Of a DNA stretch of 34,257 nucleotides, positions 1 through 34,257 are shown one piece after another. Both the position numbers and the translations under genes were made by a program. Source of the stretch: Ectothiorhodospiraceae bacterium (lineage in GTDB: Bacteria > Pseudomonadota > Gammaproteobacteria > Nitrococcales > Aquisalimonadaceae); the NCBI GenBank assembly GCA_003565775.1, contig PXAT01000074.1, positions 1 to 34,257 on the forward strand. The letters are read 5' to 3'. Under the pieces are notes generated by a model. That model saw only the letters and a list, made by a program, of their open reading frames with translations. It was not told the DNA's origin and did not search any database. Positions within the stretch are counted from its first letter, which is position 1, and every line of letters starts with the position of its first letter.

Positions 1-306
1 CGTCCCTCCGAGGAAATCCCTGACCCCGGCACGAACCGCAGTGCCGGATTCGGGCTGGCCTCGAGGCCATGCCAGGCGGATGCGCCACACACATCAAGCC
101 GGGCTGGCGGATGTCGGCGGAGGAATGTCGATCGCAGGGACGCCATCGTCAAGCGGGCAGGATGCCCTCGCAGCGGTTCCGGAGCCGGCATCCGGCCGAC
201 CGGCATCGAAGCCCACAACGCGCCCGGTCTGAGAATCGAAGTCCACCGAGTGAGGCTGACCTGGATCTTCGGCTTGGGCAGGGCGCGGGGCGCCCGGCCA
301 TGGGTT
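1..306. other. Left-edge stretch without a supportable gene
   Basis: No reading frame here looks like a real protein; open frames on both strands are the kind expected at this GC content. A 7-bp stem with an 8-base loop lies at 26-47 (CCGGCAC / GTGCCGG) but no T-run follows it. The sequence lies downstream of the minus-strand tetR gene, so the hairpin could help end that transcript. That is a guess. Confidence 0.4.
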
Positions 307-906
307 TCACCCCGCCGCCACCATCAGATCCGCGGCGCTGATGCCGAGATTGAGTCGGGTCTGCTCCAGAACTTCCTGAAAGTGCCGCGGGCCGCGCACC
401 CGCGCCAGCTGCAAACCGCCCTGCAGCTGCGCCAGGATGGCCACCGCGGCCCCGCGGCCGGAACCCCGGACCTGCAGCACATTGCCGCGCCGGCCTTCCT
501 CCAGCACCGCCGCCAGCCAGATCTCGAGATCGCTGGCCAGACCGGCCGCCTCGATCCGCACGCTGTCGGTGACATTCTCGTACTCCACGCAGACCACACC
601 GAGCGGGCAGACCTTGCCTTCGCGGCAGTACCGGCTTTCCAGTTCCAGAAACGCCAGCACCTTGTGTGCCGGCGACAGATCCTGCCGTTCGAGCTGTTCG
701 GTCCACCAGCGAAAGCTGTCGCGATAGCGGCTCAGCAGGGCCACGCCCAGATCGGCCTTGCTCGGAAAATGGTAATGAATGGCGGCATTGCGCACGCCAA
801 GCTCGGCGGCGATGTGCTGATAGCTGAAACCGCTGAAACCGCGGCGCTGGAACAGCTCGGCAGCCGCATCGAGGATCCGTTTCCGGGTGCTTCTGGCTGT
901 ACTCAC
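307..906 (-). CDS. TetR/AcrR-family transcriptional regulator
   Basis: A 199-residue one-domain-plus-sensor repressor. Residues about 5-50 form the TetR DNA-binding domain: RKRILDAAAELFQRRGFSG, then the helix-turn-helix around YQHIAAELGV and the typical IHYHFPSKADL recognition-helix end. The C-terminal half is the divergent ligand-binding region and contains a cysteine-rich run, CREGKVCPLGVVC, that resembles other regulators of this class. The start is GTG at 904-906 with no Shine-Dalgarno sequence before it, and a -10-like TATGTA sits so close that the mRNA may be leaderless. A palindromic site lies directly upstream (909-925) and recurs before the divergent lipid operon, which suggests autoregulation plus control of that operon. 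The ligand is unknown. An antisense frame over the same DNA is rejected because the TetR signature is clear. Confidence 0.92.
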   Translation of the reverse strand: MSTARSTRKRILDAAAELFQRRGFSGFSYQHIAAELGVRNAAIHYHFPSKADLGVALLSRYRDSFRWWTEQLERQDLSPAHKVLAFLELESRYCREGKVCPLGVVCVEYENVTDSVRIEAAGLASDLEIWLAAVLEEGRRGNVLQVRGSGRGAAVAILAQLQGGLQLARVRGPRHFQEVLEQTRLNLGISAADLMVAAG

Positions 907-908
907 GG

Positions 909-925
909 ATTACATACCCTGTCAG
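909..925 (-). promoter_or_regulatory. Candidate TetR operator at the tetR start
   Basis: The sequence ATTACATACCCTGTCAG starts 3 bases upstream of the tetR start codon. Aligned without gaps to the palindrome at 1206-1222, it shares 11 of 12 bases in the core TACATwCCCTGT. Its symmetry is weaker than in the distal copy, with half-sites ATTACA and TGTCAG around TACCC. It overlaps a possible -10 element on the minus strand, so binding would block tetR transcription. The shared core is seen directly; its role as an operator is inference. Confidence 0.55.
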
Positions 926-1185
926 TGTCCTGCTCGGGAGCCGCAGGTGACCGTCCGGCACCGGGCGGCACCCATAGTAGTGCGTTGACCAACGCCGGGG
1001 TCCCTGCCGCAGCCGGGTCCGGCACTGAAAAGCCGGCAAAGGCGCCTGATGCGGCACGCGGGCCGACAGCTGTCACTCTGTCGCGTCAGGGTATCACCCC
1101 CGTGATTCCGGCGCGGCGCATCCAGTGACGAATATTCGGCGTACAGCATCATCAGGCACGACCCGCAGCCGGTCAGCAGCACGTA

Positions 1186-1213
1186 TTGCGGGACACGTCA
1201 ATTCATGTACATT
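1186..1213 (+). promoter_or_regulatory. Possible sigma-70 promoter of the lipid operon
   Basis: TTGCGG at 1186-1191 and TACATT at 1208-1213 are separated by 16 bases. Each matches the consensus only partly. The -10 hexamer lies inside the palindrome at 1206-1222, the arrangement expected for repression by occlusion. The rest of the 341-base gap between tetR and the operon shows nothing else I can name. Confidence 0.3.
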
Positions 1214-1222
1214 CCCTGTACA
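1206..1222 (+). promoter_or_regulatory. Palindromic operator before the lipid operon
   Basis: Two TGTACA hexamers lie 11 bases apart (1206-1211 and 1217-1222) around TTCCC. Each hexamer is its own complement, so the site is both an inverted and a direct repeat. Its core recurs at the start of the divergent tetR gene, which makes the TetR protein the first candidate binder. Tandem 11-bp spacing with a TACA core also resembles sites bound by the MerR-family B12 photoreceptors CarH/LitR, but no such gene is in the window. Confidence 0.6.
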
Positions 1223-1247
1223 AATTCGAACAGATGGAACATCGGTT

Positions 1248-2570
1248 ATGCGCATAGCGGTTGTCGGCGGTGGGGTCTCGGGCCTCGGTGCGGCGTGGCT
1301 TCTCAGCCAGCGCCACGACGTGACTCTGTTCGAAGCAAACGCCTATGTCGGCGGTCACACCAATACCGTGGATGCCCCCGGCCCGGACGGCAGCCAGATC
1401 CCGATTGATACCGGCTTCATCGTGTTCAACGAACGCAATTATCCACATCTGACCGGTCTGCTCGGGACACTCGGTGTGGCGACGCGCGAAAGCGACATGT
1501 CGTTCGGTTTCACCGATCGCCGGTCGGGGCTGGAATGGGCCGGCGACAATCTCAACACCCTGTTCGCGCAGCGGCGGAATCTGTTCAACCCCCGGTTTCT
1601 CGCCATGATCCGGGATATCCTGCGCTTCAACCGTGCCGGCAAACGATTCCTGACCGACGAGAGCGGCCCCGGGAACATGTCGCTCGGGGAGTTTCTGGAT
1701 CGAATCGGTACCGGAGAGGCTGTGCGCCGGCGCTATCTTCTGCCCATGGCGGCCGCGATCTGGTCCTGCCCGCCGGAGACCATGCTGGACTTCCCGGCGC
1801 ACCGCTTCCTGCGCTTTTTCGACAACCACGGACTGATCGACCTGAGCAATCGCCCGGTATGGCAGACTGTCCTGCATGGTGGCCGCGAATACGTCCGCAA
1901 GATGCTGCCCGATGTCAGCGGACCGGTGCATACCGACACGCCGGTGCGCCGGGTTTGCCGGCGGCAGGATACGGTCGTCCTGCGTGGTGATCAGGGCGAA
2001 CTCGGGGAATTCGATCATGTGGTCATCGCCAGCCACGCGGATCAGACCCTGGCGATGCTCGAACAGCCCAATGCCCGGGAAGCAGAGCTGCTCGGCAGCA
2101 TCCGCTATCAGCGCAACGAGGCCTGGCTGCACCGGGATCGGAAGTTGATGCCGCGCTCGCGACGGGTCTGGTCATCCTGGAACTACCTCGCCGGCAATGA
2201 TCAGCACCATGCCTGCGTCAGCTACTGGATGAACCGTCTCCAGCACCTGCCGACCACAGAGGACTGGTTCGTGACCCTAAACCCACCGGAACCGCCGGCG
2301 CCGGAGACGGTCTTTCGTCGCATGACCTACGATCATCCGGTGTTCGACACCGCAGCCATGCAGGCCCAGACCCGATTGCACGAAGTGCAGGGGCGGGACC
2401 GTGTCTGGTTCTGCGGTAGTTACTGTGGCTACGGCTTTCACGAGGACGGGCTGCGCTCGGCGGTCGACGTCGCCGCCGCGTTCGACATTGCACCGCCCTG
2501 GGAAGACCGGTACGACCCGGCCACTGCCGGCACGGCACAACCGGCCGAATACGGTCTGCAGGCCTCCTGA
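1248..2570 (+). CDS. FAD-dependent oxidoreductase, flavin amine-oxidase type (COG2907-like)
   Basis: A 440-residue flavoprotein. The N-terminus MRIAVVGGGVSGLGAAWLL is a Rossmann FAD-binding motif, followed by the acidic residue ending strand two (LFEAN) and the VGGHTNT motif of this family. The C-terminal FAD-contact region includes VWFCGSYCGYGFHEDGLRSA. I chose the ATG at 1248 because it sits directly before the nucleotide-binding motif; the same frame stays open upstream to 1125, but those residues look non-coding. Members of this family are found next to DUF1365 and cfa genes and are usually annotated as cyclopropane or unsaturated fatty-acid modification proteins; relatives act in furan fatty acid synthesis in Rhodobacter. 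The substrate here is probably a membrane lipid acyl chain, which is inference. It is the first gene of a four-gene operon, and the next gene starts 3 bases after its stop. Confidence 0.88.
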   Translation: MRIAVVGGGVSGLGAAWLLSQRHDVTLFEANAYVGGHTNTVDAPGPDGSQIPIDTGFIVFNERNYPHLTGLLGTLGVATRESDMSFGFTDRRSGLEWAGDNLNTLFAQRRNLFNPRFLAMIRDILRFNRAGKRFLTDESGPGNMSLGEFLDRIGTGEAVRRRYLLPMAAAIWSCPPETMLDFPAHRFLRFFDNHGLIDLSNRPVWQTVLHGGREYVRKMLPDVSGPVHTDTPVRRVCRRQDTVVLRGDQGELGEFDHVVIASHADQTLAMLEQPNAREAELLGSIRYQRNEAWLHRDRKLMPRSRRVWSSWNYLAGNDQHHACVSYWMNRLQHLPTTEDWFVTLNPPEPPAPETVFRRMTYDHPVFDTAAMQAQTRLHEVQGRDRVWFCGSYCGYGFHEDGLRSAVDVAAAFDIAPPWEDRYDPATAGTAQPAEYGLQAS

Positions 2571-2573
2571 GCC

Positions 2574-3332
2574 ATGCCCATCGCGATCTATAGCGGCAGC
2601 GTCATGCACCGCCGGTTGGTGCCGCCACTGTTCCGGTTCCGCTATCGGCACTTCGGCCTGCTGCTCGATCTCGACCGGCTGGCGTCCGACACCGCCGGCC
2701 TGCGGCTGCTGTCGCGTAATCGCTTCAACCTGTTTTCCTTCCACGACCGCGACCACGGTCCGCGCACCGGTGAACCGCTGCGGCCCTGGATCGACGGCGT
2801 CCTGCATCAGGCAGGCATCGATCTGCGCGGCGGTCATGTCCGGTTGCTGTGCATGCCGCGCGTCTTCGGCTACGGCTTCAACCCGCTCAGCACCTGGTAC
2901 TGCCATGCCGCCGACGGCAGCCTGCTGGCCGTGCTCTGCGAGGTCCGCAACACCTTCGGCGAAAGTCACGGCTACCTGCTGCATCAGAACGGTCAGCCGC
3001 TGGCGGACACGGTCCGCTCGGAGACCGCGAAACAGTTTCACGTCTCGCCGTTCTTTCCGGTAGACGGACATTACCGCTTCCACATCCGGCCACCGGCGGA
3101 GACGCTCGGGATCGGCATCCAGCTGATCCGGAATGGTCGCGTGCAATTGATCGCCGGACAGTATGGGCGACGCCGGTTGCTGACCGACCGGGCCCTGCTC
3201 GGGCTCGCGCTGCGCTATCCGTTCGGTGCACTGAAAGTGATGGCCGCCATTCACTGGCAGGCGCTGAAGCTCTGGCTCAGAGGCGCCCGCTACCATGCGA
3301 AACCGCAACCCCCGCAACAGGAGATCACCTGA
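2574..3332 (+). CDS. DUF1365 family protein (COG3496)
   Basis: A 252-residue protein beginning MPIAIYSGSVMHRRLVPPLFRFRYRHFGLLLDLDRL, the recognisable opening of the DUF1365 family. Other conserved stretches are RNRFNLFSFHDRDHG, MPRVFGYGFNPLSTWYC and FHVSPFFPVDGHYRF. No signal peptide is visible; a hydrophobic stretch near residues 205-225 could be a weak membrane contact. The biochemical function of the family is not established. It nearly always sits between a COG2907 oxidoreductase and a cfa-type methyltransferase, as here, so a role in acyl-chain modification is likely. Its TGA overlaps the ATG of the next gene by one base (TGATG), indicating translational coupling. Confidence 0.88.
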   Translation: MPIAIYSGSVMHRRLVPPLFRFRYRHFGLLLDLDRLASDTAGLRLLSRNRFNLFSFHDRDHGPRTGEPLRPWIDGVLHQAGIDLRGGHVRLLCMPRVFGYGFNPLSTWYCHAADGSLLAVLCEVRNTFGESHGYLLHQNGQPLADTVRSETAKQFHVSPFFPVDGHYRFHIRPPAETLGIGIQLIRNGRVQLIAGQYGRRRLLTDRALLGLALRYPFGALKVMAAIHWQALKLWLRGARYHAKPQPPQQEIT

Positions 3333-4570
3333 TGGATGGCGAGCGCACCGCGCAGCGCGAACAACTGCAGCTCAGCCCCCCGCGCAGCTGGGCCGGACGG
3401 CTGGTCAACCGCATCCTGTCACGGATCGAGCACGGTGAAGTGGAAGTGCGCATGGGCGACGGCAGCCTCTGCCTGCACCGGGGGAAAACGGCCGGCCCGC
3501 GCGCGAAGATCATGGTGCATCGACCCGGTCGTCTGATCTGGCGACTGGCGACCAGTGGCGGACTGGGGCTCGACGACGCATTTCTCGCCGGAGACTGGGA
3601 AACCGATCAGCTGTCCGACTTCCTCACCCTGATGGCGGCCAACGAGCACGCCTTCGGGCGGCTCGGCGAGCCCCGCCTGCTGACGCGCATCGTCACCGGG
3701 CTCGCCCACCGCCGGCGGCGCAACACGAAACGCGGCAGTCGCCGCAACATCGCCGCGCATTACGACATCGGCAACAGCTTTTACAACGAGTGGCTGGACC
3801 CGGGCATGACCTACTCCGCGGCGCTGTTCGAGCGTCAGGACGAGGATCTGGAGCGTGCGCAGCAGCGCAAGTACGACGCCATCCTCGATCGACTGGACCT
3901 GCAGCCGGATCAGCATATCCTCGAGATAGGCTGTGGCTGGGGCGGGCTGGCCGAGTCGGCCGCCCGACGCGGCGCCCGCGTCACCGCCATCACTCTCTCC
4001 CGCGAACAGCTCGCCTTCGCGCGCGAACGGATCGACCGGGCCGGCCTCGGCGAACGCGTCGACCTGCGCCTGCAGGACTACCGCGACGTCCGGGGTCAGT
4101 TCGACCACGTGGTCTCGATCGAGATGTTCGAGGCGGTCGGCCAGGACTACTGGCAGACCTTCTTCCAGTGCGTCAAGGAACGCCTGAAACCCGGCGGCCG
4201 GGCGGCGCTGCAGATCATCACCATGGATGCCGAGTACTTCCAGCGCTACCGGCTGAATCCGGATTTCATCCAGCGCTACATTTTCCCGGGCGGCATGCTG
4301 CCGACAGTGCAGGAACTGCGCGATATCGTGCAGCGCCTGGGGCTGGATCTGGCCGAAACCCAGTTTCACGGTCAGCAATACGCGACCACGCTGAATCGCT
4401 GGCATGAGCGCTTCAACACCGCCTGGCATCAGATTCAGCACATGGGGTTTGACGAACGCTTCCAGCGCATGTGGCGCTATTACCTGGCGTATTGCGAAGC
4501 CGGATTCCGTACCGGTCGCATAGACCTGATGCAGACCGCCCTGATCAGCACGTCGGATCGGCAACCTTGA
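3332..4570 (+). CDS. cfa: Cyclopropane-fatty-acyl-phospholipid synthase family methyltransferase
   Basis: A 412-residue SAM-dependent methyltransferase; E. coli Cfa has 382 residues. The N-terminal third is the family's lipid-binding region. YDIGNSFYNEWLDPGMTYSAALF is the conserved entry to the catalytic domain, and ILEIGCGWGGLAESAARRGA is the SAM-binding glycine loop, followed by VSIEMFEAVGQDYW. The start ATG overlaps the previous stop codon and has an AGGAG sequence 8 bases upstream (3319-3323). The enzyme would transfer a methyl or methylene group from SAM to a cis double bond of membrane phospholipids. Homologs include true cyclopropane synthases and methylases such as UfaM of furan fatty acid synthesis, and the sequence alone does not separate them. 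The operon partners favour something beyond plain cyclopropanation. Confidence 0.9.
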   Translation: MDGERTAQREQLQLSPPRSWAGRLVNRILSRIEHGEVEVRMGDGSLCLHRGKTAGPRAKIMVHRPGRLIWRLATSGGLGLDDAFLAGDWETDQLSDFLTLMAANEHAFGRLGEPRLLTRIVTGLAHRRRRNTKRGSRRNIAAHYDIGNSFYNEWLDPGMTYSAALFERQDEDLERAQQRKYDAILDRLDLQPDQHILEIGCGWGGLAESAARRGARVTAITLSREQLAFARERIDRAGLGERVDLRLQDYRDVRGQFDHVVSIEMFEAVGQDYWQTFFQCVKERLKPGGRAALQIITMDAEYFQRYRLNPDFIQRYIFPGGMLPTVQELRDIVQRLGLDLAETQFHGQQYATTLNRWHERFNTAWHQIQHMGFDERFQRMWRYYLAYCEAGFRTGRIDLMQTALISTSDRQP

Positions 4571-5886
4571 CTGCCCCGGCCCGGGTCTCCCGCGGCACGG
4601 TTTTCTTCTACGGTCTGCCGGGCCTGCCACTGGCGGTGCTGGGCATCCCGCTGTACGTCTTCCTGCCGCCGTTCTATGCCGAAACCGTGGGTATCGCCGC
4701 CGTCGGCATCCTGCTTCTGGCCGCGCGTCTGTGGGATGTGGTGACCGACCCGCTGGTCGGTGCCCTCGGCGACCGGATCGACACCCGCCTCGGCCGGCGC
4801 AAGACGCTGATCCTGATCGGCACCCCCCTGTTGCTGTTGTCGGTGGATCAGTTGTTCCGGCCACCGGACGGGGCCGGCATGCTGCACCTGCTGGGCTGGA
4901 GCTTTCTGGTCTACCTGGCCTGGACCCTGGTCTCGCTGCCCTACACCGCCTGGGGAGCAGAACTGTCGCGCAACTATGATCAGCGTTCCAGCATTACCGG
5001 CAGCCGGGAAGGCTTCGTCATCGTCGGCATGCTGCTGGCCATTGTGCTCCCGGCCGTCATGGTGCCCGACGGTAGCCCCGGCGAGGCCCTGGCCTGGCTG
5101 GCCGGCATGCTGTGGATCAGTGTGCCGCTGGCGATCGGCGCCGCCCTGCTACTGGTACCCGAGCCACGCAATCTGCTGCCGCCGGTGCCCTGGCGCGACG
5201 GCGTCCGGCTGTTACGTGAGAACAAGCCCTTCTTCCGCCTGCTGATTGCCTACATCCTCAACGGCCTGGCCAACGCCCTGCCCGCGACCCTTTTCCTGCT
5301 GTTCGCGCAGCACGTGCTGGTGGCCGAGGACTGGGCCGGAGCCATGCTGATCACCTATTTTGCCGCCGGCCTGCTGGGTATTCCCTTGTGGCTCTGGCTG
5401 TCGCGCCGTATCGGCAAGCACCGGGCGTGGGCCTGCTCCATGCTCTGGGCCGCCGCAATCTTTGTCTGGGTGCCGTTTCTCGGTGAGGGCGACGCCTGGC
5501 TGTTCCTGATCATCTGCCTCTTCTCCGGTCTCAGCCTGGGCATCGACATGGCCCTGCCGGCCTCGATCCAGGCCGATCTGGTCGACCGGGATACCGCGCG
5601 CGGTGGTGGTCAGCGCACCGGCCTGTTCTTCGGTCTCTGGGGCATGGCGACGAAACTGGCACTGGCGCTGGCCGTGGGCCTGGCGTTCCCGTTGCTGGCG
5701 CTGAGCGGCTTCGACGCCTCGGACAGCAACCCCGACGGCCTGCTGGCGCTCGGCCTGCTCTACGGACTGGCGCCGATTCCGTTCAAGCTCGCGGCGGTCT
5801 GGCTGATGTGGGGCTTTCCGGTGGATCGCGGCACTCAGCTTGCCTGGCAGAAACAGGTACGGGATCTCGAGCGGCAGCGAGACTGA
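4567..5886 (+). CDS. MFS transporter of the MFS_2/GPH type
   Basis: A 439-residue membrane protein with about twelve hydrophobic segments. The motif DVVTDPLVGALGDRIDTRLGRRKTLILIGTP between the second and third helices is typical of the glycoside-pentoside-hexuronide cation symporter (MFS_2) branch. The most plausible start is TTG at 4567, overlapping the cfa stop codon (TTGA); an in-frame ATG at 4471 would overlap cfa by 100 bases and add a hydrophilic tail. As last gene of the lipid operon it may move a lipid, lysolipid or sugar. Mammalian MFSD2A of the same superfamily branch carries lysophospholipids, but that parallel is inference. A terminator follows at 5922-5949. Confidence 0.85.
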   Translation: MTAPARVSRGTVFFYGLPGLPLAVLGIPLYVFLPPFYAETVGIAAVGILLLAARLWDVVTDPLVGALGDRIDTRLGRRKTLILIGTPLLLLSVDQLFRPPDGAGMLHLLGWSFLVYLAWTLVSLPYTAWGAELSRNYDQRSSITGSREGFVIVGMLLAIVLPAVMVPDGSPGEALAWLAGMLWISVPLAIGAALLLVPEPRNLLPPVPWRDGVRLLRENKPFFRLLIAYILNGLANALPATLFLLFAQHVLVAEDWAGAMLITYFAAGLLGIPLWLWLSRRIGKHRAWACSMLWAAAIFVWVPFLGEGDAWLFLIICLFSGLSLGIDMALPASIQADLVDRDTARGGGQRTGLFFGLWGMATKLALALAVGLAFPLLALSGFDASDSNPDGLLALGLLYGLAPIPFKLAAVWLMWGFPVDRGTQLAWQKQVRDLERQRD

Positions 5887-5921
5887 ACCGCCTGCCATGC
5901 GCTAGACTCGGCATATTCCGG

Positions 5922-5949
5922 GGGCCGCCAGCGTGACGGCGCCCTTTTT
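5922..5949 (+). terminator. Intrinsic terminator of the lipid operon
   Basis: GGGC-GCC (5922-5929, with C5926 bulged) pairs with GGCGCCC (5938-5944) across an 8-base loop and is followed directly by five T residues (5945-5949). It lies 35 bases after the transporter stop codon and before the lipoprotein gene. Confidence 0.75.
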
Positions 5950-5969
5950 GACATGACGGGAGTTCTACC

Positions 5970-7313
5970 GTGTCTCGATATCTGCCTGCCCTGCCGGCTG
6001 CGTGTGTCTGCCTTCTGCTGCTCGCCGGCTGCGCGTCCTCCGACCGCAACACCGAGGAGGCGTCCTCCTCGACGCCGACGGCCCGCTACCCGACCCAGGA
6101 AATGCAGCCGAATGCGTTGGGCGACCGCGAGGACGAGGCCGAGGAAAATGGCTGGTTCTCCGGTCTGCGCGGGTTCTTCAGCCGTGACGACGGCAACCGT
6201 GCCATGACCTTCCAGGAGCGCGAACGCCAGCGGCGCGGCGGCGGACCGGCGCGGCAGGAATCCTTCGGCAGCGGTGACGTGCCGGAACGCCGCCAGCGCG
6301 ATCAGGGCGACCAGCGTCAGGCCTGGGACCCGGCAGCCATGGATACCCGCGACCGGGAGATCCGTGAACTGGAAATGGAACTGGCCATGCTCGAATCGGG
6401 CCAGCAGGACCGAGGCTTCCTGCAGGCGCTGCGGGGCATCGTCGTCCCGGATGGCGACAACGGCCGCACCCGCGATTTCCGCGACGTTCAGCAGCAACGG
6501 TATCAGTCCTCGGTCACCAGCCGCGGCAGTGACGAGCGCATGCAGCGCTCGGAGCGCGAAGAGCGGATTGCCGCGCTGCGCGCCGAGCTGGAGCAGAAGG
6601 AACGCGAGGCCTGGAACGAACGCCTGCAGGACGAAGAACGTGTGCAGGCCGACGGGCCGCGCTCGCGCATCGGTCTGATCGTCCATGGCGAGGACCGTGA
6701 GCGCATCGATACCGCCTTCAACGCGGCCGCCCTGAATCTCCCGCTGCGCTTGCTGCCCGATGCCGACATGCGGGTAGCGCTGCGTGACGCCGGTTGCAGC
6801 GTCGACAATGCGATCGCCTGCGCCGAAACACTGCGTCGTGAGCAGGGCGTTCGCATGCTGATCGAGGTCCGGGCCGAGGATGACGACCGCATGGCGGTGC
6901 GCTATCACGATCTGGAAATGACTGGTGCGATGCGGGAACGTCGCCTGGCACCGGGCACCCCCAGCGGCCGGATCTCCGCCCGCTCGCTGGAAGAACTGGG
7001 CGATACCGTGCTGCGTGACGGTCTGGAACAGGCACGACGCATGCCGTGGTTCGCCCGCCCGGTGCAGGTGGTCGACGAGGGCTGGACCATCAATGCCGGG
7101 CGGGCGTCCGGGCTGACCACCGGCCAGCAACTGCGGGTGCATCAGCCCGGCCGACTGATCCGCGGTCCGGATGGTCTGCCGAGTAGCTGGCTGCGCGGAC
7201 CGGCCATCGGTGTGGTCGAGGTCATGACACTGCAGGACGAGGATCGGGCCCGGGTGCGCCTGCTGGACGGCCAGGGTCCCGCCGCCGAATCGGTGCTGAT
7301 TCCCCAGGGCTGA
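5970..7313 (+). CDS. Predicted lipoprotein, possible FlgT/CsgG-like architecture
   Basis: A 447-residue protein with an N-terminal signal peptide ending in the lipobox LLAGC (cysteine at residue 21), so it is predicted to be lipidated in the envelope. Residues about 25-220 are hydrophilic, charged and rich in Arg, Glu and Gln, with probable coiled-coil stretches such as DREIRELEMELAMLES and EERIAALRAELEQKEREAW. Residues about 230-350 look like a compact domain (RIGLIVHGEDRERIDTAF through MLIEVRAEDDD) reminiscent of the TolB/CsgG-type middle domain of FlgT. The end, with WTINAGRASGLTTGQQLRV, resembles the small beta domain at the FlgT C-terminus. These resemblances are judged by eye and moderate only. 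The start is GTG at 5970 after a GGGAG at 5958-5962. Terminators on both sides make it a single-gene unit. Confidence 0.72.
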   Translation: MSRYLPALPAACVCLLLLAGCASSDRNTEEASSSTPTARYPTQEMQPNALGDREDEAEENGWFSGLRGFFSRDDGNRAMTFQERERQRRGGGPARQESFGSGDVPERRQRDQGDQRQAWDPAAMDTRDREIRELEMELAMLESGQQDRGFLQALRGIVVPDGDNGRTRDFRDVQQQRYQSSVTSRGSDERMQRSEREERIAALRAELEQKEREAWNERLQDEERVQADGPRSRIGLIVHGEDRERIDTAFNAAALNLPLRLLPDADMRVALRDAGCSVDNAIACAETLRREQGVRMLIEVRAEDDDRMAVRYHDLEMTGAMRERRLAPGTPSGRISARSLEELGDTVLRDGLEQARRMPWFARPVQVVDEGWTINAGRASGLTTGQQLRVHQPGRLIRGPDGLPSSWLRGPAIGVVEVMTLQDEDRARVRLLDGQGPAAESVLIPQG

Positions 7314-7389
7314 TTGCTTGCCGCATAGCGCTGTCGCCGGGCGCCTCCGGGTGAGCCGGGACACCAGAAAGACGACCCGAAAACAAAAA

Positions 7390-7415
7390 AGCCCCGCCGA
7401 AGCGGGGCTTTTTTT
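7390..7415. terminator. Bidirectional intrinsic terminator between the lipoprotein gene and pgk
   Basis: AGCCCCGC (7390-7397), loop CGAA, GCGGGGCT (7402-7409), with an A-run before (7385-7390) and a T-run after (7409-7415). It can end transcription on both strands and serves the convergent lipoprotein gene and pgk. Confidence 0.9.
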
Positions 7416-7434
7416 CGTGACGACCGACTGCGAC

Positions 7435-8613
7435 TTACTTCGCGCGCTCGCTCAGGATCTGCACCGCCGGCAGGGTCTTGCCCTCGAGGAACTCGAGGAA
7501 GGCACCGCCACCGGTGGAGATGTAAGAGATACGGTCGCTGATACCGTACTTGGCGACCGCGGCCAGGGTGTCACCGCCACCGGCGATCGAGAACGCCGGG
7601 CTGGCGGCAATGGCCTCGGACAATGCCTTGGTGCCATTGCCGAACTGGTCGATCTCGAACACACCGACCGGCCCGTTCCAGACGATGGTGCCGGCTTCCT
7701 TCAGGCGCTCGGCATAGAGGCGCGCAGTCTCCGGTCCGATATCCAGAATCAGGTCGTCGTCGGCAACCTGGTCCACCGGCTTGGTTTCGGCGGCCGCATC
7801 GGCGGAAAACTCCTTGGCCGTCACCACATCGACCGGCACCGGGATTTCGCCGCCGCGGGACTTCGCCTGATCCATCAGACGTTTCGCCTCGTCCACCAGA
7901 TCCGCCTCGTACAGCGACTTGCCTACCGGATACCCGGCGGCGGCAATGAACGTGTTCGCGATACCGCCGCCCACAATCAGCTGATCGACCACGCCAGCCA
8001 GCGATTCCAGCACGGTGAGCTTGCTCGACACCTTGGAGCCGCCGACGATGGCGGTCAGCGGCCGCTTCGGTTCTTCCAGCGCCTTGCCGAGGGCATCCAG
8101 CTCAGCGGCCAGCAGCGGCCCGGCACAGGCGACCGGCGCGAAGCGGGCGACGCCGTGGGTCGAGGCCTGCGCCCGATGGGCGGTGCCGAACGCGTCCATG
8201 ACGTAGACGTCACACAGCGCCGCCATTTTCCGTGACAGGGCCTCGTCGTCCTTCTTCTCGCCCGCGTTGAAACGCACGTTCTCGCAGATCACCACTTCGC
8301 CCTCGGCGACGTCGACACCGTCCAGCCAGTCGGCGATCAGCCGCACCGGCTGACCCAGCAGACCCTCCAGATGCTTCGCCACCGGGGCCAGCGAGGCTTC
8401 CGGATCGAACTCGCCTTCCTTGGGCCGACCCAGATGGCTCATCAGCATGACCCGCGCACCCGCCTCCAGCGCCATGCGGATGGTCGGCAACGACGCGCGA
8501 ATGCGCGTGTCATCCCCCACCTGACCGTCCTTCACCGGCACGTTCAGATCCTGCCGGATCAGGACACGCTTGCCCTTCAGATCCAGATCGCTCATGCGAA
8601 TAACGTTCGCCAT
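7435..8613 (-). CDS. pgk: Phosphoglycerate kinase
   Basis: A 392-residue cytosolic enzyme converting 1,3-bisphosphoglycerate and ADP to 3-phosphoglycerate and ATP; the usual bacterial length is about 390. The N-terminus [27 protein letters not shown] contains the family signature, followed by [12 protein letters not shown], the substrate-binding HLGRP, the hinge region with [15 protein letters not shown], and the nucleotide-binding [13 protein letters not shown] near the C-terminus. The ATG at 8611-8613 matches the E. coli start and is preceded by a strong GAGGAG. It is the last gene of a tkt-epd-pgk operon, starting 29 bases after epd. Fructose-bisphosphate aldolase, the usual next gene in pseudomonads, is absent here, and the operon ends at the bidirectional terminator. 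Confidence 0.97.
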
Positions 8614-8642
8614 GGTGTCTCTCCTCAGTCTTTTGAAAATCG

Positions 8643-9662
8643 TTATATCTGGGTCTGGAATCCGCGCGCCCAGCAATCGGCGACATCCAGCATGCGGCAG
8701 GCAAAGGCCCACTCGTTATCGAACCAGGCCATGACCGTCAGCAAGCGACCGCCACTGACCCGGGTCTGAGTCAGGTCGACGATGCTGGATCGCGTGTCAT
8801 GGTTGAAATCGCAGGAGGCATGCGGCAGATCGGTCCAGCCGAGCACCCCGACGGAACCCGCCTGCAGGATTTCGTTGACCTGCGCCGTATCGGTGTCGCG
8901 GGACATCATCAGGTTCAGCTCCATGACCGACACGTTCATGGTCGGCACACGCAGGTGGCGCGCATGAATGCGCCCCTCCAGCTCCGGCAGCAGACGCTCG
9001 ATCCCCCGGGCCAGCTCGGTGGACACAGGGATCACCGAATGCATCGCCGAGCGCGTTCGCCGCAGGTCACTGCGATGATAGCCGTCCAGTATCGGCTGAT
9101 CGTTCATCGCCGAGTGCAGCGTCGTGATGCCGACCGCCTCGACCCCCAGTTCGCGATGCAGCAATTGCAGCAACGGCACCACGCAGTTGGTGGTGCAGGA
9201 CGCGTTCGACACCAGTCGGGCCTGATCCGGGATCGACTGCTCGTTGACCCCCATGACCACAGTGGTATCGGTGTCTTCCCGGGTATTCATCGGTTGCGAC
9301 AGCAGCAGTCGCGGGCAACCGGCGGCCAGATACCGCTCGGCGGTGGCCCGGTCGCCGAAACTGCCGGAACATTCCAGCAGCAGATCCAGATCCAGCGCCG
9401 CCCAGTCCACCTCTTCGGGTCGCGTTGCGTGCGTCACCGGGATCAGCCGGCCGTTGACCTGCAGCCCGCCGGCGACCTGCTCGACCTGACCGGGGAAGCG
9501 GCCATGGGTCGAATCGAACTGACTCAGGTAGGCCATGCTGGCCAGATCCTGAGGCTCGTTGATCGCCACCACCTGAACACGCTCCGCGTCGCCGCGCTCG
9601 TAGAGAGCACGCAGGACGCAACGGCCGATACGGCCGTAACCATTGATCGCGACGCGGAGCAT
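8643..9662 (-). CDS. epd: Erythrose-4-phosphate dehydrogenase (GapA family)
   Basis: A 339-residue NAD-dependent dehydrogenase, the same length as E. coli Epd. [17 protein letters not shown] is the nucleotide-binding loop, SNASCTTN carries the catalytic cysteine (residue 156) and [10 protein letters not shown] the catalytic histidine. [19 protein letters not shown] and [14 protein letters not shown] are family motifs. HSAMNDQ and DFNHD are closer to Epd (HSAMHDQ, DFNHD) than to typical GapA, and the tkt-epd-pgk order is that seen in E. coli and Pseudomonas. Epd oxidises erythrose 4-phosphate to 4-phosphoerythronate for pyridoxal phosphate synthesis; transketolase next door produces that sugar. 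A glyceraldehyde-3-phosphate dehydrogenase role cannot be excluded. It starts 10 bases after the tkt stop. Confidence 0.88.
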
Positions 9663-9672
9663 GCGAGCCGGA

Positions 9673-11673
9673 TCAGCTCTGGAGCAGGGCCTTCGCCCGC
9701 TTGACGACGTTTTCGGTGGTGAAGCCGAACAGCTTGAACAGGTCCGGCGCCGGTGCCGACTCGCCATAGCCGGTCATGCCGATGATGTCGCCGTCCAGGC
9801 CGACATACTTGTGCCAGCCGTCGACATGCGCCGCCTCGATGGCGAGCCGCTTGCTGACCGCCCTCGGCAATACCGACTCGCGGTAGGCGGCATCCTGTTG
9901 CTCGAACACCTCGAGGCAGGGCATGGACGCCACGCGCACCTTGACCCCGGCGTCGGTGAGTTCCTGCCAGGCATTCACCGCCAGCTCCACTTCGGAACCG
10001 GTGGCGATCAGCAGCAGCTCGGGCGTGCCGTCGCAATCCTTGAGGACGTACCCGCCGCGGGCCACGGCTGCCAGCTGGGCCTCGTCACGCGGCTGGTGGG
10101 GCAGACCCTGACGGGTCAGAACCAGCGAGGTCGGACCATCCACACGCTCCACCCCGGCACGCCAGGCAGCCACGGTCTCGACCAGATCACAGGGGCGCCA
10201 GACGTGCATGTTGGGAATGATGCGCAGGCTCGGCACATGCTCGATCGGCTGATGGGTCGGACCGTCCTCGCCGAGACCGATGGAATCGTGGGTATAGACC
10301 AGCACCACACGCTGCTTCATCAGCGCCGCCATGCGCACGGCATTGCGCGCGTAATCGGAGAACACCAGGAAAGTGCCGCCATAGGGCAGCAGACCACGAT
10401 GCAGGGCGATGCCGTTCATGACCGCGGTCATGCCGAACTCGCGCACGCCGTAGTAGATGTAGTTGCCGTCGGCGACATCGGTGGAAATGGCCTTGGTGCC
10501 CGACCAGTTGGTGTTGTTGGAGCCGGTCAGGTCGGCGGAGCCGCCGAGGAATTCCGGCAGATGCGGGCCGAAGCCCTCGATCACCATCTGCGAGGCCTTG
10601 CGTGTCGCCACCTTTTCGGCCTTTTCGTTGGCATCCCGCACAAGCTTGTCGGCAGCAGCGGCGAAATCCGCCGGCAGTTCGCCGCGCATGCGCCGCTCGA
10701 ACTCGGCGGCGAGTTCCGGATGCGCCTGTCTGTAGGCCGCGAAGGCCTGGTTCCAGCTGTCTTCGGCGGCCTTGCCGGCCTCGACCGCGCTCCAGCCCTT
10801 GTAGATCTCGTCCGGGATCTCGAACGGCCCGTGCTGCCAGCCGATGGCCGCGCGCGTCGCGGCCACTTCATCGTCACCCAGCGCCGCACCATGCACGTCC
10901 TTGGTGCCGGCCTTGTTCGGCGACCCCATGCCGATCACGGTCTTGCAGCAGATCATGGTCGGCTTGTCGGTCACCGACTTGGCTTCCTCGATGGCCTTGT
11001 TCACCGCATCGCTGTCGTGGCCATCGACGTTCTCGACCACATGCCAGCCGTAGGCGCGGAAGCGTTCCGGGGTGTTGTCGGTAAACCAGCCGGTAACGTC
11101 GCCGTCGATGGAGATGCCATTGTCGTCATACATCACGGTGAGCTTGCCCAGCCCCAGCGTCCCCGCCAGCGAGCAGACCTCGTGCGAGATGCCTTCCATC
11201 AGGCAGCCGTCACCGGTGAAGCACCAGGTCCGGTGGTCAACCACGGTGTGCCCCGGCCGGTTGAACTGGGTCGCCAGCACCTTCTCCGCCAGCGCCATGC
11301 CGACCGCGTTGGCCAGGCCCTGGCCCAGCGGGCCGGTGGTGGTTTCGATGCCCGGCGCGTAATCATGCTCCGGATGACCGGCGGTCATGGCATGCAACTG
11401 CCGGAAGTTCCTGATCTGCTCCATCGGCAGGTCGTAACCGGTCAGGTGCAACAGGCTGTAGATCAGCATCGAGCCGTGCCCGTTGGACAGGACGAAGCGG
11501 TCGCGATCCGCCCAGTCCGGGTTACGCGGGTTGTGCCGGAGATGGTCGTTCCAGAGCACTTCGGCGATTTCCGCCATGCCCATGGGCGCACCGGGGTGAC
11601 CGGAATTGGCCTTCTGTACGGCATCCATGCTCAGGGCTCGAATGGCATTCGCCAGGTCTTTACGCGACGTCAT
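9673..11673 (-). CDS. tkt: Transketolase
   Basis: A 666-residue thiamine-diphosphate enzyme of the pentose phosphate pathway; E. coli TktA has 663. The N-terminus [34 protein letters not shown] is characteristic. [18 protein letters not shown] followed by [10 protein letters not shown] forms the cofactor and metal site. [14 protein letters not shown], the pyrimidine-domain region around [23 protein letters not shown], and the C-terminal regulatory-like domain are all present. The ATG at 11671-11673 has AGGAG upstream and matches family starts; the frame stays open beyond it without plausible protein. It heads the tkt-epd-pgk operon and is divergent from metK. It supplies erythrose 4-phosphate for epd. 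Confidence 0.97.
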
Positions 11674-12173
11674 GAGTCGGCTACTCCTCTCTATAAAACC
11701 ATGTCCGGGCTGCGCACCAACCGCTTCGCCCAAGCAAACGCCGGCTGCTCCCGTCAGACGCGGCCACGGCCGGTCCCGGTGGCGACCGCAGATCGCAGAT
11801 CGCAACGGTAAGGAACCGGCGCCGACGCCAACAGGGCGGCCATGCAGGTCATGCGTTATCACTCGCCCGGGCTTCTTGAGAGCCCTTCCGGACGACGTGT
11901 CGTTTTCGCGGTTGGTGCCGTGAAAAGGCGGCAATTTTCTCGAAGTTTTCCCGTTGCAGCAAGCGCTCTTATTTAAGCGGCGCTGCCGACCACCGGAAAA
12001 CGTTCGGGAACACGCAGGCGAAATGGGCGTCAACAGACTGGAAATTCGGCGCTCAAACCGTACACTTGTTGGTCGTTTGCGTCAGCCTGCAGCAGACCAC
12101 GGTCGCCTCGGGCGCCCGAAACCCGCGATTGCGCCGTCGTATTGAAGACAATAGTTGATAAGGAGACTGACGG
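11674..12173. other. Divergent intergenic region between tkt and metK
   Basis: This 500-base gap must hold promoters for both tkt and metK. I see no protein, no SAM riboswitch and no strong terminator. A small tandem repeat of GCAGATC lies near 11789-11802. A/T-richer patches at 11930-11976 are the likeliest promoter zone, but no hexamer pair is convincing. A MetR- or MetJ-like operator was not recognised. Confidence 0.5.
12160..12165 (+). promoter_or_regulatory. Shine-Dalgarno of metK fixing a TTG start
   Basis: AAGGAG lies 8 bases before TTG at 12174. The next residues, [17 protein letters not shown], match MetK proteins from their first codons, so this TTG is the start. Confidence 0.85.
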
Positions 12174-13337
12174 TTGAGCGAATTCCTGTTTACCTCTGAA
12201 TCGGTATCGGCCGGCCATCCGGACAAAATGGCCGACCAGATCTCCGATGCGGTCCTCGATGCGATCCTGACCCAGGATCCGAATGCCCGTGTGGCCTGCG
12301 AGACCCTGACCAAGACCGGCATGATCCTGCTCGCCGGCGAGATCAAGATGCTGCCCGAGGTGAATGTCGATTTCGAGGAGATCGCTCGCGACACCGTCAA
12401 GCGCATCGGCTACACCAGTTCCTCGATGGGCTTCGATTCCGAGACCTGCGCCTTCATCAATGCGCTGGGCAAGCAGTCCATGGATATCAACCAGGGCGTC
12501 GATCGCAGCTCACCGGAGGAACAGGGTGCCGGCGATCAGGGCCTGATGTTCGGTTATGCCTGCGACGAAACCGATGTCCTGATGCCGGCAGCGATCACCT
12601 ATGCCCATCGGCTGGTGCAGCGTCAGTCGCAGCTGCGGGCGAGCGGCGAGCTGGGCTGGCTGCGGCCGGATGCCAAGAGTCAGGTGACCCTGCGCTACCG
12701 CGATGGTCGCCCGGTGGCCGTGGACACCGTGGTGCTGTCGACGCAACACGCCGAGGAAGCGAAGGACGCCGAGATCCGCGAAGCGGTGATCGAGCAGATC
12801 ATCAAACCGGTGCTGCCGGAACAGTGGATCACGGCCGACACGCGCTATCTGGTGAACCCGACCGGACGCTTCGTCGTCGGCGGACCAATGGGCGATTGCG
12901 GTCTGACCGGGCGCAAGATCATCGTCGACACGTATGGCGGCATGGCCCGCCACGGCGGCGGTGCCTTTTCCGGCAAGGATCCGTCCAAGGTCGACCGCTC
13001 GGCCGCCTATGCCTGCCGCTATGTGGCCAAGAACATCGTCGCGGCCGGCCTGGCCGCCAAATGCGAAGTGCAGGTGTCCTATGCCATCGGCGTCGCCGAA
13101 CCGACCTCGGTGATGGTGGATACCTTCGGCACCGGCCAGATCGCCGACAGCCAGATCGAGCGCCTGGTGCGTGACCATTTCGACCTGAAGCCCTGGGGCA
13201 TCATCAACATGCTGGATCTGTTGCGGCCGATCTACGGCCCCACAGCCGCTTACGGTCACTTCGGCCGCAGCGAGGAACATTTCACCTGGGAGCGGACCGA
13301 TCGCGCGGAGAGCCTCCGCACCGCCGCCGCGGCCTGA
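12174..13337 (+). CDS. metK: S-adenosylmethionine synthetase
   Basis: A 387-residue cytosolic enzyme making SAM from methionine and ATP; E. coli MetK has 384. [23 protein letters not shown] holds the ATP- and metal-binding GHPDK motif. [16 protein letters not shown] is the first signature hexapeptide region, and [23 protein letters not shown] is the phosphate-binding loop with its catalytic lysines. The start is TTG with an excellent Shine-Dalgarno sequence. It leads a run of SAM-cycle genes (metK, ahcY, metF, bioA) on this strand, with an SAH riboswitch between it and ahcY. Confidence 0.97.
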
Positions 13338-13352
13338 CGTTTCAACCTATTC

Positions 13353-13430
13353 GGGACGGCCGAGGAGCGCTGCAACGGGAGTTTCCCTGCCAGGCTTGGC
13401 CGTCACCACCCATGATCGAACGGCGCTCGA
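13353..13430 (+). ncRNA. S-adenosylhomocysteine riboswitch
   Basis: The conserved CGAGGAGCGCTGC block (13361-13373), CCAGGCTTGGCC (13390-13401) and AACGGCGCTC (13419-13428) match the SAH riboswitch consensus. GACGGCC (13355-13361) pairs with GGCCGTC (13398-13404) as the outer stem. GGGA/TCCC (13377-13387) forms the internal hairpin, and GAGCGC (13365-13370) pairs with GCGCTC (13423-13428) as the pseudoknot. These RNAs bind SAH in preference to SAM and turn on ahcY when SAH builds up, exactly the gene found downstream. Confidence 0.93.
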
Positions 13431-13437
13431 CGAACGC

Positions 13438-13460
13438 GAGACATGTGCACCGCATGTCTC
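13438..13460 (+). promoter_or_regulatory. Hairpin between the SAH riboswitch and the ahcY Shine-Dalgarno
   Basis: GAGACATG (13438-13445) and CATGTCTC (13453-13460) form a perfect 8-bp stem with a 7-base loop. It starts 10 bases after the riboswitch pseudoknot and ends 5 bases before the AAGGAG of ahcY (13465-13470). It may be part of the expression platform or may hold the ribosome site open. No T-run follows, so it is not a terminator. Confidence 0.5.
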
Positions 13461-13478
13461 CAGCAAGGAGTGAGCACC

Positions 13479-14894
13479 ATGAATGCAGTAGTTGAGAGCA
13501 AGGCACCGGATTACATTGTCCGCGATATCGGCCTCGCCGACTGGGGTCGCAAGGAAATCGGCATCGCCGAAACGGAAATGCCCGGCCTGATGGCCGTACG
13601 CGAGGAATACCGCGATCAGCAGCCGCTCAAGGGCGCGCGCATCGCCGGCAGCCTGCACATGACCATCCAGACCGCGGTCCTGATCGAAGCGCTGACCGAC
13701 CTCGGCGCCGATGTGCGCTGGGCCTCCTGCAACATCTACTCGACCCAGGATCATGCCGCCGCCGCGATCGCCGCCAGCGGCGTGCCGGTGTTCGCCTACA
13801 AGGGCGAAAGCCTCGAGGAGTACTGGGAGTACTGCCATCGGATTTTCGAGTTCGAGGACGGCCAGACCGCCACCACGATCCTCGATGACGGCGGTGACGC
13901 CACGCTGCTGCTGAACCTGGGCGCCCAGGCGGAGAAGGATCCGTCGGTCCTGGACAACCCGGGCAGCGACGAGGAAAAGGCCCTGTTCGCCAGCATCCGT
14001 GCCCGGCTGGAAAGTCGCCACGGCTGGTATGGCAAGGCGCTGGCCTCGATCCAGGGGGTGAGCGAGGAAACCACCACCGGCGTCAGCCGCCTGCTGAGGA
14101 TGGAAAAGGACGGCTCGCTGCTGTTCCCGGCGATCAACGTCAACGATTCGGTGACCAAGTCCAAGTTCGACAATCTGTACGGCTGCCGCGAATCGCTGCT
14201 GGACGGCCTCAAGCGCGCCACCGACGTGATGATTGCCGGCAAGATCTGCGTGGTGTGCGGTTATGGCGATGTCGGCAAGGGCTGCGCCCAGAGCCTGCGC
14301 GGTCAGGGCGCCACGGTCTGGGTCACCGAAGTCGATCCGATCTGCGCCCTGCAGGCGATGATGGAAGGTTACCGTGTGGTCACGATGGAAGACGCCGCAC
14401 CACAGGCCGATATCTTCGTCACCGCCACCGGCAACTACAAGGTCATCACCCATGACCATGTGGTGCAGATGAAGCACAACGCCATCGTCTGCAACATCGG
14501 CCATTTCGATAACGAAATCGATGTTGCCAGCCTGAAGCAGTACCCGTGGGACAACATCAAGCCGCAGGTCGATCACATCACCCTCCCCAGCGGCAACCGC
14601 ATCATCCTGCTGGCCGAAGGGCGGCTGGTGAACCTGGGCTGCGCCACCGGTCACCCAAGTTTCGTCATGTCCAATTCCTTCACCAATCAGGTACTGGCGC
14701 AGATCGAGCTGGTACAGCATCGGGATCGCTACGAGAACAAGGTCTATGTGCTGCCCAAGCATCTGGACGAGAAGGTTGCGGCACTGCACCTCGAAAAGCT
14801 GGGCGCCAGGCTGACCCGGCTGACCGACGAGCAGGCCAGCTACCTGGGTCTTGACGCCGACGGCCCGTTCAAGCCGGACACCTACCGGTACTGA
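13479..14894 (+). CDS. ahcY: Adenosylhomocysteinase (SAH hydrolase)
   Basis: A 471-residue NAD-dependent enzyme that splits SAH into adenosine and homocysteine, relieving inhibition of methyltransferases; the long bacterial form is about 470 residues. The N-terminus contains [40 protein letters not shown] and [17 protein letters not shown] belong to the substrate domain. [20 protein letters not shown] is the NAD-binding loop, and [17 protein letters not shown] is the C-terminal signature. The ATG at 13479 has AAGGAG at 13465-13470; an in-frame ATG at 13443 lies in the riboswitch platform and is not used. Control is by the upstream SAH riboswitch. metF follows after a hairpin. Confidence 0.97.
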
Positions 14895-14916
14895 GCCGGC
14901 CCTGTTCTGGTCCGTT

Positions 14917-14949
14917 CGCCCTGTCAGCGCAGTGAGCGTTGGCAGGGCG
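14917..14949 (+). terminator. Strong hairpin between ahcY and metF, possible terminator or attenuator
   Basis: CGCCCTGTCAGCGC (14917-14930) pairs with GCGTTGGCAGGGCG (14936-14949) over all 14 positions with two G-T wobbles and a 5-base loop. A modest pyrimidine tract, CTCTTCGTTT, follows. It could lower readthrough from ahcY into metF. Confidence 0.55.
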
Positions 14950-14978
14950 CTCTTCGTTTGCAACAGGCGGTAACCAGC

Positions 14979-15860
14979 ATGACAGCCGACAGCCAGCCCT
15001 CACGGGTTTTCAGTTTCGAGTTCTTCCCGCCCAAGTCGGATGAGGCCGAGCAGCGCCTGCAACGCACGCGCCAGCGTCTCGCACGCATGGACCCACTTTT
15101 CTTTTCGGTGACCTTCGGTGCCGGCGGATCTACCCGCGACCGCACCTTCGAGACCGTGGTCGACATTCAGCGTCGCGGCGGCATCGACGCCTCACCGCAT
15201 CTGTCCTGCATCGGTGCGACCCCGGAGAACATCCGCGAGATCCTGCAGCAGTACCGGGATCACGGCATCCGTCACATCGTCGCCCTGCGCGGCGACATGC
15301 CGTCCGGCACCGGTATCGTCGGCGCTGGCCATTTCCGGTATGCCAGCGAACTGGTCGAGTTCATCCGCGCCGAGCACGGCGACCACTTCCGCATCGAGGT
15401 GGCCTGTTACCCGGAAGTCCACCCGCAGGCGGACGACGCCGACGCCGATCTCCGGCATTTCGTGCACAAGGTCGAATGCGGTGCCGACAGTGCCATCACG
15501 CAGTACTTCTTCAACGCCGACGCCTACTTCTATTTCGTCGAGCGCTGTCGCGATGCCGGCGTCACGGTGCCGATCGTCCCGGGCATCATGCCGATCATCA
15601 ATTTCAAGCAGCTGGCCCGTTTCTCGGATGCCTGTGGCGCCGAGATCCCGCGCTGGCTGCGCAAGCGGCTGAGCGCCTTCGCCGACGACAAGGCCTCGCT
15701 GCAGGCCTTCGGCGTCGAGGTGGTCAGTGACCTGTGCCAGCAGTTGCTGGACGGCGGCGCGCCCGGCCTGCACTTCTACACCCTCAACCAGGCCGCCCCG
15801 ACCGAAGCCATCTGGCACAATCTCGGGCTGCCGGTCAGCGCCGACAACGCCACCGCCTGA
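14979..15860 (+). CDS. metF: 5,10-methylenetetrahydrofolate reductase
   Basis: A 293-residue FAD-containing TIM-barrel enzyme making 5-methyltetrahydrofolate for methionine synthesis; E. coli MetF has 296. FSFEFFPPKSDEAE opens the barrel, followed by VTFGAGGSTRDRT, HLSCIGAT, IVALRGDMP, ACYPEVHPQA and GADSAITQYFFN, with the FAD/NADH-site motif VPGIMPI. The ATG at 14979 is preferred; a TTG at 14958 would add seven residues within the sequence after the hairpin. It completes the methyl cycle with ahcY and metK. bioA follows 10 bases after the stop. Confidence 0.95.
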   Translation: MTADSQPSRVFSFEFFPPKSDEAEQRLQRTRQRLARMDPLFFSVTFGAGGSTRDRTFETVVDIQRRGGIDASPHLSCIGATPENIREILQQYRDHGIRHIVALRGDMPSGTGIVGAGHFRYASELVEFIRAEHGDHFRIEVACYPEVHPQADDADADLRHFVHKVECGADSAITQYFFNADAYFYFVERCRDAGVTVPIVPGIMPIINFKQLARFSDACGAEIPRWLRKRLSAFADDKASLQAFGVEVVSDLCQQLLDGGAPGLHFYTLNQAAPTEAIWHNLGLPVSADNATA

Positions 15861-15870
15861 GGTCGTCACC

Positions 15871-17220
15871 ATGGGTACCGCCAACAGCGCACTCATCGAA
15901 CGGGATCTGCGGGTATTGTGGCACCCCTGTACCCAGATGAAGGATCACGAATGGCTGCCGCTGGTGCCGATCCGGCGGGGCGAAGGTGTCTGGCTGTACG
16001 ACCTGGACGGCAATCGCTATCTGGACGCCATCAGTTCCTGGTGGGTCAACCTGTTCGGTCACGCGCACCCTTACATCAACCAGCGCATCCGCGATCAGCT
16101 CGAGCAGCTGGAGCACGTGATCCTGGCCGGCTTCAGTCACGAACCGGTGGTCGAGCTGTCGGAACGGCTGGTGGAGCTGACGCCGGAACCACTGACCCGC
16201 TGCTTCTACACCGACAACGGCTCGTCCGCGGTCGAGGTGGCCCTGAAGATGAGCTACCACTACTGGCGCAATCACGGCCAGCCGCAGAAGCAGCGCTTCA
16301 TCACCCTGTCCGGCAGTTACCATGGCGAGACCCTGGGTACCCTCGGTGTCGGTGACGTGGCCCTGTACAAGGAAACCTACAAGCCGCTGCTGATGGAGGC
16401 CCTGACGGTGCCTTCGCCGGACTGCCATGCGCGCGAGCCGGGGGTCAGCTGGGAGGCCCACAGTCGCGAGATGTTCCGGCACATGGAGGCGGCACTCGAG
16501 GCGCATGCCCACGAAACGGCGGCGGTGATCGTCGAGCCGCTGGGGCAGTGCGCTACCGGCATGCGCATGTACCACCCGGTCTACCTGCAATTGCTGCGCG
16601 AGGCCTGCGACCGCCATGGCGTGCACCTGATCGCCGACGAGATCGCCGTCGGTTTCGGCCGCACCGGCACCCTGTTCGCCTGCGAACAGGCGGATATCTG
16701 TGCCGATTTCCTGTGTCTGTCCAAGGGACTGACAGCCGGCTACCTGCCGCTGGCCGTGGTCCTGACCACCGACAACGTGTTCGACGCCTTCTACGACGAC
16801 TACGCCAGCCTGCGTGCCTTCATGCACTCGCACAGCTACACCGGGAACCCGCTGGCCTGCACCGCGGCACTGGCAACGCTGGACCTGTTTCGCGACAGCG
16901 ACGTGATCGGCCGCAACCGGATCCTGGCCGCACACATGGCCGAGGCGGTGGCGCCCCTCGCCGAGCACCCGAACATCGGCGAGATTCGCCAGACCGGCAT
17001 GATCCTGGCCATGGAGATGCAGCAGACAGACGGCAGGCCTTTCCCGTTCGAGGAACGCCGCGGCATCCGCGTCTACCAGCACGCCCTCACCCGCGAAGCC
17101 CTGCTCCGCCCGCTCGGCAATGTGGTCTATTTCATGCCGCCATACGTGATTACGGAAAAGCAGATTGATCACCTGGCAACGGTCGCCGCCGAGGGGATTG
17201 AGCGCGCGACGCGGCGCTAA
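15871..17220 (+). CDS. bioA: Adenosylmethionine-8-amino-7-oxononanoate aminotransferase
   Basis: A 449-residue PLP-dependent class III aminotransferase of biotin synthesis. It uses SAM as amino donor to turn 7-keto-8-aminopelargonate into 7,8-diaminopelargonate. LWHPCTQMKDHE near the N-terminus is the BioA-specific active-site signature, followed by SSWWVNLFGHAHP, the phosphate-binding DNGSSAVEVALKM and LIADEIAVGFGRTG. The PLP lysine is K285 in CLSKGLTAGYLPLA. The ATG at 15871 has GAGGT upstream. No other biotin gene is nearby, so its place after metK-ahcY-metF fits its use of SAM. It is convergent with rsmE, and the gap between them is filled by a fold-back element. Confidence 0.95.
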   Translation: MGTANSALIERDLRVLWHPCTQMKDHEWLPLVPIRRGEGVWLYDLDGNRYLDAISSWWVNLFGHAHPYINQRIRDQLEQLEHVILAGFSHEPVVELSERLVELTPEPLTRCFYTDNGSSAVEVALKMSYHYWRNHGQPQKQRFITLSGSYHGETLGTLGVGDVALYKETYKPLLMEALTVPSPDCHAREPGVSWEAHSREMFRHMEAALEAHAHETAAVIVEPLGQCATGMRMYHPVYLQLLREACDRHGVHLIADEIAVGFGRTGTLFACEQADICADFLCLSKGLTAGYLPLAVVLTTDNVFDAFYDDYASLRAFMHSHSYTGNPLACTAALATLDLFRDSDVIGRNRILAAHMAEAVAPLAEHPNIGEIRQTGMILAMEMQQTDGRPFPFEERRGIRVYQHALTREALLRPLGNVVYFMPPYVITEKQIDHLATVAAEGIERATRR

Positions 17221-17344
17221 GGTTCGAGGAGCGGGGTACGATGTTCGAGGGGAAAAGCCGGCGCCCCGCACGCAGCGCCCAACACCGGATGCCGGGCGCG
17301 AGGCGCATTCTTCTCCTCGCTCCTTGGCCCTCGCACCTCGAACC
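17221..17344. repeat. Fold-back element filling the bioA/rsmE convergent gap
   Basis: GGTTCGAGG (17221-17229) is perfectly inverted at 17336-17344; extended to 16 bases, the arms match at 14. The arms contain degenerate GCGAGG/TTCGAGG-like units. An inner stem, GCGCCC (17275-17280) with GGGCGC (17294-17299), lies inside. One arm starts right after the bioA stop codon and the other reaches the first base of the rsmE stop triplet. There is no T-run. It may be a dispersed intergenic repeat that also works as a two-way transcription barrier. Confidence 0.65.
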
Positions 17345-18075
17345 TACTGAAGATCCCCCCACAACGTCTGGAACGCCGCGATGGCGGCTATTCCGGCCGT
17401 CTCGGTCCTGAGGATTCTTGGGCCCAGGGCCATGGGTTTCCAGCCGGCTTCGCAGGCGGCGGCGACTTCGGCGTCGCTGAGGCCGCCTTCGGGGCCGACC
17501 AGCAGAGAGAGACCGTCGCTGCCGGGGGGCGAGAGGCCGCCGACACCGACCGTTGCCGTCGGATCCAGGACCAGGCCGGTGCCGGCCGGCGGGACTGACA
17601 GGAGTTCGTCCATGTTGCGGGCCGGCAGCAGGTCCGGGATCTCGCTGCGACCGCACTGTTCGCAGGCGCTGATGATGACTCCGCGCCAGTGCTCCAGCTT
17701 GCGCTGCAGGCGCTGACCATCAAGCCGCACCACGCTGCGCGCGGTGAACACCGGCATGATCCCGCTGACACCCAGTTCCACCGCCTTTTGCATGGCGGTC
17801 TCCATACGGTCGCCCTTGCTCACCCCCTGTACCAGCGTCAGCCGCAGACTCGGCGCAGTGCCGTTGTCCTGGCGCTGACCGAGCAGAACCGTCGCCCGCC
17901 GCCGCTCCAGCGCAGTCAGTTCGCCGGGATAGTCATGGCCATCGCCGTTGAACAGCACCACCGGATGGCCGACGCGAGTACGCAGCACCCGCAGATGTCC
18001 GGCGGGCACCGCCGGCAGCTCCACTTCGGTGGCCGGCTCCAGCACCTGCTCGAGATACAGTCGGGGGCACTTCAT
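17344..18075 (-). CDS. rsmE: 16S rRNA (uracil-1498-N3)-methyltransferase
   Basis: A 243-residue SPOUT-fold methyltransferase that methylates U1498 of 16S rRNA. The N-terminal PUA-like part has HLRVLRTRVGHPVVLFNGDG. RLTLVQGVSKGDRMETAMQKAVELGVSGIMPV, CEQCGRS, LLVGPEGGLSDAEV and LGPRILRTETAGIAAI form the SAM-binding trefoil knot. The length matches E. coli RsmE (243). It lies 9 bases downstream of chpC and may be co-transcribed with the pilus chemosensory genes, while using SAM like the convergent metabolic genes. Confidence 0.96.
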   Translation of the reverse strand: MKCPRLYLEQVLEPATEVELPAVPAGHLRVLRTRVGHPVVLFNGDGHDYPGELTALERRRATVLLGQRQDNGTAPSLRLTLVQGVSKGDRMETAMQKAVELGVSGIMPVFTARSVVRLDGQRLQRKLEHWRGVIISACEQCGRSEIPDLLPARNMDELLSVPPAGTGLVLDPTATVGVGGLSPPGSDGLSLLVGPEGGLSDAEVAAACEAGWKPMALGPRILRTETAGIAAIAAFQTLWGDLQ

Positions 18076-18084
18076 GGCGGTGGC

Positions 18085-18546
18085 TCAGGCCTTAACCGGT
18101 TCATCCAGCAGGGCGGCGATGGCGGCAAAGTCGGGGATCAGAGCGCGACCGCCATCCACCAGCATCGAGGCGGCAATGCCCGCCGCTACCAGCCCGTCGG
18201 GATCCGGCTCCAGATTCTCCGCATGGACCCGGGTCAGACGCGGTGAGCCCTGCAGCAGAATGACCACGAAGCGGTCGTCACGGGCAGTATCCACCAGTTT
18301 GAGCACCATCAGGCGACGCCTGGACCCGCCCATGGTCGGACTTCCCGAGGCCAGGCACTCCAGATCGATACACGGCAGGGACCGGTCGCGCCAGGTGATA
18401 TATCCCAGGAACCAGTTCGGGCCGTCCGTCGGAGACGGCGGTACGAAGCTGAGCACCTCGGCCACCAGGCTGCCGGGCACGAGCAGATTGGCGCGACTCA
18501 TGGGTGCCAGCAATGCGCGCACCGGATCGCCGTCGGATCGGCTCAT
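18085..18546 (-). CDS. chpC: CheW-like adaptor ChpC
   Basis: A 153-residue single CheW domain. NLLVPGSLVAEVLSF, GYITWRDRSLPCIDLECL and RLMVLKL follow the CheW barrel pattern. Its place after chpA matches chpC of P. aeruginosa. CheW adaptors couple receptors to the histidine kinase at the inner membrane; ChpC is thought to be a second adaptor besides PilI that may link an additional receptor to ChpA. It starts 21 bases after the chpA stop. A chpB methylesterase gene, present between chpA and chpC in P. aeruginosa, is missing. Confidence 0.85.
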   Translation of the reverse strand: MSRSDGDPVRALLAPMSRANLLVPGSLVAEVLSFVPPSPTDGPNWFLGYITWRDRSLPCIDLECLASGSPTMGGSRRRLMVLKLVDTARDDRFVVILLQGSPRLTRVHAENLEPDPDGLVAAGIAASMLVDGGRALIPDFAAIAALLDEPVKA

Positions 18547-18567
18547 GTCTCGTCTCCCCGGCCGGCG

Positions 18568-21500
18568 TCAGTCCGGATCATGGATCGGCTCCGCCGGTGC
18601 CAGCCCCAGCACCTGGTGCAGATAAGTCAGCAACTCGCTCTCCTGGTAAGGCTTGCCCACGTAATGCTGCACGCCCAGTTCCATTGCCCGCTGTCGGTGT
18701 TTTTCGCCGGTGCGCGAGGTCACCATGATGATCGGCAGCTGGCGCAATCCCGGCTCGTTGCGAATGAAGCTGGCCAGCTCATAGCCGTCCATGCGTGGCA
18801 TTTCGATATCCAGCAGCATCGCATCCGGACGGGTCTCCTGCAGCATAGCCACGGCATCGACGCCGTCCCGCGCCGTGACCACACGCATGCCCTGACGCTC
18901 CAGCAACCGGCTCGCCACCTTGCGCATGGTGATGGAATCGTCCACGACCATGACCAGCGGTGCCGGCTTTTCACTGGCCCAGTCCGCATCGTCACCGTCG
19001 ACCGCAGCGGATCCGGCGTCCGGCTCCCGCTCCTGACGCGCCAGTGCCGGCAGGTCGAGGATCAGCACCACACGCCCGTCACCCAGCAACGTGGCACCGA
19101 GCACTCCGGGTACCGCACTGATCTGCGGACCCACCGACTTCACCACCACCTCCCGGTTACCCAGCAACGCATCCACACGCAGGGCCAGGCGATTCTCGCC
19201 GACCGCCACCAGCACCAGGGGCACACGCCTGAGGCCGCTCGGCGGCGTCACCTGACCCAGTCCGAGCAGCTCCGCCAGCGAGACAATGCGGAAAGGCTCG
19301 CCGTCGTAATAGTGCATCTGATCCTCGGCCGCTGCAGTCAGGCGGCCCATCAGCTCATCACGGGAAATCCAGGCCACGGCCCGTACGCCGTTCAGCGGCA
19401 GCGCATAGGGCTGATCCTCGACCATGCACAACAGCGCCCGGTTTATCGCCAGGGTGAACGGCAGCCGCAGCGTGAAGGCGGTGCCCTCACCGGCCTCCGA
19501 CGCGATATCGATGGTCCCTCCAAGCTGCTTGATCTGGGCATTGACCACGTCCATGCCGACCCCGCGACCGGAGATCTGTGTGACCTCGCTGGCAGTGGAA
19601 AAGCCCGGCGCCAGGACGAAGCGCATCAGTTCCTGCCGCCCCGGTTCGGCATCCGCAGCCAGCAGACCCCGTTCCACGGCCCGTTCACGGATCGCATCCA
19701 GGCCCAGGCCGCCGCCATCGTCTTCCACCCGCAGGACGACATCGTTGCCCTCCCGACGCAGTGCGATGCCGATGCGCCCCTGTTCCGGCTTGCCCGCCGC
19801 CACGCGCTCCTCCGGCCTCTCAATCCCATGGGCCACGGCATTGCGCAGCAGATGTTCCAGCGGCGCGACCATGCGCTCCAGGACGGTGCGATCCATCTCG
19901 CCTTCGACACCGCTGACATCCAGCTGCACCGCGCGCCCCAGTTCGTCGGCGGTCTGCCGGACAATCCGGCGGAGCCGCGGCACCATTTGCGCAAACGGCA
20001 CCATGCGCGTGCGCATCAGGCCGTCCTGCAGCGATGTTCCGAGCCGCGCCTGCTGCTGCAGCAGGGTCTCCGAATCCCGCGCCAGCGCATCCAGCAGCCC
20101 CTGCAGGCTGCCCAGGTCGTTCATCGACTCGGCGAGTGCCCGAGACAACTCCTGCATGCGCGAGAAACGGTCCAGTTCCAGCGGATCGAACTGCGCCTGC
20201 TCGTCGGACTGCCCGGGATCGCGATCAAAGCGGTAACGAATCTGTTTCTCTGTCTCGATCTCCAGCGAACGCAACTGCTCCCGCACCCGGCCGACGGTCT
20301 GATCGAGCTCGCCCAGATTGAAGCGGAAACCGGACATCTGCTGTTCCAGACGCGAGCGGTAGACACTGATTTCGGCGGCCTCGTTGACCAGCGTGTCGAG
20401 CAGGTCCGAGGACACCCGTACCTGATCGCCGCCGGCGCTTGCCGGACCGGGTACCGGCGGCGTCGGCCGCGGTTCTTCGATCGGCTGTTGCGGCACATCG
20501 ACGCGCAGATCCCGCAGTTCACGGCGCAGGTCATGGGCGGCTTCCGGCATGTCACCGGCGCCGGCCTGCTCGCACATCTGCTGCAGGCGGTCATGGCCGC
20601 GTTCCAGCAGCGCCAGGGTCTCGGCCGAGGGCGGACGATTCGCCGGCTGCCGGTCGAGCAGGGTTTCGATGTCGTGGGCGAGATCGGCGATGGTGGGCAG
20701 ACCCGCCATGCGCGCGCCACCCTTCAGGGTGTGCAGAGCGCGGCGGATCTCGGCGACCGGCGCCGGGCTGGCCGGATTCAGTTGCCACTGGGGCAGGCGT
20801 TCGCCGATCATCAGCAGCGAATCACCAGCCTCCTCCAGAAACAGCTCGAGCAGTTCCGGTTCGTCCTCATCGGCGACGGGAGCCTGCGGCACCGACGGAT
20901 CCGTCGCCGTCACATCGCAGAGTTCCGCCAGCTCCGCGAGCAGCGCCTCGGCCTCTTCCGGCTCCGCCGGCATGCGCAGAGCCGCCAGCATGTCATCCAG
21001 CCGCTCGTGCACCCGTCGCAGGGCATCGAACAGGGTTTCGTCCACCGGCAGCGCCCGCGTATCCACGGCCTGCAGCACCGATTCCAGCCCCTGGCAGAGA
21101 TTGCCCATCGGCGCGCACTGCGCCAGCCGCGCGCCACCCTTGAGGGTATGCACGGAACGGCGGATCTCCGGGAGCCTGGAGCGGGTATCCCCGGTCCGCT
21201 GCCAGTCCTCCAGGGCATCACGCAGGACCTCGATCAGATCCTCGGCTTCCTCCAGAAACAGCAGCAGAAGCTCATCGTCTTCCGGGGTCCTGGCTGCCGC
21301 CTGCCGAGGTTCGACGAAGGTCGGTCGCCCGGCGTTCGGCAACTCGGCGAGCAGCGCGCTGGCGCGATTCACAAGGTCCGCCACCTCGGGCTGCGGCATG
21401 CTGACATCCCCGAGACTCGCGATCAGCTCACGCGTCCGGGTCAGCGTCTGATCCAGCAATTCCAGCTCGCGACGCTGCAGCGCCCGACCCTGATCGCGAT

Positions 21501-24339
21501 ACGCGCAGACCAGGGATTCCATGGCTCGCCCGAGCGAGGCCAGTGCCGTGACCTCGGCCATGCGAGCGCTGCCGCTCAGGGTATGCAGGGCACGCGCCAG
21601 CGGTTCGGTCACCTGGCCGCGCTGCCCCTGCTGACTGCAGGTCCGCAGGAAGCCGTCGATCACTCGCAGATGATCCTCGGTTTCGTTGCGGAAGACCTCG
21701 TAAAGCGCCGGATCCAGTGCCGGAGTCGGTGCCGCCGCAGACCCTTCCCCAGGCGACTCCTCATCGGCCTGATCCGCCAACGTCGACGCGTCCTCAGCGG
21801 CCTGTGCAACCGCCTCGTCCACCTCGCCGGCTTCGTCGTCCCCGGCCGGCGATGTGGTCACCGCCTCATCGGCACCAGCCCCATGATCGGCCAGATGTTC
21901 GGCCCGACGCATCAGGGCGCGCGGATCCTGTCCCGGTCCGTCACCACCACGCAGTTCCTCGACCATCGGCGGCATGCAGCTGATGATGTCCTGGATCACC
22001 GACTGCACCGGCCGGTCAGCCGGCACGCGACCGGCCAGCACGCGATTCAGTAACCGTTCCGCCGACCATGCCAGTTCGCCGATCAGCAGGGCGCCGATGG
22101 TACGGCCGCTACCCTTGACGGTATGGAACATGCGCCGGATGACCCCCAGCGCATCACGGTCGCTGCGATCGGACAACCAGTGCGGCAACTGCTCGGCGAG
22201 CGTTTCCAGCACTTCGTCCATCTCTTCCATGAAGATCTCGATCAGCTCGTCGTCGAGCTGGTCGGAACGTAACGCCACCCCATGATTGATGGCATCGGGG
22301 GCCGACCGGCCGCTGGCCGCGATGCCCGGCTCCGCCGCTGGCGGAGCGGCTTCCGACTCCGGCAGGATCCCGCGCTCGGGTTCGGGTTCGGGTTCGGGTT
22401 CGGGTTCGTCAACAGGCTCCGCGGCAACGGCAGCTTCCGCCAGCTCACCGGGGTCATCACCTTCTGCCGGCGTCGCCTCTTCGGATACCGGTTCCGGCTG
22501 CTGCTGCGCCGTCGTGTCGTCCTCGGATCCGACCGTCTCGTCGGTATCGGCCGGCGACTCATCGCCGGTGGCCTCGACGCTGTCGTCGGCGCCCTCCGAC
22601 ACCAGCGCGTCCCATTGCGAGGCCACCGGGTCCGCTGCCTCAACCTCCTCCGTCGCGCCGGGATCGGCTGCCGGTGGTTCGACCCCGGACTCGACCTCGG
22701 TATCCTCGGTCTCCGCCTCCGACGCCCCGTCGGTCGATGCCGCGCTCGGCCATGGCAACAGGTCGAGCCGGGATTCCGCCTTCTGCAGCAAGTCCTCGCG
22801 GCGCTGGCGCCCCTCCAGTTCGTTCTCGAGAAACAGCTCCACGCCGGCCACCGCCTCGGCCACCGCCGTCTCCTGGTCCGACGACGGCTGCTCGTCACCG
22901 GACAGCAGCTGATCCAGCCCGTCGACGACAGCGGTCAGTACATGCCGACAACGGTCCAGTTGCATCAGGGACAGGGCGCCACCCAGGCGCTTGATGATCT
23001 CGCTCGCGCGCTCGCCGGACTCGCCCTCGCGCAGGCGCCGCAGCAGGGCATCCTTGAGAGCGTCCACGTCCTTCAGCACTTCCTGCAGCACCCGGCGTCG
23101 CAGTCCTCCCTGACGCAGCTGGAACAGTCCGCTGTCGCTGATCGAACCGTCCTCGTGCAGGGCCCGCTCCGGCTCCAGCGGCTCGCCGGCAATCGCTGCG
23201 TCGAGACTGGTCTCGGCCAGCAGCAAGGCGCGGGCCACCTCCACCATCTCTGCCTCGTCCGCCTGACCACTCTGCCGGCAGGCGGCAATCGCTTCCCGAC
23301 GCCGGCGGATGGCATTAGCTGGCACCGCCAGTCCGGCCATCGCCAGGGCACCGGCGACCCGGGTCAGGATGTCCTCGGCGTCGGCAAGGCGCCCGACCTC
23401 GGCCTCGCCGCCCCGGGCGACCATGTCGAGGGCATCTTCCAGCGCCGCCAGATCCTCCTCGATCGCACCGGCGGCGGCCCGCAGCACCGCCGCACCCGGC
23501 CGCGGTGCCGCTTCCGGCGTCCGGCGCGGCGCGGGCGGCTGATCGAAAACGCGTTCCGGCTGACGGTCGCGCAGACTTCGCAACAGGTCGGAAGAGGGCT
23601 CCAGTTCGGCAACCGCCGCCGAGTCCTGACGGATCATGTCCCGTAACTGACGATCGATCTGGCCGAGCAGCAGTCGGGTTTCGCCATCGACCACAGCCTC
23701 CCCGTCGGCAATCTCGCGCAGCAGGGCCGCGGTCCGCCACCAGCACTCCTGCATCTGCGGACGTTCGCTGGCCGCCTGCAGGCGTTCGAGGGCCCGTTGC
23801 ATGTCGGCCGCCACGGCCTCGTCGAGATCGCCTCGCAGGAGCTGCAACAGACCGCGCTGATACGTCGGCCGTTGTTCCCGTGCCGTGGCATGCAGGCTGC
23901 TGCCGTCGCCGGCGTCGAAGGACGGCCCGACGTCGGGTTCCGGCGCGCCCTGCAGACGTCGGATGCGGCGGAGAAGACTCGCGATCTGGGGACTGCTGCC
24001 GCTCTGCCCGGACTCGATGCGATCGACCGAATCGGCGAGCTGCAGGATGCCGGTCATCAGCACGTCCTGGACTTCTTCGCGGTGCTCGTCGCTGGCGCCT
24101 TCGCGAAAATCCGCCAGCATCGCCTCGAGCGCGAGGGCCAGATGATTCAGTTCGCCGAAACCGAGCATGGCGAAGCATCCGCGCGCATCCCGCAGATGCT
24201 GTTCGCACTGCTGCAGACTGCGCTGATTGGCAAAATCCTCGGTGTATTCCTGAACGGCGGCCGCCGCGTGATCGAGGCTGCGGTCGATCTCGCCTCGCAC
24301 CCAGGACAGGCCGCGCAATACCGTTTCGGTATCCGTCAC
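18568..24339 (-). CDS. chpA: Hybrid chemosensory histidine kinase ChpA
   Basis: A 1923-residue CheA-type kinase controlling type IV pili. P. aeruginosa ChpA is longer, near 2470. The N-terminal ~600 residues are helical and degenerate, followed by an acidic linker with a Glu-Pro repeat near residue 650. Four Hpt domains carry HTVKG (about 737), HTLSG (about 918), HTLKG (about 1064) and HTLKG (about 1203). Next come a dimerisation helix pair (about 1305-1400), the HATPase domain (HLLRNAVAHGIE about 1495, EDDGGGLG, GRGVGMD about 1593), a CheW-like domain (about 1640-1770), and a C-terminal receiver with VVDDSITMRK and LLDIEMPRMDG (phospho-Asp about 1843). The start is GTG at 24337-24339 with GGAGGT upstream; a longer ATG frame has no such signal. 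It should phosphorylate PilG and PilH. Confidence 0.95.
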   Translation of the reverse strand: MTDTETVLRGLSWVRGEIDRSLDHAAAAVQEYTEDFANQRSLQQCEQHLRDARGCFAMLGFGELNHLALALEAMLADFREGASDEHREEVQDVLMTGILQLADSVDRIESGQSGSSPQIASLLRRIRRLQGAPEPDVGPSFDAGDGSSLHATAREQRPTYQRGLLQLLRGDLDEAVAADMQRALERLQAASERPQMQECWWRTAALLREIADGEAVVDGETRLLLGQIDRQLRDMIRQDSAAVAELEPSSDLLRSLRDRQPERVFDQPPAPRRTPEAAPRPGAAVLRAAAGAIEEDLAALEDALDMVARGGEAEVGRLADAEDILTRVAGALAMAGLAVPANAIRRRREAIAACRQSGQADEAEMVEVARALLLAETSLDAAIAGEPLEPERALHEDGSISDSGLFQLRQGGLRRRVLQEVLKDVDALKDALLRRLREGESGERASEIIKRLGGALSLMQLDRCRHVLTAVVDGLDQLLSGDEQPSSDQETAVAEAVAGVELFLENELEGRQRREDLLQKAESRLDLLPWPSAASTDGASEAETEDTEVESGVEPPAADPGATEEVEAADPVASQWDALVSEGADDSVEATGDESPADTDETVGSEDDTTAQQQPEPVSEEATPAEGDDPGELAEAAVAAEPVDEPEPEPEPEPERGILPESEAAPPAAEPGIAASGRSAPDAINHGVALRSDQLDDELIEIFMEEMDEVLETLAEQLPHWLSDRSDRDALGVIRRMFHTVKGSGRTIGALLIGELAWSAERLLNRVLAGRVPADRPVQSVIQDIISCMPPMVEELRGGDGPGQDPRALMRRAEHLADHGAGADEAVTTSPAGDDEAGEVDEAVAQAAEDASTLADQADEESPGEGSAAAPTPALDPALYEVFRNETEDHLRVIDGFLRTCSQQGQRGQVTEPLARALHTLSGSARMAEVTALASLGRAMESLVCAYRDQGRALQRRELELLDQTLTRTRELIASLGDVSMPQPEVADLVNRASALLAELPNAGRPTFVEPRQAAARTPEDDELLLLFLEEAEDLIEVLRDALEDWQRTGDTRSRLPEIRRSVHTLKGGARLAQCAPMGNLCQGLESVLQAVDTRALPVDETLFDALRRVHERLDDMLAALRMPAEPEEAEALLAELAELCDVTATDPSVPQAPVADEDEPELLELFLEEAGDSLLMIGERLPQWQLNPASPAPVAEIRRALHTLKGGARMAGLPTIADLAHDIETLLDRQPANRPPSAETLALLERGHDRLQQMCEQAGAGDMPEAAHDLRRELRDLRVDVPQQPIEEPRPTPPVPGPASAGGDQVRVSSDLLDTLVNEAAEISVYRSRLEQQMSGFRFNLGELDQTVGRVREQLRSLEIETEKQIRYRFDRDPGQSDEQAQFDPLELDRFSRMQELSRALAESMNDLGSLQGLLDALARDSETLLQQQARLGTSLQDGLMRTRMVPFAQMVPRLRRIVRQTADELGRAVQLDVSGVEGEMDRTVLERMVAPLEHLLRNAVAHGIERPEERVAAGKPEQGRIGIALRREGNDVVLRVEDDGGGLGLDAIRERAVERGLLAADAEPGRQELMRFVLAPGFSTASEVTQISGRGVGMDVVNAQIKQLGGTIDIASEAGEGTAFTLRLPFTLAINRALLCMVEDQPYALPLNGVRAVAWISRDELMGRLTAAAEDQMHYYDGEPFRIVSLAELLGLGQVTPPSGLRRVPLVLVAVGENRLALRVDALLGNREVVVKSVGPQISAVPGVLGATLLGDGRVVLILDLPALARQEREPDAGSAAVDGDDADWASEKPAPLVMVVDDSITMRKVASRLLERQGMRVVTARDGVDAVAMLQETRPDAMLLDIEMPRMDGYELASFIRNEPGLRQLPIIMVTSRTGEKHRQRAMELGVQHYVGKPYQESELLTYLHQVLGLAPAEPIHDPD
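22376..22404 (-). repeat. In-frame hexanucleotide repeat in chpA (Glu-Pro linker)
   Basis: TTCGGG is repeated four times at 22381-22404, with partial units on both sides. On the coding strand it encodes alternating Glu and Pro (EPEPEPEPEP) between the N-terminal region and the first canonical Hpt domain. Unit changes would lengthen or shorten a rigid spacer without shifting the frame. Confidence 0.9.
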
Positions 24340-24344
24340 ATCAC

Positions 24345-24350
24345 ACCTCC
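24345..24350 (-). promoter_or_regulatory. Shine-Dalgarno of chpA fixing a GTG start
   Basis: The minus strand reads GGAGGT here, 5 bases before GTG at 24337-24339. This supports the GTG over an in-frame ATG 24 bases upstream that would overlap the ribosome site. Confidence 0.8.
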
Positions 24351-24366
24351 GCGGCAGGGGCACCGG

Positions 24367-24403
24367 GGCGGCAGCGCCTCGTCAAACCGAGGCATGTGCC
24401 GCC
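24367..24403 (-). promoter_or_regulatory. Intercistronic hairpin between pilJ and chpA
   Basis: GGCGGCA (24367-24373) pairs with TGCCGCC (24397-24403), and inside it GCCTCG (24376-24381) pairs with CGAGGC (24388-24393) over a 6-base loop. No T-run follows on the minus strand. Such a structure in a gap between genes can stabilise the upstream mRNA or tune the protein ratio of receptor to kinase. Confidence 0.5.
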
Positions 24404-24426
24404 ATGCTGCTGGCGCCGGGCGCAGT

Positions 24427-25677
24427 TCAAGGCAGCTTGAAACCGGACACGGACTGACGCAGATCATTGGCCAGCTCGGTGAGATTGCCGATCGACGTGG
24501 CGGTCTGGTTGGTGCCGGCCGATGTCTGCGAGGTGATTTCCTGGATCACGTTCATGGTGTCGGTGATCCCGGTGGCGGCACTCGCCTGCTGTCGTGCCGC
24601 CTCGCTGATCCGTGTGATCAACTGCTCCAGTTGTTCCGAGGTCATCTGAATCTCCTGCAGCGCTTCACCGGCGTCCTCGGCCAGGCGTGCGCCGCTGACC
24701 ACACCGGCGGTGGACTGCTCCATCGACATCACCGCCTCGCTGGTATCGGTCTGGATTGCCTTGACCAGGGCTTCGATCTGCTTGGTGGCCCCGCCCGAGC
24801 GTTCCGCCAGCCGCTGCACCTCGTCCGCGACCACGGCGAAGCCGCGGCCGGCCTCGCCGGCCATGGCCGCCTGGATCGAGGCGTTCAGGGCGAGGATGTT
24901 GGTCTGATCGGCGATGTCGTTGATCAGCTCGACGATGTTGCCGATTTCCTGGGACGACTCGCCCAGCCGCTTGATGCGCTTGGAGGTCTCCTGGATCTGT
25001 TCGCGAATGCCGTCCATGCCGTCGATGGTGCGGCGTACCGTGTCACCACCGCGACTGGCGAGTTCCACCGAGCGCTGCGCCACCCGGGCCGACTCCTCGG
25101 CGTTGCCGGACACCTGCTCGATCGAGCGGGCCATCTCGCCGACCGCCGCAGAGGCCAGCGTGATCTGATGCGATTGATGATCAGAAGCCTCGGCCAGCTG
25201 CAAGGCCGTCGCCTGGCTGTCGGTGGCGGCAGTGGACACCTGGGCCGAGGTCTCGTTGATCGTGGTCACCAGGTTGCGCAGTGCGTCGATGGCGTCGTTG
25301 AAGGCATCGGCAATGGCACCGGTGAACTCCTCACCCACCGAAGCCTGGGTGGTGAGGTCGCCCTCGGACAGGCCCTGGATTTCATCCAGCAGATTGAGGA
25401 TCGCCATCTGGTCGCGTTGTGCCGTGGCCTGGAGCCGGGCGCGTTCGGCTTCGGCGACCTGTTGCTGACGTCGCGACTCGGCCCGCGCCAGGCCGACCTG
25501 GATCAGCAACAGCACCAGCGCGGCGCCGAGCAGGCCGGCCAGGGCTTCGGACGGCAATAACGCCCCAGCCCCCATCTGCAGACTCAGCAGGGAAGCCAGC
25601 GGCACCGCCACCAGGACAAACAGGATGACGCTGAACAGGATATTCAGGGTCTGTAACCGGTCGACCTTGCCTTCCAT
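24427..25677 (-). CDS. pilJ: Methyl-accepting chemotaxis protein PilJ, lacking a periplasmic domain
   Basis: A 416-residue receptor. Residues about 11-33 and 45-64 are membrane helices separated by only about 11 residues, so no periplasmic sensor domain exists. P. aeruginosa PilJ has about 680 residues with a large periplasmic part. After TM2 come a HAMP-like stretch with [14 protein letters not shown], a long coiled coil, and the conserved signalling tip [40 protein letters not shown] (about 255-294). The ATG at 25675-25677 has GGGGAAG at 25686-25692. A GTG 33 bases further upstream has no ribosome site. Position between pilI and chpA identifies it as PilJ. Confidence 0.88.
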
Positions 25678-25734
25678 TGTTTGCTCTTCCCCGTTGTGTT
25701 GTTCAGCCACTCGCGGGTGGCGACTCGCGTTTCC

Positions 25735-26280
25735 TTAACCCGCCACCCGAAAGAAATCCTGGTGCGCGACCAGACCGGTCACGCTCAGTACCAGCCAGCG
25801 CTGCTCATCTTCGACGAACATGCCCGGCATCACTGCCTCCATGTCCGCCGGCAGTTCCTCGTCCACCGGCACCAGACTGTCGCGGGCGAATTGGCGGATA
25901 CCGAGGGCCTCGTCGACCAGCAGCCCGGTGCTCAGCTGTTCGGTGCGCACCACCAGCACCCGGGACGAGCGCGTGACGGTACTCATGCCGTCGCCGAGAA
26001 AACCGGCCAGATCCATGATCGGCAGCAGATTGCCGCGCACATTGGCGATACCCTTGAGCCAGCGTCGGGCGCCCGGAACCGCGGCCAGCGCGGGATACTG
26101 CACCACCTCCTCGACCTCGCCGGTGCGACAGACGCAGTAGCGTCCGGCCAGCCGGAAGGAAACCCCCTGCCACTGATCCTGGCCCGAGGTCGCTTCCCGC
26201 CCCGGCGTCCCGGCGTGAGCCCGCCCGAGGGCATCCAGACGATGCAGCAGAGCGAGAGCGGTTGCCGTCGACGCCGTCAT
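25735..26280 (-). CDS. pilI: CheW-like chemosensory adaptor PilI
   Basis: A 181-residue CheW-domain protein that should couple PilJ to the kinase ChpA. GVSFRLAGRYCVCRTGEVEEVVQYP, WLKGIANVRGNLLPIMDLAGFLGDG and RVLVVRTEQLSTGLLVDEALGIRQF follow the CheW barrel pattern. The order pilG-pilH-pilI-pilJ-chpA is that of the Pseudomonas Chp cluster. Its ATG overlaps the pilH stop codon by one base (TGATG), so translation of the two is coupled. A 57-base gap leads to pilJ. Confidence 0.92.
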   Translation of the reverse strand: MTASTATALALLHRLDALGRAHAGTPGREATSGQDQWQGVSFRLAGRYCVCRTGEVEEVVQYPALAAVPGARRWLKGIANVRGNLLPIMDLAGFLGDGMSTVTRSSRVLVVRTEQLSTGLLVDEALGIRQFARDSLVPVDEELPADMEAVMPGMFVEDEQRWLVLSVTGLVAHQDFFRVAG

Positions 26281-26645
26281 CAGGCCGCCATCACGCTGCG
26301 CACCTTGCTCAGCAGCTGATCTTCACTGACCGGCTTGACCAGATAGTCACGTGCCCCCTGACGCATGCCCCAGATGCGATCGGTCTCCTGATCCTTGGTG
26401 CTGATGATGATCACCGGGATGGCGTTGGTCAGTTCGTCGCGGCTGAGCTTCCGGGTCGCCTGAAAACCGTTCATGCCGGGCATCACGATGTCCATCAGGA
26501 TCAGGTCCGGCCGCACCTCGCGCGCGATGCGGACGCCCTCCTCGCCGGTGCCGGCCACCAGAACCTGGAAATCATGCTTCTCCAGCATGCTGCGAAAGAC
26601 ATGCGTTTCGGTCGGCGAATCGTCGACGATCAGTACCCTTCTCAT
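26280..26645 (-). CDS. pilH: Response regulator PilH
   Basis: A 121-residue single CheY-like receiver domain. VLIVDDSPTETH carries the acidic pocket, D52 in LILMDIVMPGMNG is the phosphorylation site, IISTKDQETDR the conserved Thr region, and YLVKPV the lysine (about 104). In P. aeruginosa PilH influences pilus retraction and acts against or downstream of PilG. Position directly after pilG separates it from other CheY-like proteins. ChpA is the expected phosphate donor. Confidence 0.94.
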   Translation of the reverse strand: MRRVLIVDDSPTETHVFRSMLEKHDFQVLVAGTGEEGVRIAREVRPDLILMDIVMPGMNGFQATRKLSRDELTNAIPVIIISTKDQETDRIWGMRQGARDYLVKPVSEDQLLSKVRSVMAA

Positions 26646-26702
26646 GCATGCGTCCCCGATCGGGACCGCGTCCGGTGGCGCAGCCCCGCAAGTAAGATAT
26701 TG

Positions 26703-27107
26703 TCAGGCTGCGGCCCGCACGTGCTGGCGGATCGCCCCCAGCAACTCGTCCCGCGTGAACGGTTTGGTCAGGTATTCCTCGGCCCCGGCGATACGGCCGC
26801 GGGCACGATCGAACAGCCCGTCCTTGCTCGACAGCATGACCACCGGCGTCGCCTGGAAGTCGGCGTTGTTCTTGACCAGGGCACAGGTCTGATAACCGTC
26901 GAGTCGCGGCATCATGATGTCGATGAAAATGATGTCAGGTCGATGGTCGGCGATCTTCGACAGGGCCTCGAAACCGTCCACGGCCGTGATCACGTCGCAA
27001 CCCTCCTTGCCCAGCAGGGTCTCCGCCGAGCGCCGGATGGTGCGACTGTCGTCGATGATCAGGACCTTGAGGCCTTCGAGCTGGAGCTCGGTTGCTGGCG
27101 CGTTCAA
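26703..27107 (-). CDS. pilG: Response regulator PilG
   Basis: A 134-residue CheY-like protein, nearly motif-for-motif like P. aeruginosa PilG: LKVLIIDDSRTIRRSAETLL, GCDVITAVDGFEALSKIADHRPDIIFIDIMMPRLDGYQTCALVKNN, and VVMLSSKDGLFDRARGRIAGAEEYLTKPF. D63 is the phosphorylated residue and K115 the conserved lysine. PilG promotes pilus extension. The best start is TTG at 27105-27107 with GGAGG 5 bases upstream; the frame stays open far upstream over gshB, but that is antisense. It is the first gene of the Chp cluster. Its promoter must lie in the 276-base gap shared with gshB, where a TATGCT on the minus strand (27216-27221) is a weak -10 candidate. Confidence 0.95.
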   Translation of the reverse strand: MNAPATELQLEGLKVLIIDDSRTIRRSAETLLGKEGCDVITAVDGFEALSKIADHRPDIIFIDIMMPRLDGYQTCALVKNNADFQATPVVMLSSKDGLFDRARGRIAGAEEYLTKPFTRDELLGAIRQHVRAAA

Positions 27108-27112
27108 GCGAT

Positions 27113-27117
27113 CCTCC
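27113..27117 (-). promoter_or_regulatory. Shine-Dalgarno of pilG fixing a TTG start
   Basis: The minus strand reads GGAGG here, 5 bases before TTG at 27105-27107. No ATG or GTG with a comparable site lies near. Confidence 0.75.
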
Positions 27118-27383
27118 GATTCGGGCGTTGTGTCTGATCTGCATGTCGGGGCGAGCCGGCGGGCGACGATGCACCCGTCCGGGGCCGCCTCGATCCCGGC
27201 AGCAAGATGTAGCATAGCGGTTTCGATGGCGCTACAGACCGGAGCGCATAAGGCGCCGGCAATACGGCAAGCCGTGACAGACTTCGCAGACCGGGCGGCC
27301 GGCCAACGGCATTCCGGCCGACCGACACGAGGATCCGCGGGTACGATAGACTGCCGATCCCGACCCGCCACCGGAGTGCCGCC

Positions 27384-28325
27384 ATGCCCGTTCGCCTCGG
27401 TATCCTGATGGATCCGATCCAGTCCATCACACCGTACAAGGACACCTCGCTGGCGATGCTGCTGGCGGCGAGTCGCCGGGACTGGGAACTGAACTACCTG
27501 GAGCTCGGGGACCTGTTCCTGCGGCAGGGCGAGGCCTGGGGAAGCACCCGCTCGCTGCAGGTGCGCGACGACAATCAGGACTGGTTCAGCCTGGGTGCGG
27601 CCAACGAGGCCCCGCTGGCGGAACTGGACCTGCTGCTGATCCGCAAGGATCCACCGTTCGACAGCGACTACCTCTACGCCACACATATCCTGTCGCGCGC
27701 CGAGCAGGACGGTCTGCTGGTGGTCAATCGCCCCGCGGGACTGCGCGATGCCAACGAGAAGCTGGCCACGGCCTGGTTTCCGCAGTGCTGCGCGCCGACC
27801 ATCGTCGATGCCAGCATCGACCGCCTCAAGGCCTTCATTCGCGAGCAGGGCCATGCGGTGCTGAAGCCGCTGGACGGCATGGGCGGCCGGTCGATCTTCG
27901 TGCTCGCCGACGGCGACCCCAACACCACGGTGATCCTCGACACCCTGACCGGCGGCGGGCGACATCACGCCATGGCGCAGCTTTACCTGCCGGAAATCCG
28001 CGACGGTGACAAACGCATCCTGGTGATCGACGGCGAACCGGTTCCCTACGCCCTGGCCCGCGTGCCGGCATCGGGCGAGACCCGCGGCAACCTGGCCGCC
28101 GGGGGCAGCGGCCGCGGACAGCCGCTCAGCGATCGTGATCGCTGGATCGTCGATCAGGTGGCAGACACGCTGGTCGAGCGGGGGCTGCGTTTCGTCGGCC
28201 TGGACGTCATCGGCGACTATCTCACCGAGGTCAATGTCACCAGCCCGACCTGTGTGCGCGAGCTGGACAAGCAGTTCGACCTGGATATCGCCGGGCAACT
28301 GCTGGATCGGCTAGGGAGACACTGA
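27384..28325 (+). CDS. gshB: Glutathione synthetase
   Basis: A 313-residue ATP-grasp enzyme joining glycine to gamma-glutamylcysteine; E. coli GshB has 316. LGILMDPIQSITPYKDTSLAMLLAA is the typical N-terminus. LLIRKDPPFDSDYLYAT, VNRPAGLRDANEKL, AVLKPLDGMGGRSIF (ATP-binding loop) and EVNVTSPTCVREL (metal and ATP site) follow. The ATG at 27384 has CGGAG upstream. Its last codons and stop lie inside a 15-base inverted-repeat arm and the first copy of a dispersed repeat (28313-28390), so an inserted element seems to have supplied the gene's end. It is divergent from pilG. Confidence 0.97.
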   Translation: MPVRLGILMDPIQSITPYKDTSLAMLLAASRRDWELNYLELGDLFLRQGEAWGSTRSLQVRDDNQDWFSLGAANEAPLAELDLLLIRKDPPFDSDYLYATHILSRAEQDGLLVVNRPAGLRDANEKLATAWFPQCCAPTIVDASIDRLKAFIREQGHAVLKPLDGMGGRSIFVLADGDPNTTVILDTLTGGGRHHAMAQLYLPEIRDGDKRILVIDGEPVPYALARVPASGETRGNLAAGGSGRGQPLSDRDRWIVDQVADTLVERGLRFVGLDVIGDYLTEVNVTSPTCVRELDKQFDLDIAGQLLDRLGRH

Positions 28326-28548
28326 TTGATTCTCACGCCTGCGTTGGCGTCCGCATTTTCTCCGAGGCAAGGCGCGCTGCGCAGCGCCGCCATGGGCCAA
28401 AACCGGTCTCGGGCGCAGACGCGGGAATACTTCAGTGTCTCCCTGGTCCCGGGGCCAGTGTCTGAACTGCGACATACTCGCTGGTCGGTTCGCATCGGCT
28501 TCCGTAACATCGGGCCCAGGGAGGCACCGATCTGCGCTCGCGTCTGCG
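28311..28548. repeat. Alternating inverted 15-mers and fold-back region before tonB
   Basis: CTAGGGAGACACTGA (28311-28325) recurs inverted at 28432-28446 (14 of 15 bases) and again in direct orientation at 28516-28530 (12 of 15, all differences transitions). In addition CGCAGACGCG (28414-28423) is perfectly inverted at 28539-28548. The middle copy can pair with either neighbour, giving two mutually exclusive long hairpins. The outer and inner arms of the second fold-back are separated by 11 bases on each side. The region contains no gene and leads into tonB. Confidence 0.7.
28313..28390. repeat. Dispersed intergenic repeat, copy 1
   Basis: This 78-base block aligns without gaps to 33987-34064 with 69 identical bases (about 88%); the right 55 bases differ at only three positions. 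It begins AGGGAGACACTG inside the end of gshB, then CGCCTGCGTTGGCGTCCGC, and ends in a GC-rich stretch with the 14-base palindrome GCGCTGCGCAGCGC. Confidence 0.85.
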
Positions 28549-28600
28549 TACAAACGGTTTCGGTGTTGCCCCGACCCCGAAGCCGCGTCGTAAACAGGCC

Positions 28601-29443
28601 ATGCAGCAGCCCGCCGTCTCCAGTAATGACCGTCTGAGCATGACGCTGTTTATGGCGGCGGTGATCCACGTTCTGGTGATTCTGGGCCTGGGCTTCAGCG
28701 GCATGCTGCCGACACCGCGGTTCCCGCCGTTGATGGAGATCACGCTGAGCCAGTCGCCCAGCGAGCAGGCGCCCGAGGATTACGACTTCCTGGCGCCGGA
28801 TGATCAGGATGGTGGCGGCAGCGCCGAGCTGGCACAGACGCCACAGGCACCGGCTGCCGCCAGCGCAGCGCCGGCACAGGCCGCCGAGCAGGAAACCACC
28901 ACCGAGCCAACGCTGGAGGAGACCCCTCTGATCGGCGTCGACAGCGACGGTGGCGGCGCTGATGTCGACGAACCGGAAACGCCGGCACGCGAGCAGGCCG
29001 ATGCCAGCAGCAGCCCGGTGGCGCAGCCCGGCATCGACAGCCAGGTACTGGACGTTCACCAGACCATCGACTGGAATGCGCGATACCCCACGGCCCAGCG
29101 GATCGATGCGCGCACCCGCTCGCACCATGCCGCCGCCTACATGCAGCGCTGGATCGACACCATCGAGGATGTCGGCAACCGGCATTATCCCAGCGAAGCG
29201 CGCCGGCTGGGACTCACCGGCAGCCTGGTGCTGGAAGTTCGCCTGCGCCCCGACGGCAGCGTCGACGCTGCCCGCGTCCTGCGTCCCTCGCCCTACCCGG
29301 TGCTGGACGAGGCAGCCTTGCAACTGGTGCAGCTGGCCGCACCTTATGCACCGGTGCCGGACGACGTGCTCGACGGCAAGAGCCGCCTGATCATCACCCG
29401 CACCTGGGAGTTCGTCACCGGCGAGACCTTACAGGCCCAATGA
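28601..29443 (+). CDS. tonB: TonB-family energy transducer, TonB3-like
   Basis: A 280-residue protein with one N-terminal membrane helix (about residues 15-35, LFMAAVIHVLVILGLGFSGM). A long periplasmic linker rich in Ala, Glu, Gln and Asp rather than the usual Glu-Pro/Lys-Pro repeats follows. The C-terminal TonB domain has RHYPSEARRLGLTGSLVLEVRLRPDGSVDAARVLRPSPYPVLDEAALQLV. It would pass proton-motive energy to outer-membrane receptors. The position before yqgE/algH and ruvX is that of tonB3 in P. aeruginosa, which is linked to twitching motility. The ATG at 28601 has only a weak AGG upstream. yqgE begins 10 bases after its stop. Confidence 0.9.
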   Translation: MQQPAVSSNDRLSMTLFMAAVIHVLVILGLGFSGMLPTPRFPPLMEITLSQSPSEQAPEDYDFLAPDDQDGGGSAELAQTPQAPAAASAAPAQAAEQETTTEPTLEETPLIGVDSDGGGADVDEPETPAREQADASSSPVAQPGIDSQVLDVHQTIDWNARYPTAQRIDARTRSHHAAAYMQRWIDTIEDVGNRHYPSEARRLGLTGSLVLEVRLRPDGSVDAARVLRPSPYPVLDEAALQLVQLAAPYAPVPDDVLDGKSRLIITRTWEFVTGETLQAQ

Positions 29444-29453
29444 GGACAAACCC

Positions 29454-30014
29454 ATGTCCGAACAGAGCTTTACCGACCATTTCCTGATTGCCATGCCGGC
29501 GCTGGACGACCCCAACTTCCAGCGTACGGTGACCTACATCTGCGAGCACAACAGCAACGGCGCCATGGGCATCGTCATCAACCGCCCCACCGACGTCAGT
29601 CTCGGCGAATTGCTGGAGCACACCGAAATCGAGACCGAACTGGCCGAGGTCGCCGCCCGCACCGTGTTCATGGGCGGACCGGTGCAGCAGGACCGGGGCT
29701 TCGTGCTGCACACGCCGGGCGACACCTGGGACTCGACGCTGGCGATCTCCGGCCAGGCGGCGGTCACCACCTCACGCGACATCCTCGCCGCCATCGCGAC
29801 GGCATCCGGGCCGGAGCGATTCATGGTGGCGCTCGGCTATGCCGGCTGGGGCGCCGGCCAGCTGGAGCAGGAAATGGCGGAAAACGCCTGGCTCTGCGGC
29901 CCGGCCTCGGCCGACATCCTGTTCGATCTCGACGTGGAGTCACGCTGGCAGGCCGCTGCCGCCCTGCTCGGGGTCGATCTGACCCTGCTGTCCGGCGATG
30001 CCGGCCACGCATGA
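29454..30014 (+). CDS. algH: UPF0301 family protein YqgE/AlgH
   Basis: A 186-residue protein of the UPF0301 family. FLIAMPALDDPNFQRTVTYICEHNSNGAMGIVINRP is the family signature, followed by VFMGGPVQQDRGFVLH, ALGYAGWGAGQLEQE and a C-terminal WLCGPASADILFD. The molecular role is unsettled: it was named AlgH for an effect on alginate in Pseudomonas. It overlaps ruvX by four bases (ATGA), the nearly universal arrangement in gammaproteobacteria. Confidence 0.95.
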   Translation: MSEQSFTDHFLIAMPALDDPNFQRTVTYICEHNSNGAMGIVINRPTDVSLGELLEHTEIETELAEVAARTVFMGGPVQQDRGFVLHTPGDTWDSTLAISGQAAVTTSRDILAAIATASGPERFMVALGYAGWGAGQLEQEMAENAWLCGPASADILFDLDVESRWQAAAALLGVDLTLLSGDAGHA

Positions 30015-30436
30015 GCGAGCAGACCCTGCTCGGCTTCGATTTCGGCGTCCGCCGCATCGGCGTGGCGGTCGGCCAGACCATCACCGCCTCGGCCCGCCCG
30101 CTGACCACCCTGAACTGCCCGCAGCGCGGGGTGCCGGACTGGGCGGCGCTGGATCGCCTGCTGCGGGAGTGGCAGCCACAGGCCCTGGTGGTCGGCCGGC
30201 CGACCCATGCCGACGGCAGCGACAACAGCACCACGGTCGCCAGTGATGCCTTCGCCCGGGCACTGGGCGACCGCTATCGCCTGAGCGTTCATCGCGTGGA
30301 CGAACGTCTCAGCTCGCACGAGGCGGAGACCCGCCTGGCACAACAGGGCACACGGGCTCGGCAGAAGAAAGGCGCGATTGATATGATGGCGGCCTGCATC
30401 ATTCTGGAAACCTGGCTGGCGGACCCTGCGGCATGA
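30011..30436 (+). CDS. ruvX: Holliday junction resolvase-like YqgF/RuvX
   Basis: A 141-residue RNase H-fold protein. LLGFDFGVRRIGVAVGQ carries the first catalytic aspartate, LVVGRPTHADGS the second conserved loop, and VDERLSSHEAE with KGAIDMMAACIILETWL the remaining acidic residues. Family members act in pre-16S rRNA 5'-end maturation and/or as putative junction resolvases. Four-base overlaps join it to yqgE and to pyrR, so it is translated as part of the operon. Confidence 0.95.
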   Translation: MSEQTLLGFDFGVRRIGVAVGQTITASARPLTTLNCPQRGVPDWAALDRLLREWQPQALVVGRPTHADGSDNSTTVASDAFARALGDRYRLSVHRVDERLSSHEAETRLAQQGTRARQKKGAIDMMAACIILETWLADPAA

Positions 30437-30945
30437 CAGCATTGCCCTCTGCGACTGCACTCTACGAGACCCTCGAGGCGGGGGTTCGACGCCGATTGCA
30501 GGCCAACGACGTTGCAAAGCCCCTGGTGGTCGGCATCCATACCGGTGGCGCCTGGCTGGCACAACGTCTGCACCACGCGCTGCAACTGCATGAGCCGCTG
30601 GGCACGCTGGACATCTCCTTCTATCGCGATGACGTCAGCACCAGTGGCCTGCATCCGCAGGTGCGGCCGTCGAATCTGCCGACCGCGGTGGACGGTCGCA
30701 CCGTGCTGCTGGTGGACGATGTGCTGCACAGCGGGCGCACGGTGCGCGCCGCGCTTAACGAAATCTTCGACTACGGCCGACCGGACCGCGTCCTGCTCGC
30801 CGTGCTGGTGGATCGCGGCGACCGGGATCTGCCGATCGCAGCGGACATCTGTGCCACGCGACTGGACCTGCCGCCCGGCGAGCACGTCAAGCTGCGCGGA
30901 CCGGAGCCACTCGAGCTGGAGCTGGTCATGAAGACCGCATCATGA
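30433..30945 (+). CDS. pyrR: PyrR, uracil phosphoribosyltransferase/regulator homolog
   Basis: A 170-residue type I phosphoribosyltransferase. [18 protein letters not shown] is the PRPP-binding loop, DISFYRDD and [30 protein letters not shown] are PyrR features. In Bacillus PyrR binds pyr mRNA and controls attenuation. Here the gene overlaps ruvX by four bases and pyrB by four bases, so no leader exists for attenuation at these borders; the regulatory role may be lost or moved, as proposed for pseudomonads. It could still salvage uracil to UMP. Confidence 0.93.
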
Positions 30946-31910
30946 TGAGTCAACTCAACCCCGACGGCAGCCTGCGGCACTTCCTGACCACGGAAGGCCT
31001 GCCCCGGGCCCTGCTGGAACGCATCCTCGACACCGCCGAATCGTTCTCCGGGGTGATCGACAAATCGGTGAAGAAGGTACCGCTGCTGCGCGGTCGCACC
31101 GTGATCAACCTGTTCTTCGAGTCCAGCACCCGCACCCGCACCACCTTCGAGCTGGCTGCCAAGCGCCTGTCCGCCGACGTGCTCAACATCAACGTCGCGA
31201 CCTCGGCCACCAGCAAGGGCGAAAGCCTGCTGGACATGCTGCGCAACCTGGAAGCCATGCAGTGCGACATGTTCGTGGTTCGCCATGCCGACAGTGGTGC
31301 CGCCCACTTCATCGCCAGCCATGTGGCACCCGAGGTGCGGGTCATCAACGCCGGCGACGGCAGTCATGCCCACCCGACCCAGGCGATGCTGGACATGTAC
31401 ACGATCCGCCGGCACAAGGGCGACCTGGAACCCCTGCGCGTGGCTATCGTCGGCGACATCCTGCATTCCCGGGTGGCGCGTTCCCAGATCCATGCCCTGA
31501 ACGGGCTTGGCGCCGGCGAGGTCCGTGTGGTGGCGCCGCGGACCCTGCTGCCCCGCGACGTGGAAAATCTCGGCGTGCATGTCTATCACGACATCCGCCA
31601 GGGCCTGCGCGATGTCGATGTGGTGATCACCCTGCGCCTGCAGAAGGAACGCATGCGCGGTGCCCTGCTGCCCAGCGAACAGGAGTACTTCCGCCTCTAC
31701 GGCATCAACCGCGAGCATCTGGCACTGGCCAAACCCGATGCCATCGTCATGCACCCGGGCCCGGTCAATCGCGGCGTCGAAATCGAATCCGCGGTCGCCG
31801 ACGGGCCGCAGTCGGTGATCCTGCAGCAGGTGACGAACGGCATTGCCGTGCGCATGGCGATCATGTCCATGTGCCTGGAACATAAGGCGGCAACGGAGGC
31901 CGGCACATGA
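30942..31910 (+). CDS. pyrB: Aspartate carbamoyltransferase catalytic subunit
   Basis: A 322-residue enzyme for the first committed step of pyrimidine synthesis, joining carbamoyl phosphate and aspartate. [19 protein letters not shown] (residues about 58-76) is the carbamoyl-phosphate site, followed by [20 protein letters not shown] and the aspartate-binding [20 protein letters not shown] is near the C-terminus. No pyrI regulatory gene is present. Instead pyrC' overlaps by four bases, as in Pseudomonas, where the two proteins form a dodecamer and the dihydroorotase-like partner is structural. Confidence 0.97.
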
Positions 31911-33211
31911 CGCGGCTGCATGTCCACGGCGGACAACTGATCGATCCGGGCGGTGCGGCGGCCGGTCAGGTCGCCGACCTGTTCATCGCCGGCGGCGAGA
32001 TTGCCGGAATCGGGCAGGCGCCGGACGGCTTCCAGACGGACCGGCATATCGATGCCGGCGGCTGTCTGGTCTGCCCGGGTCTGGTCGACCTGGCGGTCCA
32101 TCTGCGCGAACCGGGCGGCGACCACAAGGCCAGCATCGACAGCGAGGCGCGCGCCGCGGCCGCCGGCGGCATCACTCGCATGCTGGCCTCACCGGCCACC
32201 GACCCGGTCACCGATACGCCGGCGGTGGTGGAACTGATCACCCGCCGCGCGCGGCAGACCCAGTGCACGCGGGTCATGCCCTCGGGCGCCCTTACCCGCG
32301 GTCTGGAGGGCGAACTGCTGACCGAGGTTGCGGCGCTGAAGGCGGCCGGCTGCCTGGCACTGAGCGATGGCGGTCGACCGGTGCACAACACCCTGGTGCT
32401 GCGGCGGGCACTGGACTATGCCGCCACCTGCGACCTGCCGGTCATCCTCAGCGCCTTCGACGCCGACCTGATGGCCGGCACCAGCATGCACGAGGGCTGG
32501 GTGTCGGCACGGCTCGGCCTGACCGGTTCACCGGTCGCGGCGGAAACAACGGCGATCGCCCGCGGCCTGGCGCTGGCCGAGGACAGTGGCAGCCACATCC
32601 ATTTCGCGCGCCTGTCCTCGGCGCGCGGCGTACAGATGATCGCACGGGCCCGCGCCGCCGGCCTGAACGTCACCGCCGATGTCGCGATGCATCAGCTGTT
32701 CCTGACCGAAATGGATGTCAGCGGCTTCAACAGCCTGTGTCATGTGGTGCCGCCCCTGCGCGGGCATGCCGATCGCGAGGCGCTGCGCCAGGCGGTGCGC
32801 GATGGCACGATCCAGGCAATCTGCTCCGATCATCAGCCCCACGAGGCCGATGCCAAACTGGCCCCGTTCGTGGCCTCGGAACCCGGGATATCCGGACTCG
32901 ATTCACTGCTGCCGCTGGCCCTGCGTCTGGTGGACGAAGGCCTGTTGTCGCTACCGGACATGCTGACACGCCTGAGCCGCGGGCCGGCGGACATCCTCGG
33001 GCTGAGCTGCGGGCGGCTGGAGATCGGCCGACCGGCGGACCTGTGCATCATCGATCCGGATGCGACCTGGTGGTTGCGGCCGGAGACGCTGCACAGCCAT
33101 GGCGAGAACACGCCGTTCCTGGGCTGGGAATTCACGGGCCGTGTGCGCCACACCCTGCTCGGTGGCCGCCTCATCCACAGCGCCGAGCGGGAATCCGCGC
33201 ACGCCTCGTGA
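31907..33211 (+). CDS. pyrC': Inactive dihydroorotase-like subunit PyrC' (PyrX)
   Basis: A 434-residue amidohydrolase-fold protein. The class I dihydroorotase motif DxHxHLREPG reads [10 protein letters not shown] here, with Ala63 in place of the first metal-binding histidine. Ser182 replaces the histidine expected in the [11 protein letters not shown] stretch, and Arg235 replaces the one in IHFARLSS. H65, D154 and D308 (SDHQPH) remain. Loss of three metal ligands means it should not hydrolyse dihydroorotate. Known Pseudomonas PyrC' proteins are likewise inactive and support PyrB assembly. A functional pyrC must lie elsewhere in the genome. It overlaps the next gene by four bases (GTGA). Confidence 0.92.
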
Positions 33212-33921
33212 ACACGGATACGTTGAGCGGTGCCCGGGTGTTGAGCCAGGGCAGGCTGCCGGACGGCGGCCATCTGCTGACGCTGCGGCCACCGAGCCTG
33301 CCGGCCCTGGCGCCGGGGCACTGGATAGAACTCAGGCTTCCGGATCAGGTTCTGGCCAGTGCCGTGCTCGATCACTCGCCCGATGAACAATGGCTATCCG
33401 TCGCGCTACCCGCCGACAGCCTGCGCACACCGGTACCGACACCCGGCCAGACGCTCACCCTTCAGGGCCCGTTCGGCGAGCCACTGCCAACCGATAACGA
33501 CTGGGCGACGACAATACTCATCAGCGACGGACATGGCCTGCCGGCCCTGCTGTTCCTTGCGCGTCTCGGCGTGCAACCGCATCTGGCGCTGGTGACGTTC
33601 GCCGGCCCGCCCTGGGTGCGCCTGCGACCCTCGCGCTTCATGCTGCCGTCCATGCCGGCCGGCGTGATCGCCGGAATCGGACAACTGGAGGAAGCCGGGG
33701 TCCCGAGTCGGGTCAGCCACGCAGACGGTCTGCCGGGCTGCCATGACGGCGGCCTGGAGGAACTGCTGAGCCACTGGCTGGACCAGCGCCCGGCAGAGAC
33801 CCGATGGCAGGACCGCGCCCTGATCATCGGACGCCCGGCCTTCGTCGACGCCACAGTCACGCAACTGCGCGGCCGCATCGGCCAATACCGCGGCTACCCG
33901 ATCGCCGGGGCCGGCGACTGA
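33208..33921 (+). CDS. PyrK-like ferredoxin-reductase-fold protein without an iron-sulfur site
   Basis: A 237-residue protein. LSQGRLPDGGHLLTLRPPSLPALAPGHWIELRLP resembles the beta-barrel of dihydroorotate dehydrogenase electron-transfer subunits, and LQGPFGEPLPTDNDWATTILISDGHGLPALLFLARLG corresponds to their GPLG and nucleotide-binding GGGIGxxPL regions. The usual FAD motif (RPxS) is not clear, the glycine loop is altered, and the C-terminal cysteine cluster for the 2Fe-2S centre is absent; the only cysteine is in GLPGCHDG. The start is GTG at 33208 overlapping the pyrC' stop. Gammaproteobacteria normally use a quinone-linked PyrD that needs no PyrK, so its function is unknown; a structural or redox-sensing role is speculative. 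Confidence 0.68.
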   Translation: MNTDTLSGARVLSQGRLPDGGHLLTLRPPSLPALAPGHWIELRLPDQVLASAVLDHSPDEQWLSVALPADSLRTPVPTPGQTLTLQGPFGEPLPTDNDWATTILISDGHGLPALLFLARLGVQPHLALVTFAGPPWVRLRPSRFMLPSMPAGVIAGIGQLEEAGVPSRVSHADGLPGCHDGGLEELLSHWLDQRPAETRWQDRALIIGRPAFVDATVTQLRGRIGQYRGYPIAGAGD

Positions 33922-33957
33922 AGCGCCTCGCGCCCAGCATCCGGCGGGGGCCTGTAG

Positions 33958-33984
33958 GGCGCCGGGCGCTGACAGCCGGGCGCC
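33958..33984 (+). terminator. Possible terminator hairpin after the pyr operon
   Basis: GGCGCCGGGC (33958-33967) pairs with GCCGGGCGCC (33975-33984) with one mismatch and a 7-base loop, 36 bases after the last stop codon. There is no T-run, so it is either a weak or Rho-assisted terminator, or part of the neighbouring repeat. Confidence 0.4.
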
Positions 33985-33986
33985 GC

Positions 33987-34064
33987 AGGGAAACACTGGT
34001 CCATTCCCGCGCCTGCGTTGGCGTCCGCATTTTTTCCGAGGCAAGGCGCACTGCGCAGCACCGC
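33987..34064. repeat. Dispersed intergenic repeat, copy 2
   Basis: It matches 28313-28390 at 69 of 78 positions without gaps, starting AGGGAAACACTG. Just after it, ACCGCAG and CTGCGGT (34060-34078) form a 7-bp stem, nested in TGCGC/GCGCA. The copy does not carry the inverted 15-mer partner seen downstream of copy 1. Confidence 0.85.
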
Positions 34065-34152
34065 AGTCATTCTGCGGTCAAGCAGCGCAACGCAGCATTC
34101 GGGGAAAATGCGGCCCAAGCGGAGGGAAGCATGCATCGTTGCACGCCGTCGC

Positions 34153-34255
34153 GCTCGAGAGCCGTTCTTGCGAACTGGCTAGGAGCAGGTCGCCTCGGGT
34201 AGCGGGGCTACCCGGGGTGGCATGCGACACCGCCAGGCGTGAGAACGGCCCGAGC
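34153..34255. other. Nested hairpin at the window end, candidate structured element
   Basis: Four stems nest in order: GCTCG (34153-34157) with CGAGC (34251-34255), GCCGTTCT (34161-34168) with AGAACGGC (34242-34249), GTCGC (34189-34193) with GCGAC (34224-34228), and CGGGTAGC (34196-34203) with GCTACCCG (34207-34214). No known RNA family was recognised. The element may continue beyond the window. Confidence 0.4.
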
Positions 34256-34257
34256 CC

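Follow-up and report, generated by a model that had tools for sequence, protein, structure and literature searches.

A conserved tandem TGTACA site upstream of a ufa-like lipid operon points to a LitR/CarH-family repressor rather than to the divergent TetR

When a regulator gene stands divergently beside an operon, is it the regulator of that operon? The question is raised by the window, by which we mean the whole stretch of 34,257 nucleotides analysed here (contig PXAT01000074.1 of an Ectothiorhodospiraceae bacterium), whose own genome, G000, is a draft assembly of 3.2 Mb. Near its start a tetR-family gene faces a set of lipid-modifying genes, and the original prediction held that TetR binds two similar sites between them, one on either side, and so represses both itself and the operon.

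Genes of the window

The tetR-family gene lies on the minus strand (307-906, GTG start at 904-906), and its product has PF00440 (TetR_N) as sole Pfam match; the nearest named relatives within the genome collection belong to an Ectothiorhodospiraceae MAG (83% TetR identity) and then to Methylonatrum kenyense (81%). Divergent from it, on the plus strand, the four genes of the predicted membrane-lipid operon match, by Pfam, an FAD amine-oxidase-fold protein (1248-2570; PF01593 and PF13450), a DUF1365 protein (2574-3332; PF07103, E 3.7e-82), a SAM-dependent methyltransferase of the CMAS family (3332-4570; PF02353, E 7.7e-92), which does not reach the NCBIfam cut-offs of the Cfa models it matches best, and an MFS_2 transporter (4567-5886; PF13347, E 4.4e-83). 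According to the available part of PMC7380195, UfaM, UfaO and UfaD of R. palustris are RPA2569, RPA2570 and RPA2571, and the UfaO of R. sphaeroides carries DUF1365. Because of this domain and of a gene order like RPA2571-2570-2569, the operon at 1248-5886 was read as ufa-like, its first gene being named ufaD by gene order and the next two ufaO and ufaM (cfa-like). The likeness to the Rhodopseudomonas and Rhodobacter UfaD-UfaO-UfaM lies in the DUF1365 protein, the methyltransferase and that order; families and order fit, which makes this a candidate ufa operon. The operon thus looks like ufaD-ufaO-ufaM, presumably making furan fatty acids, with a transporter added. In R. sphaeroides the furan fatty acid product rises without ChrR (PMC7380195, available part), whereas the window operon has a LitR-type promoter site.

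The end of another contig of the same assembly (G000:C87:8350-8460, L260) repeats the window start, with 1-101 identical and 183-420 at 97.5%, so that C87, which by eye carries trpG, trpE and gph, probably adjoins the window.

Two similar sequences between tetR and ufaD

The 12-mers TACATACCCTGT (911-922, plus strand) and TACATTCCCTGT (1208-1219, plus strand) are identical at 11 of 12 bases, and the common TACATwCCCTGT was found where the original prediction had placed it; TACATNCCCTGT occurs at only these two places in the whole draft genome. Both sites had been called palindromic. This holds for the operon-side site at 1206-1222 (TGTACATTCCCTGTACA, plus strand), a perfect TGTACA-N5-TGTACA whose units at 1206-1211 and 1217-1222 form an exact repeat 11 bp apart and which we propose as a LitR site; it does not hold for the tetR-side resemblance at 909-925 (ATTACATACCCTGTCAG, no strand assigned), a poor palindrome in which, by eye, the outer six bases pair at four of six positions. 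The latter is adjacent to the tetR start codon rather than on it, as had been claimed, being placed three bases upstream of the GTG and over the likely Shine-Dalgarno sequence. Matrix scores were 22.4 for 1206-1222, -0.1 for 909-925 (1.9 in reverse) and 8.3 for 898-914, a weak repeat TGTACT-N5-ATTACA that overlaps 909-925. When 881-1250 was shuffled with dinucleotides preserved, some 12-mer pair of at least 11/12 appeared in 274 of 1000 shuffles; with 1206-1222 held fixed, a second 11/12 match arose in 6 of 1500 shuffles of 881-1205, which argues that the resemblance is not trivially chance. The significance is therefore mixed, and the likeness of the two sites is neither compelling nor plainly accidental.

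The promoter was assigned by eye because the promoter pattern scan gave no sigma-70 consensus match. The likely -10, TACATT (1208-1213, plus strand), lies inside the operon-side site, just as the prediction of a site over a candidate -10 had it. Upstream of it, across a 16-bp spacer, a possible -35 (TTGCGG, 1186-1191, plus strand) matches the consensus weakly; its counterpart in the congeners G009 and G010 is TTGCAG.

Conservation upstream of ufaD

Conservation in relatives that keep the tetR-ufaD pair had been named as a check on the TetR reading. The two congeners that keep this pair, G009 and G010, both have the operon-side site, and the tetR-side site is lost from both. For this reason 909-925 was rejected as an equal operator; it may instead reflect the Shine-Dalgarno overlap or the weak LitR-like repeat at 898-914. 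A third congener (G011) has no TetR match and a best ufaD-upstream score of 9/12. The operon-side site is also present upstream of ufaD in other genomes of the same family, and in G012, G013 and G018, which lack a TetR ortholog at the thresholds applied (the only TetR matches they do have are 24-42% identical, along the full query or part of it). In 13 genomes of genus g15 that have TetR and lack the MerR-type regulator LitR, unit 2 matches at 0-2 of 6 bases, three of these genomes reaching 9/12 in a shifted register. From this pattern of sequence conservation, 1206-1222 is probably a conserved repressor-type site over the likely -10.

A regulator might be dispensed with altogether if the conserved bases were simply a TACAAT-like promoter -10, and indeed most of the g15 genomes lacking LitR, where unit 2 is lost, still have a TGTA(C/G)AAT-like half. 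However, unit 2 is kept in many genomes with LitR, beyond what a -10 explains, and the two-unit site recurs upstream of litR-phr, folE and pyp, so we give a bare -10 hardly any credence.

In G006 and G008 the site is set farther upstream, the place beside the ufaD start codon being taken by a different repeat; downstream of the ufa genes, these two genomes and G011 have a CarH-like gene that carries the B12 motif Wx9EH, and in all three the ufaD start has repeats of another kind nearby, which counts against the LitR reading. TTGTCC(A/T)GGACAA-like repeats occur near the ufaD start at three loci (L178, L179 and L180) from genomes with such a downstream gene, and are a possible operator of the B12-motif CarH class.

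Co-occurrence of the site with LitR and with TetR

Among the 54 genomes of the order, LitR was detected in 26 (E <=1e-12), ufaD in 41 and TetR in 27 (E <=1e-30), or 28 when G004 is scored as TetR-positive from a contig-end fragment; one g15 genome (G045) has no ufaD match and is outside the 41. A ufaD-upstream score of at least 10/12 was reached in 16 of 26 LitR-positive and 0 of 15 LitR-negative genomes (Fisher 5e-5), and a score of at least 9/12 in 21 of 26 and 3 of 15 (p 2e-4), p values that are optimistic and overstate independence, since the 15 LitR-negative genomes with ufaD come from two genera (g13 and g15). Sorted by TetR, the same counts were 11/28 with and 5/13 without it at the higher threshold (p 1.0), and 17/28 and 7/13 at the lower (p 0.74).

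The genome-wide search with TRTACAWYNNNNRTACA, counted on both strands so that symmetric sites count twice, returned 51 hits in the 26 LitR-positive genomes (19/26 with a hit) and 2 hits in the 28 LitR-negative ones (2/28 with a hit); the backward-pattern control gave 3 hits in all 54. Hits were also commoner per Mb in TetR-positive than in TetR-negative genomes (0.51 vs 0.17; 40 hits in 28 genomes and 13 in 26), because most of them fall in genomes with both regulators: within the LitR-positive set there were 39 hits in 15 TetR-positive and 12 in 11 TetR-negative genomes, and within the LitR-negative set 1 hit in 13 TetR-positive genomes. Some results run counter to the association with LitR, as 10 of the 26 LitR-positive genomes score below 10 at ufaD, among them G021-G024 with 6-8, even though in these four litR comes after the ufa genes. 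In G003, G005 and G007, moreover, numerous additional matches to the pattern have no assigned target.

These distributions bear directly on the divergent TetR as owner of both sites. In its favour, the divergent tetR-ufaD arrangement is found in the genus of the window and in others, a symmetric pair of TGTACA units would be a fitting target for a TetR dimer, and, given the operon-side site, the tetR-side likeness is as rare as the 6 in 1500 shuffles above. The tetR-side loss in G009 and G010 speaks against it, as do the operon-side site in G012, G013 and G018 and its decay in the 13 TetR-positive, LitR-negative genomes, although the TetRs of the latter have an altered recognition helix; a site of the same kind moreover stands upstream of litR-phr, folE and pyp. 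TetR ownership of 1206-1222 was accordingly abandoned, the site being found without TetR, decayed where TetR occurs without LitR, and tracking LitR; together with the TetR motif described next, we consider it very unlikely that the divergent TetR binds both sites and represses itself and the operon. The locus shows that the regulator gene next door is not always a safe guide when an operator is assigned.

A different motif upstream of distant tetR genes

Distant TetR loci were collected with peptide patterns including NAAIHYHF, and all 76 have this helix, which is partly a consequence of the selection. In 63 of the 75 loci counted (L023 being too short), CTTACT-N4-AGTAAG stands close upstream of tetR, compared with 24 of 1500 shuffles; the 12 loci without it have the same helix. 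This conserved palindrome is a probable self-operator of this TetR subfamily, and its presence in place of the paired sites at orthologs with the same helix told further against the proposed TetR pair. These loci (L019-L094) include Chloroflexota, relatives of Chromobacterium and Bacteroidota. The helix NAAIHYHF is present in 5 of the 27 TetR loci of the order of the window, window included; at no locus of these 27 does a match of at least 10/12 to CTTACT-N4-AGTAAG lie upstream of tetR, and the window has no near match.

TetR could still act close by, or elsewhere in the genome, while LitR acts at 1206-1222, an arrangement compatible with LitR as owner of that site. The tetR-ufaD neighbourhood persists, even with a gene inserted in family f4 (a MoCF_biosynth domain protein, as checked in G037 only), and four g2 genomes (L006-L009) share a block, ACAGGATACGACA, at 12-13 of 13 between tetR and ufaD, which in those genomes is possibly a TetR site or the tetR promoter. 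On the other side, ACAGGATACGACA is not beyond chance in the window, G009, G010 and G007, where the best matches of 7-9 of 13 were equalled by 81-200 of 200 shuffles, and nothing like CTTACT-N4-AGTAAG was seen in the window, nor at 10/12 or better in the 27 loci of the order. We hold such a second, TetR-bound place to be a tentative possibility, at somewhat less than even odds.

Architecture of the site and known LitR and CarH operators

A profile was built from 47 sites of related genomes, comprising sites of at least 9/12 from LitR-positive genomes and five pyp sites, 14 of the 47 being near-identical litR sites. In both units it is chiefly positions 1-2 that vary. Among the imperfect sites, all 38 retain ACA in unit 1, where conservation is confounded with the -10, and 31 retain it in unit 2; TGT survives in 10 (unit 1) and 20 (unit 2). 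Retention of ACA over TGT argues for head-to-tail TnnACA units and not for the two-fold symmetry expected of a TetR dimer. The window has no clear third LitR unit, only two full ones; a possible third unit is seen at some sites, such as those of G013 and G018.

CarH operators consist of tandem 11-bp repeats nnnnTnnACAn (PMC9304148, PMC8156234, available parts), and the tandem 11-bp TnnACA arrangement is found in the window, with TGTACA at 1206 and 1217. The CarH operators of Thermus, Bacillus and Myxococcales share with it the overlap of the repeats with promoter elements; they usually have three or more repeats and serve B12-dependent proteins (PMC9304148, available part), whereas the window has two clear repeats and the G000 LitR is without Wx9EH. 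T(G/A)TACA units are a pointer to class II LitR. PMC9758184, as far as its available part goes, describes the binding of TGTACA-N12-TGTACA by P. mendocina PmlR2, a class II LitR, and gives the consensus T(G/A)TACA-N12-TGTA(C/T)A for P. putida PplR1; in P. mendocina, phr, folE, ufaM and a gene for an FAD oxidoreductase are located in the class II LitR regions, and a short LOV protein strips class II LitR from DNA in the light. With this Pseudomonas system G000 shares a MerR-type regulator devoid of B12 motifs, T(G/A)TACA half-sites, the association with phr, folE, ufaM and FAD oxidoreductase genes, and a short LOV gene in the genome. It differs in that the units of the window site are 11 bp apart (N5), not 18 (N12), that the LOV gene of G000 is on another contig and not beside litR, and that the operon additionally holds DUF1365 and MFS_2 transporter genes. 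The findings suggest class II LitR sites whose 11-bp spacing is like that of CarH operators.

A further likeness is that of V. cholerae, in which the MerR-like VCA0056 is needed for the blue-light response and its gene is predicted to share an operon with the photolyase gene phr; the available text gives no operator for the MerR-like protein (PMC5241685), whereas one is proposed here.

LitR, a short LOV protein and the proposed mechanism

The litR gene of G000 lies on contig C65 (7664-8578; MerR_1, E 1.2e-18) beside a photolyase gene. As a further likeness to CarH, the profile of 12 LitR sequences (G000 and 11 relatives) matches CarH 5c8d over the long stretch of positions 2-268 (E 1.7e-33). 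In the alignment the G000 LitR is without the Wx9EH motif, no Pfam B12 domain was found at E 0.001, and PF02607 stayed below its cut-off (E 0.0075). The motifs of B12 binding include a B12 histidine besides Wx9EH. With B12-binding residues missing from the G000 LitR, light is probably relayed by a partner, e.g. a short LOV protein; contig C129 (8485-8943) encodes one of 152 aa that has the LOV cysteine motif.

We put at roughly four in five the probability that 1206-1222 is the operator of a class II LitR/CarH-family (MerR-type) repressor, with binding, repression and light response predicted from sequence. The support consists of sequence conservation, co-occurrence and family membership. The likely regulator would be the C65 LitR encoded with the photolyase. 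Bound to the two head-to-tail TnnACA units, it would cover the -10-like TACATT and keep the ufaD-ufaO-ufaM-transporter operon off in the dark; light would then lift the repression, perhaps through the short LOV protein at C129 as a presumed partner. On this proposal the lipid-modifying operon moves from a supposed TetR circuit to a probable light-response regulon with DNA-repair and folate genes. Apart from PMC9758184, the listed titles and abstract beginnings held no link between LitR and furan fatty acids.

Other genes of the putative regulon

In some relatives the same kind of site is found before DNA-repair, folate and photoactive-yellow-protein genes. GATACA-N5-T(G/A)TACA (at least 9/12) was found upstream of litR-phr in 14 of the 15 loci examined, which cover 15 of the 26 LitR genomes; G000 scores 9/12, and the fifteenth locus, of G031, scores 7. 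Sites of at least 11/12 lie upstream of folE in G000, G003, G004, G007, G012, G018 and G052, those of the relatives having come through motif-search hits and not from an unbiased sample. Within G000, sites with at most one mismatch number three (ufaD, folE and one on contig C93), and when up to two mismatches are allowed the count does not rise above background (32 vs 29 in the control). The C93 site (G000:C93:10698-10714, TATACA-N5-TGTACA) lies 578 bp upstream of a NUDIX-like gene by eye and has no clear target; on checking, no tRNA was found near it.

Exact TGTACA-N5-TGTACA also stands upstream of a second, distant CMAS-family methyltransferase gene in G007 (L118:422-1504) and G003 (L134:401-1507). 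Three 11-bp-spaced units (L116:1490-1517, G004) precede a gene for a PAS-domain protein. Upstream of LOV genes the best motif scores were just 6-9 of 12.

Photoactive yellow protein genes

In 5 of 7 genomes (L341-L345), T(G/A)TACA-N5-T(G/A)TACA precedes the best pyp copy; the 17-mer scores 11-12 of 12 and begins 81-92 bp ahead of the pyp ATG. The best copies in G026 and G023 are without the site (scores 7 and 6), and the second pyp copy has the operator in 0 of 5 cases. For comparison, loci of the family of the pyp genomes were cut into 893 tiles of 150 bp, of which 8, the pyp sites included, reach 11. Genus g9 is represented by nine genomes; LitR, ufaD and pyp occur together in seven of them, and in the other two, G019 and G020, none of the three was found at the thresholds used.

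In Halorhodospira-like bacteria, photoactive yellow protein (PYP) may belong to the LitR regulon and act there as a light-driven anti-repressor of class II LitR in place of LOV, a proposal that we rate as unlikely and whose anti-repressor step is pure hypothesis. If true, it would give PYP a signalling partner, which the available part of PMC13250908 calls unidentified, and would offer a direct test of how this much-studied photoreceptor signals. No link between LitR and PYP appeared in the titles and abstract beginnings of the matches listed, and MerR, LitR, CarH and promoter are absent from the available main text of a 2025 paper on the pyp operon (PMC12826048). The genes that follow pyp at one locus (L319) resemble, by eye, genes of chromophore synthesis.
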